From Vulcanimicrobiota bacterium (GTDB taxonomy: Bacteria; Vulcanimicrobiota; JAJTBE01): a stretch of 55,841 bases of DNA. Numbering within the stretch: position 1 is the stretch's first letter; every line of letters begins with the position of its first letter. The DNA is taken from contig JAIORV010000164.1 in assembly GCA_021107945.1 (NCBI GenBank), positions 1 through 55,841 on the forward strand, read 5' to 3'. A model generated the notes under the pieces. It did not search any database and was not told where the DNA came from. It saw only the letters and a program-made list of their open reading frames with translations. This document shows, in pieces, positions 1-55,841 of this stretch. Both the position numbers and the translations under genes were made by a program.

Positions 1-57
1 TGGTGGTGGGATCTGAATAGGAATAAATATTTTTGACAGGAAACATGTACACCCAAA

Positions 58-1395
58 TCAATAAAGCGCTAAATATCTCTCGATCTCCCAGTTGTGGACC
101 TTTTCATTATAAAGGTTCCATTCCATTTTTTTCACATGCACAAACTGGTTGAATACATGCTCGCCAAGCGCTTCTTTCATGAGATTACTCTTCTCAAGGT
201 TTTCTATTGCATCTAAAAGATTTCTCGGGAGTAATCCGATGTTATGCTTTTTTCTTTCCTCCGGATCCATTGCAAAAATATTCTTATCAACGGGTTTTCC
301 CGGGTCAATCTTTTGCTTTATTCCTTCCAGGCCGGCTTTTAACATCACGGCAAACGCCAGGTATGGATTGCAGGATGGATCCGGGCTTCTCAGCTCTACT
401 CTTGTCGCTTTTTCTCTTATGGCGGGAACCCTGACAAGCGGCGAGCGGTTTCTATGCGACCATGCTACATAGACCGGCGCTTCATAGTCGGGGACGAGTC
501 TCTTGTAAGAGTTGACAATCGGGTTTGTGATTGCAGTAAACTCCGGGGCATATTTCAACAAACCGCCTATATAGTGAAGACACACATCGCTCAATTGGTA
601 TTTACCGTCAGGATCGTAGAATGCATTACTCTCATTTGTAAACAGAGACTGATTTGTATGCATTCCCGATCCGCAAATGCCATATATGGGTTTGGGCATA
701 AATGTTGCATGAAGAGAATGACTTAGAGCGACGGTTCGGACAACCATCCTGAATGTTGCCAGGTTGTCGGCGGTTGTCAGGACGTCGGAATATGAAAAGT
801 CAATTTCATGCTGACCGGGAGCGACCTCATGGTGGGATGCTTCGACCCTGAATCCCATTTGCTCCAGGTATTCCACCACATCTTTGCGCGCGTCCTCTCC
901 CCTGTCTATGGGCGACAGGTCAAAATATCCGCCCTGGTCATGAGTTTTTGTCGTCGCCACTCCATTTTCATCCAACAGGAAAAGGAAGAACTCCGCCTCC
1001 GGACCCACCGCCATCGTGTAACCCATATCTTTGGCTTCCTTTATCATTCGCCTCAATACACCGCGGGAACATCCGGAAAAATTGCTTCCATCAGGATTAT
1101 ATATATCGCAAATAAGTCTTGCCACCTTATTCTCTCCCTTGATCCATGGAAAAACAACAAATGTTGACGGATCCGGTCTAAGGAACATATCTGACTCTTC
1201 AATCCTGGCAAATCCCTCGATTGAAGATCCGTCAAACATAATTGAGCCGTCCAGTGCCGCCTTTAAATCCTGAACCGGTATCTCAACATTCTTGTTAACC
1301 CCGGTGAGATCCATAAACATCAACCTTATAGATCGCACTTTATTTTCTTTGGCAAGCTCGAGTACATCATCTTTCGAAATTGTCTTTCTTTCCAT
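58..1395 (-). CDS. glnA: Glutamine synthetase, type I (GSI-alpha like)
   Basis: ATP-dependent ligation of ammonia to glutamate, the main ammonium assimilation step in the cytoplasm. The 445-residue protein has the complete GSI layout: an N-terminal beta-grasp (residues about 15-100, with MFDGSSIEGF), metal-binding GPEAEFF, the GSGMHTNQSL loop, NRSPLVRVP and VELRSPDPSCNPYLAFA. The length and the C-terminal region match the short Firmicutes/Thermotoga-type GSI-alpha form. The Tyr adenylylation loop of GSI-beta enzymes is not seen, so control by GlnE is unlikely (inference). The start is ATG at 1395 behind GAAAGGATGATT. It is transcribed alone; the upstream 300 bp holds repeats. No GlnR box or glutamine riboswitch was recognised. 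Confidence 0.97.
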   Translation of the reverse strand: MERKTISKDDVLELAKENKVRSIRLMFMDLTGVNKNVEIPVQDLKAALDGSIMFDGSSIEGFARIEESDMFLRPDPSTFVVFPWIKGENKVARLICDIYNPDGSNFSGCSRGVLRRMIKEAKDMGYTMAVGPEAEFFLFLLDENGVATTKTHDQGGYFDLSPIDRGEDARKDVVEYLEQMGFRVEASHHEVAPGQHEIDFSYSDVLTTADNLATFRMVVRTVALSHSLHATFMPKPIYGICGSGMHTNQSLFTNESNAFYDPDGKYQLSDVCLHYIGGLLKYAPEFTAITNPIVNSYKRLVPDYEAPVYVAWSHRNRSPLVRVPAIREKATRVELRSPDPSCNPYLAFAVMLKAGLEGIKQKIDPGKPVDKNIFAMDPEERKKHNIGLLPRNLLDAIENLEKSNLMKEALGEHVFNQFVHVKKMEWNLYNEKVHNWEIERYLALY

Positions 1396-1411
1396 AAATA
1401 ATCATCCTTTC

Positions 1412-1500
1412 GTGTGAGGATATCGTAAAACCTCAAAATCCCGGTTCTTGAAAGTCGCTATTTCACCGCAGAGATCGCTGAGGTCGCAGAGAACTTATTA
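1412..1500. repeat. Composite intergenic repeat (GAGGATATCG module + CGCAGAG module)
   Basis: The left part (1412-1450) contains GTGAGGATATCGTAAAACCT, also found near 11113-11150 and, inverted, near 13312-13345. The right part (1462-1496) is a CACCGCAGAG run with GCNGAG repeating about every 10 bases. This class recurs in many gaps of the window. It lies directly upstream of glnA and may carry its promoter. The rest of the gap up to 1640 shows nothing recognisable. Confidence 0.7.
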
Positions 1501-1639
1501 TATCGAGAGTTCACCGTTAATAAATCGCATCAATTTTCAAGCATTATCCGATACCATTTTATGCCGGCGATAAATGGACTATTTCCCCGGCAAAAAGCTA
1601 CGATGCGGCAATTACAGAATTCCAAATGCATTCTTAGGG

Positions 1640-2262
1640 TTTAGGACAACACCCGATTTCAATCGGGTGGCGGGACGACGCCCCAAACACTGGGTACTTA
1701 ACCGTTTCAACGGTTTCAATTAATCATTCCACACACCATCTCTCTGTGCCCATTCCTTGTATTCATCCAAAAATGATTTCTCCTTATGATGTTCTTCCTG
1801 GTTGTGAATGTATCGTTTAACAGTATCCAACCGGGATATACTTATAGAAAATGCCCCAAATCCTCTTTGCCAGCGGAATTTCCCTTCAAGAAGTCCGCTA
1901 TTGTTAATCCAATGGGACGATTCGCCTTTTAGTATTTTTGAAATATCTGCAATCGTTTTATTAGAAGGCAAAGATAATAAACAGTGAATATGCTCAGGCT
2001 GGATGTTTAATTTTTCAATTGAAACTTCCATTTCATTGGCCCGGGATACAAGATGTTCAAAAAGCTTGATTCTCAGTTCTTTGAATAAAATCCGTTCATG
2101 GTGGAAAGTCCCCCATATCAGATGAATCCAAATCTTCACATGAGAATGTATTGCCATTTGTCTGCTCCTGTTCTGAAAACCACTAAAGTGGTTAAACCAA
2201 GCGAAAAGGGGTGGTTATGCCCTTCCTGTCACCATAATAAATTATGGTGCTGTCTTAACTTC
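1640..2262. mobile_element. RAYT element with paired palindromes at each end
   Basis: The RAYT gene at 1720-2157 is bracketed by two palindromes on each side. On the left are CACCCGATTTCAATCGGGTG (1650-1669) and AACCGTTTCAACGGTT (1700-1715). On the right are AACCACTAAAGTGGTT (2178-2193) and CACCATAATAAATTATGGTG (2230-2249). The outer pair is preceded by GACAA on the left and followed by GCTGTCTTAA on the right, so the outer palindromes are in inverted orientation, as are the inner ones. This is the organisation expected for a REPtron/BIME. The exact ends were not determined. Confidence 0.7.
1720..2157 (-). CDS. REP-associated tyrosine transposase (RAYT, IS200-like Y1)
   Basis: Y1-type HUH nuclease of the IS200/REP-associated family, 145 residues, about the usual size. 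The HUH motif is H56-I-H58 in QPEHIHCLL, and the candidate catalytic tyrosine is Y116 in VKRYIHNQ. The WQRGFGAFS segment before it is typical of this family. Such enzymes cut and join single-stranded DNA at hairpins (family knowledge). The matching hairpins stand immediately outside the gene on both sides. The reading frame is intact, so the gene may be active. The upstream gap to 2919 contains more palindromes and a tandem repeat but no further gene. Confidence 0.93.
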   Translation of the reverse strand: MAIHSHVKIWIHLIWGTFHHERILFKELRIKLFEHLVSRANEMEVSIEKLNIQPEHIHCLLSLPSNKTIADISKILKGESSHWINNSGLLEGKFRWQRGFGAFSISISRLDTVKRYIHNQEEHHKEKSFLDEYKEWAQRDGVWND

Positions 2263-2314
2263 CTATATTAACGCCATTCTTGACCGATAAATTATAGTGC
2301 TGTTCTAAAAAGTC

Positions 2315-2400
2315 AATTGATGCGTTGTTCTAAAAGGCCAATTGGGATGTTGTTCCAAAGGCCAATTGGGATGTTGTTCCAAAGGCCAATTGGAGTGTTG
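2315..2400. repeat. Short tandem repeat, about 24-bp unit
   Basis: Three to four consecutive copies of a unit containing GGCCAATTGGGATGTTGTTC. The first copies have one or two substitutions (AAGTCAATTGATGCG, AAAGGCCAATTGGGATG) and the last ends in GGAGTG. Each unit carries the palindrome CCAATTGG. It sits between the RAYT element and its transposase-less relative. An open frame runs through it on the minus strand only because the unit length is a multiple of three. Confidence 0.75.
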
Positions 2401-2519
2401 CCCTGTACTCTTGTGAATTTATTTTGACCTCAACATAATCCTCCAGAAATGCCGGAGGCAGTTGCCTCTCGGCTACCCATGTGATGACGTTTATTTCAAG
2501 AGAGTATATGATATTTTTA

Positions 2520-2692
2520 AGACAACACCCGTATTTTAATCGGGTGATTAGAAGCCTATAAAACCTACCTCCCACCTCAATTTTAACCGTTTCAACGGTT
2601 TCTTGATGAGATAAACCACTAAAGTGGTTAGGACGCTGTAGTGGTGGGGCTTACGCTCATTTCACCACAATAAATTGTGGTGCTGTCTTAAA
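2520..2692. mobile_element. Transposase-less derivative of the RAYT element
   Basis: The same four palindromes recur in the same order: CACCCG..CGGGTG (2526-2546, preceded by GACAA), AACCGTTTCAACGGTT (2585-2600), AACCACTAAAGTGGTT (2614-2629) and CACCACAATAAATTGTGGTG (2663-2682, followed by GCTGTCTTAA). Only 13 bases separate the two inner palindromes, where the full element has the 438-bp gene plus short flanks. This looks like a non-autonomous copy. The remaining bases to 2919 show only the leader of the next gene, with AT-rich candidate -10 sequences near 2890. Confidence 0.75.
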
Positions 2693-2919
2693 TACCTTAA
2701 AACATCTGTTATCGCCTTAAAACACTTGAAATATATCCTATTACTTTTCAACAAATTCACACGTGCGAAATGTGGGTATTTAATAACTATCCACCAAACT
2801 TTCACAGGAAATATCATATTTCCTTGTTTGTGAAAACCTTCACAACTTTATTAAAAAGGAGAATTGATCTTTTCAGGGAATTTTTTTATAGATATATATA
2901 AAGAAGGGATGGTTGTTTC

Positions 2920-5900
2920 ATGTCCACAGAAACCGTTTTCAATGGCTCACAGTTCCTTTTTATCAAACCGGGAAAGAAAGCTTGCAAGGTTGTTCTTGAA
3001 AAAGATGGAGAGAAAAGGAATGTTTTAATTGACAAACCCACCGTGCTTTCGAAGTACAAGACTCAAATAGCTGTGAAGGGTTCAACTCATTTCAAAGAAT
3101 TCTCATTGAATATGCTGAAGTTATCGGCGCTGGTTACGGACAGGAAGGTCTATAAACCCGGCGATGCTGTCGAGATTTTCGCATTTCTACCACAGTATTC
3201 CGGCAGGAAGGTGAAATTCGAAATTCACAGGAATGACAAGGTTTTCACAAAGGAAGAAATTGAGATTGACGATGCGGGTATGTTCAGGGATAAACTCAAA
3301 GACCTCAACGACGGCGCATATGCTTTGAAGGTCTTCATGGAGGAAAAGGAGATTGCCGACTGCGAATTCACGGTTGCTGAATATTCTCTCTCCTTTATGC
3401 GCGCTTCTCTCGTTTCACATACTTATAAAGATCAGAACCTTTCATTTTCACTATCTATCCTCATGGGCGATATTCCATACGACGGTGAGTTGAACGCGGG
3501 ACTATTCTGTGGATTCTGCGAGATTGTAGTGGCGAGCATCAAGATCCAATCGGAAAAGGGAAATGCAAACGGAGAATTCTCACTTGCGGGGCATACGGGT
3601 CCGTTCACCATTGTCATTACGACTCCCGACGGTGAATCCGCCACGGTATTCCTTCCGGGGACAAAATCGGATGTGAGGGACACCGTGAGGATTTCTCAGG
3701 CAGGTGAAATAATCGAGGGAGGACTCCTTCCATCAGATTCATTGCCGCAGAAGGTCAGGGGAATATATTACGGAAGTGTCGGTGTTCAGACAATGCCTGT
3801 AACACTTGAGAATATGGCGGGCAAACCAACGGTGCTGCATGTCAATCAGGATATTGATCATCTTCTTCTTAATATTTATTCTCCGCTTGACGATAAGTTT
3901 TGGGAAATCGAGAAGAGAAATGTCAGGAAAGATGAAAAGCTTGATCTGGATATCCCCTACCCCATATCAATTTTAACTATCGGCGCAATCGGAAGGGATT
4001 GTTACGAGACCTACAGCCTTCTTTTTAATCCCGAGAATATGGATCTGGATATAGAAGCTGATGAAAAAGTCAAACCCGGCGAAGAGATTGATATTCTGGT
4101 TAAATCAAACAGAAGCGGGAAGCTTATGCTTGTCGTCGCCGACTCACGCCTTGAGAGGGAAAATCCCCTTGACAAACTGGCGGAAAACACATTCAGAAAT
4201 ATCAAGTTAAATATTGCAAAATTTCATTCGGGAAAGGTGGAGGAATATTCGCCGGTCGTCCGGGGACCGCAGTTGGATACAAGATATATGTTTGCAGGGA
4301 TGGGAGGCGCCCCGGATATAATAGAGTCAGACATGGGAATGATGGCGTTTGCATCTGCGAGCATGGATTTGGCGGAAACGATGACACTCCCCTTGTCTAT
4401 GGATGTTGATGAATTTGTTGATTCTCAGGCTGATGAAGTGGAAGAAGAGAGCAATATCACAACCACTCGCATGGATTTTCCCGAGCTTCTGTTTGCCGAC
4501 ATTATCGAATTTGATGGGAGATTTGAAAAGAAACTAAAATTAGGAGAGCAAATCGGCGCATTCACAATATTTGCCTTTTTGATTGACGGATTCGATTTCA
4601 AATCGGCAAAAAAACAGGTGCAGACTTCCCAGGATGTATATGTGGAGTTGGATGTCCCGGCTCTCTTATCCCCCGGAGATGAGATAATGGGAAAGGTCTA
4701 TGCAAAATGCCCCGATGAGGGAAAATTATCGGTCAGAAGTGCGCTTACATCAATTGAAGAGGAAATAAATAAAATCGGAAAATTTGAAATTTTACTCAAA
4801 TCCGCAGGAGAGGTAATGGCAGAGTTGGATTCACCTATGGGAAAAGACATAACAAGCAAAACGATTCTACCCCCGGGCAAGGAGAAGATAACGACATCAA
4901 ACCTTGTATGGCTGAAACCCGAAGAAAGCGTCAGGGCTGAAAAGATAGTAGTATATCCTGATGTGGGATTCTTTATAAAAGATGCCACAAAATCCCTGGT
5001 AAAATATCCCTTTGGCTGTGCGGAGCAGACAAGCGCCAAGCTCTATGGACTGGCGCTGGTTTACAAGGCAATCAAAAATAATTCGATAACGAATGGAAAC
5101 AGGGATGTTAAGAGATTTCTTTACCAGGGCGCGGACAGAATGAAGTTGTTTTTCAGGGGTGGAAAATTCAGCCTCTGGGAGCACGGAACGCCGGAGACAT
5201 ATGTAACGATACAGGTTTTATCAAATCTCCGTGCCATCTGGAAAATGGGTATAGAAAATGTCGATGAAATGATCAGCGAGGCTGTGAATAGCCTGAAGAA
5301 TGAGAAGATAAAAGATAACGGTCTTGTAATATATAACGGTGATTTTGCAGGAAAGATGAAGACTTTAAAAGATGCGGTCTGTTTTTACAGGCGCGGAATT
5401 GAGGTCGAAAAGGCAATAAAGATGATCCGGGAAAAAGTAATTGTAAAAGGAAATATTGCCTACTGGGAAGACAGTGCTTGCTGGAGCGGGAAAACAGAAG
5501 CGACATGTCTTGCTCTCCAGGTTGCCCAAAAAGAGGACCAGGCGCTTTTCGAGAAGGGCTTTCGTTTCATATCCTCAAAGCTCCAAGACGGCAGACTTTA
5601 CTCTACATCTGACACATGCGCATTCCTGGAGATGATGAATTCACTTGAAAAGTCCCCGGCAAATAAAGTTATACTGGATGGTAATGAAGTTAAATTAGAT
5701 ACGGTAATGACAGGCAGGGAAGTAACCGCGATAGAAGAGATACTGGTAAGGATTGATGGCGAGAAAGAAGTGGATTATTTATCTCCCCGATCTGATTTTG
5801 ATGGCGAAGTTAAAATTGAAAGGACTTCTCTGAAAACCGGAGAAAAGACAAGCTTGTCAATAATCCCGAAAGAAGAATCGATTGCCCCTCTCACGAGGAT

Positions 5901-6099
5901 ATATCTTCCCGGCAATGTGGCGTGCCTTCAATCGGGAGCGGGGATACAAAAGCTCTATCTTCCGATAAAGGAAAAATCCCTGAATCTTGAAATATATGGG
6001 ATAAGAAAAGGTAGAGGTAAACTCAGGGTAGTACTCCATGATATGTACAACGAGGAGAAAGTGGGTGTGCTGCCCGGATTGAGTATAAATGTACACTAA
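2920..6099 (+). CDS. Alpha-2-macroglobulin-like thioester protein, apparently not exported
   Basis: A2M-family protein of 1059 residues. A macroglobulin (MG2-like) domain lies near residues 70-150 (TDRKVYKPGDAVEIF). An Asp/Met-rich, low-conservation stretch at about 430-515 sits where the protease bait region should be. The A2M core follows (FPELLFADIIEFDGRF from about 518). The thioester motif is YPFGCAEQTS with C700 and Q703, followed by an alpha-helical (alpha/alpha toroid) region. Known relatives trap proteases through the thioester. Bacterial homologues are normally long periplasmic lipoproteins; here the N-terminus (MSTETVFNGSQF) has neither signal peptide nor lipobox, and the protein is shorter than usual. 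It is followed after 48 bp by a membrane-anchored protein, so they may be one operon. RBS GAAGGGATGG. Confidence 0.85.
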   Translation: MSTETVFNGSQFLFIKPGKKACKVVLEKDGEKRNVLIDKPTVLSKYKTQIAVKGSTHFKEFSLNMLKLSALVTDRKVYKPGDAVEIFAFLPQYSGRKVKFEIHRNDKVFTKEEIEIDDAGMFRDKLKDLNDGAYALKVFMEEKEIADCEFTVAEYSLSFMRASLVSHTYKDQNLSFSLSILMGDIPYDGELNAGLFCGFCEIVVASIKIQSEKGNANGEFSLAGHTGPFTIVITTPDGESATVFLPGTKSDVRDTVRISQAGEIIEGGLLPSDSLPQKVRGIYYGSVGVQTMPVTLENMAGKPTVLHVNQDIDHLLLNIYSPLDDKFWEIEKRNVRKDEKLDLDIPYPISILTIGAIGRDCYETYSLLFNPENMDLDIEADEKVKPGEEIDILVKSNRSGKLMLVVADSRLERENPLDKLAENTFRNIKLNIAKFHSGKVEEYSPVVRGPQLDTRYMFAGMGGAPDIIESDMGMMAFASASMDLAETMTLPLSMDVDEFVDSQADEVEEESNITTTRMDFPELLFADIIEFDGRFEKKLKLGEQIGAFTIFAFLIDGFDFKSAKKQVQTSQDVYVELDVPALLSPGDEIMGKVYAKCPDEGKLSVRSALTSIEEEINKIGKFEILLKSAGEVMAELDSPMGKDITSKTILPPGKEKITTSNLVWLKPEESVRAEKIVVYPDVGFFIKDATKSLVKYPFGCAEQTSAKLYGLALVYKAIKNNSITNGNRDVKRFLYQGADRMKLFFRGGKFSLWEHGTPETYVTIQVLSNLRAIWKMGIENVDEMISEAVNSLKNEKIKDNGLVIYNGDFAGKMKTLKDAVCFYRRGIEVEKAIKMIREKVIVKGNIAYWEDSACWSGKTEATCLALQVAQKEDQALFEKGFRFISSKLQDGRLYSTSDTCAFLEMMNSLEKSPANKVILDGNEVKLDTVMTGREVTAIEEILVRIDGEKEVDYLSPRSDFDGEVKIERTSLKTGEKTSLSIIPKEESIAPLTRIYLPGNVACLQSGAGIQKLYLPIKEKSLNLEIYGIRKGRGKLRVVLHDMYNEEKVGVLPGLSINVH

Positions 6100-6147
6100 T
6101 CACCCTGGTGGCGGTGAACCTAAATATTTATAACAGGAGGTAAAATA

Positions 6148-8175
6148 ATGACAGAAAATTCGGAAAGTGATGTCCGAGCGGAAGTAGCTGATCAGCAACC
6201 CGAGAAAAAGGGCGGATCAGGTTCAATTATTGCAATTATCCTTATCTTGATTATTATTGGCGGATTGGCCTATTTCTTCCTTTTCAAGAAAAAAGGTGTA
6301 ACGGGGCCGGAAATGGGTTCGAACCTGGACCTGGTTCCTCAGAAATGTTCAATGTTCATACAGTTTGACACTGGCAAACTTGATGATCAGAAGATGAAAG
6401 ACGACATGTGGACAAAGATAAAAGATTCACAGGCATTCAAAGAGGCAATGGGGAAATTAAAAGAGGAAAACGTTGACCTTGAAGAAGATGTGCTTTCATG
6501 GATTGGTGAGCAAGTTTCAGTTTCCTATTTGGAACCGCCTGGAACTGCAAAGACAGCCGGTATGAAAAGGGATGCCAAAAATGATCATTTCATATTGATT
6601 ATCGGCCTCAAGGACAAGGCAAAAGCCGAGGAAAAACTCAAGGAGTTAAGAGAAAAAGGCAAAGCTAAATTCACGGAAGAGAAATATGAGGGAGTTACTA
6701 TCTGGAATCCTGACAAGGAAAAGACCCCTTCTATGGCATTTGTCAAGGGAATGCTCGTACTGGGAAATCAACCCGAAGATATCAAGAAGAGCATTGACAC
6801 GGCAAACAAGAAGAACCCCTCAATCAAGGAAAACAAGGATTTTACATCGGTATTGGAAAAATTGCCGGCACGTTCAGCATTCCTGATGTATATGAATTTG
6901 GCAGAACTTGCAGCAGCCGAAGCGGCAAAATCTAAACAGATACCGCGAAATCCAGAAGCTGAGAAATTACAAAAATCCCTTCAGGGATTTGGATTCGGAA
7001 TCGCCGTTAAAAAAGGTGACATAGTCGGCCAGGGCTTCATAGGATTAGACAAGAACTCCGAGAGCGGACTTATCCAGGGATTTTTCGCCGCAAGACCCAC
7101 TATGGGAGCTCCTGAATCCGCAAAGTTATTCCCGAAGGATACCACATACTACAATGCATTTGATGCAAAAGTAGCATATAACGCATTCATGAAACTTTCA
7201 GAAGGAATGCCCGGCGGTTCTGTCAAGATGGAAGAGAACAAGAAACAGATGAAAGCGACAATGGGAGTTGATCTTGACAAGGATATAATTGAAAACTTTG
7301 CAGGCGAGATGGCTCTTTCAATCGATTTTACAAACCTCATGCAGTTCCTGATGAAAGGACCCGCATCGAGAATGCAAAATCAGCCGTCACAAGAGGCAAG
7401 AATCCTTACCAAAATTGCCAACGACCTGACCAAGCATAGTATGGCAAATAATGACAAACTTCCTGCAAAACTGGAAGATATTGCCCCCGGTTACATGAAG
7501 ATGTTTCCACCTGCCCCGGCGGGAATGGAGTATTATTATGTAAGTGAAGATGATACAGGACATTTCTTGATTGGATATACATCGGATGGCTCAAACGTAT
7601 CGAGCAAATATCCAAAGTATGATTCAGACCTGGGCTTACAGGGCGAAAAATCGACTGCAAGCGCACCGAAACAACAAGCTCCTCCAATCGTTCTTGCCAT
7701 CAAAGTAAAGGACAAGGACAAGATGAAAGAGGTCCTCGGAAAAATCATCAAAAAGCAAGGACCGATGTTCAAAAAAGAGGAGTATAAAAAAGTCGATATA
7801 CTTGGCAACCCACAGCTAAAAGTCTGCGTATTCAAGGACTTCTTCCTGATGGGAATGGGACTTGGCGCCAATGAAGTAAAAACCATTATTGATAATGATA
7901 TGGCGGAGGATAAATCACTTGCTTCAGACCCGAATTACAAGAAAATCAAGGGAAAATTGGGTCCAAACACATTAGGTGTACAGATGGTCAAGTTTGAAAA
8001 AATCCTGCCCGCACTTGAACTGGCTTCAGCATTCGCACCGACACAGGATCCAGGAGCACAGGAATCAAAAAAGGCTTTACTGGAAGCGATGAAAAAGTAT
8101 GACTCACTCTGGACTTTCTCGGAAGCTACAAATGACGGAATAAAATTTGAATTTATCGTCATTGAAAAGGAATAA
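6148..8175 (+). CDS. Membrane-anchored DUF3352-like protein with embedded pilin-like segment
   Basis: 675 residues. The short charged cytoplasmic tail is followed by a single membrane helix (25-46) and a large exterior part. The segment after the helix (LDLVPQKCSMFIQFDTGKL..) and the closing third resemble DUF3352 proteins, which have no assigned function. Residues about 418-480 (KIANDLTKHSMANNDKLPAKLEDIAP..) resemble the C-terminal half of type IV pilin-like proteins and the small protein at 21956-22375. The rest is Lys/Glu-rich. The RBS AGGAGG lies 8 bases before the ATG. A hairpin terminator follows. The N-out anchor suggests action at the outer face of the inner membrane, possibly with the preceding A2M-like protein (inference). 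Confidence 0.7.
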   Translation: MTENSESDVRAEVADQQPEKKGGSGSIIAIILILIIIGGLAYFFLFKKKGVTGPEMGSNLDLVPQKCSMFIQFDTGKLDDQKMKDDMWTKIKDSQAFKEAMGKLKEENVDLEEDVLSWIGEQVSVSYLEPPGTAKTAGMKRDAKNDHFILIIGLKDKAKAEEKLKELREKGKAKFTEEKYEGVTIWNPDKEKTPSMAFVKGMLVLGNQPEDIKKSIDTANKKNPSIKENKDFTSVLEKLPARSAFLMYMNLAELAAAEAAKSKQIPRNPEAEKLQKSLQGFGFGIAVKKGDIVGQGFIGLDKNSESGLIQGFFAARPTMGAPESAKLFPKDTTYYNAFDAKVAYNAFMKLSEGMPGGSVKMEENKKQMKATMGVDLDKDIIENFAGEMALSIDFTNLMQFLMKGPASRMQNQPSQEARILTKIANDLTKHSMANNDKLPAKLEDIAPGYMKMFPPAPAGMEYYYVSEDDTGHFLIGYTSDGSNVSSKYPKYDSDLGLQGEKSTASAPKQQAPPIVLAIKVKDKDKMKEVLGKIIKKQGPMFKKEEYKKVDILGNPQLKVCVFKDFFLMGMGLGANEVKTIIDNDMAEDKSLASDPNYKKIKGKLGPNTLGVQMVKFEKILPALELASAFAPTQDPGAQESKKALLEAMKKYDSLWTFSEATNDGIKFEFIVIEKE

Positions 8176-8193
8176 ACTGTTAATTCTATAATG

Positions 8194-8223
8194 TAAAGGA
8201 CGGGGAAACCCGTCCTTTACTGA
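8194..8223 (+). terminator. Hairpin terminator after the DUF3352-like gene
   Basis: Perfect 10-bp stem AAAGGACGGG / CCCGTCCTTT around a GAAA tetraloop, starting 19 bases after the stop codon. The U-run behind it is weak, so termination may be partial. Confidence 0.75.
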
Positions 8224-8250
8224 TTTATTATCTTTTAACACAAATCCAAA

Positions 8251-9177
8251 ATGTTTAAACTCAAATGGCGACAAAAGAAAAAGATTCGACGAACAATTAT
8301 GGCTTACCTATTCATGTTACCAGCCATGATCCTTTTGGTTGTTTTCACATTTTACCCCATTGTATATGGCACTTTTCTCAGCTTCTTTGATTACAACATG
8401 TTGCGCCATACAAGCGGTGGGGAACTTGCGCCCCCAAGATGGGTGGGACTGAAAAATCTCATCAGGGTATTCAAAGATCCATATTTTTATATTGCAATGA
8501 GGAATTCGCTCCTGTATCTCCTTGTCGTACCTGCGATTCAATTTATCTCCATACTTGTAGCAATCCTGGTAAACAAGAAGATAAAAGGTGTGACTTGGTT
8601 CAGGACAGCATATTATATCCCCGTTATCACATCAATCGTTGTAGTGGGAATTGCATGGAAATGGCTTCTTGGATCCGACGGTATCCTTAATTTCTTACTG
8701 GTTAAACAACTCCACCTTTTCTCGAAGGCGATACCCTGGCTCACAAACAGTAACCTGGCGATTTTCTCGGTGATGTTTGTCACACTATGGAAAGGTATCG
8801 GTTACTATATGATATTGTACCTTGCAGGGCTTCAGACAATACCCCCGGAATATGAAGAAGCTGCAAGACTGGACGGCGCATCGGGCTGGCAGGTCTTCTC
8901 AAAGATAACTATTCCCCTGCTAAAGCCCACAATTGCCCTGTGCGCCATAATATCTTGCATTTCCGCCCTTAAAGTATTCGGTGAGATCTTTGTAATGACA
9001 AAAGGTGGACCCGAAAACGGGACATTGACCATGGTTTATTATATATTTAACAAGGCCTTCACCGAGTTTGACATGGGATACGCGGCGGCGCTATCCCTGG
9101 TGTTGGCAGTTGCTGTTGCCATAATATCTTATGTGAATGTGGCATTTTTCAAGAAAGGAGGTTTGCAATACTACTGA
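8251..9177 (+). CDS. ABC transporter permease, MalF/UgpA family
   Basis: 308-residue inner-membrane permease with six predicted helices, the first at about 17-40. The EAA loop is EEAARLDGASGWQVFSKITI near residues 200-220, the docking site for the ATPase, and is intact. GGPENGTLTMVYYIF is typical of sugar/glycerol-phosphate type carbohydrate permeases. Such transporters normally come with a second permease (MalG type) and a binding protein; neither is in the window. Instead the stop codon overlaps the start of a small membrane protein gene (TGATG). The substrate cannot be told. No clear RBS was seen before the ATG at 8251. Confidence 0.92.
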   Translation: MFKLKWRQKKKIRRTIMAYLFMLPAMILLVVFTFYPIVYGTFLSFFDYNMLRHTSGGELAPPRWVGLKNLIRVFKDPYFYIAMRNSLLYLLVVPAIQFISILVAILVNKKIKGVTWFRTAYYIPVITSIVVVGIAWKWLLGSDGILNFLLVKQLHLFSKAIPWLTNSNLAIFSVMFVTLWKGIGYYMILYLAGLQTIPPEYEEAARLDGASGWQVFSKITIPLLKPTIALCAIISCISALKVFGEIFVMTKGGPENGTLTMVYYIFNKAFTEFDMGYAAALSLVLAVAVAIISYVNVAFFKKGGLQYY

Positions 9178-9482
9178 TGGAAGCTATAGACACAGGCTTT
9201 TTTGCCATTTATAAATACCTGTTTATAATTGCACTTCTACTGATAGGCGGAATATCCATTTTTGTAATACTGGGGATCAAAAAGGCTCAGCAGGAAAACA
9301 AGGAGTTGGCAAACATTCAACAAGGCCAACTGGACACATTAAAAGAATGCCTTGAAATTCTGAAAGAAATCCGCACCTGTAACTCTTCGGATAAGCAAGT
9401 TGTATCCGACAAACCGGATAAGTCAGATAAGTCCGACAAGTCCGATGAACCGGATAAGTCAAAGGAATCGGAGTCTTCCTGA
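9177..9482 (+). CDS. Small membrane protein with coiled coil and DKS-rich tail
   Basis: 101 residues, not recognised. One membrane helix (about 12-34) is followed by a short Gln/Glu-rich helical stretch (35-66, ENKELANIQQGQLDTLKECL) and a disordered acidic tail made of DKSDKSDEPDKS-type repeats. The ATG overlaps the stop of the permease gene by one base and the RBS AAGGAGG lies inside that gene, so the two are translationally coupled. This suggests an accessory subunit of the transporter (inference). The tail repeat at DNA level (GATAAGTCAGATAAGTCCGA..) could vary in copy number. Confidence 0.75.
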   Translation: MEAIDTGFFAIYKYLFIIALLLIGGISIFVILGIKKAQQENKELANIQQGQLDTLKECLEILKEIRTCNSSDKQVVSDKPDKSDKSDKSDEPDKSKESESS

Positions 9483-9507
9483 AACATGAATATGCTATGA
9501 TTTTTAC

Positions 9508-9582
9508 ACAACGAAGCCACGGAGCTCACGAAGAATATCAGAATAAGAACTCCGTGTTCTCCGTGGCTTTGTGGTAAATTTA
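9508..9582. repeat. Inverted repeat of the ACGAAG/CTCCGTG class
   Basis: The left arm (ACGAAGCCACGGAGCTCACG) and the right arm (CTCCGTGTTCTCCGTGGCTT) are nearly complementary and separated by about 20 bases, so the unit can form a long hairpin. It lies 25 bases behind the small membrane protein gene and may serve as its transcription end. The same class recurs at 10098, 22641 and 43744. Confidence 0.8.
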
Positions 9583-9712
9583 ACCTGACTCATACCACTT
9601 TCAAAATGCTTATTCGACGCCCCGACTTCCGCCCTCCCTTTTGAAGGGATATGAAAGAATTCGGGGAATATTGAGCAGGTTTCTGAGGAATGTAATTTTA
9701 TTGGAGAATAAA

Positions 9713-9973
9713 ATGAACGAAGAGAAAGCAAACGAGGGCACTTGCGGGAAGAAATTTGAAGAAAACATGGCCAGGCTCGAGGAGATCCTCCAGATAATGG
9801 AGAGAGGAGAATTGGGGCTGGAGGAATCAATCAAATATTTCCGTGAGGGATCCGGGCTCTATAAACTCTGCGAAAAAAAGTTAAAATCAGCGGAGGGTGA
9901 AATAGTAGTTTTAATGGAAGGCCTTGAGGGAGATGTTATTCAAAAACCCATCGAGGAAAATTTGTTTGAATAG
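9713..9973 (+). CDS. xseB: Exodeoxyribonuclease VII small subunit
   Basis: 86 residues from the ATG at 9713 (RBS TTGGAGA), the usual size for XseB. An upstream in-frame ATG at 9641 would add 24 residues unlike the family. The core KKFEENMARLEEILQIMERG and LGLEESIKYFREGSGLYKLC form the characteristic helical hairpin that binds the large subunit XseA. XseA itself is not adjacent. As in many bacteria, the gene lies just upstream of the prenyl synthase and dxs genes. Confidence 0.92.
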   Translation: MNEEKANEGTCGKKFEENMARLEEILQIMERGELGLEESIKYFREGSGLYKLCEKKLKSAEGEIVVLMEGLEGDVIQKPIEENLFE

Positions 9974-10097
9974 GATTAATCTGTAGCTATCCACCCCGCC
10001 GGAATGTGTATTTTTTGCGAAGTAATTTTGGTTGATATTCAGATCCTGCATAATGAGACTGAATACATTCGAATTATGCAACCGAAAAAACAGGGGA

Positions 10098-10142
10098 ATT
10101 ATATTATTTCTTCGTGTCCTTCGTGCCTTCGTGGTGAATAAC
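10098..10142. repeat. ACGAAG-class repeat
   Basis: TTCTTCGTGTCCTTCGTGCC followed by TTCGTGGTGAATAAC: three TTCGTG units about 9-10 bases apart. It is one copy of the dispersed modular repeat, placed directly before the ispA leader. Confidence 0.75.
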
Positions 10143-10179
10143 CAATACAAACTGACAAACCGGGAAGGAAACAGAGCAA

Positions 10180-11025
10180 TTGAAATTGGAAAAATACATA
10201 TCTGAAAAGCGTAAGATAGTTGACAAATGGATATCCGCATATCTGAATAACGGATCGGAGCATCCGTTGTCCGAGATATTTCGTTATAGCATGTCGGGAG
10301 GAAAGCGGTTCCGCCCCATACTTGTTATTTCAGCGGCCGAGGCCTGTGGGTTGAATGCAGAGAATGTTATTCCCGCGGCGATTGCAATAGAAATGATCCA
10401 CAATTTCTCCCTTATTCATGATGACTTGCCCTGCATGGATAATGATGAATACCGCAGAGACAGGGAGACATGCCATAAAAAATTCGGTGAGACCGAGGCG
10501 CTCCTGGCAGGTGACGGACTATTAATCGAAGCTTTCAATGTTTTATCAAAAAACACAGAAAATTCCAACATATCACCCGGAGCAATATTGAAGGTCGTAG
10601 AATTATTTTCAAGGTCGGCAGGTCACCTGGGAATGACAGGTGGACAGGTTTTGGATATGAGATATCAGGGTCAAAAAAGGATAGAAGCAGAAGTTCTTGA
10701 AGAAATACACAGCAAGAAAACAGGCGCTCTTATAACATCCTCGGTTCTTGCAGGTGGGATTCTTGCAGAAGCTTCGAAGGATAGGTTTGAAAGACTGAAA
10801 TTATATGGCGAGAGAATCGGCTTGACGTACCAGATTATTGATGATATTCTGGATCTTGGCGAAGATCATCAGACAATCAGCTTCCCTGCGGTATTCGGGC
10901 TGGAAAAGTCCAGGGAAATGGCTCGTAAGGCCACAGAAGAGGCCGTGTCGGCACTTGATATCTTTGATGAGAGAGCGGAGCCCCTGAGACAGCTAGCTGT
11001 TTATTTATTGAACAGGAGCTCGTGA
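10180..11025 (+). CDS. ispA: Polyprenyl (farnesyl/geranylgeranyl) diphosphate synthase
   Basis: Condenses isopentenyl diphosphate with allylic diphosphates to make the C15-C20 precursor for carrier lipids and quinones. 281 residues; GGKRFRP substrate loop, first aspartate-rich motif HDDLPCMDND, second motif DDILDLGED, and the conserved KTGALI before the latter. The best start is TTG at 10180 with GGAAGGA 10 bases upstream. The spacing of the FARM (two residues between the Asp pairs, DDLPCMD) fits short-chain IspA-type enzymes. The C-terminus is slightly short (ends VYLLNRSS). Dxs follows, giving an isoprenoid pair. Confidence 0.93.
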   Translation: MKLEKYISEKRKIVDKWISAYLNNGSEHPLSEIFRYSMSGGKRFRPILVISAAEACGLNAENVIPAAIAIEMIHNFSLIHDDLPCMDNDEYRRDRETCHKKFGETEALLAGDGLLIEAFNVLSKNTENSNISPGAILKVVELFSRSAGHLGMTGGQVLDMRYQGQKRIEAEVLEEIHSKKTGALITSSVLAGGILAEASKDRFERLKLYGERIGLTYQIIDDILDLGEDHQTISFPAVFGLEKSREMARKATEEAVSALDIFDERAEPLRQLAVYLLNRSS

Positions 11026-11037
11026 TATAATCGGGAG

Positions 11038-11256
11038 TCGGAGATCGGAGGCCGGATGACGGATTGCGGATGACGGATTGCGGATAACGGAGATTGGATA
11101 ACGGATGTTGGAGGTGAGGATATCGAAAAACCTCAAAATTCCGATGTTTCCTTTTTTCTCGTTTCCCATTTCCCGCTTCCCGCATCTGTTTTGGAGATAT
11201 CAATGTTTTTTCTCCTGTTATCCTCTGCGAACTCCGCGATCTCTGCGTTAAAAAAA
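11038..11256. repeat. Repeat-filled gap between ispA and dxs
   Basis: Three pieces: an imperfect tandem of GGATGACGGATTGC / GGATAACGG units (11052-11107); the GAGGATATCGAAAAACCTC module (11116-11150) shared with 1412 and 13312; and an inverted CGCAGAG-class piece (CTCTGCGAACTCCGCGATCT, 11222-11250). No gene was seen. Confidence 0.7.
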
Positions 11257-11290
11257 ACACTTAAGTTATCAAAAAGGAAGTCCTGCTAAA

Positions 11291-13183
11291 ATGTCTGAAA
11301 TATTTAATAGAATAAAATGCCCTGAAGATATAAAGAAATTTGATGATGAACAATTAAATCAACTTGCTGATTTTCTCAGGGATAAAATAGTAAAGACCAT
11401 AAGTAAAACCGGGGGACATCTTGCCTCAAGTTTGGGTACTGTGGAAATAACCATTGCACTTCATTACATTTTTAATTCCCCCCATGACAAGATAATATGG
11501 GATGTAGGACATCAGTGCTATTCTCACAAACTTCTCACGGGTAGAATAGAAGAATTTCCCACGATCAGGAAGTATGACGGATTATCAGGATTCACGAAAA
11601 GATACGAGTCCTGCCACGATCCATTCGGTGCGGGACATTCCAGCACTTCAATATCCGCGGCGTTGGGTTTTGCCCGGGCAAGGGACCACCTTAAAGAGGA
11701 TTACGAGGTAATCGCTATTATAGGTGACGGCGCAATGACGGGTGGGATGGCATTCGAGGCGATGAATAACGCGGGACACTTGAAGTCGGACCTTATAGTC
11801 GTCCTGAATGACAATGAAATGTCAATCGCCAAAAATGTGGGAGCTCTTGCAAAACACCTCAGTCACCTGAGAATGGAACCACATTTTGTAAAATTAAAAG
11901 ACAGTTTTCGCTCTATTATAAAGCAGATTCCGAGAATTGGTACAACAATGCTTAAAAAGGCGGAGGAAATAGAAGAGCATCTTACTTATCTGGTTATACC
12001 CGGAGTATTGTTCGAATCTCTTGGATTTACTTATCTGGGACCCTTTGACGGCCACGATATTAAACTTCTCAACCAGACATTCAAGAGAGCAAAAAATATC
12101 AAGGGGCCGAAGCTGATTCACCTTATTACCCAGAAAGGAAAAGGTTACGAGCCAGCGGAGAAAGACGCCACTAAATGGCATGGAGCTATCCCGTTCGACA
12201 TCCAGACGGGAAACGGGACAACACCCCTGGACAGGGATATTCCCCAGTATTCCGACGTATTTTGCGATACATTAATTAAACTGGCGGAAGAGGACGAGAG
12301 GATAATAGCAATAACAGCCGCAATGCCAGACGGGACGGGATTGAAGCCTTTCCAGGATAAATTCCCCGACAGAATTTATGATGTGGGAATCGCGGAACAA
12401 CATGCGGTAACTTTCTCGGCGGGTCTTGCCGCCGCTGGAATGCGACCCTGTGCCGCCATATATTCCACATTCCTCCAGAGAGCTTTTGACCAGGTATTTC
12501 ATGATGTTTGTCTGCAAAATCTACCTGTTGTTTTTGCTCTTGACAGAGGGGGAATTGTTGGCGAAGACGGACCCACACACCACGGGTTATACGATCTTTC
12601 ATTCCTGCGAGCGATTCCGGGAATAATAATTATGGCTCCAAAAGACGAAAACGAGCTTCAGAGTATGTTTAAATCGGCGTTCGATTACAATTGCCCCGTT
12701 GCCATACGCTATCCCAGAGGCAAAGGCGTGGGAGTAAGGATGGATCCACCGGAAGAGTGGGAGACTTTACCTATCGGAAGAGCAGAGGTGCTTCACCCCG
12801 GTTTTGATCTGGCAATCCTTGCAGTGGGAAACATGGTATATCCGTCAATACTTGCAGCGGAAAAGCTAAACAACTACGGAATCAGGGCATACGTTGTGAA
12901 CATGAGATTTATCAAGCCCCTGGACAAGGAGATTGTTGTAAAACTTGCAAGAGAAACAAAACACCTGGTAACGGCTGAAGAAAATACCCTTAGCGGGGGA
13001 TTCGGTTCCGCAGTGCTTGAAGCCCTGACAGAAGCTGAAATCAGAGATTGCCTCGTGCAAACGATAGGACTCCCCGATATGTTTATCGAGCATGGGAACA
13101 TGAATGTTTTGAGAGAAAAATATGGACTCACGTCGGATGGGATTGTCAATGTCGTAAAAAAATCAATGCAATTGGCCAAATAG
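11291..13183 (+). CDS. dxs: 1-deoxy-D-xylulose-5-phosphate synthase
   Basis: First enzyme of the MEP isoprenoid pathway: condenses pyruvate and glyceraldehyde 3-phosphate using thiamine diphosphate. 630 residues, normal length. Visible are the N-terminal DVGHQCYSHKLLTGR, the ThDP-binding GDGAMTGG..NNAG, the pyrimidine-domain YSTFLQRAFDQVFHDV, DRGGIVGEDGPTHHG, and a C-terminal transketolase domain (VTAEENTLSGGFGSAV). RBS AAAAGGAAG lies about 12 bases before the ATG. It follows ispA in the same direction across a repeat-filled gap of 265 bases, so it may have its own promoter. Confidence 0.97.
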   Translation: MSEIFNRIKCPEDIKKFDDEQLNQLADFLRDKIVKTISKTGGHLASSLGTVEITIALHYIFNSPHDKIIWDVGHQCYSHKLLTGRIEEFPTIRKYDGLSGFTKRYESCHDPFGAGHSSTSISAALGFARARDHLKEDYEVIAIIGDGAMTGGMAFEAMNNAGHLKSDLIVVLNDNEMSIAKNVGALAKHLSHLRMEPHFVKLKDSFRSIIKQIPRIGTTMLKKAEEIEEHLTYLVIPGVLFESLGFTYLGPFDGHDIKLLNQTFKRAKNIKGPKLIHLITQKGKGYEPAEKDATKWHGAIPFDIQTGNGTTPLDRDIPQYSDVFCDTLIKLAEEDERIIAITAAMPDGTGLKPFQDKFPDRIYDVGIAEQHAVTFSAGLAAAGMRPCAAIYSTFLQRAFDQVFHDVCLQNLPVVFALDRGGIVGEDGPTHHGLYDLSFLRAIPGIIIMAPKDENELQSMFKSAFDYNCPVAIRYPRGKGVGVRMDPPEEWETLPIGRAEVLHPGFDLAILAVGNMVYPSILAAEKLNNYGIRAYVVNMRFIKPLDKEIVVKLARETKHLVTAEENTLSGGFGSAVLEALTEAEIRDCLVQTIGLPDMFIEHGNMNVLREKYGLTSDGIVNVVKKSMQLAK

Positions 13184-13254
13184 AAGTTTATCCATCGGGA
13201 CGAGGACGTCCCTCCTACAGTTCTAACATCAACACATCAAATCTATCCACGAAA

Positions 13255-13388
13255 AATCTCTGTGTCCTCCGTGGTGAATGGGAAACGGGAAAAGGGGAAT
13301 AACGGGATTTTGAAGTTTTTCGATACCCTCACCTCCGGTCTCTGTTTTCAATAACCTCTGTGGTCTTTGCGGTCTTTGCGGTGAAAAA
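13255..13388. repeat. Composite repeat, inverted copy of the 11.1 kb type
   Basis: Contains CTCTGTGTCCTCCGTGGTGA (13255-13274), the complement of the GAGGATATCG module (13312-13345), and CTCTGTGGTCTTTGCGGTCT running into TTTGCGGTGAAAAAAA (13354-13388). The module order is the same as in the 11.1-kb unit but on the opposite strand. It separates the convergent dxs and citryl-CoA lyase genes. Confidence 0.7.
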
Positions 13389-13409
13389 AATCCACCTTCC
13401 TTTATCCGG

Positions 13410-14195
13410 TTATCCCAATTTCCTCTGACCGGGGCCGTCGTACTCATAATCCAGGGGGTTTATTCTTCTCATGGGTTTTTGCCGGTCTCTCTCCTCAACA
13501 ATATGGGTAAGTAGTCCGGGCATGCGGGCTATCATAAAGAACGCATTTCCCAACTCAGGATCGAATCCCATTTCGCAGAGAAGTGATGCTATAGCTCCGT
13601 CAACATTTATGGGTAGCTTTTTGCCTTTTATTTTTTCAAAAGCTGATTCCATCGCCTTCATCATTTTTGGATAATCCCCATAAAACCCAAGATTCTTTGC
13701 AGCTTCATACAGCTTTACCGCCCTCGGGTCATTCGTATGTATTCTATGACCGAACCCGGGAAGTCTTACTTTGTTGGCTATTGCATCTTTGACAACTTCT
13801 TCCGCTGCGGTCTCAATTGTGAGGTCATTATCTTCTTTCAGTTTTACCGCGGACAGAAGGACTTTCTGACAGTTCTGGATCGCTCCGCCGTGATGTTGAT
13901 TTATTGACAGAATTCCACAGGCAAGCGCCTGGTTAAGATTGCCGCCGGTGGAAACGCATGTAAGCGCGGCGAGGGTTGAAGGTGGTGTAACGCCATGATC
14001 CATTGAGCTTACGAGGATGGTATCCATCATCTTGCCGAGTTTCCTGTCGGGAAGCTCACCTTTTAGCATCAGGCAGAGTCCGTCGGCGTATGAAATTTCT
14101 CCCATCAATTCATTTATCGGGTATCCGTGAACCATTATATTATTAGGCTCCACTTTTGTTACCGCTGTTTTCCAATCTTTCAACTTTTTTGACAT
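13410..14195 (-). CDS. Citryl-CoA lyase-like protein (short citrate synthase family)
   Basis: 261 residues, equivalent to the C-terminal two thirds of citrate synthase. Two active-site stretches are preserved: NQHHGGAIQ and GFGHRIHTNDPRAVKLY, the latter being the GxGHxxxxxDPR signature. The terminal MRRINPLDYEYDGPGQRKL matches stand-alone citryl-CoA lyases and the lyase part of ATP-citrate lyase. Expected reaction: cleavage of (3S)-citryl-CoA to acetyl-CoA and oxaloacetate, or a related CoA-ester cleavage. No citryl-CoA synthetase or ligase partner lies nearby, so the pathway is open. The start at 14195 has a strong GAGGAGGT site. Confidence 0.82.
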   Translation of the reverse strand: MSKKLKDWKTAVTKVEPNNIMVHGYPINELMGEISYADGLCLMLKGELPDRKLGKMMDTILVSSMDHGVTPPSTLAALTCVSTGGNLNQALACGILSINQHHGGAIQNCQKVLLSAVKLKEDNDLTIETAAEEVVKDAIANKVRLPGFGHRIHTNDPRAVKLYEAAKNLGFYGDYPKMMKAMESAFEKIKGKKLPINVDGAIASLLCEMGFDPELGNAFFMIARMPGLLTHIVEERDRQKPMRRINPLDYEYDGPGQRKLG

Positions 14196-14451
14196 AGAAT
14201 ATACCTCCTCTAATAGAATAGGGATAATGGAATAAGGATGATGGAAAAAGACAAATTACCGACAAGCGTTCTTTCCTCAGCATGCTCTGCGGTAAAATAA
14301 GACGTCTGAATAATCTATAGTCTCTTTTCAATATTCATTTCCCGGAATTCAATACATTTCCATCCTTTCCTGCAAATATTGCCATCGGAAAAAGGAAGTC
14401 TTTATCTGACATTGAAATTCAATTCAAAATGAAGAAAGTGGAGAAGAAAAT

Positions 14452-15351
14452 ATGTGGGAATATTTTTCTCAGAATGTTCAACAGATATTAATAGCAGCTC
14501 AAACTTCAGCGCATAAATTGGGAGTTGATTACATAGGATCCGAGCATCTGATGCTTGGAATAATTAGTCACCGACACAATACGGCCTGTCGTGAGCTAAA
14601 GGTTCTGGGTGTTGAGATACCCCATTTGAAAGAAATAATACTTCTTGAAATAAAGCGCGGTGACGGAACATCCGAGAACGGACTGTCTTTTTCTGCAAGA
14701 TCCACAAGGATAATCGAAATCGCATTTGCCATCTCTCGGACATTGGAACAGCCTTACGTTGGATCGGAGCATATACTTCTCGGCATAATTCGCGAGGGAA
14801 TCGGCAAGCCTGCACATATCTTAAAGAAAGAATTCGGGATTGACTTTAATACCATGATAGAAGAATTATATGGAATGGGCGATCTGAAGCTTTCAAACTT
14901 CAGGCAGTTTCATGGCGCGGTTGATAAGGGATTAAAAGAACTTGAAGAAAAATTCGAGGAATCATCCATCCAGAAAAAAGTTTTTGCCGGCAAAATTCGT
15001 GAGATATCGTTTTTGATGGATTATGTGGGGGATCTATGCAATTCCATAAACCGCAATGATCTAAAAGTAGAAGTGCTTAAACTGAAAGTTAAAGCTTTGT
15101 CTTCATTTCCTGGAGAATACCTGAGTGAGGATCTGGCGATAGGATTGCCCGCCGGTGAGTCGTCAAAAGTCAATTCCATCCCGCTAAAAAAATCTTCCGG
15201 TAATTCCGGAGATTTGCCGACAGAGATTCCGGTTGACGCAAGGCCGGTTGGTTTGCCCGACAATAGCGGATTGACAATCTCCATAAATATCAACGAAGAT
15301 ATAATTCGGAAAGCTATATTTGATGCCGTCCGCGAAACAACGGGAAAATAA
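14452..15351 (+). CDS. Stand-alone Clp N-domain protein
   Basis: 299 residues. Residues 1-145 are two Clp-repeat halves as in ClpC/ClpA N-domains (SEHLMLGIISHRHNTACREL and SEHILLGIIREGIGKPAHIL). No AAA+ ATPase modules follow; instead there is a helical stretch (about 165-215) and a Pro/Ser-rich linker ending in a short amphipathic segment (LTISININEDIIRKAI). Such proteins probably act as adaptors or decoys of a Clp protease (inference). RBS GTGGAGAAG. Monocistronic, with opposite-strand genes on both sides. Confidence 0.82.
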   Translation: MWEYFSQNVQQILIAAQTSAHKLGVDYIGSEHLMLGIISHRHNTACRELKVLGVEIPHLKEIILLEIKRGDGTSENGLSFSARSTRIIEIAFAISRTLEQPYVGSEHILLGIIREGIGKPAHILKKEFGIDFNTMIEELYGMGDLKLSNFRQFHGAVDKGLKELEEKFEESSIQKKVFAGKIREISFLMDYVGDLCNSINRNDLKVEVLKLKVKALSSFPGEYLSEDLAIGLPAGESSKVNSIPLKKSSGNSGDLPTEIPVDARPVGLPDNSGLTISININEDIIRKAIFDAVRETTGK

Positions 15352-15411
15352 TCGGAGTTATTCCAACTTCCAAAAAATTAGTTAATGTCTTCAGGTGTCC
15401 CCATATTTTGG

Positions 15412-15429
15412 GCGGGTTTAAAAACCCGC
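15412..15429. repeat. REP-like palindrome
   Basis: GCGGGTTTAAAAACCCGC: 8-bp arms around central AA. The following GCTAAG resembles the GCTACG after the palindrome at 46982. Confidence 0.75.
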
Positions 15430-15435
15430 GCTAAG

Positions 15436-15810
15436 TTAAAAGTGTTGAATTACCTCCACAAACTCACCTGACGGTGATCTTGCAAAGAAGAACGCCACTT
15501 TCTCATGTCTTTGAACTTCTTTATGAAGAAGTTTTGCGCCTTTTTTCTGAAAAGACTCGAAATCGGAATCTATGTCATCACTTAAAAACGCAATGTGCTT
15601 CAAGCCGTCGTTCATCATTATATCATTGCCGGTCGGCTCGATTACCTCTATTTTATCGCCGTCTCTTTCAAGAAGTATAATAACTATATGCATCAATTTT
15701 ATTTCCTGGCGAAATGTCTCCTTGAAGCCTAGGAATTCCCGGTAAAAGTCAACCGTCTTGCCGGAATCTTTCGCCAGTATTGCTACATGATCCATCTTCG
15801 TTATTGCCAT
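15436..15810 (-). CDS. VOC-superfamily (glyoxalase/bleomycin resistance fold) protein
   Basis: 124 residues forming one VOC module of two beta-alpha-beta-beta-beta units. The usual metal-binding positions are all occupied: His8 (MDHVAIL), Glu in IEVIEP, His in LKHIAFL and Glu in FVEVIQHF. This supports a metalloenzyme such as a glyoxalase I or an acyl-CoA epimerase; the substrate cannot be read from the sequence. RBS GGAGGTG before the ATG at 15810. It could share a transcript with the secreted protein gene 54 bases upstream. Confidence 0.85.
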   Translation of the reverse strand: MAITKMDHVAILAKDSGKTVDFYREFLGFKETFRQEIKLMHIVIILLERDGDKIEVIEPTGNDIMMNDGLKHIAFLSDDIDSDFESFQKKGAKLLHKEVQRHEKVAFFFARSPSGEFVEVIQHF

Positions 15811-15864
15811 ACCACACCTCCGTATAATTGATACTTGTCTAACCGGATGATTTGCTTGTTTAGA

Positions 15865-16425
15865 TTATTTCTTCTTCAATTCACTCATAATCATTTCAGT
15901 AAAGTTCTTGCCCCCGGATCTCATGAGCATTACTTTCTTTGGAGAAACTTTGAATCTTCCCACCATGAATTTCAACTGAACAAGGTTTCTGACTTCCTTA
16001 TCATAAAGGGTCATCTGATATTTCTTGTTGCTTCTCCATTTGTAATATTCCCTGTATGCATGTCTGTATGTTGCTGGAACCGAGTATCCTCCCACCTGTG
16101 TGAACAGCCTGGCCGAATTAAACTTAAGTTTTGCCATAATATCCATCCAGCTTATTGCCTTCACACGCCAATCACGAATTTTAAATGGATTTGTTCCCGT
16201 TGCCTGTGCAAGGTAAAGACAGACCGATACATCATCGGTATAATGCATATTCTGTCCCACGGACACCACTTTTATCTCGGGAGTTTTATAGTATCTACTC
16301 ATCAGTTTGGTCATGGGTTTATCGACGCCATAAATCTTCCAGGGCTTATCGGTATGCTGAGCAAAAGATACAGTTGTCAACAGGGCAAATAGTATCAATA
16401 AAATAACAAATTTTTGTTTTTTCAT
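15865..16425 (-). CDS. Small exported protein of unknown function
   Basis: 186 residues with a clear Sec signal peptide (KKQKFVILLILFALLTT, cleavage after SFA, residue 22). The mature part is basic and rich in Tyr/Arg/Lys (YRHAYREYYKWRSNKKY). No family recognised; the pattern of a signal peptide plus MTKLMSRYYKTPEIKVV suggests a small periplasmic alpha/beta domain. Start ATG at 16425 behind GAAAGGAAGG. It lies 54 bases upstream of the VOC gene on the same strand. Confidence 0.75.
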   Translation of the reverse strand: MKKQKFVILLILFALLTTVSFAQHTDKPWKIYGVDKPMTKLMSRYYKTPEIKVVSVGQNMHYTDDVSVCLYLAQATGTNPFKIRDWRVKAISWMDIMAKLKFNSARLFTQVGGYSVPATYRHAYREYYKWRSNKKYQMTLYDKEVRNLVQLKFMVGRFKVSPKKVMLMRSGGKNFTEMIMSELKKK

Positions 16426-16613
16426 TTTAAAACCTTCCTTTCGATCTCTTGAAATTTAGTTTTTCAAATTGATTTTCACTCTTTCATGAATTATTCCTTC
16501 TAAGCTGTGTCGGCAGGATTGACAACCTCAGGTTATAACAGGCTAATCAGAGGATTTTGGTATGTTTTGCGAAATATTTAAGACATGAGTTACGCAAAAT
16601 GAAGATTGAATCT

Positions 16614-16836
16614 TGTCATTCTGAGCGATATACGAAAGAGTTACTTTATTCCGAGGCTGTTCTCAAAGACGTAATTAAGTTGATGCTCGTGATTAACATA
16701 GCGAAGAATCTCCACACAGGTCGATATTTGCTTTAAGAGATCCTTCGCTGAGTAATACATCGGAGGTATGCAAATCCCGTTCCTGAGAAATGTTTGTTTG
16801 TAAAAGTGGGATGATCGTTCTCCGCTCAGGATGACA
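16614..16836. mobile_element. MITE-like element with TCATTCTGAGCG termini
   Basis: 223 bases bounded by TGTCATTCTGAGCG (16614-16627) and its near complement CGCTCAGGATGACA (16823-16836). An inner block (GAGATCCTTCGCTGAG TAATACATCGGAGG, 16739-16768) is repeated in opposite orientation at 46515-46547 and again near 53446-53477. No open frame inside. It fills most of the 459-base gap before the hydrolase gene. Confidence 0.7.
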
Positions 16837-16884
16837 GAATGCGTATATCTTGTTATGAATTAGTTTTAAGGGAAAATAAGTTAG

Positions 16885-18606
16885 ATGAAAAGAAATCTCC
16901 TCCTGTTACTCTTTTGCATTATTATAGCAGGGATAATATCCTCTACTCTTTTATTCGGCAAAAAATTCCGCCGCTATGATGCGCATTCGATTAATTTTAT
17001 CAATTCAAAAAAAGATATAGTCGAGGGAGTAATATATTTCCCATCCAAAAATAACAGTTCTCCCTGCCCTGCTGTTATTACCATTCATTACGGACTTCAA
17101 AACAGGGAGGCACTACAACCCACATCAAAAATGACGGCAGAAAACGGGATTGCAGTCCTTGAGCTTATTCTGAAGAAAAAAAGGAATATAGACGGGAGGG
17201 CAAAGACATTTGAAGATTATGTTTCCGATGCAAACGGCGCTGTTGATTATCTCCTGAAAAACAAGAGGATAGACAAGAATCTTATCTTTATATCGGGTCA
17301 TTCAATAGGGGGAAATATTGCTTCAATGGTGGGTGATCGGAACAAAAAAATAAGGGGAGTAATTGCAGTCGGCTACCCGGTAAGCTTCGATCCCAACGCC
17401 CCACAGGGACTCTTGATGACGGCGGGTATTTTTGACGAGCTTCATCAGGCAAGTAAGATGTTATCCGCTTTTGAGGAAAACACGGGGAAAGATAAAAAGG
17501 GATCCATAGTTATCAACCCCAAAAAAATAAGAAAATTAATACAACCGGGAAAACCCGACAGAATTTATTTCATGTCATTTCTCAGCGATCACTACATCGA
17601 GCCAACTGATCCCGATATTGCTTCAGCCGCTATAGAATACATAAAATCGTATGAAGATGCGGATTATAAGGTGAATAACCCCCCGGAAGGTTCCCGTCAT
17701 TCCTCTCTTTATTACATAATCTCGATACTCACAAGAGATTTATTATTCCTGTCCGTTCTTTTTACATTTTCCGCAGGATTTGTCGGAATTTTGTATGGTG
17801 AAGTATTTATGAAAAAAATACCTCCCGTCCTTTACCGGAGAATTTGTTGTATTGCAGTGATAATATACATCCTTGTCCTGGGGTTTGCACATAAACAGAC
17901 GGAGCATCTCATCGACATATATATTCTTTCTCCAATTTTCCTATCACTCATTGTTGTCAACCATTTCAACCGAAAGATGGAAAAAAGAGGTTATGGACTG
18001 AAAAAGCAACCGGCAGAGGCGATGGGGATATTCTTCAAAGATGCCGTCAAAGTCCTTATATTTATTGCCATGTTTTACTTCTCATTCATTGTAGGATTAT
18101 ATTTTCACGCGGGAGTTGTTCCATATTCTAAACTTGCGTATGCATGGCGAACTTTGGCAGGGATCTTTTACCTTATACCGGCACAGTTTTTTGTGTTTTG
18201 CACAAGGATAAACGGACTATTTTTAAAGCCTGACTGGAGCTTCAATTTCCTCTCACCCATAGTATGGCTTATTCTGATTGTCGAGATTATTTACCCCGGA
18301 GGAATCGGCCTTGCTATCGATCATTTCTCATCGAGAATTATTGCCACACTTCAGAAACTCCAGTTTAAAATTAAATTCAAGGTAAGTATTCCTGCCCTGA
18401 TATTGCTCGTTGTCGTGTTGATTGTCTGCGCTATACTCTGGAAACAGATAATTACCGAGGGGTACACATTAGGCACAAGAGAAATCCTTGGGCTTTCATA
18501 CCTTTTTTTCAGTTTAATTATCATCCCGGCAATTGTAAGCATATCATTGTTGAGGATGAAATGGATCCGGGAAATATTTGACAGGCTCTCAATAAAAGAT
18601 GTATGA
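16885..18606 (+). CDS. Membrane protein with N-terminal alpha/beta-hydrolase domain
   Basis: 573 residues. An N-terminal membrane segment (5-25) is followed by an alpha/beta-hydrolase domain (35-260) with nucleophile elbow GHSIGG (Ser140), a possible acid in AGIFDELHQ and a possible His in FLSDHYIEPTD. The C-terminal half (280-560) has about seven or eight membrane helices with no recognised family. The hydrolase domain resembles dienelactone hydrolase/peptidase S9-like proteins and would lie outside the cytoplasm after the signal anchor (inference). Substrate unknown. It is 61 bases upstream of mfd on the same strand. Confidence 0.78.
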   Translation: MKRNLLLLLFCIIIAGIISSTLLFGKKFRRYDAHSINFINSKKDIVEGVIYFPSKNNSSPCPAVITIHYGLQNREALQPTSKMTAENGIAVLELILKKKRNIDGRAKTFEDYVSDANGAVDYLLKNKRIDKNLIFISGHSIGGNIASMVGDRNKKIRGVIAVGYPVSFDPNAPQGLLMTAGIFDELHQASKMLSAFEENTGKDKKGSIVINPKKIRKLIQPGKPDRIYFMSFLSDHYIEPTDPDIASAAIEYIKSYEDADYKVNNPPEGSRHSSLYYIISILTRDLLFLSVLFTFSAGFVGILYGEVFMKKIPPVLYRRICCIAVIIYILVLGFAHKQTEHLIDIYILSPIFLSLIVVNHFNRKMEKRGYGLKKQPAEAMGIFFKDAVKVLIFIAMFYFSFIVGLYFHAGVVPYSKLAYAWRTLAGIFYLIPAQFFVFCTRINGLFLKPDWSFNFLSPIVWLILIVEIIYPGGIGLAIDHFSSRIIATLQKLQFKIKFKVSIPALILLVVVLIVCAILWKQIITEGYTLGTREILGLSYLFFSLIIIPAIVSISLLRMKWIREIFDRLSIKDV

Positions 18607-18667
18607 TTTGTGAGATTATTAACAGAGCGGGGCGTTCTTTAAAGAATTGCCCCTGTTGGAGGTTCCG

Positions 18668-21600
18668 ATGAAATCTATCCTGAAACACCTTGCCGGTTCC
18701 GAGCAATTCAGATTATTAAGAAACTATGTTGAAAACCGTGAAGAAATCGATATATTCGGTATAACGCCGACATTCAAGCCATTTATGCTTGCAGGCATCG
18801 TACAGGCATTCGAAAGAAGTGTTCTATGGATAACATCTTCCTGGGACAGTTGCGAAAAGATGTTCGAAGCGACTCATTCATACATGCCCGATGAAATCAA
18901 AGACAGGCTTGTTGTGTTCCCCGAGTTCAGAGAGACCGGCGATCAGGATTTAACTCCGGCCCTTCGCATGAAAGCTTTAAAATATCTTTCCGACGGGAAG
19001 TCCCTATATATTGTCGCACCGTTCAAGGCGCTTTTGCAAAATTGTGAGGATTCAACTCAACTTCTTTGTGACTCGCTTAATTTTGAAGTTGGAATGGAAG
19101 TATCTCTTGATGAAACTGTCGATAAGCTTGAGAACATGGGTTATCATAGAAATTTTGAGGTCGGGAGACGGGGTGAATATTCAAGACGCGGCGGAATCCT
19201 GGACATATATCCCTCGACAGCGGATCCTGTGAGAGTCGAGTTCTTCGGGGACGAAATTGACTCTATCCGCACTATCGATATTGATTCACAGGTATCGACG
19301 GGAAAGATAGAATCAATTCTCATTTATCCCAAGAGGGAATATAAACGAGAAAAAAAGCTCCTGGATATTTTACCAAAGAATACCGTCGTTGTTGTGGATG
19401 ATCCTGCCGTCATCAAGTTTTATGCCAAAGAGAGAGATTTTGAAGACAGAGATCTCTGGGGAGATTTCCAATTCGAAGTAAGAAATGCGAACCCGATAAA
19501 CATAGCATCCTGGGAAGGCAGGGAAGACGACACAGGGATCAGGTTCAACACCCGCCCCATGGACACATTCGCCGGAAATATCGACGGTTTTATTCACAAA
19601 ATAGTCGAATGGCGGGACGATGGTGAGACAATAATTGTATCCACACAACAGTTAGAACGATTTAAAAGCCTTTTTAAGGAGATGAATGTAAGTGGAGTTA
19701 AATTCTCGATTCCCAACAAAATAAAAAATGGCGAGATGGTATTTCTTCCCGGTGTCATAGGAACGGGATTTTACTGGGTTGACAAGAAATTCAGGATCAT
19801 AAGCGATAAAGATATATTGGGAGTGAATCCAAGGAAGAAAAGAATTCTTCGCACATGGGATCGCACCAAGGCAGTGAACCTGGATGAATTAAAAATAGGC
19901 GACCGGGTGGTTCATATATCCCATGGAATCGGAAAATTTGTCGGACTAAAAAACTTGAGTATAGAGGGAATAGCAAAGGAATTTGTCGAGATCGAGTATC
20001 GCAAGAACGACAAGCTTTTCGTTCCGGTCCAGCAGCTCGACCTCATACAAAAATATATCGGTCCCGAGGGAAGAGCGTCAAACCTGTCTTTATTAGGGGG
20101 CAAGGAATGGGTAAAGACAAGGCTCAAAGTAAGGAAATCAGCGCAGGCTATTGCAAAAGAGCTTCTCAAGCTATATGCAGATAGGGAGCAAAGCCCGGGA
20201 TTTACATTCTCAAAGGATTCCCTCTGGCAATGGGAGCTTGAGGCAAGCTTTCCGTATGAGGAAACGCCGGATCAGGATGAGTCTATCATCAATGTAAAGA
20301 AAGATATGGAGTCCACCCGCCCCATGGACAGGCTTGTATGTGGCGATGCGGGATACGGCAAGACGGAGGTTGCCCTCAGAGCGGCATTCAAGACGATTCA
20401 GGACGGAAAGCAGGTTGCAGTATTAGTACCCACGACAATTCTTGCATCACAGCATTACGAGACATTCAGGAGCAGGTTGGCACCGTTTCCGACGGAAGTT
20501 GAGATGCTCTCGCGCTTCAGGTCAAAAAAGGAGCAAAAAGAAACGGTTTCAAAGCTCGAAACCGGTGAGGTTGATATAGTGATAGGGACTCATCGCCTGA
20601 TTTCAAAGGGCATCAAGTTCAAAGACCTCGGCCTTCTTATTGTTGATGAGGAACAGTTGTTCGGAGTTTCACAGAAAGAGAAATTGAAAAAGTTGAAATC
20701 TTCCGTCGATGTTCTCACGATGACGGCGACCCCCATTCCACGGACTCTTCACCTGTCTCTTTCAGGAATCAGAGACATCTCGACGATCAAGACTCCCCCG
20801 GAGGACAGGCTTCCTGTAAAAACTCATCTTATGGAATATGATAAGGAACTTATCAGAGCGGCGATAATACGGGAGCTTGAAAGAGGAGGGCAGGTATTTT
20901 TCCTTCATAACAGGGTAAAAGACATAGAGAGAATTGCCCAGGAGATACGCAGGCTTGTTCCTTTTGCAAAAATCGGTGTGGGGCACGGGCAGATGGATGA
21001 GGACAGCCTCGAGCTTTTGATGATTGATTTTCTCGGGGGCAATTTCGATGTTCTTGTATGTACGACGATAATCGGATCCGGCATCGATATTCCCAATGTG
21101 AATACAATAATCATCAATAACGCCCAGAATTTCGGTCTTGCCCAGTTATACCAGCTTCGAGGGAGAGTGGGGCGTTCCAATCACCAGGCTTATGCATATT
21201 TGCTTTATCCGCCCCACATAAAGCTCACAGAAGAAGCGGAGAAAAGACTTGAGGTCATAAAGGAGTTCACCCACCTGGGAGCGGGATTCCAGATAGCGAT
21301 GAAAGACCTGGAGATAAGAGGCGCGGGAAACCTGCTCGGGGCGGAGCAGAGCGGCTACATCGCCGCCGTCGGGTTTGACCTGTATTGCCAGTTATTGAAA
21401 GAAGCTGTGGATGAGCAGAGAGGAGTCAAACGGGAAAGAAAAATCGAGCCTCCCGTGATTGACCTTCCCATAGTTACGTATATTCCCGAAACTTACATAA
21501 CTGACCCCCGCGTAAAGCTCGAAATGTACCGCAAGATATCGAAAATCAACAAAATAGAAGGTATCGGTAAAATAGTCGATGAGTTCAGGGACAGATTCGG

Positions 21601-21928
21601 GGCAATGCCGAAAGAAGTGAAAAACTTACTCGATATTCTGAAAGTAAAACTGCTTGCATGGGATGTTGGAGTACCGTCGATCAAGGAAATGCAAAAAGAT
21701 GTTCACATCCTTCTGCCTGCAGTTCATACATTTTCCCTGCGCCGGGTTCAAAAAGTATATGATAAAACCGGTCTTACTACCTATTTCCGCAGATCAACTC
21801 TAATCGTGGAAAACCTTTTCGGCAAAAAGAAAAAGTCACTCCTCCCCGATAAAAATTACGGTGATCCTGCTGAATGGGTTCCGAAGTTGATCAATTTGAT
21901 GACTTATTTGAAGAGGTCGAAGGAATAG
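18668..21928 (+). CDS. mfd: Transcription-repair coupling factor
   Basis: DNA translocase that removes stalled RNA polymerase at lesions and recruits UvrA. 1086 residues from the ATG at 18668, which has TTGGAGG at ideal spacing; an in-frame TTG at 18647 would add seven residues. Domains: UvrB-like N-terminal modules (to about 350); RNA polymerase interaction domain (LKIGDRVVHISHGIGKFVGL, about 410-480); SF2 helicase motors with Walker A GDAGYGKTEVALRAAF, Walker B VDEEQLFGV and TATPIPRTLH; the LRGRVGRSNHQAYAYL translocation motif; and a C-terminal TRCF domain. The Leu in DEEQLFG replaces the common Arg. Its stop faces the pilin-like gene 27 bases away. Confidence 0.97.
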   Translation: MKSILKHLAGSEQFRLLRNYVENREEIDIFGITPTFKPFMLAGIVQAFERSVLWITSSWDSCEKMFEATHSYMPDEIKDRLVVFPEFRETGDQDLTPALRMKALKYLSDGKSLYIVAPFKALLQNCEDSTQLLCDSLNFEVGMEVSLDETVDKLENMGYHRNFEVGRRGEYSRRGGILDIYPSTADPVRVEFFGDEIDSIRTIDIDSQVSTGKIESILIYPKREYKREKKLLDILPKNTVVVVDDPAVIKFYAKERDFEDRDLWGDFQFEVRNANPINIASWEGREDDTGIRFNTRPMDTFAGNIDGFIHKIVEWRDDGETIIVSTQQLERFKSLFKEMNVSGVKFSIPNKIKNGEMVFLPGVIGTGFYWVDKKFRIISDKDILGVNPRKKRILRTWDRTKAVNLDELKIGDRVVHISHGIGKFVGLKNLSIEGIAKEFVEIEYRKNDKLFVPVQQLDLIQKYIGPEGRASNLSLLGGKEWVKTRLKVRKSAQAIAKELLKLYADREQSPGFTFSKDSLWQWELEASFPYEETPDQDESIINVKKDMESTRPMDRLVCGDAGYGKTEVALRAAFKTIQDGKQVAVLVPTTILASQHYETFRSRLAPFPTEVEMLSRFRSKKEQKETVSKLETGEVDIVIGTHRLISKGIKFKDLGLLIVDEEQLFGVSQKEKLKKLKSSVDVLTMTATPIPRTLHLSLSGIRDISTIKTPPEDRLPVKTHLMEYDKELIRAAIIRELERGGQVFFLHNRVKDIERIAQEIRRLVPFAKIGVGHGQMDEDSLELLMIDFLGGNFDVLVCTTIIGSGIDIPNVNTIIINNAQNFGLAQLYQLRGRVGRSNHQAYAYLLYPPHIKLTEEAEKRLEVIKEFTHLGAGFQIAMKDLEIRGAGNLLGAEQSGYIAAVGFDLYCQLLKEAVDEQRGVKRERKIEPPVIDLPIVTYIPETYITDPRVKLEMYRKISKINKIEGIGKIVDEFRDRFGAMPKEVKNLLDILKVKLLAWDVGVPSIKEMQKDVHILLPAVHTFSLRRVQKVYDKTGLTTYFRRSTLIVENLFGKKKKSLLPDKNYGDPAEWVPKLINLMTYLKRSKE

Positions 21929-21955
21929 ATCTTTCTTATAACATTCAGATGTGAA

Positions 21956-22375
21956 CTACTTCTTGCGTACAATGCCCTCAGTGCTGTAATACGCGGGGAA
22001 ATCCGGAGGGATTTTCATCTCGGCATGATATTTCCCTCCGCAGAAAATTGTGAATGCCTGTCCGTCCGGACTTACCTCGTATCTGCCGGAATATGTATCT
22101 TTTCCTGCCTCGGGGCAAGTCGGAAGGCTTTTAAAATAATCAGGAGCAAGTTCTCCCAGCTTTTTCGGATATTCGCCCCTATTATTATGATAATTATCAA
22201 GCTGGGCTGAAATCCTTTTAATATTGTTAAAACACAGGTTGAGGTTACTCTCTTGTTTTGATTTTTTAACGCCCGGTCGGATAAACAGAAAAAAAACAAG
22301 CACAACCGCAATAATAATTATTGCGCCAATGATAAAAATAACTTTATGATTGCCTGACTCTTTATCTTCTTCCAT
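21956..22375 (-). CDS. Membrane-anchored pilin-like protein
   Basis: 139 residues from the ATG at 22375. A charged N-terminal tail and one membrane helix (about 12-32) are followed by an exterior domain resembling the C-terminal part of type II/IV pseudopilins: a helix (NNIKRISAQLDNYHNNRGEY), then PKKLGELAPDYFKSLPTCPE and a short beta sheet. Two Cys in the exterior part may pair. It lacks the prepilin peptidase site (G|FxxxE), so it is not a classical pilin. The same module is embedded in the protein at 6148-8175. It follows the cell-division cluster on the same strand. Confidence 0.7.
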   Translation of the reverse strand: MEEDKESGNHKVIFIIGAIIIIAVVLVFFLFIRPGVKKSKQESNLNLCFNNIKRISAQLDNYHNNRGEYPKKLGELAPDYFKSLPTCPEAGKDTYSGRYEVSPDGQAFTIFCGGKYHAEMKIPPDFPAYYSTEGIVRKK

Positions 22376-22477
22376 CAAGTATCATCTCACCGCCCAATCT
22401 ATATAATAACCGGGGAAACCGGAATCATAAAATTGTATTTACCAAAAAGTGTATATTTCACTACTAAAGGAGTAATT

Positions 22478-22677
22478 ATTCACCGCAGAGGATGTGGAGG
22501 ATGTAGAGGATGAGGCATTATTGGAAGGGAACAGCTTGAAATCGTCATCCTGAAGACTTCGCCCTGAACTTGTCTCAGGATCTGCTGCTTAAACGGCGTC
22601 ATTATTGGATTCCGAAATAAGGTCATGAATCAACAATTGGGTTCTTCGTGCGCTCCGTGTCTTCGTGGTGAATAAAC
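22478..22677. repeat. Repeat cluster in the gap before the pilin-like gene
   Basis: Contains a CACCGCAGAGGATGTGGAGG unit (22482-22516), a piece of the CATCCTGAA..CTCAGGAT family (22541-22582) and an inverted ACGAAG unit (TTCTTCGTGCGCTCCGTGTC, 22641-22660, continuing to GTGGTGAATAA). No gene was recognised in 22379-22678. Confidence 0.7.
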
Positions 22678-22678
22678 G

Positions 22679-23050
22679 CTATATATTTTCAGCTACATTC
22701 TTTTTATCTTTATTTATATTGCATCTGCCCTGTATCAGATCTCTTCTTATTATTGCAAAGTTCTGGAATATCCTGACGCCGAATGTGACAATAGCGGCAA
22801 GGTACAAATCTACACCAAGCCTATCTCCAACGAATGTCAACAACGCGGCAAGCAGGGCATTGGCAACGAATCCCGTTGAAAAGACGGTGAAGTTAAATTT
22901 CCCTTCCATATTTGCCCGGACTCCCCCGAGAACCGAATCCATCCCGGCAAGAAATGAGACCGACACATACTTTGCATATACAAGGGGGATATCATATGGA
23001 AGTATTATCCCGATGATAATACCGATAAAAATCGCCATAATTATCCACAT
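22679..23050 (-). CDS. sbp: Small basic protein, DUF1290 (Sbp family)
   Basis: 123-residue integral membrane protein with three to four hydrophobic segments: MAIFIGIIIGIIL, VSFLAGMDSVLGGVRA, FVANALLAALLTFVGD and AAIVTFGVRIFQNFA. The GMDSVLGGVRA and GVRIFQN motifs are diagnostic for DUF1290. In Firmicutes and Actinobacteria it sits between ftsQ/DUF881 genes and ftsA/ftsZ and is linked to division; the function is unproven. Here it comes after ddl-ftsQ-DUF881, but 329 bases of repeats separate it from DUF881. Start ATG at 23050 behind GAGAGGATAA. Confidence 0.88.
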   Translation of the reverse strand: MWIIMAIFIGIIIGIILPYDIPLVYAKYVSVSFLAGMDSVLGGVRANMEGKFNFTVFSTGFVANALLAALLTFVGDRLGVDLYLAAIVTFGVRIFQNFAIIRRDLIQGRCNINKDKKNVAENI

Positions 23051-23070
23051 ATTTAATTATCCTCTCTCTT

Positions 23071-23379
23071 GCTATTCACCGCAAAGACCACAGAGTTTAC
23101 AATTCCTGTAAGCAGTTTAGTTCGGTTAGTCGAGAGCAACTACTCTTGACATTACACTATGATATTAAATGATAATAGAACTCACATAAAAGTCATTCCG
23201 ATACCTCTGCCGACCTTTTTTCAGTATTTGTTTCGGAATCTAATAATAATGCCATACTGAAACGAGTCCGGGATGATTCATCCAATTTATTCCTTCTTAA
23301 AAAAAGTGTAACTCCTGTGATAATTTATCTACATTTTTCTTTGCGCTCTTTGCTTCTTTGCGGTTTATTTAACTATTCC
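23071..23379. repeat. Repeat-bearing gap inside the division cluster
   Basis: CACCGCAAAGACCACAGAG (23076-23094) at one end and the inverted TTTGCGCTCTTTGCTTCTTT (23340-23359, continuing GCGGTTT) at the other end flank about 240 bases without a recognisable gene. The two outer units are complementary in kind. Confidence 0.6.
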
Positions 23380-24246
23380 TCATTTCTCCTCTTCTTTGTA
23401 TGGCTTGGCATATCGGTTCACCAGACTGCCCTTGTAACCGGGAATTACCATATCATTAATCTTGTTTATCTTGACGTCAACACCCCTTGCAAGATTCGGA
23501 GCCATACTGTCCAGGAATCCCCCTGGATATCGAAGACCTGTCTCCAGACTCTTTGGAGGGCCTATGCCCTTGACTACATAAGGGGGAGTCAAACGAACCG
23601 TGTTGACCGTTATAGTAGGTCCCACACATCGGATTGGACTGGTCATAACAAGTCTCTGCCCGTTAATTGATACCGCCTCCGCGCCGCTTGCCCACAATTC
23701 GTTTACAAGGGCAGAAAGATCAACATCATGAACGATATAGAAATTCGGGTCATCTCCATCCTTGGGCTTTATCGGCGAATCGTTCAACTTGATGAGAATC
23801 CCGGGTCCATGTACAGTCGTGAGCCCCGCCTCCTGACGGGCAAGATCAAGCTGTTTGCCCAGTGTCGAAAATCTGTCCTTCCCCTTCGAAGAATTTGCCT
23901 CGAAATCTCCAATAGTCTTTCTTGCCTGTGCCAGATCGGTTTGAAGCTTGTTTCTTTCCTTTTCAAGGTATTTGACCATTTTCGCCAGGTCTTCCCTGGG
24001 ACCGTAAATTGTCGGGGATATTCCTTCTTTCCTGTATGTCTTGAATAGAAGGGATACAACTATTCCCAGTATAATGCAGGCGACTCCCATTGACCAACGC
24101 CATGCCTTCTCTCCTTTTTTCTTCTTGTCTTTTTCCTGTTTATCATTAAAAGTATCAACGGGAGAGTCGTCATACTTTTTATCTTCTTCAAGCCAATCTT
24201 TGCTTGTTATATCAACTTCAAAGTTGTGAGGGGATTTACTATCCAT
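23380..24246 (-). CDS. DUF881 family protein
   Basis: 288 residues. A charged N-terminal tail (about 50 residues) and one membrane helix (WSMGVACIILGIVVSLLF) are followed by a coiled coil (KMVKYLEKERNKLQTDLAQA) and the DUF881 domain (GPGILIKLNDSP, NFYIVHDVDLSALVNELWAS, GAEAVSINGQRLVMTSPIRC). DUF881 proteins (B. subtilis YlxW/YlxX type) are found next to ftsQ and sbp and are thought to take part in division or wall synthesis. Start at 24246 behind CAGGTGAT, 17 bases after ftsQ, so co-transcribed. Confidence 0.92.
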   Translation of the reverse strand: MDSKSPHNFEVDITSKDWLEEDKKYDDSPVDTFNDKQEKDKKKKGEKAWRWSMGVACIILGIVVSLLFKTYRKEGISPTIYGPREDLAKMVKYLEKERNKLQTDLAQARKTIGDFEANSSKGKDRFSTLGKQLDLARQEAGLTTVHGPGILIKLNDSPIKPKDGDDPNFYIVHDVDLSALVNELWASGAEAVSINGQRLVMTSPIRCVGPTITVNTVRLTPPYVVKGIGPPKSLETGLRYPGGFLDSMAPNLARGVDVKINKINDMVIPGYKGSLVNRYAKPYKEEEK

Positions 24247-24263
24247 TGCCGTTTATCACCTGT

Positions 24264-25136
24264 TTAATCATTTTCCCTTGTTTTGCTTTTTACCTGAACC
24301 TGCTTGAAAACCGGCTCTTTAAAACGAACATCGAAATATTCCGCCTTGATCCCCTTATCTTCAATGAGGTTTGACAAAGCCATCAGCACTTTCATCTTAT
24401 GCTCGATGTTTTCAATTTTACCGAGTTTGATCTTGAATACTCTCCCGTTTTTCCTACAGAAAATAATTGCTTCCAGTCTCTCATCCACATAATAATATAT
24501 TGCATTCTTTTTTATTTCTTCCGGCACCCAGGGGTCCAATTTCCTTGCGGTTTTGATTTTTTCAGCCGGGATTTTCTTTCCTACTTTAATTTCATCTTCA
24601 ATTACAAGCAGGGGATAACGCTTTTTCTCCCTGGGAGAAGCTTTCTGCAAAACCATTCCCTCATCGTCGCAGGCGTACCATTGTGAGGGTTTGTTCATCC
24701 GGCGCACCAGTATGGCGGGGGTCCGCTCCACAACATAAATATCGACTCTGCCGGGTACGTTCCATTTGACCTTTACATGACTAAACCAGTGTATTGCATA
24801 AAGTCTCTTACAAAATTCATTCAAAGGAAGTGTGACAATATTCTGCTCCATCGGTATTTTGGCGGTATCGATAATTGTTTTTTGTGTGACCCGCGTATTT
24901 CCATGAACATAAACATGTCTGAGTTTAAAGAAATCTGAATAGTAAAACAATAATTGCGACAATACAAAAAGGGAAATAATAAAAACTTTCCTTACCACCA
25001 TGGCGGAACGGGAAGGACGTTTGTGTCGCGCCCTCTTTTTGGGAGTTTTAGTAACTGTTGAGCTATTACTTTTCATAATAAGAAATTCAAGGCTAAAGTA
25101 TGTTTTATCACCCAATACTTCTTTTAAACATAGCAA
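24264..25136 (-). CDS. ftsQ: Cell division protein FtsQ/DivIB
   Basis: Bitopic divisome protein. A basic N-terminal tail (TPKKRARHKRPSRS) and membrane helix (about 48-66) are followed by a POTRA domain (FKLRHVYVHGNTRVTQKTII) and the FtsQ beta domain (VDIYVVERTPAILVRR, YACDDEGMV). The open frame begins with TTG at 25136, overlapping ddl by 13 bases with AGGAAG close upstream. An ATG at 25076 is the alternative, giving about 270 residues, but has no good RBS. Overlap with ddl and short spacing to DUF881 make one operon. Confidence 0.92.
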   Translation of the reverse strand: MLCLKEVLGDKTYFSLEFLIMKSNSSTVTKTPKKRARHKRPSRSAMVVRKVFIISLFVLSQLLFYYSDFFKLRHVYVHGNTRVTQKTIIDTAKIPMEQNIVTLPLNEFCKRLYAIHWFSHVKVKWNVPGRVDIYVVERTPAILVRRMNKPSQWYACDDEGMVLQKASPREKKRYPLLVIEDEIKVGKKIPAEKIKTARKLDPWVPEEIKKNAIYYYVDERLEAIIFCRKNGRVFKIKLGKIENIEHKMKVLMALSNLIEDKGIKAEYFDVRFKEPVFKQVQVKSKTREND

Positions 25137-26089
25137 ACTTCCTGCATTTTTTCGTGCCTTTCAAGAGCAAATTTTACTTGCATGGAAAGAAGCTCCTCGA
25201 AAGATATTCCGGATTGTCCGGCGGCTTCCGGCAGAAGACTTGTCTCGGTCATACCGGGAATCGTATTGATTTCAAGGCAATAAAGATTGTCATCGTGTAA
25301 TATGAAGTCAACCCTGCCCATTCCAAAGCAATGAACGGCCTTAAAAACATCAATGGCGTATTCCTGTGACTTTTTATATGCATCTTCGGGAATTTTGGCG
25401 GGTATGATATGAGTTGACATACCGGGCTCGTACTTCGTATGGTAGTTGTAGAATCCGCCGACGGCGATTATTTCTATTACCGGGAGAGCAAAAGGCTCCT
25501 TCGCTCCCAGGACTCCAACCGTGATCTCCGTGCCCTTGTAATATTTCTCAACAAGTATCTCATTACAATATTTAGCGGCATCCATGTAAGCATCAGGGAG
25601 AGCTTTTTCATCATGAACAATATTTATCCCGATCGTGGATCCGCCCATTGACGGTTTCACTATTACAGGGAGAGAAACACCCGTTTGCTTTTTAATATTA
25701 CTGATTTGCTGAAGACCGTCCTCTTCTTCAAGTAACTTTGAATCAAATCGATAGTAATCGGCCGTGGGAATTCCTATAGCCTGCAGTATCCTCTTGGTCA
25801 TTACCTTGTTCATACTAATTGCTGAGCTCAACACTCCCGCTCCGGTGTATGGGATATTGAGGAACTCAAGAAGCCCCTGAATCGTCCCGTCCTCGCCAAG
25901 GGGACCATGAAGGGCTATGAAAGCTACTTCTATCTCGGCACTCTTTATATCATCCACAACATTTTCACAGGCATCTATCCCGATTGCATCGTATCCCCCT
26001 CTTTTTAGACCCATAACAATATTTGAGCCTGTTTTAAGTGATATTTTCCTCTCGGGGGAGCGACCTCCCATAAGGACTCCAACTCGCAT
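25124..26089 (-). CDS. ddl: D-alanine--D-alanine ligase
   Basis: ATP-grasp ligase making D-Ala-D-Ala for peptidoglycan. 321 residues from the ATG at 26089 (RBS AAAGGATG); an ATG three codons upstream is also possible. Visible are VGVLMGGRSPERKISLKTG, GPLGEDGTIQGLLE, KPSMGGSTIGI, the metal site YCLEINTIPGMTE, and a serine-rich omega loop equivalent. It heads the ddl-ftsQ-DUF881 operon. No Mur ligase is in the window. Confidence 0.96.
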   Translation of the reverse strand: MRVGVLMGGRSPERKISLKTGSNIVMGLKRGGYDAIGIDACENVVDDIKSAEIEVAFIALHGPLGEDGTIQGLLEFLNIPYTGAGVLSSAISMNKVMTKRILQAIGIPTADYYRFDSKLLEEEDGLQQISNIKKQTGVSLPVIVKPSMGGSTIGINIVHDEKALPDAYMDAAKYCNEILVEKYYKGTEITVGVLGAKEPFALPVIEIIAVGGFYNYHTKYEPGMSTHIIPAKIPEDAYKKSQEYAIDVFKAVHCFGMGRVDFILHDDNLYCLEINTIPGMTETSLLPEAAGQSGISFEELLSMQVKFALERHEKMQEVCYV

Positions 26090-26117
26090 AAAAATCATCC
26101 TTTATATTAGTAATTAT

Positions 26118-26455
26118 TTAACGCAGAGAGCGCAGAGTTCGCAGAGGATTACGGATTACGGATGACTGATGACGGATCCTTTCTCCTCATTCCGCAATCC
26201 CTCATCTGTTTTCCGACCTCTGACTTCTGACTTCTGACTACTGATGATTATACCACAAATTTATTTCCATTTAATTTATATTTGATTACAATTTAATAAC
26301 TGTTCAACCCATTTTTTATAGTGAACTACCAAATATTGATTTCACAAAGTTCTATGCTGGTCAGGAGACCGGCCGCAACCCAAAAATCATGGAATCAATA
26401 ATAGTCAAAAGTATTAACTTCATTTGAAACTCTGCGCCCTCTGCGGTGAATAATT
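26118..26455. repeat. Repeat-rich gap upstream of ddl and rlmB
   Basis: Divergent intergenic region. An AACGCAGAGAGCGCAGAG unit (26121-26138) is followed by a GGATTACGGATGACTGATGACG tract (26145-26170), ACTTCTGACTTCTGACT (26221-26240) and, at the far end, the inverted CTCTGCGCCCTCTGCGGTGA (26431-26450). The unit pair forms an inverted repeat around about 290 bases. The promoters of both ddl and rlmB should lie here, but none is obvious. Confidence 0.65.
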
Positions 26456-26525
26456 ATAATAATGAAGGGGAAATACATTTTATCAGTAAATATCCAAAAA
26501 AACAATCATCATAGGAGAGAGAATA

Positions 26526-27266
26526 ATGAACGAAGATACTTTGAATATAATATATGGGCGTCATCCCGTAATGGAGGCTATAAAATCGGAAGTCTCCATC
26601 GACAAGGTATATATTTATGAAAACATACAAAAAGGACTGCATCACAAGATAAAAAAAATTACAGCCAATAATAAAATCCCCCTCGTTACAATCAACAAGA
26701 TGGGACTTGACCGATTGTGCGGTCAGGTCAATCATCAGGGGATAGCAGCAATTTTATCCCACAGGGAATACAATACGATTGAAGAAATTTTCTTAGCGGC
26801 CGAAGTAAAAGATGAACCGCCTTTTATACTAGTCCTGAATGAAGTTCAGGATCCCCGTAACCTTGGCTCCTTGCTTCGCTCCGCAGACGGAGCGGGGGTT
26901 CATGGAGTGATTGTCGGCAGGCACAGATCGGCAAGTTTGTCTCCTGCCGTATCGAGGGTATCTGCCGGCGCCGATTGCCATATGAAAGTCGCCAGGGTCA
27001 CGAATATTTCTGATACGCTGGAAAACTTGAAAGACAGAGGACTTACTATAGTGGGGTCGGAATCCGACGGAGAACTTTTATATTTTGAATGTGATTATTC
27101 GGGACCCATTGCCCTCGTGGTTGGTGGCGAAGAAAAAGGATTAGGCCAGCGGGTAAAAAAAATATGTGACATCAGGGTCAAAATCCCCTTGAAAGGTGAG
27201 ATTTCATCGCTCAATGTGGGAGTAGCCGGTGGGATAGTAATGCTTGAAATAAGTAAACATCATTGA
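26526..27266 (+). CDS. rlmB: 23S rRNA (guanosine-2'-O-)-methyltransferase RlmB (SpoU family)
   Basis: 246 residues. An N-terminal substrate-binding domain (YGRHPVMEAI, VNHQGIAAI) and a knotted SPOUT domain with motif 1 NEVQDPRNLGSLLRSAD, motif 2 VVGGEEKGLG and motif 3 IPLKGEISSLNVGVAGGI. It methylates G2251 of 23S rRNA in the family. In Firmicutes rlmB stands just upstream of sigH, and the same order is seen here, supporting a common ancestral arrangement. Start at 26526, with only a GAGAGAGAA leader as RBS. Confidence 0.95.
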   Translation: MNEDTLNIIYGRHPVMEAIKSEVSIDKVYIYENIQKGLHHKIKKITANNKIPLVTINKMGLDRLCGQVNHQGIAAILSHREYNTIEEIFLAAEVKDEPPFILVLNEVQDPRNLGSLLRSADGAGVHGVIVGRHRSASLSPAVSRVSAGADCHMKVARVTNISDTLENLKDRGLTIVGSESDGELLYFECDYSGPIALVVGGEEKGLGQRVKKICDIRVKIPLKGEISSLNVGVAGGIVMLEISKHH

Positions 27267-27640
27267 TTTGATGCATGGAATAATCGGATTAGAGTTGATT
27301 GTGTTAACAAAATTTTAACATTGTGGAACAGCTTGCCATTTGCTTTATGTGTATATTATATATAACAGAAAATTATCATGATACTTTATTATTAAATGAA
27401 TGAAATAATTTTTTCAGCATGAATATTTCTCGAATAAAATCATGATAAATTGAGGAAAAAAAGCAGAGATGGGCTTCTCCGGTGTTTTATATTCAAGAAT
27501 AAAAGTGCTGAAACAGGAGATTTATTTTTTTCTCATGGGATATTACTTAAAACTATTGCCGTTAAATCCCTATATTATGCTTTTGCCGGATAAAAAATAT
27601 TGGGAAATACTTATAAAATATTGATTTTTTTACCTTTCCC

Positions 27641-27669
27641 TTGACTTCCATCATAACCTTACGTATAAT
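27641..27669 (+). promoter_or_regulatory. Sigma-70 type promoter of sigH
   Basis: TTGACT (27641-27646), 17-base spacer, TATAAT (27664-27669). Transcription would begin near 27676, about 43 bases before the start codon. The remaining gap 27267-27640 is very AT-rich with no gene; a GTTAACAAAATTTTAAC near-palindrome lies at 27303-27319. Confidence 0.8.
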
Positions 27670-27718
27670 AGTGAGGAACTTGTGACGGGTACACTTTCTT
27701 GAGAAAGAGGGCGTTAAG

Positions 27719-28363
27719 TTGCTGAGACTCACCAATAACTATCTAGCAAATCTTCAACAGGAATCTGATGAGGAAATTGTAAAGTTGGCAAAGAACGGGG
27801 ATGAGATGGCAACAGAGTTCTTAATAAACAAATATAAGAACTTCGTTCGCGTTAAAGCCAAATCTTATTTCCTAGTGGGGGCAGACCGCGAGGATATCAT
27901 CCAAGAGGGAATGATAGGGCTTTACAAATCAATCCGGGATTACCGGGCGGACAAACTTTCATCTTTTCGAGCTTTTGCAGAGCTTTGTATTACTCGTCAG
28001 ATAATTACGGCGATTAAAACCGCAACACGACAAAAACACATACCGTTAAATTCTTACATCTCACTTAACAAGCCTATTTACGACGAGGATTCCGACCGCA
28101 CAATGCTGGACATTCTCTCAGGTACAAAAGTAGCCGATCCCGAAGAGGTCTTTATCAGTCACGAGTTATCAGGAGATTTAAGGGAGAGAATACAAGAGAA
28201 CCTGAGCGAACTGGAGTCCAAGGTTTTGATGTCGTACCTTGAAGGTAAATCCTATCAGGAAATGGCAAAGGAACTAGATAGGCATGTAAAGTCTATTGAC
28301 AATGCATTACAAAGAGTGAAACGAAAAATTGAAAAGACACTTGGCGAGGAGAGTGAATTCTAA
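27719..28363 (+). CDS. sigH: RNA polymerase sigma factor, SigH (Spo0H) type
   Basis: 214 residues closely resembling B. subtilis SigH over the whole length: region 2 with YFLVGADREDIIQEGMIGLY, then RAFAELCITRQIITAIKTAT and RQKHIPLNSYISLNKPIYDE, and a region 4 helix-turn-helix (SYQEMAKELDRHVKSIDNAL). In Firmicutes it governs the transition state and early sporulation, as well as competence. The frame begins at TTG 27719; the RBS is weak (GAAAGAGGGCG). Strong -35/-10 promoter upstream and a hairpin terminator downstream suggest a monocistronic unit. The rpmG-secE-nusG genes usual in Firmicutes do not follow. Confidence 0.93.
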   Translation: MLRLTNNYLANLQQESDEEIVKLAKNGDEMATEFLINKYKNFVRVKAKSYFLVGADREDIIQEGMIGLYKSIRDYRADKLSSFRAFAELCITRQIITAIKTATRQKHIPLNSYISLNKPIYDEDSDRTMLDILSGTKVADPEEVFISHELSGDLRERIQENLSELESKVLMSYLEGKSYQEMAKELDRHVKSIDNALQRVKRKIEKTLGEESEF

Positions 28364-28409
28364 TACTTCTGCGACTAGATATTCAAGTCTGACGACTCAG
28401 AATTTGAAG

Positions 28410-28459
28410 AAATCGGGCAGGATCGGGAGGTGAAAATAAAAACCCATTTTGCCCGATTT
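28410..28459 (+). terminator. Candidate terminator after sigH
   Basis: Ten-base stem AAATCGGGCA (28410-28419) / TGCCCGATTT (28450-28459) around a 30-base loop, followed by a CATTTT run. The loop is long, so strength is uncertain. Confidence 0.5.
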
Positions 28460-28497
28460 CATTTTCGGTTACAATAAACCCGGATAATGCTTTTTTA

Positions 28498-28577
28498 ATT
28501 CAACGCAGAGGACGCGGAGGGCGCAGAGAATTCTCCGATTTTTTTCCCGTTTTCTCTGCGATCTCTGCGGTAAAAAC
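28498..28577. repeat. Inverted CGCAGAG-class repeat
   Basis: The left arm AACGCAGAGGACGCGGAGGG (28502-28521, continuing GCGCAGAGAATTC) and the right arm TTTTCTCTGCGATCTCTGCG (28550-28570) face each other about 25 bases apart, forming an imperfect hairpin directly before the methyltransferase gene. Confidence 0.75.
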
Positions 28578-28617
28578 CCCCGGGATTGAACAGTAAGAAA
28601 TCAACATTAAAGGGCTG

Positions 28618-29313
28618 ATGAGATTGCAGAAAAACAAGGACTTATTTGCCAAAATTGCTCAACAATATAACTCCTGGTACGAAGACCCTGTGAACAGGTG
28701 CATGGACAGGCAGGAGAAAGCTGCTGTTACTGATGCCTTGAAAGGAACAGGATATAGAGCGAATCTCCTTGAAGTGGGCTGTGGCACGGGACACTGGACC
28801 GAGTTTTTTCTTTCGAAGGGATTTCAGACAACAGGTCTGGATATAAGTGATGAAATGCTCCGTGTTGCAAGGAGCAAGGAGATGAAATCCGCTCATTTCA
28901 TACAGGGAGACGCTCATAAACTTCCTTTTGAAGACGAGACTTTCGACATCTGCGCCGCCATTACTCTTCTCGAGTTCGTTGATGATCCCCGCAAGGTGAT
29001 ATCCCAAATGTACAGGGTGACCCGTCCTGGAGGCAGGATTATAATGGGAGTCCTGAATAAATATTCAATCGTAGGGATCCGCAGAATGCTTAAACCCGGG
29101 AAAACAATCTTCAGCGACGCCCATTTTTTCAGCTTCAGAGAACTCCAGGAGACTTTAAGCAAATTCGGCAGAAGCAGGATTATGGGATCCACATTCTGCC
29201 TTCCCTGGGAATGGGCGCTCCCATATGCAAATGTTATAGAGGAGTTCGGAAGGCTTTTCGTGCCTTTCTGGGGAACTTTTCTTGTGGGAGTGCTGTTTAA
29301 GGATAATAGATGA
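28618..29313 (+). CDS. Class I SAM-dependent methyltransferase (Methyltransf_11)
   Basis: 231 residues. Motif I is LLEVGCGTGHWTEFFLSKG (residues about 48-66), the acidic motif TTGLDISDEML, motif II/III FDICAAITLLEFVDDPRKV and RVTRPGGRIIMGVLN: a complete UbiE/BioC-like Rossmann fold. The C-terminal part (FFSFRELQETLSKFG) forms the usual variable lid. The substrate is unknown. Start ATG at 28618 after TAAAGGGCTG. Followed by a 130-base gap of AGGAAATAAGG-type simple sequence. Confidence 0.88.
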   Translation: MRLQKNKDLFAKIAQQYNSWYEDPVNRCMDRQEKAAVTDALKGTGYRANLLEVGCGTGHWTEFFLSKGFQTTGLDISDEMLRVARSKEMKSAHFIQGDAHKLPFEDETFDICAAITLLEFVDDPRKVISQMYRVTRPGGRIIMGVLNKYSIVGIRRMLKPGKTIFSDAHFFSFRELQETLSKFGRSRIMGSTFCLPWEWALPYANVIEEFGRLFVPFWGTFLVGVLFKDNR

Positions 29314-29443
29314 CGGAAGCCGGAATAAGGAATGCAGGAAGATGAGGAAATGAGGATTTATCTTCTAAGGAAATAAGGAAATGGATAACTGATCTCACTT
29401 CTCATCTCCCCTTTCCCCTTATCCCTTATGGAAAGGAAATACC

Positions 29444-30394
29444 ATGTATAAAACATTATTCGGACCTGTGGCTTCCCGCAGATTGGGAAGATCGCTGGGT
29501 GTTGACCTCGTACCTTACAAGGTATGCTCATACAACTGCATTTATTGCCAATTGGGTGAGACGACGGATCTTACGATTGACAGGAAAACATATCAACCCA
29601 CACGCCTTATATATAACGAGATAATGGATTTTCTAAAAACCTCCGATTCATCAAGAGAAACCGATATTATTTCCCTTGCAGGATCCGGTGAACCTACGCT
29701 TGCCAAAAATTGCGGACAGGTAATTCGGTGGATCAGGGATATAACACCGATTCCTATGGCGGTTCTTACAAACGGCTCCATGCTGTGGAGGGAAGAGGTC
29801 AGGGAGGATCTTATCTCCGCTGATATTGTTTTGCCTTCTATTGATGCGGTTACAGATGAGGTATTTCAAAGGATTAACAGGCCTGCTCCGGCTTTATCGA
29901 TTGAAAAAATACTTGACGGAATCGAGAAATTCTCCAAAATCTTTAACGGCAGGCTTTTCCCTGAAGTAATGGTTATCGAGGGATTCAATGATCATGACGG
30001 GGAAATCAAAAAAATCATTCAATACCTGAGAAAACTGAATCCCGATCGGGTTCATCTCAATGTCGTGGAAAGACCGGGAACAGATAAAGACGTTAAATCC
30101 CCCCGCGCTGATCGAATGAAGGAAATCGCCTCAATGTTCCCCATGGAAATACCTGTGGATATCGTGGGAAAGTCTCCCCATATATTTACACCTGGAGACC
30201 GGAAAAACATAGAGGAGAAGATTCTTTCCCATCTTGCCCGGAGACCGGCAGTGCCCGGAGACCTTGCAGCAGGACTTGGAGTGTCGCCTGAAGTAATAAC
30301 AAATGCACTCGGGGAGCTTGTAAAGCAGGATAAGATAATTGAAACACCGGATCGAACCGATAATTACTACTACCTGAAAAGGAGATTATCGTGA
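29444..30394 (+). CDS. Radical SAM protein, COG0731 (wyosine-synthase-like)
   Basis: 316 residues. The [4Fe-4S]/SAM motif C28-x3-C32-x2-C35 (VCSYNCIYCQLG) is followed by SLAGSGEPTLAKNCG, PIPMAVLTNGSML and DIVLPSIDAVTDEVFQRINR, typical of COG0731. The C-terminal 70 residues form a winged-helix-like module (ILSHLARRPAVPGDLAAGLG). Archaeal relatives make the tRNA base wybutosine; the bacterial function is unknown. The stop overlaps the GTG start of the next gene, so the two are translationally coupled. RBS GGAAAGGAAA. Confidence 0.87.
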   Translation: MYKTLFGPVASRRLGRSLGVDLVPYKVCSYNCIYCQLGETTDLTIDRKTYQPTRLIYNEIMDFLKTSDSSRETDIISLAGSGEPTLAKNCGQVIRWIRDITPIPMAVLTNGSMLWREEVREDLISADIVLPSIDAVTDEVFQRINRPAPALSIEKILDGIEKFSKIFNGRLFPEVMVIEGFNDHDGEIKKIIQYLRKLNPDRVHLNVVERPGTDKDVKSPRADRMKEIASMFPMEIPVDIVGKSPHIFTPGDRKNIEEKILSHLARRPAVPGDLAAGLGVSPEVITNALGELVKQDKIIETPDRTDNYYYLKRRLS

Positions 30395-30975
30395 AAAAAT
30401 TCAAATGCGCCCATTGTGGATTGAATGCATGCTATGAGGGAAAGGATTGTGCCGGTAATGCATATGAAATAAAAGAAATTATACAAAAAGAAGAAAATTA
30501 TAAGATAATGAAGGCCGCCGCATTTATTGAAGGCACTTACTATATGCAAAAAACAAGACTTGAGGAAATCATTGAATTTTGTAAAATTATGGGTTATAAA
30601 CATCTTGGGCTGGCTTTCTGCATAGGAATGGCGGAAGAGGCGCGGTTGCTGGCAGACATTCTTGAGAAACGCTTTGAAGTTACATCCGTTTGTTGCAAGG
30701 TTTGTGGAATAAGCAAGGATGAACTCGGACTTAAAAAGATTCGTGAAGATAGATATGAAGCGACTTGCAATCCCGTCGCCCAGGCACAGATAATGAACAA
30801 AGCTGATGTTGATCTGAATATAATCGCCGGATTATGCATCGGGCACGATATAGTCTTTACAAAGAATTGTAATGCCCCTGTCACAACTCTGATTGTAAAG
30901 GACAGGGTAATGGCGCATAATCCCGCAGGCGCGATATACTCAGGTTATCATAGAAAAAGAATAACTTCACAATAA
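30391..30975 (+). CDS. DUF1847 cysteine-rich protein
   Basis: 194 residues beginning with GTG at 30391, overlapping the radical SAM gene by four bases (GTGA). The N-terminus has a metal-type cluster C6-x2-C9-x4-C14-x5-C20, and further cysteines occur in SVCCKVCGISKDELG, ATCNPVAQAQ, GLCIGHDIVF and KNCNAPVTTL. This is the DUF1847 pattern, a presumed metal-binding family of anaerobes with no proven role. The tight coupling to a radical SAM enzyme and to a DUF364 protein suggests a shared redox or metal-related task (inference). Confidence 0.88.
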   Translation: MKKFKCAHCGLNACYEGKDCAGNAYEIKEIIQKEENYKIMKAAAFIEGTYYMQKTRLEEIIEFCKIMGYKHLGLAFCIGMAEEARLLADILEKRFEVTSVCCKVCGISKDELGLKKIREDRYEATCNPVAQAQIMNKADVDLNIIAGLCIGHDIVFTKNCNAPVTTLIVKDRVMAHNPAGAIYSGYHRKRITSQ

Positions 30976-30991
30976 ACAGGAGATGATCATA

Positions 30992-31741
30992 ATGATATGT
31001 AAAAAATTACTGAATCTTGCCGTTCCCCGGATGAAAAATTTAAAAGTCGAAGATTTGAGGATAGGGCTGGGTTACGTTGCATTAAAGAATTCTGCCGGCG
31101 GAGTGGGACTTTCATACGTGCTTAGAGATCGCCTTCCCCAGGGCTGTTCACAATTAAAGGGATCAGGAGAATATATCGGCGCAGACCTGGAAGATGTAGC
31201 CAAGATGTTTATGGATCATGGAAATGTGTTAAGATCCTCCTTGGGACTTGCCGCCATCAATTCCGTGAGCCCTACTGGAGAAAATGGAACTACCTCAGGG
31301 GATGTCATGGAGATACTGGACATAAAAAAAGATGAATGGGTCGGCATGGTGGGGTATTTTGCACCCCTGGTAAAACGGATTAATAAAATCACGCCACATC
31401 TCTTTGTAATTGAAGATAAGCTTGAATACCGTAAAAATGGAACATACAGGATTTTTGACGAAATCATGAACAACTGTGATGTAATGATAATTACGGCAAC
31501 AAGTCTTATTAACAAGACTTTTGAGGAAGTATTAAGCAAAACTGAAAAAGCAAGAAAAAGAGTCCTGCTGGGACCGTCATCTCCTCTTTACAGGGATTTC
31601 TTCGAAGGAATGGGACTGGATATTATATCAGGAATGATTGTCCAGGATACAGAAAAGGTTATGAATATTGTCAGCCAGGGCGGAGGCACCAGGGACTTCA
31701 AGAATTACAGCAAAAAGGTTAACATTGTTATGAATGGATGA
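30992..31741 (+). CDS. DUF364/DUF4213 Rossmann-like protein
   Basis: 249 residues from the ATG at 30992, which has AGGAG nine bases upstream (three in-frame codons at 30983-30991 precede it). An N-terminal DUF4213-like enolase-N fold (DLRIGLGYVALKNSAGGVGL) and a C-terminal DUF364 Rossmann part (MVGYFAPLVKRI, CDVMIITATSLINKTFEEVL, RVLLGPSSPLYRDFF, DIISGMIVQD). Related proteins are suspected to handle metals or cofactors; no reaction is known. It is the third gene of the radical SAM-DUF1847 operon. Confidence 0.85.
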   Translation: MICKKLLNLAVPRMKNLKVEDLRIGLGYVALKNSAGGVGLSYVLRDRLPQGCSQLKGSGEYIGADLEDVAKMFMDHGNVLRSSLGLAAINSVSPTGENGTTSGDVMEILDIKKDEWVGMVGYFAPLVKRINKITPHLFVIEDKLEYRKNGTYRIFDEIMNNCDVMIITATSLINKTFEEVLSKTEKARKRVLLGPSSPLYRDFFEGMGLDIISGMIVQDTEKVMNIVSQGGGTRDFKNYSKKVNIVMNG

Positions 31742-31744
31742 AAT

Positions 31745-31840
31745 CATTCACCGCAGAAGCCTGCCCTGAAGACGTCATCCTGAACTTGTTTCAGGATTGT
31801 TTCAGGGTTCGCAGAGGACACTGAAACAAGTTCAGTGTGG
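31745..31840. repeat. CGCAGAG repeat interrupted by a TGAACTTGTTTCAGG element
   Basis: CACCGCAGA (31747-31755) and GTTCGCAGAGGACAC (31808-31822) look like two halves of one CGCAGAG unit split by a stretch with CATCCTGAACTTGTTTCAGG (31777-31796) and a second TTGTTTCAGG. A similar nesting is seen at 42400-42537. The rest of the gap up to 31972 has no recognisable content. Confidence 0.6.
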
Positions 31841-31972
31841 GGTCTGAGTTTATTCCAAACCCATGCCCCTTTCAATATTTCCTGATAAACATGCTTCTAC
31901 AATGACAAGTTTGGTTCGTATATTTGATATATTTAATAATAAATTTGCAAGATCCTTCTAGCCAATAATGGG

Positions 31973-32342
31973 TCAAATACCCAAACAGGTAGCTGAATCT
32001 GTATAAGGATCTCTAATTGCTCCATGAGCTGCAATTATGATATAATCATACTTTGTTAAAGCTTCTTTAATCTGATCAAGTGATTCTAAAGGTTCATCAT
32101 CTACTTTATTCCCCCCTGATCTGACAATATCCATGGCATTTTTATCGTAACCTTGCCTGCCTTGTCCATACAGTATCAAAATATCATCGTGTCCACTGGG
32201 ATCCGAATAAGAAATCGGATTCCCCCCACAGTACATATACGGATGTTGGCTTGCGGGGTCTGTCATGTATCCCTTGAACGCGTCGGGCGAGAGGAATCTG
32301 CCTGTTTCGGGGTCGTAATGTCTTACGCCGGTTTTGTATCCG
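31973..32342 (-). pseudogene. Rhs tip fragment 1 (truncated, caspase-like motif)
   Basis: Begins abruptly inside the Rhs core (FGYKTGVRHYDPETGRFLSP), runs through the conserved PHPYMYCGGNP-like end and SDPSG boundary, and then has a variable tip of about 70 residues (DDILILYGQGRQGYD... YDYIIIAAHGAIRDP). The tip stops early (TATCLGI). The AAHGA motif resembles IIVAHGA in the tip of the main Rhs gene, suggesting a related but truncated caspase-like domain. No start codon or RBS for the fragment. It begins six bases after the stop codon of the preceding candidate immunity gene. Confidence 0.75.
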
Positions 32343-32347
32343 AAGTA

Positions 32348-32842
32348 CTAATATACAATCATCCTATTGTCATTATCTCTAATAGCGCAAGGCCAATGCC
32401 CATCCCGATACCAGGGTATCATTTTTCGGAAGAAAAAAGGAGATTCGGGCTTAATGGAAACAAGGATTTCCAATGTTGTAAGGCCGGCCCAAATTGCAGC
32501 TTTTCCTTTCAAGATGCTAGGCTTAGAACAGAATGGCAAGGACTTAACTTTATCGTAGGGAATATTTAGCCCTCTTTCCCTGTCGCTTTGATCCAAAACT
32601 CCCTTGGATTCCAACTTACTAAAAATACTATTGATCTCACGCAATGCATTCAGATTGCTGTTATTTCCCAATGGGTGAGATGCCCAAGCATCTTCAAGGT
32701 GCCATACACGGATTACGTTTGAATCCATCTTGTTATGTTTTCCCACGTTAGCAAACCATGAAAAGCTACTTAAAGAATCAATAAACTTAAATATTTCCGG
32801 AGCCTTTTCCCCAAATAATCTGTCGTTTTCTTTTTGATTCAA
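32348..32842 (-). CDS. Candidate immunity protein of Rhs tip 3
   Basis: 164 residues, not recognised. A soluble alpha/beta protein with FKFIDSLSSFSWFANVGKHN and EDAWASHPLGNNSN, no signal peptide. The role is inferred from position: the ATG lies 16 bases behind the stop of Rhs tip 3, and the gene ends exactly at the next Rhs fragment. Its composition is more AT-rich than the Rhs core, as is usual for exchangeable immunity genes. Confidence 0.65.
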   Translation of the reverse strand: MNQKENDRLFGEKAPEIFKFIDSLSSFSWFANVGKHNKMDSNVIRVWHLEDAWASHPLGNNSNLNALREINSIFSKLESKGVLDQSDRERGLNIPYDKVKSLPFCSKPSILKGKAAIWAGLTTLEILVSIKPESPFFFRKMIPWYRDGHWPCAIRDNDNRMIVY

Positions 32843-32858
32843 AATAGTTTTTCCTTTC

Positions 32859-33612
32859 TTACCTTATATTGAAAAGTTCTTTTGCGGCATCTAACAACTT
32901 ATGATAATTATTGTAGTTTCGTCCGGTTACATATTCATGTAACTGTCTTTGCTGGCCTTTATTAAGCTTTAGCTTCTTTGCCACATCCCTGAATTCTTTA
33001 TTATGCTTTCTTAAGGCATCCCTACTTTTAAACTTTGGCCCTTTTCCTTTTCCACTCCCCATCGCTTTCGAAAGTTTCATCGATCCCACGATACCCTTTG
33101 CGATCCCGTAAACTGCAATTAATTTGCCAGCAGCTGCAACTTTAATTGTGCCTGTTGCGGCAATTCCACCACCTAAGATATCTAAGGGGCCTAATAACGG
33201 GGAATCAAGTTGTGTAATGATAAGGCCGCCAAGAATCCAGAATCCGCCATCGCGGATATCGCGAATTGCCTCCCGTTCCTCTTTAGATAAATACCCACTT
33301 GGATCACTATATCGAACAGGATTCCCCCGGCAATACATATACGGATGCTGGGATGCGGGGTCGGTCATGTATCCCTTGAACGCGTCAGGCGAGAGGAATC
33401 TGCCTGTTTCGGGGTCGTATTGTCGAACGCCGGTTTTGTATCCGAAGGGGCCCTTGTCGTAGCCTTTGTATGAAGCTAATTGATCTCCGTAATAACCTCC
33501 GCCCTCGGTTGTAGCGCCGTAGCTGTCATACGCATACAGATGATACGGCAACTGCCCTGCTTTATTCGATACCTGAACAACATTCCCTTGCCCGTCGTAG
33601 GAGAAGTAGTAT
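32859..33612 (-). pseudogene. Rhs tip fragment 3 (silent cassette)
   Basis: Starts without an ATG or RBS at the YYFSYDGQGNVVQV segment of the Rhs core, contains the whole core end, and after RYSDPSGY has a tip of about 137 residues: a hydrophobic part (GGLIITQLDSPLLGPLDILG, KLIAVYGIAKGIVGSM) and a basic C-terminal domain (KFKSRDALRKHNKEF, KLNKGQQRQLHEYVTG). The C-terminal part could be a nuclease-type toxin; the family was not identified. An in-frame stop just upstream (near 33625) shows that it cannot be translated as part of a longer Rhs protein in this position. Confidence 0.8.
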
Positions 33613-33654
33613 TCCTTGAAGGTTTATGTTCAAATTACCATATTTATTTTTCTA

Positions 33655-34194
33655 TCAAATTAAGCGATAGACTTTCCATACTACAAATCCCCCCTCGTAA
33701 TCCGGTAACTTCATCTCCATATATTTATTCATAAAATCACATGCATCAGCAAAACAATCAAATAATCCATTTTTATTTAACAGAGGTAGATAATTACTAA
33801 GGTTTACATCGAAGTCTCCTACTATTGACCAGAAGGGGGCTATTCCACCTGCCACATCATATCCAAGTTCTTCAATATTAAAATCCAATTTTATATTCTC
33901 ATTGGATTCCGCTTCCTTACAAAAGATAATCTCAAATTCCCTATGTGATTTACTGAATTTTTTTAGTAAAATTTTTGCATTCTCATAAGTCGGTATAAAG
34001 CCATTATCATCATTGAATTTATCAGCAAATACATATTCGTCCATTGCTTCTTCTTCGGACTTATATTCATCGGGAACTGGAGGCAAATAGTAACATGGCA
34101 TCCGATCTATACCTTTATATCGCAGATTAAGTGTTTCTTTCTGCTCCTCCGGGAATTTAAGTACAACCAGAAAACCTTGTTTTTTTCTACTCAT
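33655..34194 (-). CDS. Candidate immunity protein of Rhs tip 2
   Basis: 179 residues from the ATG at 34194, which has AGAGGAG at correct spacing; the frame extends 15 codons upstream into the end of the Rhs tip. An acidic soluble protein with no signal peptide (VFADKFNDDNGFIPTYENAK, GYDVAGGIAPFWSIVGDFDV). Unrecognised, but size, acidity and position directly behind a toxin-like tip (16 bases) fit an Rhs immunity protein. The next Rhs fragment begins about 40 bases after its stop. Confidence 0.7.
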   Translation of the reverse strand: MSRKKQGFLVVLKFPEEQKETLNLRYKGIDRMPCYYLPPVPDEYKSEEEAMDEYVFADKFNDDNGFIPTYENAKILLKKFSKSHREFEIIFCKEAESNENIKLDFNIEELGYDVAGGIAPFWSIVGDFDVNLSNYLPLLNKNGLFDCFADACDFMNKYMEMKLPDYEGGFVVWKVYRLI

Positions 34195-34210
34195 ATGCTT
34201 TACTCCTCTA

Positions 34211-35050
34211 TTACTCGGAAGGCTTCCAACCTGGGGCAACAGGAATATGCCGACTTCTCTCTCCCGGTCTCTTATAATTGATATGAGGCATATTCCATTT
34301 CTTGCCTTTGTGTCCTTTATCGTAACGAGGGTTATAACCCCCTTTCTTTAATTTTCTCCATATTTTATTGGCATCCTCTGGAGAATATGGCCTACCTGTA
34401 GGATGTTTTCTTTTTAAAAATCCCCTGAATTTGGCTGGATCACTTAGAATATCACCTATGCCTCTTCCTCCATTACCCGGAGTAGGCTTATATCTAATTC
34501 TAAAATTCCAGTCAATTACACCTCCGGTTACACCTTCATATATACTAGCTCCTGATGCAATTCCTATTGCTATAATTGCTACCCCAATGGATGCATCTGT
34601 GATATAACCTGCAAGTTTACCATGCCTATATGCTTCCTCGCTTAAATCCCCCCAACCCCGGCCTCCTGGTGCGCCGTAAGGACCGGGAATAACACTTTGC
34701 CATTTATAATATTCCCAAATATCTTTCGCATCATACCCACTCGGATCACTATACCGAATCGGATTCCCCCTACAATACATATACGGATGTTGTGATGCGG
34801 GGTCGGTCATGTAACCCTTAAATGGATCAGGCGAGAGGAATCTGCCTGTTTCAGGGTCGTATTGACGCACGCCGGTTTTGTATCCGAAGGGACCTTTGTC
34901 GTAGCCTTTGTATGAAGCTAATTGATCTCCGTAATAGCCTCCTCCCTCGGTTGTTGCGCCGTAGCTATCATACGCATACAGATGATACGGTAACTGCCCT
35001 GCTTTATTCGATACCTGAACAACATTCCCTTGCCCGTCGTAGGAGAAGTA
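34211..35050 (-). pseudogene. Rhs tip fragment 2 (silent cassette, nuclease-like tip)
   Basis: The open frame extends to a TTG at 35080, but homology to Rhs starts at the YFSYDGQGN segment near 35050. After RYSDPSGY come about 170 residues: an aromatic linker (IWEYYKWQSVIPGPYG), a hydrophobic helix (ASIGVAIIAIGIASGASIY) and a basic C-terminal domain (WRKLKKGGYNPRYDKGHKGK, then WNMPHINYK). The His/Asp/Asn-rich end suggests a nuclease-type polymorphic toxin (inference; family not identified). It lacks a convincing RBS and the first part of an Rhs protein, so it is most likely a stored cassette. Confidence 0.8.
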
Positions 35051-35090
35051 ATGCAAAAGGTATATGTCCCCAATTACCAATCACCCTTAA

Positions 35091-36305
35091 TTACCCTTTT
35101 ATTGGAACATATATTTTTTTTATTTTTGCAGGCATATAAAGCAAATAAAGAAACTTACCCCCTATAGATGCTTCCTTAAACTTTTGCACCTGTATTTTCC
35201 TGATAATTTTCCCTTGCCCATTAATTGTCAGAATGAGCGAGTAGTCCGATTTTACACTTTGACAACATATAAATGCCACTTTTTTCTTTTCATTATATAG
35301 AATATTACTTATTTTATAATCATGTAATTTTACAACTTTGGTAAATTTTCTGTTATGCAAATCATAACAAAACAACTCGTCTTTTCGGGCAACAAAAAGG
35401 TAATCATAAAAGAACCAATATCTGTATATGAGATCTTCATCTTTCCTAAAAGATAACAACAATTTAATCTTTCCCCTGGAGTCTATTACTTTGGCCTCTT
35501 TTCGTAAGCATAAGAAAGTAAGTCCGTCATAATAGTACAATTTTGAATATAGGAAATCGGATGAATATTTTGACGATTGATAAATCGGGATTTCTCTTGA
35601 AATAAACTTATCTTGGCGTTTTTCTTTTGAGAGATTAAAAGAAGAAATTTTTATAGTCTTATTACCTAAAAACTTCCCATAATATAGAGTATCATTATGT
35701 ATTGTAGGTCGTATAATCTCGGAACCAGTAAAAACTTGTCTTAAAGTTCTTCCTTCCAAAACAACCAGGCGAAACGTTTTTTCTTTTTTCATAAAACTAT
35801 CACAAGCTTCTGTTGAATATTTATAGAATCCCAGATATTCCTTATTGGTAATATTGTCTTTAATAACAAAACTGGAATCAGGAATGATTTTATGGTCTAA
35901 TTTCTTTTTAGTTTCAATCTCCAAATCTTCTCTCTTAAAACAAAAGATTGTTTCAAATCCAACCAAATATAAATATCTATCCCCTTGATAGAGAAAAAAT
36001 TTTATTGGTAGAGATATATCGGGAAATTTCTTCATAATCAATTTCTTCTCGGTCATATCATAACTACATAAAAAATTACAGCGCGGATTAGATATACTAC
36101 TTGGTTTATGTGTTTTCATAATATCACAAATATTTCCATTAAAAAAAAGCTTGTTCTTTTTGAAATAAAGACACCGTATATAAGAAAATTTGGTCCCTAA
36201 CTTATTTATGTCATAAATGGCTTCGGAAGATTTTGAACTAACAAGCTTGGCAATATAAAAAAACAATAAAATAATAATAATCAAATATATTATTTTCCTC
36301 TTCAA
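35091..36305 (-). CDS. Membrane-anchored protein, candidate immunity partner of the main Rhs tip
   Basis: 404 residues with an N-terminal membrane anchor or uncleaved signal (IIYLIIIILLFFYIAKLV, 5-22). The exterior part is rich in Tyr/Phe and Lys with repeated short beta-type units (LFFNGNICDIM, RYLYLVGFETIFCF, LFVARKDELFCYDL), suggesting a beta-propeller-like fold. Very AT-rich, unlike the Rhs core. The ATG is 36 bases behind the Rhs stop, and the gene ends shortly before the next Rhs fragment, the place of an immunity gene. The size is larger than usual for immunity proteins, so another accessory role remains possible. Confidence 0.65.
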   Translation of the reverse strand: MKRKIIYLIIIILLFFYIAKLVSSKSSEAIYDINKLGTKFSYIRCLYFKKNKLFFNGNICDIMKTHKPSSISNPRCNFLCSYDMTEKKLIMKKFPDISLPIKFFLYQGDRYLYLVGFETIFCFKREDLEIETKKKLDHKIIPDSSFVIKDNITNKEYLGFYKYSTEACDSFMKKEKTFRLVVLEGRTLRQVFTGSEIIRPTIHNDTLYYGKFLGNKTIKISSFNLSKEKRQDKFISREIPIYQSSKYSSDFLYSKLYYYDGLTFLCLRKEAKVIDSRGKIKLLLSFRKDEDLIYRYWFFYDYLFVARKDELFCYDLHNRKFTKVVKLHDYKISNILYNEKKKVAFICCQSVKSDYSLILTINGQGKIIRKIQVQKFKEASIGGKFLYLLYMPAKIKKIYVPIKG

Positions 36306-36340
36306 AATCAGTATTCTCCTTTTAGACTCGTCAGCTCATA

Positions 36341-38293
36341 TCAGTAAGTTATAAAATCATTGATTCTTCCACTTGCCGGAACCATATATACAGGTCCCTT
36401 GTAATTTTCGGGAACTGGATCGGGTAATCCCTTGCCGGGCTGGCCTTTTTCCTTTCCACTATATTCGCCTGTCGTCTTGATCCCTAATGATCTTACTTTA
36501 TATTTGTCCGCAAACGCCTTTGCAAACCTTGCAGAATTGCATGCATAAATCTTGACCTGCACATATTTATGTCTTTTAAATTTTAGATTTAAACTCGGCA
36601 CATCTGACTCAGCTACATTACCTTCACCGGGTTCCATGCTTAGAAATAGCATGCCTGGTGCACCATGAGCAACAATTATCAAGGTGTCAATGGTATCTTT
36701 TCCAATGATTCTCACAATATCCTCAATTGAACTAGCTTGACTTATAACGGGATTCTTATATTTACGCGCATGTGTTCTCGCAATAAGTTCATGCATTTTG
36801 CCCTCTCTTCCTGGTTTTGAGTAAATTATAAAATCCTTATACCCACTGGGATCACTATATCGAACAGGATTTCCACGGCAGTACATATACGGATGTTGGG
36901 ATGCGGGGTCGGTCATGTATCCCTTGAACGCGTCGGGCGAGAGGAAGCTGCCGGTTTCGGGGTCGTATTGTCTTACGCCGGTTTTGTATCCGAAGGGGCC
37001 TTTGTCGTAGCCTTTGTATGAAGCTAACTCATTTCGGTAATAACCATGACCTTCTACCTCGGTTGTACTACCATAACTGTCGTATGCATAAAGATGATAT
37101 GGAACTTGTCCCGCTTTGTTCGACACCTGAACAACATTCCCTTGCCCGTCGTAGGAGAAGTAGAATGAATACAGCCCCGATGCTCCTCCGGGAAAAAATC
37201 CGCCTTCGTCATCAATATATACGCCCACTTTCATGCCGTTCAGGTATGTGTAGTATTCTATTTTATTCCATGTGGTGGGTGCAGTAACTCCGTCCATAAC
37301 AATGCTCATTACGCCCTTTTTGTAAAGAAGAACGCCGGATTCGTATCCGTGGAAGCTGTTTGTGAATATGTAGTTGTAGTTGTCGAGTTTGGGTAATTTA
37401 AGATATTTTTTACCAGAAGAGGACTCCACCTGGTATGCGTTTTTGATGGTTTTTACCAAAGCGTTTGTCCCTGAATTCTTAGCATCCGTCGATTCTATCG
37501 GAATAGAATCACCCCGGGATTCACTCCAGAAAAGCTCCTCCCCACCGTCATAAGCGTAATGCTCAATTCTCGATTCTGTTCCGGTTTGTCGTGATCCTTT
37601 CGTTTCTGTTGCGGTTGGGAAACCGCTCCCAGAGTGTGAATTCGCAAGCTTCGACATGGGCATGAAACTTTCGTAATACTTGACTTCTTTCAAGCGGTTT
37701 GTGGGCGTGAACGATGCGATGCTTTCTTCACCGGATGTATAGACAGTGTGATATCTCCTTTTGCGGTTTCCGCTGTTGTCGTAGTTGTAGTTAATTTCCG
37801 GTATTCCCGCGCCGACACTTGCGTATCGCCTTGTCAATTGATGGGCGCTGTTGTACGAGAAGTGGATGAAATGCCCGCTTCCGATACTTTCACGGGTCTT
37901 GTTTCCTGCGTTGTCGTACAGGAAATCCTTGTTTGCCGATTCGTCACGGGTAAGCTTGTATGTGGGATCGTACTGATATTGACGGGGCGAGAGGTCTCCG
38001 GGTGTTTTCTGAACGCTTGCAAAATTGCCCACCTCGTCGTAAGTGTAGTCATACTCGATATGCGGCGGTGTTTGCGGCGGGTCGCTGAAGGGGTGGTCAT
38101 TGGCCACCTTCGTTATCCTGTTTTCCTCGTCGAACTCCCGAACCGACTGAGTCCCGTCCGGGTAATTTATCGCCGTCATATTCCCCACTGCGTTGTAATC
38201 GCATGTAAAAACATCGCCGGTGTGATTGGTCACCTGCGTCTGCCTGTTCAATTCGTCATATTGATACGACAGGCTATTTTTCTTGCCCCTCAT
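36341..38293 (-). CDS. Rhs/YD-repeat protein, 5'-truncated, with caspase-like C-terminal tip
   Basis: 650 residues. Residues 1-330 are YD repeats (YQYDELNRQTQV, CDYNAVGNMTAINYPDGT, YDYTYDEVGNFAS). The conserved core end is VRQYDPETGSFLSPDAF to VRYSDPSGY (about 375-485), and a 165-residue tip follows. The tip has DTLIIVAHGAPGMLFLS and VKIYACNSARFAKAFADKYK, a His/Cys pair as in caspase-fold (C80/CHAT/DUF4347-like) peptidases. A full Rhs protein has a long N-terminal part with signal or encapsulation domains; none is found upstream of the ATG at 38293, so the gene is probably 5'-truncated and may be silent. Confidence 0.85.
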   Translation of the reverse strand: MRGKKNSLSYQYDELNRQTQVTNHTGDVFTCDYNAVGNMTAINYPDGTQSVREFDEENRITKVANDHPFSDPPQTPPHIEYDYTYDEVGNFASVQKTPGDLSPRQYQYDPTYKLTRDESANKDFLYDNAGNKTRESIGSGHFIHFSYNSAHQLTRRYASVGAGIPEINYNYDNSGNRKRRYHTVYTSGEESIASFTPTNRLKEVKYYESFMPMSKLANSHSGSGFPTATETKGSRQTGTESRIEHYAYDGGEELFWSESRGDSIPIESTDAKNSGTNALVKTIKNAYQVESSSGKKYLKLPKLDNYNYIFTNSFHGYESGVLLYKKGVMSIVMDGVTAPTTWNKIEYYTYLNGMKVGVYIDDEGGFFPGGASGLYSFYFSYDGQGNVVQVSNKAGQVPYHLYAYDSYGSTTEVEGHGYYRNELASYKGYDKGPFGYKTGVRQYDPETGSFLSPDAFKGYMTDPASQHPYMYCRGNPVRYSDPSGYKDFIIYSKPGREGKMHELIARTHARKYKNPVISQASSIEDIVRIIGKDTIDTLIIVAHGAPGMLFLSMEPGEGNVAESDVPSLNLKFKRHKYVQVKIYACNSARFAKAFADKYKVRSLGIKTTGEYSGKEKGQPGKGLPDPVPENYKGPVYMVPASGRINDFITY

Positions 38294-38411
38294 TTGTGAA
38301 GATATACATTATCCCTGAATTTTCTTCTTTATATTAAAAATCGCATCTTTTACTGAGCTGATGATTCCACTATCCTCTTCAGGGTCTAAATATTCCAGGG
38401 CATCCTTTAAA

Positions 38412-38615
38412 ATGCCTAAAATATATTTGAGCCGGAAGAAAATTGAGGCTATCACGTCTTTTGTCCATCCATGTCTGGCTGTCATACATATGGAGGAAGC
38501 AATGCGCAACCTCCAGGATGCCCTTGAAGGCTGTTTGACGGTGCTTGAAGAGAAGGGGCAACCGATCCCCTCAAGAACAATTTTAAAAACACTTGCATTT
38601 GAATTCCAGTTCTGA
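38412..38615 (+). pseudogene. hicB-like antitoxin remnant with frameshifts
   Basis: Three consecutive frames together spell a HicB protein: MPKIYLSRKKIE (frame from 38412), then GYHVFCPSMSGCHTYG in a shifted frame, then EEAMRNLQDALEGCLTVLEE and KGQPIPSRTILKTLAFEFQF back in the first frame, ending at 38615. HicB proteins read YYVAYCPxLPGCHTxG and EEAxxNIKEAI at the same places. At least two indels are needed. No hicA toxin remnant was recognised beside it. The tRNA-Pro promoter overlaps its 3' end. Confidence 0.75.
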
Positions 38616-38621
38616 TATAAT
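38593..38621 (+). promoter_or_regulatory. Promoter of tRNA-Pro
   Basis: TTGCAT (38593-38598), 17-base spacer, TATAAT (38616-38621). The start point would fall about five bases before the mature tRNA 5' end. Confidence 0.8.
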
Positions 38622-38632
38622 ACTTTTTACAT

Positions 38633-38707
38633 CGGGGTGTAGCTCAGTTTGGTTAGAGTGCTAGCATGGGGGGCTAGAGGTCCGCAGTTCGAATCTGCGC
38701 ACTCCGA
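38633..38707 (+). tRNA. tRNA-Pro (anticodon GGG)
   Basis: Complete cloverleaf: acceptor stem CGGGGTG / CACTCCG (one G-T pair), D arm AGCTCAGTTTGGTTAGAGT, anticodon stem CTAGC / GCTAG with loop ATGGGGG (anticodon GGG), and T arm CGCAG TTCGAAT CTGCG. Discriminator A; the CCA end is not encoded. A consensus promoter precedes it and a terminator follows. Confidence 0.96.
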
Positions 38708-38713
38708 TTTTTT

Positions 38714-38741
38714 AAAAAACCGGCTTTATGCCGGTTTTTTT
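38714..38741. terminator. Bidirectional terminator between tRNA-Pro and the sensor kinase
   Basis: AAAAAACCGGC-TTTAT-GCCGGTTTTTT: perfect 11-bp stem with A-run on one side and T-run on the other, so it can end both the tRNA transcript and the convergent kinase transcript. Confidence 0.92.
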
Positions 38742-38742
38742 A

Positions 38743-41478
38743 TTAATCTTCATCAACACCCGGACAACTGTCTTCATCTTCTTCATTCGGGACCCTGGGG
38801 AGTGTAAAAACAAACTTTGACCCGCCAAGTAAGCCCGATTCCACCCAAATCTTCCCATTGTGAGCTTCTATAATCCTCTTCGATATGAATAATCCCAGTC
38901 CCGGTCCGTAGAATTTCCTCGTGGTTCTTGTATCAACCCTATGGAAAAGCTCAAAGACCTTTTCCCTGTGTTGCATGGGTATCCCTACCCCCTGATCCTC
39001 AACCATAATCATTACTTCTTCTTCCTGCGCTACAACGTTGACTCTAACCTGTCCGCCTCCGGGAGAGAATTTTATTGCATTTTCAAGAAGGTGACAGATC
39101 ACAAATTCAATCTGGTTGCTGTCTCCATATATAAACGGCGTTCCATCAATCTCGGTAACAAAAACATGTTTTGACGAAGTTGACTGGTACCTCTTAATCA
39201 TATTGAGGATGATGCCATTAATCTTGAAAGGCATTGGTTTAATTATAAGTGTATCCCTGCTCAACTTGGATGCCTCAAGGAGATCGTTGATCATCCGGTT
39301 GAGGTGATCGGTTTCCTCATTAATAATCTCCAGGAATTCCTTTACCTCTTCTTTGCTGAAACGCCCGCGGGGGTGCAACAGGGTTGAGATATAACCCTTG
39401 ATGGAAGTCAGGGGAGTGCGGAGTTCGTGTGATATCGTTGCAATGAAGTCAGAGCGTAAATTTTCAAGCTCCTTGATCTGAGATACATCCCTCATAATGC
39501 TCACAAAAGAAACTTCACCGTTTTTGCCGCTCTTTTCAATGGTTGTTGTGAATTCCAGGGTTCTCTTCTCGCCCCCGGGTGTCACCACAATATGCTCAGT
39601 TTGTACGGGGAATTGTCCTTTATCCAACGCTATTTTAAGAAGACATCCCTTTTTAGAACAGAAAACCCGGGTATCCGGCAAGTCACCGGGGTGTATCCCG
39701 ATAAAAATGCTGTTACAGATCTTTCCAACAGCTTCCTTTTCCATATATCCGGTTATTCTCTCGGCGGACTTGTTAAACGAGGTAATCACTCCGTTGGTAT
39801 CCATTGAAATGACACCATCGCTTATAGTAGAGAGGAGGATTTCCATCTTCTTTTTTTCTTCGGACATCTTCTGGTAAAGACTTGCGTTTTCAATGCCTAT
39901 GGACGCTTCCTTGGCCAGGGTTATTAAAAGTCTGATACTGTCCTCAATCAGGTCTTTTTCTTCTTTGAGTCCCAACTCCAGTATTCCTGACAATTCCTCA
40001 CTGACAATAAGGGGGAAAACACAGTATGCTCCAACTTCCCTACCCAGGAATCTGCCATTTAATGTATCCTCACGGGATGCGTCATGTATGATAAGAGCTT
40101 TTTGCGAGGCAAGCACCTCACTGTATGGCTCCCTGTCAATTGGAAATTCTTCCAGTTTATAATTACTTGAATCGGCTGAGATTGCCGTCTTTGAGGCCTT
40201 TATAACATATTTCCCGGATTCATCCTTTAAATACAGATTACAGAATTTTCCTGAGAGAGTACCCTGAATCTGATCTACTATATAGTTCATCAGTTCTTGT
40301 TTTGATTTAATTGAGGTGAATGCTTCCGTTGCCGTATGAATTGTTCTGAGTTCAATCACTCTTTTTTCAAGGCGTTCTTTTGTTTTCGAATATAGAACGG
40401 TTTTATCATCCATATACTTTCTTAATTTGTGCTTCATTTCTTCGAATGAAAGTGACATGGATCCGATTTCATCGGACTCTTTTTTCCGGGGAATGTCCTT
40501 CTCTTTATTTTCTTCTGTCATTTCGCCGGTTATAACCGATAGGTCTTCCAGAGGCCTGGAGATCCTTCTTGCAACATAATATGATAAAAGAAGAGAAAAT
40601 AGTAACGCCAACAGAAATGCACCCGTAATGTTTAAAACCAACCGTTGCGAGGCGCCACTTAATTCGGTCATTCTGCTTTTCCAAACCAATTGCCACCCCG
40701 TATCCCCGATGGGAAGGGATGATGTGAGGAAAACTTCATTATTGACATTTTCAAGGTTGAATCCGCCAAAACTTGAAGATAATAGGTTTTCTCCCAGTTG
40801 TATTTCCGGGAAAACCGACTGCATCTGCCTGCTTACATATATAACCGTTCCATTCTTGTTGATAATGTAGGCAAGATCCTTATCCTTCCTGATAAAGTTA
40901 TCTAACCTGTTGAAAATATTTTGAAGTGAAATATAGATTGATAATACACCTGCCACAGATGAATTATCAGTCGTCAGAACAGGAACGGAAACATTCATCC
41001 AGGGTTCACCGTTTTCAATAAAGACCCTGGATTGGACAACTTTCCCTTCAAGCGCGCTTTCAATCCATTTCCGGTCAAAGCTGGAAGCCGCCCATTTATT
41101 GGTGTTTGATGGTGTATAGAAATCAAATTCCTGAATAAGATTATTATTAAAATACTTGACTTCTTTTATGCTGTCCCGGTCCTTGAGACTATTATTAATT
41201 ATTTCTTCTTTACGAAATTTGTCGGCGTTCCTGAATTCCGGGTTATTTACCGTGCCTTCGACAATATTTACTTGTCCGTCAAGGTAATCTTTCAAATACT
41301 TATTTACTATCAATGAAGAGCGATGAAGTCCCCTGATATTATTGCTGAAATGGGATAGAGATTGTGTAATTATATCCTTGCTGATAAAAAACACAAGAAG
41401 AGTAATAAGAACAGTGGGAATTATTGCAATTAAAAAAATATATATTTTTAATCCTGTAAAAAGATTCCTGATCTTCAT
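38743..41478 (-). CDS. Membrane sensor histidine kinase (Cache-HAMP-GAF-PAS-HisKA-HATPase)
   Basis: 911 residues. Membrane helix 11-33; extracytoplasmic dCache-type sensor (about 40-275, NEVFLTSSLPIGDTGWQLVW near its end); second helix about 280-303; HAMP (ISRPLEDLSVITGEMTE); GAF (about 395-540); PAS (about 550-665, MDTNGVITSFNKSAERITGY); HisKA with phospho-acceptor H684 in ATISHELRTPLTS; and an ATPase domain with N box HLLENAIKFSPGGG, VEDQGVGIP and GPGLGLFISKRIIEAHNGKI. It should sense a small ligand outside the membrane. No response regulator is adjacent, so it is an orphan kinase here. Confidence 0.95.
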   Translation of the reverse strand: MKIRNLFTGLKIYIFLIAIIPTVLITLLVFFISKDIITQSLSHFSNNIRGLHRSSLIVNKYLKDYLDGQVNIVEGTVNNPEFRNADKFRKEEIINNSLKDRDSIKEVKYFNNNLIQEFDFYTPSNTNKWAASSFDRKWIESALEGKVVQSRVFIENGEPWMNVSVPVLTTDNSSVAGVLSIYISLQNIFNRLDNFIRKDKDLAYIINKNGTVIYVSRQMQSVFPEIQLGENLLSSSFGGFNLENVNNEVFLTSSLPIGDTGWQLVWKSRMTELSGASQRLVLNITGAFLLALLFSLLLSYYVARRISRPLEDLSVITGEMTEENKEKDIPRKKESDEIGSMSLSFEEMKHKLRKYMDDKTVLYSKTKERLEKRVIELRTIHTATEAFTSIKSKQELMNYIVDQIQGTLSGKFCNLYLKDESGKYVIKASKTAISADSSNYKLEEFPIDREPYSEVLASQKALIIHDASREDTLNGRFLGREVGAYCVFPLIVSEELSGILELGLKEEKDLIEDSIRLLITLAKEASIGIENASLYQKMSEEKKKMEILLSTISDGVISMDTNGVITSFNKSAERITGYMEKEAVGKICNSIFIGIHPGDLPDTRVFCSKKGCLLKIALDKGQFPVQTEHIVVTPGGEKRTLEFTTTIEKSGKNGEVSFVSIMRDVSQIKELENLRSDFIATISHELRTPLTSIKGYISTLLHPRGRFSKEEVKEFLEIINEETDHLNRMINDLLEASKLSRDTLIIKPMPFKINGIILNMIKRYQSTSSKHVFVTEIDGTPFIYGDSNQIEFVICHLLENAIKFSPGGGQVRVNVVAQEEEVMIMVEDQGVGIPMQHREKVFELFHRVDTRTTRKFYGPGLGLFISKRIIEAHNGKIWVESGLLGGSKFVFTLPRVPNEEDEDSCPGVDED

Positions 41479-41629
41479 ATATTCCTTTAAATTAAAAGAG
41501 CTTGTAAATCAGAATTCATAAAGTGTTTAACGGGGCAAGGCGCCGGCAGCTCCTTTTCTCGGAAAGAGCATCGTTTTTTTTACCGATAATTCTGGCCAAA
41601 AATAAATAAGCTCTTAATAACTCCCTTTT

Positions 41630-42157
41630 TTATAATTTTTCGATATTAATCTTATCATTGGTATAGATGCATATTTCAGATGCAATCTTAAGCGACTTCT
41701 TTACAATCTCCTCGGCACTCAGTTCGGAATTCTCAAGCAACGCCATTGCAGACGCCTGCGCATAGGGGGCGCCTGAACCCACCGCGGCGATTCCCCTGTC
41801 AGGCTCCATTACATCTCCGTTTCCCGAAAGGAATAAAAGATGATCTTTATTGGCGACTACCATCATAGCCTCGAGCCTTCGTAAAATCTTATCGGTTCGC
41901 CAGTCTTTGGCAAGTTCTACCGCCGCTCTGAGCAGATTTCCATTAAACTCCTCGAGTTTGCCTTCAAACTTCTCAAAAAGTGTAAGTCCATCCGCCGCGG
42001 ATCCTGCGAAGCCCCCGATAACCTTATTATGAAACATCCTTCTGGTTTTTCTGGCGTTGTGTTTTACGACAGTTCTGTCAAGGGTAACCTGTCCGTCTCC
42101 GCCAAGAGCGACTTCGCCGTTTCTTTTCACCGCCAGTATTGTTGTCGAATGTGTCAA
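41630..42157 (-). CDS. hslV: ATP-dependent protease subunit HslV
   Basis: 175 residues with [20 protein letters not shown]: a short propeptide (MTHS) is removed so that threonine becomes the catalytic N-terminus. Also visible are [59 protein letters not shown] and [15 protein letters not shown]. HslV forms dodecamers driven by the ATPase HslU. hslU is not next to it: the kinase lies downstream and repeats upstream. The start is TTG at 42157 with AGAGGAGG at ideal spacing. Confidence 0.96.
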
Positions 42158-42399
42158 AGAAAATCCTCCTCTGGAAAATTCTAATTCTTCATTTATCGTG
42201 AATTCCTTTTATAAGAAAAGCAGCAGAATCATTTCAACCCCTCACTGCAGGCAAAATACCGTTCCTACAGGAGGTGGACTGAAACCAACCGCTTTCTTAA
42301 TACTTTCTATATTAAAAAAATTTGCCAGATATTCAAATAATCCTGCCCGTTGTAATATCGAGTCGATAGTTACCGCTTAATGTGATAGGTTAATGTCTT

Positions 42400-42537
42400 T
42401 TTACCACAGAGCACACAGAGAGCACAGAGATAAATCGGAGAATTCTCAGTGCCTGCGTTGAACCCTGGCCGCCTGCACTGAACTTGTTTCAGGGTCGCCG
42501 GGGCAAGCTTGTTTCAGTGTTCTCTGCGGTGAATAGT
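42400..42537. repeat. CACAGAG repeat interrupted by a GAACTTGTTTCAGGG element
   Basis: Left half ACCACAGAGCACACAGAGAG (42401-42420, then CACAGAG) and right half GTTCTCTGCGGTGAATAG (42518-42535) form an inverted pair. Between them lies CACTGAACTTGTTTCAGGGT (42476-42495) and a further CTTGTTTCAGTG, as in the 31.7-kb copy. The rest of the 518-base gap (42158-42675) has no recognised gene; bases 42190-42390 carry only scattered short frames. Confidence 0.65.
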
Positions 42538-42675
42538 TACCATGATAGTAAGGAAAAATAATTTGAAAATAATAATAGAAAACGTAACAAATTCCAATGT
42601 AATGAGTCCAATAATATGAACGACGGGAATTTTCAGGGAATCCTGTCGATTCACTGAAAGGTGGCGAAAATCATA

Positions 42676-43716
42676 ATGAAAAAATTTTTTGCGGGCATAA
42701 TTGCCCTGTTATTTGCTATTGTAATAATTTCAAGCTCAATATCAACTGCCGCCGATAACGTCAAAAAATATCCCGCAAGCAGTGGGATGCATCCACAATT
42801 CAGAGAGCGCATCAACGACCCCCAGGTAACAAAACTCAGAGATCAAATTAAAACATTGAGGGATAAATATAAGAATAATCCCAACTTTCAAAAGATGCTC
42901 GAAGAGAGTAAAAAAGTTATGGAAGAGAGAAGAAAAACCAGGAAGGACGGACAATCCAGCCCCTTCACCCTCAGGAAGCAATACATCGAAAAGATTAATA
43001 ATGCACAAAATGACCAGGAAAAAGAAAAACTGATAAATGAAATGAAAACTACAATGAAATCTCACCGTCAACAAAGAGAGAATTCAATGAAAAAATTTGA
43101 ATCCAAAATGGAGACGATCCAGAAAAAATATCAGAGTAAATTTCCTGATTATGTCAAGGCACAAAGTGAATTAAAAGAAAAAATGAAGAGCCTTCGTAAG
43201 AGTAAACAAAAGAGCAAACAAAATAATAAGGGAAGAAACAAGGGAGGCTCTTCAAGAGGACAGGGAAATCTCTCCGGTGGCAATTCCAGCTCACAAAGAA
43301 GCGGATCGGGTCGCTCATTTCAAGGCGGAGGACAAGGATCTAACAACAGAATGGGAATGAATTCTCAATCCCAGGGACAGGGTCGAAAAAGACCCTCTAT
43401 GAGCGAAAAAATGAAGACTGCTATCCAGAAATATAAAAACGATCCCGATTTCAAGAATATGATGCAGGAAAAAAGGAAGATAATGCAGGGTATGAAGCAG
43501 AAAAGGCAAGCTATGAAAAGCTCGGGAGAGAAGCCCTCCAGAGAGACATTCACGCAAATTCGAACCAAAATGGAAGCTATAGAAAAGAAGTATAAATCCA
43601 AATTTCCCGATTTTTTCGAAGCGGAGCAGGAAATGAGACGGAAACGAAAGAGGCAAAGAAAGGGAAAAGGCGGCTCCGGAATGCAAAATAAGGGATGTAA
43701 TAGTTCGACAAAGTAG
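42676..43716 (+). CDS. Exported, very basic Lys/Gln/Ser-rich protein with internal duplication
   Basis: 346 residues from the ATG at 42676 (an in-frame GTG at 42661 lacks a good RBS). Signal peptide cleaved near STAA (residue 25-26). Two copies of one helical module surround a Gly/Ser/Gln-rich linker: DKYKNNPNFQKMLEESKKVM with KMETIQKKYQSKFPDYVKAQ in the first, and QKYKNDPDFKNMMQEKRKIM with KMEAIEKKYKSKFPDFFEAE in the second. Function unknown; it could bind an acidic surface polymer, nucleic acid or other polyanion outside the cell (inference). Confidence 0.75.
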   Translation: MKKFFAGIIALLFAIVIISSSISTAADNVKKYPASSGMHPQFRERINDPQVTKLRDQIKTLRDKYKNNPNFQKMLEESKKVMEERRKTRKDGQSSPFTLRKQYIEKINNAQNDQEKEKLINEMKTTMKSHRQQRENSMKKFESKMETIQKKYQSKFPDYVKAQSELKEKMKSLRKSKQKSKQNNKGRNKGGSSRGQGNLSGGNSSSQRSGSGRSFQGGGQGSNNRMGMNSQSQGQGRKRPSMSEKMKTAIQKYKNDPDFKNMMQEKRKIMQGMKQKRQAMKSSGEKPSRETFTQIRTKMEAIEKKYKSKFPDFFEAEQEMRRKRKRQRKGKGGSGMQNKGCNSSTK

Positions 43717-43743
43717 GATGCCCAATGCGAGCTTATAAAAAGT

Positions 43744-43817
43744 ATTCACCACGAAGGCACGAAGTACACGAAGAATTTTAAATTATAACTCCGTGTTCTC
43801 CGTGTCTTCGTGGTAAG
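43744..43817. repeat. Inverted ACGAAG-class repeat overlapping a gene end
   Basis: Left arm ACCACGAAGGCACGAAGTAC (43748-43767, continuing ACGAAGAA) and right arm CTCCGTGTTCTCCGTGTCTT (43789-43808, continuing CGTGGTAA) form a strong hairpin with an AT-rich loop. The right arm contains the last eleven codons and the stop of the gene at 43783-46296. Confidence 0.85.
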
Positions 43818-46296
43818 CATAGTTTTTTTCTATTGTTTCGCTTCCCGTCCCCAGAATTGATATTTTGCCACCGGTTCCATCAACAATTATCCTGTCTCCA
43901 TCCCTTATGAGACTTACTATCCCCGGAATGCCTACAACTGCAGGGATTCCCACTTCCCTTGCAACCACAGCGCCATGAGACAGCATACTGCCCACTTCCA
44001 CGACGATTCCTCCCGCCACGGAAAACAGGGGTGTCCACGAAGGATCGGTATTCTTTGTAACAAGGATCTCGCCGGGCTGTAATCTATTGGCTTCCGACAG
44101 GTTGAGCAATACCCTTGCCTTCCCCCTGGCAACGCCTGCACTTGCAGGAAGCCCTGTGAATTCATTCCCCCCTTTTTTTGAAGAGGAAAAATAGAGTCTT
44201 ACACCATCGGCTCCTTCAACTCTGTGAAGTGGAATGGGGAGCGATTCTCTCTTTCGATGCTCCATAATCCGCATCCTTATTTTTTCTTTCAGGGAAGATT
44301 CATCATCATATGTGAGGTTTTTCTGAAGCTCTCCCCTATTCAGGAAAAAGACATCATCAGGAGAATCAATTATCCCTTTTATGGCAAATCTTCTCCCGAC
44401 CTCCTTCACATATTCCTTTAAAATAAATATCCGGCGGTATCCCAGGAATTTCAGATTTTCCCTGAACGGAGCGGAATCGTGTAGAAATTTCAGACCGATG
44501 ATAAATTTTATTCTGTCAATCAGGGAGAGCTTTTTCTTTATATACCTTATGGATTCTTCCCTTTTGCGGGATAATTCCGCTATGTATTCCCTTCTACTTT
44601 TTGTCTCGCCTTTTTTCAGCAAGTTGCCGATAATTTCAAGAACCATCTCCGGCCTCTCGCGCCAAGGCTCTCCGGTAATTTCTATGGTCCCCGCTCCCAG
44701 ATGACCGTACTCGAAAATAAATGCATCAAAAAGCCTTCTGAATTCTATTACGTCCCGATCTGATTCAAGAACCTCCTTCCAATTTTCCACGGGCAAATAA
44801 TTCTCATCAAAGAGTCTCTCCCTTATCTTGCCTGCGGACACGGCAAGGTCTCTTAACGCCGCCGCCGATGACGCAAATCTCAAAGTGCCAAGCCCCTGGG
44901 TCAGAGTTGAAGGATTCAGATTATGTTTTCCACAAAGTTCTTCCATAAAAGAAAAATAATTCATATACCTCATGGAACCCAGAACATGCAGCACGAACCC
45001 TTCCCTGGAATCAAGGCCTTTATCTATAACTTCCCACAATTCCCTATCATCGAGCTTCTCAAGTTCATCTTTCCCCGGGTATTTCCAAACGGCATATTCA
45101 TTATCGGTATATTTTTTTGCTGTCATACCAAGTGTCATATCTCTCCATACAATATTCAGTAGAGTCGGTATCAAGGACAGCGAATATTTCACCTGGGGCG
45201 ATTCCGATGTGCTTCCGATCAGAAGTTTTTTCACAGCGGCGTCAGGGTTTTTCAGGGGCAAATGCTCGAGTATTTTTCGCATTCCCGTGACATTCAGAAA
45301 CGCCCTTCCGTCAAAAATCCCGACCAGCTCCTGCTCTTTTATCTTTTTCATCGGTACACCAAGCAACCTGAAAGTCTCCGTGAATCCCTCCCCGACGGAA
45401 TCGGCAACAACATCTTCCGATAATGTTGTTATAACTCCCGGCACAGCCTCCTGCGCATTCGCGCTTGTCCAGTGTATCTCATCCTCCCTCACTTCCGGTA
45501 TTTCGCCGGGAGAAATAAAAATGATTTGTTCATTATTATTACCGCTTCTCTTGCCCGATGCCGTAACCGGCCTTACCTGGAGCCAGAATATCTCGCCGGA
45601 CTTGACAGCCCACTCAAAATCAAGAGGCCCGGGAAAGCTTTCCGATTCCATCTTGTTTTCTAAATCAATCGCAGACCGGACAAGCTCTTTTAAAGGGAAA
45701 TTGATATTCGAGGATGATTCCGGGGATCTTATTATATCGCCTTTTCTATCCAGGACATAGTTTTCTCCCGACATTGTTCCGCCAAGGAGATTTTCCGATG
45801 TCCCCGCTAAAGCTTCAATAATCACATGATTCCTGCTTCCACTGACAGGATCACATGTGAACAGGACTCCCGAGTAATCGGCTTCAATCATTTCCTGAAT
45901 GAGAACGCTAACATCGAAACCCTCGGTATTACCGCTATATTCCCTCACTCGCCTGGACTTGCCGGAATCGCGGCATTTATTCACCGCTTCCACCATCGCT
46001 TCAACACCGACAATCCTCAGGAATGACTCAAACTGCCCCGCATATGACTTTTGTGAGCCGTCTTCCACCCCTGCGCTGGAGCGAACCGCGTATATCTTCT
46101 TGCCGTCGGGATCGTGGAAATATTCAAGAGATTCCCTGACTGCCTCTCCTGGATCAATATCGGGTGGAATGCATATAGTTTTGGGAATTTTGGCACCGGC
46201 CAAGAAAAGCCGCGCCAACCCGGTTCCCTTTCCGCCTATTAGCGAGAGATTTTCTGTGTTTATATTTTTATTTATTGGTATGTATTTTTTGTTCAT
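43783..46296 (-). CDS. PEP-synthase/rifampin-phosphotransferase-like phosphotransferase
   Basis: 837 residues. The N-terminal ATP-binding domain of the PPDK/PEP synthase family has GGKGTGLARLFLAGAK, IYAVRSSAGVEDGSQKSYAG and EADYSGVLFTCDPVSGSRNH. The middle domain is alpha-helical and variable. The C-terminal swivelling phosphohistidine domain has GSMLSHGAVVAREVGIPAVV with H774. There is no C-terminal PEP/pyruvate-binding TIM barrel, so it is not a normal PEP synthase. The order ATP-grasp, middle, His domain and the length match rifampin phosphotransferases and related phosphotransferases. The substrate is unknown. The final residues (AYHEDTENTEL) come from the dispersed repeat in which the gene ends. 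Confidence 0.85.
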   Translation of the reverse strand: MNKKYIPINKNINTENLSLIGGKGTGLARLFLAGAKIPKTICIPPDIDPGEAVRESLEYFHDPDGKKIYAVRSSAGVEDGSQKSYAGQFESFLRIVGVEAMVEAVNKCRDSGKSRRVREYSGNTEGFDVSVLIQEMIEADYSGVLFTCDPVSGSRNHVIIEALAGTSENLLGGTMSGENYVLDRKGDIIRSPESSSNINFPLKELVRSAIDLENKMESESFPGPLDFEWAVKSGEIFWLQVRPVTASGKRSGNNNEQIIFISPGEIPEVREDEIHWTSANAQEAVPGVITTLSEDVVADSVGEGFTETFRLLGVPMKKIKEQELVGIFDGRAFLNVTGMRKILEHLPLKNPDAAVKKLLIGSTSESPQVKYSLSLIPTLLNIVWRDMTLGMTAKKYTDNEYAVWKYPGKDELEKLDDRELWEVIDKGLDSREGFVLHVLGSMRYMNYFSFMEELCGKHNLNPSTLTQGLGTLRFASSAAALRDLAVSAGKIRERLFDENYLPVENWKEVLESDRDVIEFRRLFDAFIFEYGHLGAGTIEITGEPWRERPEMVLEIIGNLLKKGETKSRREYIAELSRKREESIRYIKKKLSLIDRIKFIIGLKFLHDSAPFRENLKFLGYRRIFILKEYVKEVGRRFAIKGIIDSPDDVFFLNRGELQKNLTYDDESSLKEKIRMRIMEHRKRESLPIPLHRVEGADGVRLYFSSSKKGGNEFTGLPASAGVARGKARVLLNLSEANRLQPGEILVTKNTDPSWTPLFSVAGGIVVEVGSMLSHGAVVAREVGIPAVVGIPGIVSLIRDGDRIIVDGTGGKISILGTGSETIEKNYAYHEDTENTEL

Positions 46297-46358
46297 CTGG
46301 TTGGTGAATTTTTGATGTTTGGATCTTATAATATATGGATCTTATAATCTTCTTCAAT

Positions 46359-46415
46359 AAGCCGCTGAAGCGGCTTGATGTGAAAAGTTCTCTCCTTAAG
46401 CCGCTTCAGCGGCTT
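46359..46415. repeat. Pair of REP-like palindromes
   Basis: AAGCCGCTGAAGCGGCTT (46359-46376) and AAGCCGCTTCAGCGGCTT (46398-46415): identical 8-bp arms, central GA in one and TC in the other, so the two are inverted copies of each other 21 bases apart, a BIME-like pair. Confidence 0.85.
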
Positions 46416-46448
46416 AACAAGGCGACACTCCGCTCCGCAGTCGGCAAC

Positions 46449-46683
46449 AGTCATCCTGAGCGGAATATGATCATATTACTTTACTTGATCAACCTTGGAA
46501 AGAACGAGCGTACTATACCTCCGATGCATTACTCAGCGAAGGATCTCTAACCATGTCGAGATCTCCCTCAAGAAAATAATCAATAGATTCTTCGCTATGC
46601 TATTCTTCAAACATCAACATAATCCCGTCTTTGAGAAAGTAGTTGGAGTAGAGAAATTCTCTCGTGATCCGCTCAGAATGACA
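46449..46683. mobile_element. MITE-like element with TCATCCTGAGCGG termini
   Basis: 235 bases bounded by AGTCATCCTGAGCG (46449-46462) and CGCTCAGAATGACA (46670-46683). The inner ATACCTCCGATGCATTACTC and AGCGAAGGATCTC block is shared, inverted, with the 16.6-kb element and directly with 53446-53477. No gene inside. Confidence 0.7.
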
Positions 46684-46743
46684 GTTTGCATACATTGTTC
46701 AATATTAATGGAGCTTTTGGTTTAACCTTTTTAGCCCTGGGAT

Positions 46744-46917
46744 TCATGTATTGAACACCTGCCTGTTACAATCCAATGCTTCCCCTAATGTAATTCGGAG
46801 AGTTTCCAGAAGTTCCTTACGTGTATGCTCCTGACAATTCACACCGGGTATTTCTTCTATCCATCCAATCCACCGGTCATCAACTTTTTTTATTATCGCT
46901 GAATATTCATTGCTCAT
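46744..46917 (-). CDS. HicB-like antitoxin domain protein (57 residues)
   Basis: Short gene with RBS GAAGGAAA seven bases before the ATG at 46917. The product begins MSNEYSAIIKKVDDRWIGWI and continues EEIPGVNCQEHTRKELLETL, the single HicB/UPF0150 partial RNase-H-like fold. Compared with full HicB proteins it lacks a C-terminal DNA-binding domain. No HicA toxin gene was recognised on either side, where only repeats are found, so it may be a solitary member or the partner gene is lost. Confidence 0.82.
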   Translation of the reverse strand: MSNEYSAIIKKVDDRWIGWIEEIPGVNCQEHTRKELLETLRITLGEALDCNRQVFNT

Positions 46918-46981
46918 TATGTTTCCTTCGACATTTATAATAATTTTGATAGACTCTCATCCTTTGAAATTGCAGTGAAAA

Positions 46982-46999
46982 GCGGGTCTGAAGACCCGC
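46982..46999. repeat. REP-like palindrome
   Basis: GCGGGTCTGAAGACCCGC: 8-bp arms around GA, followed by GCTACG. It lies directly behind the hydrogenase-protease-like gene, with a second GCGCTACG at 47024-47031, and could act as its terminator. Confidence 0.8.
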
Positions 47000-47026
47000 G
47001 CTACGTTTCAATTTTAGATCCCGGCG

Positions 47027-47500
47027 CTACGTTTTTACTTTTGCTCCCAGCTCTACCTTTAATTTTTCAACCACTTTATCAACGGCCTCTTTTATTGGCT
47101 CTGAAATCTCAAATCTGAACTCTACGGGTATTTTTACCTCTATTCCCCATATTTCTATGCTATCGGGCATCGACTCCGGTTCCACGATTTTGCCCAGTGC
47201 GATTGTTTCCGGGATGGCTATCTGGTGCGCCGAGAACGGCATTCTCTCGGGCTTTGGAATCTGATCTTCCGAAAATATTTCAATTGTGCCGGGTTCGCTT
47301 CCCGTGAAGACGGCATCCACTATTATAACCCTCTCCCCGGGCTCCATCAAGCTCAGGAGATTTAGCCCCGGGGTTCCGGCTTCCAGGACTTCCACATGTT
47401 CCGGCAAATCTATCTCCTGAAGCTTTCTTGCAACTATACAACCTGCGGCATCGTCGCCCATTAAAAGGGAGCCGCATCCTATAACCTTTATTTTTTTCAT
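47027..47500 (-). CDS. Hydrogenase maturation protease-like protein (HyaD/HycI family)
   Basis: 157 residues. The family's core is complete: GCGSLLMGDDAAGCIVARKL at the N-terminus with the Asp used for nickel recognition, EAGTPGLNLLSLMEPGERVI, IIVDAVFTG, SAHQIAIPETIALGK with the conserved His, and IEIWGIEVK. Relatives cleave the C-terminal tail of the [NiFe]-hydrogenase large subunit. No hydrogenase gene is in the window. It is four bases behind the HSP90-like ATPase gene and must be co-transcribed with it, an unusual pairing. Confidence 0.88.
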   Translation of the reverse strand: MKKIKVIGCGSLLMGDDAAGCIVARKLQEIDLPEHVEVLEAGTPGLNLLSLMEPGERVIIVDAVFTGSEPGTIEIFSEDQIPKPERMPFSAHQIAIPETIALGKIVEPESMPDSIEIWGIEVKIPVEFRFEISEPIKEAVDKVVEKLKVELGAKVKT

Positions 47501-47504
47501 ACTA

Positions 47505-49145
47505 TTACTCCCGTCTGTCTATACAAATCATCGCTAATTTTGCATCGGTCTCAGTGTCAACGCCGTCATCCATATAAAGAAGCTTTGAAAGGAAATACGT
47601 GGCAAGATCCGGTTTTGCCCCGGCAAGCTCAAGCATTTGCTTTATATAGGGATGGCTCCTGTTTAAAACAAGTGTCTTGTTTTTTGAAAACAGTGAAAAC
47701 AGTGAGGTGAAAATATTGCCCCTCTTGTCCAGGTCGCTCACCGGCGCAAGCTCACCTGGGGTATTTTGCATTATATAAATACGATCGTTAATGCAGGAAT
47801 CCTCGTAATCAAAATCTGCAAATCGACATCCACCTGTTTTCGTTCCCATCTCGTGAATGACGGAATCAACGGATTTTAAAAGCTTTTTCTGAATTTCCGT
47901 TAATTCCTTGTTCTGAATTACTCCGGTTTTGAAATAAGCTACGGATGCCCGTGTTATCCTGTTCTTTTTCCAGAAGTGAGTTGACAGTCTTGTCAGGACT
48001 ATGAGAAGCTTGTCGCCGGCCTTGCACTTTATCACCCTTTTCCCGGATTTCATCAAAGCTCTTGTAGTATCATTTGATCTGATATCCCATAAAAATGCCT
48101 TTTGGGAAGACATTCCAAGAAGTTGATCAACACTGATGAATTTTCCCTCCACATCTCTTGCAATAGATCTCCCTCCACATTTATCAGGCATTTCTTCCCT
48201 GTATATCATATATCTGAGGGCATAACCCAGGCATTTCTTATAAAGCTTCGTCTCGGTCTTACTCTTTTTTAGCTCTTCCTCAATCGTCGCAAATAACTTT
48301 TCCGGAAGTTTTTTCGCCACAATATCAGTCAGAATATCCATCGCCTTGAAATAATTTTCATCCTCCCTGATATTGTCACGGGTGAGGGTATGCTCCAGGT
48401 ATTTTGATTTTAACTTGAACATCACCCGATTGAAAAATTTCCTTCTACCTTCCATCAGGGTCAATCCCTGGTTGTAGAATCCAAAAAAAGGCGACTCATC
48501 ATCACAATACCCGGCGACAATTTCCGCCGCTTTCGTTTTCTCATAAATCTTTACCGGTGAATCAACATCAAAGGGCTTGTTTATCCGCTCATCCTGAAAA
48601 TAAATCTCCGCCTCGGAATGCTTGCACCAGAACTCGACGGTCTCCCTGGATCTTTTAAGGAAATTATTGTAAAACTTCTTCGATCCGTTCTTCAGCATGG
48701 TAATTTTTGTGCCGTCAACGGGATAATCTCTTTTTATCCTTTCGAATTGCTTCTTCTCGTTAAAGATTATCCTCCAATCCTCACCGTCCCGGGAAGTATC
48801 CAGAATAACCGCCTGGGGCTTTATTGCAAATACCGAGACAAACCCGATCCCGAATTTGCCGATTTTCGTGAGATCGTTTTCCTTGCTTGATGAAAAGAGC
48901 CTTGTCAGCTCGTTGTCAATTATTTGCCTGTTCATCCCCTCGCCATAGTCATCCACATGAATCTTTACAACACCGTTCCTTCTTCCCTTCTTGCCGGGAG
49001 CAAATTTAAGATATACATCAATACGGTTTGTTCCGGCATCGAGAGAGTTCTGAATTAATTCCCTGTAAAAGCAATAGACATCGGAAAACTGCTCTATGAG
49101 GTTTTTCAGTGTATCTTCGACTGAATCACGAATTTTAGGGGACAT
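47505..49145 (-). CDS. HSP90-like (GHKL) ATP-binding protein
   Basis: 546 residues from the ATG at 49145 (RBS GAAGGTG; 16 in-frame codons upstream are unlikely to be used). N-terminal GHKL ATPase: N box FYRELIQNSLDAGTNRI, G1 DDYGEGMNRQII, G2 GKFGIGFVSVFAIKPQAVIL. The middle and C-terminal parts are helical and unlike HtpG (which is about 620-650 residues), so it is a distant HSP90-like protein with possible peptide- or protein-remodelling role. It precedes and nearly touches the maturation-protease-like gene. No signal peptide, so cytoplasmic. Confidence 0.83.
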   Translation of the reverse strand: MSPKIRDSVEDTLKNLIEQFSDVYCFYRELIQNSLDAGTNRIDVYLKFAPGKKGRRNGVVKIHVDDYGEGMNRQIIDNELTRLFSSSKENDLTKIGKFGIGFVSVFAIKPQAVILDTSRDGEDWRIIFNEKKQFERIKRDYPVDGTKITMLKNGSKKFYNNFLKRSRETVEFWCKHSEAEIYFQDERINKPFDVDSPVKIYEKTKAAEIVAGYCDDESPFFGFYNQGLTLMEGRRKFFNRVMFKLKSKYLEHTLTRDNIREDENYFKAMDILTDIVAKKLPEKLFATIEEELKKSKTETKLYKKCLGYALRYMIYREEMPDKCGGRSIARDVEGKFISVDQLLGMSSQKAFLWDIRSNDTTRALMKSGKRVIKCKAGDKLLIVLTRLSTHFWKKNRITRASVAYFKTGVIQNKELTEIQKKLLKSVDSVIHEMGTKTGGCRFADFDYEDSCINDRIYIMQNTPGELAPVSDLDKRGNIFTSLFSLFSKNKTLVLNRSHPYIKQMLELAGAKPDLATYFLSKLLYMDDGVDTETDAKLAMICIDRRE

Positions 49146-49247
49146 AATTACACCTTCAAATGTGAAATTGTAAGCGGGAAACGGAATCCCCATCTCTCTA
49201 CTCTCGAATCCCGTTTCTCTTACGTGTCTTCGTGGTAGATTCCAACC

Positions 49248-50120
49248 TTACTTCTTAACTAGCGCAAGTTTCTTTTTCAGAATATCATACAGGTGGGGAT
49301 TCAACAGAAAAGTTTTAATGTACCTCTCTTCAACATTCCCCGTGGGTGTTTGATGGATTTCAATGCTCGATGCAAGCTCTTGCTTTTTCATTTCAAACTC
49401 CTCGTCGCTCATTGTCCTGGCCTTATCCATCGCCGTTGCCACCTGTTTCAGTACTTTTTGCCTGTATTTCTCATCATGTATATAGAGCTTGATCTTCTCC
49501 TCAGCCCTCTCGAGTATAATCTCCTTGACGGAGGGATATGCAGCATCGGGAACCTTGCGGATCTTCTCCAGTCCCTTCTGGATTATTTCACCGCCGCCCG
49601 CCTGTCCTATGCGATCCGGATTGGCAATGCTTTTCACCGGAACAAGGCAGGGTTGATATTCCCGCAAGAGAACTTTTTGGTTTTCATTTAATACGGAAGC
49701 TACATCCTTGCTCAGTATATCCATTTCCTCATCGTATTCAACTTTCTTCTTTCGAATCTCCTCGCTAAGGGGATGATAACGTTTCTTCAAACCGTCGGAC
49801 AGATCGTTGTTCTTCATAAGTTGAGATTTCATTTCCTCCAGGATTTCATGAGCTTTACCAAACTTTTTCTGATACAGCGATTTTAACTTCGCATCTTCCT
49901 TCCTGACCTTCTCTGCAATGGGAAGAAGCTCTTTCATCTGCTTCTCCGACAGGTGAAGTCCGTTTAGCAGGTTTAGAGACTGAACATCCTTTACCATTTG
50001 GGCAATTTCCATCTCGGTAAATTCTTTTGCCGCCACCGTATGGCGTGGCACAACCATAAAGGTAATAAGTATTCCCAGGAGAAATCCCACGGCGCCCAAA
50101 ATCAGTGTTTTCTTATTCAT
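49248..50120 (-). CDS. Exported helical protein, paralogue B of a tandem pair
   Basis: 290 residues with a signal peptide or anchor (LILGAVGFLLGILITFMVV, ending TVAA). The long helical region begins SLNLLNGLHLSEKQMKELLP, resembling Spy/CpxP-like periplasmic helical hairpins. A conserved core has PCLVPVKSIANP followed by DRIGQAGGGE. The C-terminal third is again helical and ends FLLNPHLYDILKKKLA. All blocks are shared with the protein encoded 21 bases upstream. One Cys in the mature part (in QPCLVP). Family not recognised. Confidence 0.75.
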   Translation of the reverse strand: MNKKTLILGAVGFLLGILITFMVVPRHTVAAKEFTEMEIAQMVKDVQSLNLLNGLHLSEKQMKELLPIAEKVRKEDAKLKSLYQKKFGKAHEILEEMKSQLMKNNDLSDGLKKRYHPLSEEIRKKKVEYDEEMDILSKDVASVLNENQKVLLREYQPCLVPVKSIANPDRIGQAGGGEIIQKGLEKIRKVPDAAYPSVKEIILERAEEKIKLYIHDEKYRQKVLKQVATAMDKARTMSDEEFEMKKQELASSIEIHQTPTGNVEERYIKTFLLNPHLYDILKKKLALVKK

Positions 50121-50141
50121 TTACAATTCTCCTCTCACGAA

Positions 50142-51068
50142 TTATTTGGATCCGGCCTTCTTTATTTTATACTCAAGGATGGGGATAATATCGGGATTCA
50201 GGAGAAACCTGCCGATATACTTTTCCTCCTTGCTTTTTTTTCTTTTTCTTTTTTTAGATTTTTTGGACATTGTCTTCGCCTTTTCCTCCACCGTTTCAAG
50301 CCCCTTGAACAACTTGTCCTTCTTCATCTCGTAATCTTCATCGGTCATTAATCTTACCTTGTCCATTGCTTCGCCCAGTTTCTTAACAAATGACGCCCTT
50401 TTCTGATCGTCCTTGATTTTCTTTTTAAGTTTTTCATCAGTCCTGGCAAGAATCTTTTCCCTGACTTTAGAATACCTGTCATCGGGAATTTTTCGAATCT
50501 TTTCCATCAATTTGCCTAATTTCTCTCCTCCATCGGCCTGTCCTATACGCTCCGGATTCGAAATGCTTCTTATGGGAATAAGGCAGGGCTTATATTCTCC
50601 CACCAGGACAATCTGGTTCTCGTTTAAGATTCCCTTTGCCTTACTAGCAAGGCTCTTCATTTCCGTTTCATATGCCTTGATTTCATTAATAATCTCTTTC
50701 TTGCTTGCCTGGAATTTTTTCTTGAGATCTTTTGCAACATCGTTGCTGTCTAATAGCTGTTCTTTCATTTCTTTAAGATTTTTGTTGAATTCCGGCTCCT
50801 GTTTCTCTATAGATTTTTTCAGATTTTCCCTTGCCTTCTTCGACTCCTTGATAACAGGGAGCAATTTCTCCATCTGTTCCCTGGATAAATTAAGACTGTT
50901 TAGCAAGTTGAGTGATTGAATCTGCGATCGCAACAATCCTCCCTCTTCAGACTTGCTCTTTGGCATTCCCATAGCCGGTAATGTGGATACACATAAAAAG
51001 GCAAGTAAAAGGAATAAAAGTAGAAAAACTTGGAACGGAACCCATTTTTTTATAGTTTTGTTGCCCAT
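50142..51068 (-). CDS. Exported helical protein, paralogue A of a tandem pair
   Basis: 308 residues from the ATG at 51068 (AAGGAGG at ideal spacing). Signal peptide VFLLLFLLLAFLCVSTLPAM, then a helical region SLNLLNSLNLSREQMEKLLP, the conserved PCLIPIRSISNP then ERIGQADGGE, and an RFLLNPDIIPILEYKI end. Before the end is a very basic insert (KSKKRKRKKSKEE) absent from its neighbour. Same direction and 21 bases before paralogue B, so one operon. Periplasmic location expected; role unknown. Confidence 0.75.
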   Translation of the reverse strand: MGNKTIKKWVPFQVFLLLFLLLAFLCVSTLPAMGMPKSKSEEGGLLRSQIQSLNLLNSLNLSREQMEKLLPVIKESKKARENLKKSIEKQEPEFNKNLKEMKEQLLDSNDVAKDLKKKFQASKKEIINEIKAYETEMKSLASKAKGILNENQIVLVGEYKPCLIPIRSISNPERIGQADGGEKLGKLMEKIRKIPDDRYSKVREKILARTDEKLKKKIKDDQKRASFVKKLGEAMDKVRLMTDEDYEMKKDKLFKGLETVEEKAKTMSKKSKKRKRKKSKEEKYIGRFLLNPDIIPILEYKIKKAGSK

Positions 51069-51245
51069 TTCATCCTCCTTATTATATAACATTTTTATTG
51101 ATACTTTAATATTTTCGACATAATAAAATTAGACTCCTTGAAACTGCAAAAGGTTTCTGATTTAATGAAGGAAAGTTAGTGTTATGATATAGAAAATTGG
51201 CTATTCGCTATAATGTGAAGGTAAATATTTGGAGGATTAAAATTA

Positions 51246-51333
51246 ACCGCAAAGAAGCAAAGAACGCAAAGGGTTTATCGGGGTTGGGAAACCCCTCCCA
51301 CAAAAATTCTTTGTGGTCTTTGCGGTGAATAGA
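51246..51333. repeat. Inverted CGCAAAG-class repeat
   Basis: ACCGCAAAGAAGCAAAGAAC (51247-51266, continuing GCAAAGGG) faces TTCTTTGTGGTCTTTGCGGT (51308-51327, continuing GAATAG) about 40 bases away: same architecture as the CGCAGAG units but with CAAAG instead of CAGAG. It lies just upstream of the TolC-ankyrin gene. Confidence 0.8.
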
Positions 51334-51380
51334 TACACAGGAGACATTGAAATCCTGTCCCGGTTTCCGGATTTATCAAC

Positions 51381-53327
51381 ATGATGAGAATTCGTATTTA
51401 TATAATAATTTTATTTATTACAGGCATCTGTATCGGTATCTCATCCGCCGATCCTATTTCATTATCTGATGCTATCGACATGGCCTTCAAGAAAAACCTT
51501 AACCACAAGTATAGAAAAATAGACTATAAAATCAGCAAAATTGAGGAGAAAGAGGCAAGAGCCCGGCTCTATCCAAAAATTACCCTTGACTCCTCTTATA
51601 AAAATGACGAGGATTATTCTAAAAACCTCCTGGATTATTCCGTCGGACTCGAGCAGCCTGTATATTGGGGAGGAAAGCTGAGAAATGACCTGCGGATGAA
51701 TCGGGCAGAGAAAGAATCTCAATTTTTCAGATTGAGGGAGAGCGAAAACGATCTCGAGAAACAGGTAATTCAAGCATATATGCGGATAACAAGGTCAGAA
51801 AGAATCCTGAACATAAGACTCGAGTCAATAAAACAGGCAAAAAGCCAACTGGAGTTCGTGGAGAAAGAGTTCAAGGCGGGGCGAAGAGGCAATGAGGCAG
51901 TACTCAGGTGGCAGGTGCTGGTTAGTAACTATAAGGAGGATGCTATCAACCTGAATGTGGATCTCGAAATTAACATGGTTGACCTTAACAGATTGCTGGA
52001 GAGAGACCTTTCATCGAAGGTAAGCCTTGTTTATTATGGCAGTGAAAGTTTTGATATTGATTATAAGATTTACAGGAATAATAGAAAAAGATATTCGCTT
52101 GACAAAGCCGCGGATGCTATTTTTCAATTTACTCTTCAATACAGTCCCGCCATAAGACGCAGGGATATGGATATTAAAGTTTCAGAATACAAGCTCAAAT
52201 CCACAAGCTCATCGGACTTCCCCAGGTTTGATCTATTCTACGATTATTGTTGGTCATCGGGCAACACAGTTGATTCAAAGAATAATCATTCCGTGGGTAT
52301 GAGATTGAAATATTACATTTACAACAGGCCTGACAAGGAAGCTATCAGGATTCAAAAAGAAAAGCTCAAACAGGTCAGGATCCTGAAGTTTATATTAATA
52401 AGGGATGTTCAATCAGAAATAAGAAGGCTCTATTCAAGACAGATATCCTCCATGGCGCAGGTACATTTAAAGCGAAAACAGGCTCTCAAGGCAAAAGATT
52501 ACCTTGATGAGATAATAGAAAAATACCGAAAGGGAAAAGCAACTGACGTTGGCTTGATTGACGCATACAATTCTTACTACAACAACCAATTCTCGGAGGT
52601 CAGGGCTCTTTACAGCTATTATATAGAAAGACAAAATTTGAGATCACTCATGGGATATTCCAATTATCAGCAGACGCCTTCCCTGACACAATTTATTATA
52701 AGGCAAAAAGGTGGGGACGATATTCCGGACACTTTCAGACCTATAAGCAAAATAAACCGCGCAATTGACAGGGGAGACTCCCGGGTCGTCATGGAACTTC
52801 TCGCAAATAATCCCGAGATTGCAAGGAAAAAAGCCAAAGGCGGTTGGACTCCGCTTCACTGCGCGGCATTCAGGGGAAGAACAAAACTTGTCAAGCTCCT
52901 GCTCTCAAAAGGTGTAAATATAAACGCCAGAGTGGATATGGGCATGACTCCCCTTTATCTGGCGATCAACAACGGACAGACTGATGTTGTCAAATTCTTA
53001 CTTTCAAAAGGAGCAGACCTCAACATACCCGGAGGCAGATCCGAGCGAACCCCGCTTCAGAGAGCCGCCGGAAAAGGCAGGAAAGAGATTGTTCTGATTC
53101 TGTTGAAGCACGGGGCGGATGTTAACTCCAGGTCAAAGATAGGCTGGACACCGCTCCACAGCGCATCCGAGGCAGGTAATAAAGATGTGATAGAAATATT
53201 ATTAAAACATGGCGCAGATGTCAATATAAAGACACAATCGGGCAATACGGCGATTCAACTTGCAGAAACCGCCGGAAGAAAAGAGATTGTAGAATTACTC
53301 AGGAAATATGGAGCCAAAGAAAAATAA
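51381..53327 (+). CDS. TolC-like outer membrane efflux protein fused to ankyrin repeats
   Basis: 648 residues. Signal peptide (IIILFITGICIGIS, cleavage near SSA, residue 23). Residues 25-425 form the TolC/OEP fold: SLSDAIDMAFKKNLNHKYRK at the start, VYWGGKLRNDLRMN, long coiled helices with KSQLEFVEKEFKAGRRGNEA, and the second half repeating the pattern (LDEIIEKYRKGKATDVGLID). After a linker, residues 455-645 are six ankyrin units such as GWTPLHCAAFRGRTKLVKLL, GMTPLYLAINNGQTDVVKFL and GWTPLHSASEAGNKDVIEIL. The two parts are in one uninterrupted frame. No inner-membrane pump or adaptor gene is nearby. The ankyrin part should be periplasmic (inference). Confidence 0.9.
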   Translation: MMRIRIYIIILFITGICIGISSADPISLSDAIDMAFKKNLNHKYRKIDYKISKIEEKEARARLYPKITLDSSYKNDEDYSKNLLDYSVGLEQPVYWGGKLRNDLRMNRAEKESQFFRLRESENDLEKQVIQAYMRITRSERILNIRLESIKQAKSQLEFVEKEFKAGRRGNEAVLRWQVLVSNYKEDAINLNVDLEINMVDLNRLLERDLSSKVSLVYYGSESFDIDYKIYRNNRKRYSLDKAADAIFQFTLQYSPAIRRRDMDIKVSEYKLKSTSSSDFPRFDLFYDYCWSSGNTVDSKNNHSVGMRLKYYIYNRPDKEAIRIQKEKLKQVRILKFILIRDVQSEIRRLYSRQISSMAQVHLKRKQALKAKDYLDEIIEKYRKGKATDVGLIDAYNSYYNNQFSEVRALYSYYIERQNLRSLMGYSNYQQTPSLTQFIIRQKGGDDIPDTFRPISKINRAIDRGDSRVVMELLANNPEIARKKAKGGWTPLHCAAFRGRTKLVKLLLSKGVNINARVDMGMTPLYLAINNGQTDVVKFLLSKGADLNIPGGRSERTPLQRAAGKGRKEIVLILLKHGADVNSRSKIGWTPLHSASEAGNKDVIEILLKHGADVNIKTQSGNTAIQLAETAGRKEIVELLRKYGAKEK

Positions 53328-53348
53328 TTATTCAATCATAGCATCCCC

Positions 53349-53477
53349 CGGCGTGTCATTCCTTCACTTCGTTCAGGACAGGCTCTGAGCGGAAAATGAT
53401 CTACTCACTTTACTTGATAAACCCCGGCAGAAACGGATTTTTACTTACCTCCGATGTATTACTCAGCAAAGGATCTC
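53349..53477. mobile_element. Truncated relative of the MITE-like elements
   Basis: TCATTCCTTCACTTCGTTCA (53356-53375) leads to CTGAGCGGAAAATGATC, then CTTTACTTGATAAACC and the shared CCTCCGATGTATTACTCAGC (53448-53467) and AAAGGATCTC. It lacks the right terminus. Confidence 0.55.
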
Positions 53478-53604
53478 CCGCCTAAGACACATGACCTCTT
53501 TAATTGTAATTATTTAGAGCTATCATTGCAGAAGAGGGTTCCAGCTTCGATATTCGTGGCAAGATGCCACTCCTACAAAGGAGGGCTGAATGCTTACCAT
53601 GAGA

Positions 53605-53676
53605 TTAACCCCCAACTGAAGTTGGGGGTTAAAAAGGACAACCCTTCCTCTTTGAAGTTTAGCCGTTTTAACGGCT
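53605..53676. repeat. Two REP-like palindromes
   Basis: A long palindrome at 53605-53632 (13-bp arms, core CCCCCAACTGAAGTTGGGGG, central GA), then AGCCGTTTTAACGGCT (53661-53676, 7-bp arms around TT). The remainder of the gap 53328-53831 holds the MITE remnant above and CGTGGCAAGATGCCACTCCT (53559-53578), another hairpin. No gene seen. Confidence 0.8.
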
Positions 53677-53831
53677 TCCTACCGGGAATTTGGCATAGGA
53701 AAGAGATGGTTTTTATTAGCATTACATTCATTTGCGAGAATCTGGATTCAAACTCATGGTATAGAGGAATACAGAGATGAGAAATGGGAGTGAGATTCAT
53801 TATCCTGATTAAATAATCCTGAGGTTGAATC

Positions 53832-54287
53832 TTACCATGTCGTTGAATATTCCTGTCTCTCATCTTTCTCGTCAAAATCCAAAGTTACATTTTCGCCGAC
53901 ATTAATTATCTCAACTATATTACCTCTTGTTATAAGGAATGCGACTACCTCGACGGTAAGTTCACCGCCTCCGCCGGCGCCTCCTCCGCCACCGCCGCCA
54001 CCGCCGCCGCCGCCGCCGCCGCCATCGCTCTCACGACTCTGGTCGTAATCCTGGTATTGGGAGTAGTTGCTTTCCTGCGGCCTATAGACCTCCTGTTGTT
54101 GGGGAGAGGTATCGGATTCTCCTCCTCCGCCTCCTCCACCAAATCCGAGGCTAACTTTCAATACAGGTCTGATTGTTGATTCACCGGATTGAATCGGATC
54201 GCCAATCACCGTTTTGGAGTTGGTCATATCCTTGAATGCGCCGGTTATCTCCCTGATGATATTTTCTCCCATCGGTCTGATTTCCAT
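53832..54287 (-). CDS. GerW/YtfJ-like protein with poly-glycine insert
   Basis: 151 residues. The segments NSKTVIGDPIQSGESTIRPV and LKVSLGFGGGGGGG match the GerW (YtfJ) pattern GDP..(x)..TIIPVSKVSFGF, and GELTVEVVAFLITRGNIVEI matches its second half (VEPVAFLV..G.v.ii). Between them is a Gln/Tyr/Ser-rich insert and a 20-residue tract of 15 Gly, Ala, 4 Gly. GerW proteins are spore-associated in Firmicutes; homologues occur in non-spore-formers with unknown role. It is the last gene of a three-gene operon with two membrane proteins. Confidence 0.82.
   Translation of the reverse strand: MEIRPMGENIIREITGAFKDMTNSKTVIGDPIQSGESTIRPVLKVSLGFGGGGGGGESDTSPQQQEVYRPQESNYSQYQDYDQSRESDGGGGGGGGGGGGGGGAGGGGELTVEVVAFLITRGNIVEIINVGENVTLDFDEKDERQEYSTTW
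53964..54023. repeat. GCC trinucleotide microsatellite
   Basis: 60 bases consisting of GCC and near-GCC triplets on the plus strand (purest part 53989-54023), encoding 15 Gly-Ala-4 Gly on the minus strand. Such a tract can change length by slippage in steps of one residue without a frameshift. Confidence 0.9.
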
Positions 54288-54302
54288 AGTAAAACCTCCC
54301 TT

Positions 54303-54785
54303 CTATTTTTTTCTTTTCAACTCAAGATGGATATTTACAAGGGCAAGACTTAACAGGTTCAATGTTGTCGCCGCATACCATGTATATGCTTCCCAGGGAC
54401 GCAACTCTTTAATCCAACCTGACCATAAGGCGAAGCAAATAATTCCAAAGGAGAGGAAAGTATCCACTGCAAGAAAAAGATTCGTTTTCTTAAATATAAC
54501 TTTACCAATTTGGGCGAGGAGACAATATTCCATGGCAGGCCTACGATGAACCAAATCGACCTTGATCCTTATTGAATTCATTATAAAATCAATAATTGCC
54601 CATACAATAAAAATCCAACCCAATATTTTTATATGATTACGAAGAATAAGTATCCCAAAAAGAAACTTGAAAACACAAAAAGGAAGACCGATAGTGAGTG
54701 ATGAAAAAGCTGAGCTTTTATAGGGATCAACAATAATATCTTTAATAATACTTTTTTCTTTTTCTACGGATATATCATTACCCAT
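54303..54785 (-). CDS. Four-helix membrane protein of unknown function
   Basis: 160 residues. Hydrophobic segments are near 30-48 (LTIGLPFCVFKFLFGILI), 53-72 (ILGWIFIVWAIIDFIM), 105-125 (NLFLAVDTFLSFGIICFALW) and 133-152. No family recognised. It lies 15 bases before the GerW-like gene and 24 bases after the 229-residue gene on the same strand, an operon by spacing. In Firmicutes gerW (ytfJ) is also preceded by a membrane protein gene (ytfI), but this protein does not look like YtfI. Confidence 0.75.
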   Translation of the reverse strand: MGNDISVEKEKSIIKDIIVDPYKSSAFSSLTIGLPFCVFKFLFGILILRNHIKILGWIFIVWAIIDFIMNSIRIKVDLVHRRPAMEYCLLAQIGKVIFKKTNLFLAVDTFLSFGIICFALWSGWIKELRPWEAYTWYAATTLNLLSLALVNIHLELKRKK

Positions 54786-54809
54786 ATTATTTCTCCATTA
54801 TATCAATCC

Positions 54810-55499
54810 CTATTCACCCTTGAAATAATAGAAATCGTCATTCTTGTCTTTTAATTCGTCTGTATCCCCGATTTTACCTGCGTCCTCAAATCCGTTTTTC
54901 TTTTTGTCTTCGTTCTTTTCAACCTCTGCGGTGAGAAACTTATCCTTGCTTATATATCCACATTCCTTCATCCATTCAAAAAAGGCTTCCGCTTCATTCC
55001 TATCCAGTCCGGTTGCGAATCTTACGGGACCCCCCTTGTATTCAAACTCAATTCCAAATGTCTTTGCCTTCTTTTTATGCAGGTATTGTTTGCCCGATTC
55101 GTCTTCATTCAGTAACCTGAGATTTTGTATAGAAGCCATTTCGTATTCATGGAATTTACCCCATTGCCCGATAAACTCCGCAATCCCAATCTGACCGGGT
55201 GATATTCTTATAATATGATGCCCGAATAACATGAGAAGTACCTGTCTAATGGCGAAGATCCCCCCGATTGTCCATCCCGCAAGCCAGACCAGCATAAAAC
55301 CTTTCGCCGCCAGCTCTTTCGCTTCACCATAAAGCAAGGTTTTTGCCACCATCACTTCTCCAATCGCCCAACCCGCAAGCCATATGCATAGGAAACCGAT
55401 TGTAGAATAACTTCTCCGGTAGGATATTTTAACTCGATAACCGTCATAGGATTGGTCAATTTTTATCTTACCGTCGGGAATAAGCCTGTTTGAGTACAT
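54810..55499 (-). CDS. Membrane protein with duplicated helices and cytoplasmic tail
   Basis: 229 residues. Two related membrane hairpin segments (FLCIWLAGWAIGEVMVAKTL and FMLVWLAGWTIGGIFAIRQV) are followed by a soluble domain (IRISPGQIGIAEFIGQWGKF to FATGLDRNEAEAFFEWMKEC) that has the look of a PH-like bacterial domain (YdbT/DUF304 type). The last 35 residues are charged and repetitive. First gene of the operon ending with the GerW-like gene. Start ATG at 55499 behind AAAGGTGA. Confidence 0.75.
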   Translation of the reverse strand: MYSNRLIPDGKIKIDQSYDGYRVKISYRRSYSTIGFLCIWLAGWAIGEVMVAKTLLYGEAKELAAKGFMLVWLAGWTIGGIFAIRQVLLMLFGHHIIRISPGQIGIAEFIGQWGKFHEYEMASIQNLRLLNEDESGKQYLHKKKAKTFGIEFEYKGGPVRFATGLDRNEAEAFFEWMKECGYISKDKFLTAEVEKNEDKKKNGFEDAGKIGDTDELKDKNDDFYYFKGE

Positions 55500-55562
55500 T
55501 TATGTCACCTTTCTCCGAGTGAAGTTGGAAGTGAGAATTGAAACTGTCGAAAAAGGAGTTTT

Positions 55563-55703
55563 TCACCGCAGAGGTCGCAGAGCTTGCAGAGGATAATCGA
55601 AGAAAAAGTAATTATCTCGACAATGTTAAATTAGTTTGCAGAGCACGGTAGCGGAGGTCTTTAGACCTCCTATACAAGGGAAAGCTGAAGCTTTCCGCTA
55701 CCG
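55563..55703. repeat. CGCAGAG repeat followed by a nested double palindrome
   Basis: CACCGCAGAGGTCGCAGAGC (55564-55583, continuing TTGCAGAGG). Then CGGTAGC (55646-55652) and its complement GCTACCG (55697-55703) enclose two perfect palindromes, GGAGGTCTTTAGACCTCC (55653-55670) and GGAAAGCTGAAGCTTTCC (55679-55696), a cruciform-type unit. From 55740 to the end of the window comes a piece resembling the MITE-like family (CTCAAAGACGCGATTC, ACATAGCGAAG). Confidence 0.8.
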
Positions 55704-55841
55704 GCATTTGAGTATAATGTAACATTGTCAAGTTATTCAGATGATTTTCTCAAAGACGCGATTCTCTTGTGTCCAGGGATTTACATAGCGAAGCTTGCTA
55801 TAATGTAGTAGGATATTTCAGGTGGAAGTAAAAAGTGGCTA

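Follow-up and report, generated by a model that had tools for sequence, protein, structure and literature searches.

TolC-type channels are regarded as exit ducts, engaged and opened by adaptors and pumps. In TolC, D153, Y362, and R367 keep the entrance closed and D371 and D374 act as a second gate; the gate residues vary among known OMFs, such as VceC and OprM (PMC8277102). YbjP, a separate DUF3828 lipoprotein added in trans, is bound at the equatorial region of E. coli TolC, which is proposed to touch peptidoglycan, and is dispensable for efflux (PMC13082787). Bd3460 of Bdellovibrio bacteriovorus has six ankyrin repeats and binds enzymes in the periplasm; it is a free protein without a channel domain, and its gene adjoins that of an endopeptidase target (PMC4686830). 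Ankyrin repeats and TolC also belong to one pathway in Orientia, where ankyrin proteins are reported to be the cargo of type I secretion systems (PMC4315096).

Here, we describe a protein in which a TolC-type channel domain (outer membrane efflux protein, OEP) and an ankyrin domain are joined in one polypeptide. It is encoded at positions 51,381 to 53,327 of the forward strand of a 55,841-nucleotide stretch of DNA from a Vulcanimicrobiota bacterium (GCA_021107945.1, contig JAIORV010000164.1), hereafter the window. As with YbjP, an extra periplasmic protein module is placed at a TolC channel, but the module here consists of ankyrin repeats, and a Pfam scan found no DUF3828 in the protein. As with Bd3460, the six-repeat ankyrin module is exported, but no endopeptidase gene was found adjacent. 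Compared with the Orientia proteins, the ankyrin repeats are part of the channel behind a Sec signal rather than cargo. OEP and ankyrin domains are each well known; consistent with the initial annotation, which knew of no such architecture, we found no description of a natural OEP-ankyrin protein in the open-licence literature searched.

Results

A single open reading frame encodes a TolC-type channel domain and six ankyrin repeats

The gene is a single open frame of 648 codons from ATG to stop with zero internal stops, and its product consists of a signal peptide, two OEP halves, a short linker, and six ankyrin repeats, in that order. The initial annotation had placed at these coordinates an OEP domain behind a signal peptide that continues in frame into six ankyrin repeats, and our Pfam and heuristic signal peptide analyses of the intact frame bear out both the position and the description. 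The features are as follows:

51381..51449, + strand: Sec type I signal peptide, residues 1-23, predicted cleavage after SSA (heuristic)
51450..52676, + strand: TolC/OMF channel domain, residues 24-432 (PF02321 twice, AlphaFold2 topology, Foldseek, and profile match to TolC chains)
51879..51932, + strand: first periplasmic tip, H3/H4, residues 167-184, remodelled (alignment with plain OEPs)
52524..52586, + strand: second periplasmic tip, H7/H8, residues 382-402 (alignment with plain OEPs and TolC profile match)
52677..52745, + strand: linker, residues 433-455 (alignment and AlphaFold2 model)
52746..53324, + strand: six ankyrin repeats, residues 456-648 (Pfam, model, DARPin matches, and conservation test)

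The N-terminus, MMRIRIYIIILFITGICIGISSA followed by DP after the predicted cleavage point, resembles a Sec type I signal peptide according to a simple heuristic, with RIR preceding a hydrophobic core (IIILFITGI) and a small-x-small cleavage site. The Pfam family OEP (PF02321) matched the protein twice, scoring 147.4 bits (cut-off 22), with its best stretch at residues 28-206 and the second half at window positions 52125-52655. Ank_2 matched near the C-terminus with 171 bits, and the Pfam scan returned no family other than OEP and Ank. Read directly, the six repeats span about residues 458-485, 486-518, 519-552, 553-585, 586-618, and 619-645. The protein scored 97.2 bits with the NCBIfam model of type I secretion TolC proteins (TIGR01844), which is under the curated cut-off of 225.15.

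The predicted fold is that of a TolC-type channel with a C-terminal arm

An AlphaFold2 model of the monomer, computed from a six-row alignment, had a mean pLDDT of 83 and a pTM of 0.60 and placed the elements in the order seen in TolC. The channel domain comprises the two OEP halves, with four predicted beta-strands (66-76, 81-94, 282-293, and 301-310), two long periplasmic tunnel helices of 65-67 residues (99-165 and 319-383), and two return helices (171-206 and 389-424). After the return helices, the linker starts with a roughly conserved TP/SP motif and is weakly predicted at residues 444-451 (pLDDT <50), and ankyrin helices follow at 453-642. Residues 1-22 also had low pLDDT. Foldseek identified TolC, ST50, and SilC as the nearest solved folds for the channel (TMt 0.65-0.78 to TolC, ST50, SilC, and TOprJ1), while CusC and OprM were also matched. 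For the arm, designed ankyrin proteins (DARPins) matched at 1.3-1.6 A rmsd.

With its export signal (heuristic call), two PF02321 halves, four strands, and long tunnel helices, together with the Y and G at the H7/H8 tip and a D374-equivalent, the protein shares its main features with the TolC/OMF superfamily (PF02321; TolC, ST50, OprM, CusC, and SilC). It differs in its C-terminal six-repeat ankyrin domain, in the lack of an adjacent adaptor gene, and in changed residues at the positions equivalent to D153, A157, and A164. In TolC, the C-terminus is on the periplasmic side, roughly level with the equator of the channel. From this topology and the signal peptide, we infer that the ankyrin arm is periplasmic and lies near the equatorial belt, and the placement in the periplasm made by the initial annotation is thus supported as a prediction. 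The channel is probably a trimer, which in this superfamily forms a 12-strand barrel, and would hence carry three arms.

The fusion is real and defines one branch of channels in the phylum

The window gene lies on contig C30 of its genome (G000), and a second contig of the same genome, C2, encodes a paralogue with identical architecture (699 amino acids, 36% identity end to end over both domains). A search first among 38 relatives and then in all 149 genomes of the phylum identified four further full-length OEP-ankyrin proteins in three other genomes, two in G017 and one each in G020 and G007. The family thus comprises six proteins in 4 of 149 genomes, spread over four genera and three families, and the search E-values exclude chance as an explanation for these relatives. 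A chimera produced by an assembly error or frameshift has a negligible probability, since the reading frame is unbroken and the same architecture occurs on a second contig of the genome and in three other assemblies. We therefore reject an assembly join or frameshift at the junction, as well as the possibility that the fusion is confined to one contig, both of which the initial annotation had raised as grounds for doubt; the OEP-ankyrin fusion is real. Beyond the phylum, a search of 398 Pseudomonadota genomes gave no full-length match, plasmids yielded no fusion (best coverage 62%, channel part alone), and neither did viral contigs; named genomes gave just two weak matches, both to plain OEPs.

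A tree of 31 channel domains from the phylum placed all six OEP-ankyrin proteins on one side of a branch with 100/100 support, while 25/25 plain OEPs fell outside it. On this tree, we reject independent recent fusions. A second tree, of the ankyrin parts together with further ankyrin proteins of G000, grouped five of the six arms with a support of 96, and an inner branch uniting G007, G020, and the C3 copy of G017 matched the channel tree. In the alignment, the five grouped relatives also have in common a lengthened junction between the third and fourth repeats. The sixth ankyrin part, from the C54 copy of G017, formed a long unplaced branch and may have been replaced or have diverged. Since the six channel domains form one clade and five of six ankyrin domains group, the fusion is ancestral, and since the two G017 copies sit in different sub-branches of the channel tree, the family duplicated or spread early. 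Pairwise identity across the family is 19-34% for the channel part and 23-43% for the ankyrin part; despite this deep divergence, all six channel domains can be aligned from end to end.

OEP-ankyrin genes stand apart from adaptor genes

The window gene stands alone, with a divergent gene pair upstream and unrelated genes downstream. When adaptors were sought in G000 with one model, PF16576, which other adaptor types may escape, we found four (contigs C19, C41, C42, and C59), each adjoining a plain OEP. The plain OEPs of this genome, four in number, all have an adaptor gene next to them; the OEP-ankyrin genes at C30 and C2 have none. No adaptor gene was seen at the other OEP-ankyrin loci (the G020 contig is just 3.6 kb), nor was any gene neighbour common to the loci found. 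The observation that no adaptor or pump gene is nearby, made at the outset for the window, therefore extends to the other informative loci. E. coli tolC is likewise not in an operon with its main pump, so ordinary pump use stays compatible with the orphan status of these genes.

Several other features of the surroundings were recorded. The divergent pair upstream (49248-51092, - strand) encodes two adjacent paralogous exported helical proteins with 41% identity and no Pfam match, for which a structure search returned no solved fold; about a dozen members of this family occur across four of the phylum's genomes (G000, G017, G002, and G003). We do not claim a functional link to this pair, as the family is absent from G007 and G020 and is not beside other OEP-ankyrin genes. 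In G007 (L047 7118-12809), a run of six same-strand genes starts with an ABC-2 exporter ATPase and permease and ends with the OEP-ankyrin gene, and a link to this exporter is not claimed either, the arrangement having been seen in G007 alone. An 88-bp palindromic repeat (51243-51330, + strand) lies about 50 bp upstream of the start codon, with a further match in the window at 23339-23365 (- strand). It has 48 matches in the genome, one other at full length with 97% identity, folds strongly as single-stranded DNA (z = -4.8), and looks like a dispersed REP/MITE-like element. The window also encodes a Spore_YtfJ (GerW-like) protein that contains a tract of some 16 glycines (53832-54287, - strand) and a 562-amino-acid HSP90/sacsin-type ATPase domain protein (47505-49193, - strand) whose gene adjoins that of a hydrogenase maturation protease.

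The tunnel entrance is altered in the OEP-ankyrin family

We aligned the six OEP-ankyrin proteins with the 25 plain OEPs of the phylum and compared the periplasmic tips. The acid equivalent to D153 is present in 24/25 plain OEPs and was lost in five of the six OEP-ankyrin proteins (1/6 retains it). The A157-equivalent is small in 24/25 plain OEPs and W, I, or L in 6/6 family members, while the A164-equivalent is small in 25/25 and Y, L, or I in 6/6, respectively. In the first tip of the window protein, A173 replaces the D153 acid of TolC, and W177 and Y184 replace the small residues. In its second tip, Y382, G385, and D394 (TolC Y362, G365, and D374) are kept, with G391 at the position of the D371-equivalent acid; the window protein thus lacks the canonical tip of the phylum's plain OEPs, which combines a D153-type acid, small H4 residues, and E/D at D371. 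Across the family, the Y362 and G365 positions are each kept in 4/6 members, and the D374 position is acidic in 6/6. The alignment also revealed a first-tip deletion in G007 and G020 and a second-tip deletion in G020.

Divergence in the family extends beyond the tip to the channel helices in general, so the altered tip is part of a wider change and no isolated switch. By alignment, the entrance is relaxed or altered, which does not by itself make a new gate. Since known OMFs also vary at these positions, the change weakens the case for adaptor use while leaving it compatible with the data.

The ankyrin arm carries a candidate contact surface

To assess conservation in the arm, we compared the five grouped relatives, whose ankyrin parts are 35-43% alike, with 171 background repeats drawn from ankyrin proteins elsewhere in G000. 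With kinship left uncorrected, the five relatives were invariant at three non-scaffold positions: W489 and F497, in the second repeat, and S585. The positions of W489 and F497 are highly variable in the background (about 10% W and 11% F), and both residues are exposed. This pattern points to a possible conserved contact surface close to where the arm meets the channel, at which either a partner or the wall of the channel itself may be bound.

The repertoire of exported ankyrin proteins in this genome is large. We sampled 30 other ankyrin ORFs, of which about 23 have a signal peptide or lipobox (heuristic), and ankyrin modules seem to be in wide use in the envelope of G000. At L078, L081, L083, L085, and L087 (contigs C25, C9, C69, C15, and C2, respectively), genes for exported ankyrin proteins and for ankyrin lipoproteins are arranged in tandem clusters. 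Four of the 30, as read from sequence, start with a zinc-ribbon/kinase-like part and continue into long ankyrin arrays; three of the four lie in tandem (L080 2780-11744 on C9; L089 3211-5997 on C1).

Discussion

Our preferred reading, which we hold tentatively and at somewhat below even chances, is that these proteins form an outer-membrane channel whose periplasmic ankyrin arms bind a client or partner and which depends less on standard adaptors. A TolC/OMF-type channel, probably a trimer, would sit in the outer membrane, and its three C-terminal arms would hang into the periplasm near the equatorial belt. There, each arm would bind a specific periplasmic protein, either a client for export or a partner that opens the channel, and would thereby take over part of the recognition that adaptors give ordinary OMFs. 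Binding of this kind is what we infer from the arm; the invariance of W489 and F497 fits a binding surface, because these positions vary in the 171 background repeats. The orphan genes and the clade-wide changes at the tip also count in favour of this reading, and Bd3460 provides a precedent for a six-repeat ankyrin protein that binds periplasmic enzymes (PMC4686830). On the other hand, no client or common gene neighbour was found at the loci, the two residues could instead pack against the channel's own wall, the tip change belongs to the general divergence of the helices, and E. coli tolC is also outside its main pump operon. The initial annotation proposed that the arm could gate the channel, recruit a pump, or inhibit a toxin; the evidence singles out none of these, the remodelled tip speaks somewhat against simple recruitment of a standard adaptor or pump, and next to the window gene we found no gene for a toxin or cell-wall hydrolase. 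A stronger version, in which three arms select Sec-exported clients and feed them into, or open, a remodelled TolC-type tunnel as a new, adaptor-free class of export channel, seems to us unlikely.

It is also conceivable, if somewhat unlikely, that the protein is an ordinary tripartite exit duct with adaptors and pumps encoded elsewhere and an arm that serves only to stabilise or orient the channel or to link it to a protein of the envelope. The kept TolC fold and the Y362-, G365-, and D374-equivalents retained in most members are consistent with this, as are an RND-type pump at C9 of G000 with no OEP found beside it and the precedent of YbjP, a protein at the equatorial region of TolC that efflux does not need. 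However, every adaptor found in G000 has its own adjoining OEP, the D153-equivalent acid and small tip residues have been lost, with tip deletions in G007 and G020, and the type I TolC score of 97 is below the cut-off of 225.

Two further explanations were weighed. The channel part could be mainly an outer-membrane anchor that displays ankyrin modules in the periplasm, one of several anchoring ways in a genome where most sampled ankyrin ORFs appear to be exported or lipidated, and its lower conservation relative to the ankyrin part agrees with this; we nevertheless consider it improbable, as a lipid anchor is far cheaper and already in use in G000, the model keeps all four strands and the two long tunnel helices intact, and the channel domains of all six proteins still align at full length. 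Quite improbable, in our estimation, is a role in self-protection, in which a cell-wall enzyme or toxin destined for export would be held inactive by the arm up to its exit through the channel. Bd3460, which is likewise exported and has six ankyrin repeats, inhibits periplasmic endopeptidases (PMC4686830) and offers a model for such a role, but bd3460 adjoins a target gene, while no endopeptidase or toxin gene was found beside the window gene or its relatives, and ankyrin folds are so generic that the likeness says little.

As a conserved branch with a probable periplasmic binding arm, orphan genes, and an altered gate, the OEP-ankyrin family would be a natural test of whether a channel can choose its cargo or partner alone. 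If the adaptor-free reading were true, channel and cargo receptor would be one polypeptide. The family would also be a case of ankyrin repeats working in the bacterial envelope rather than being sent into a host.
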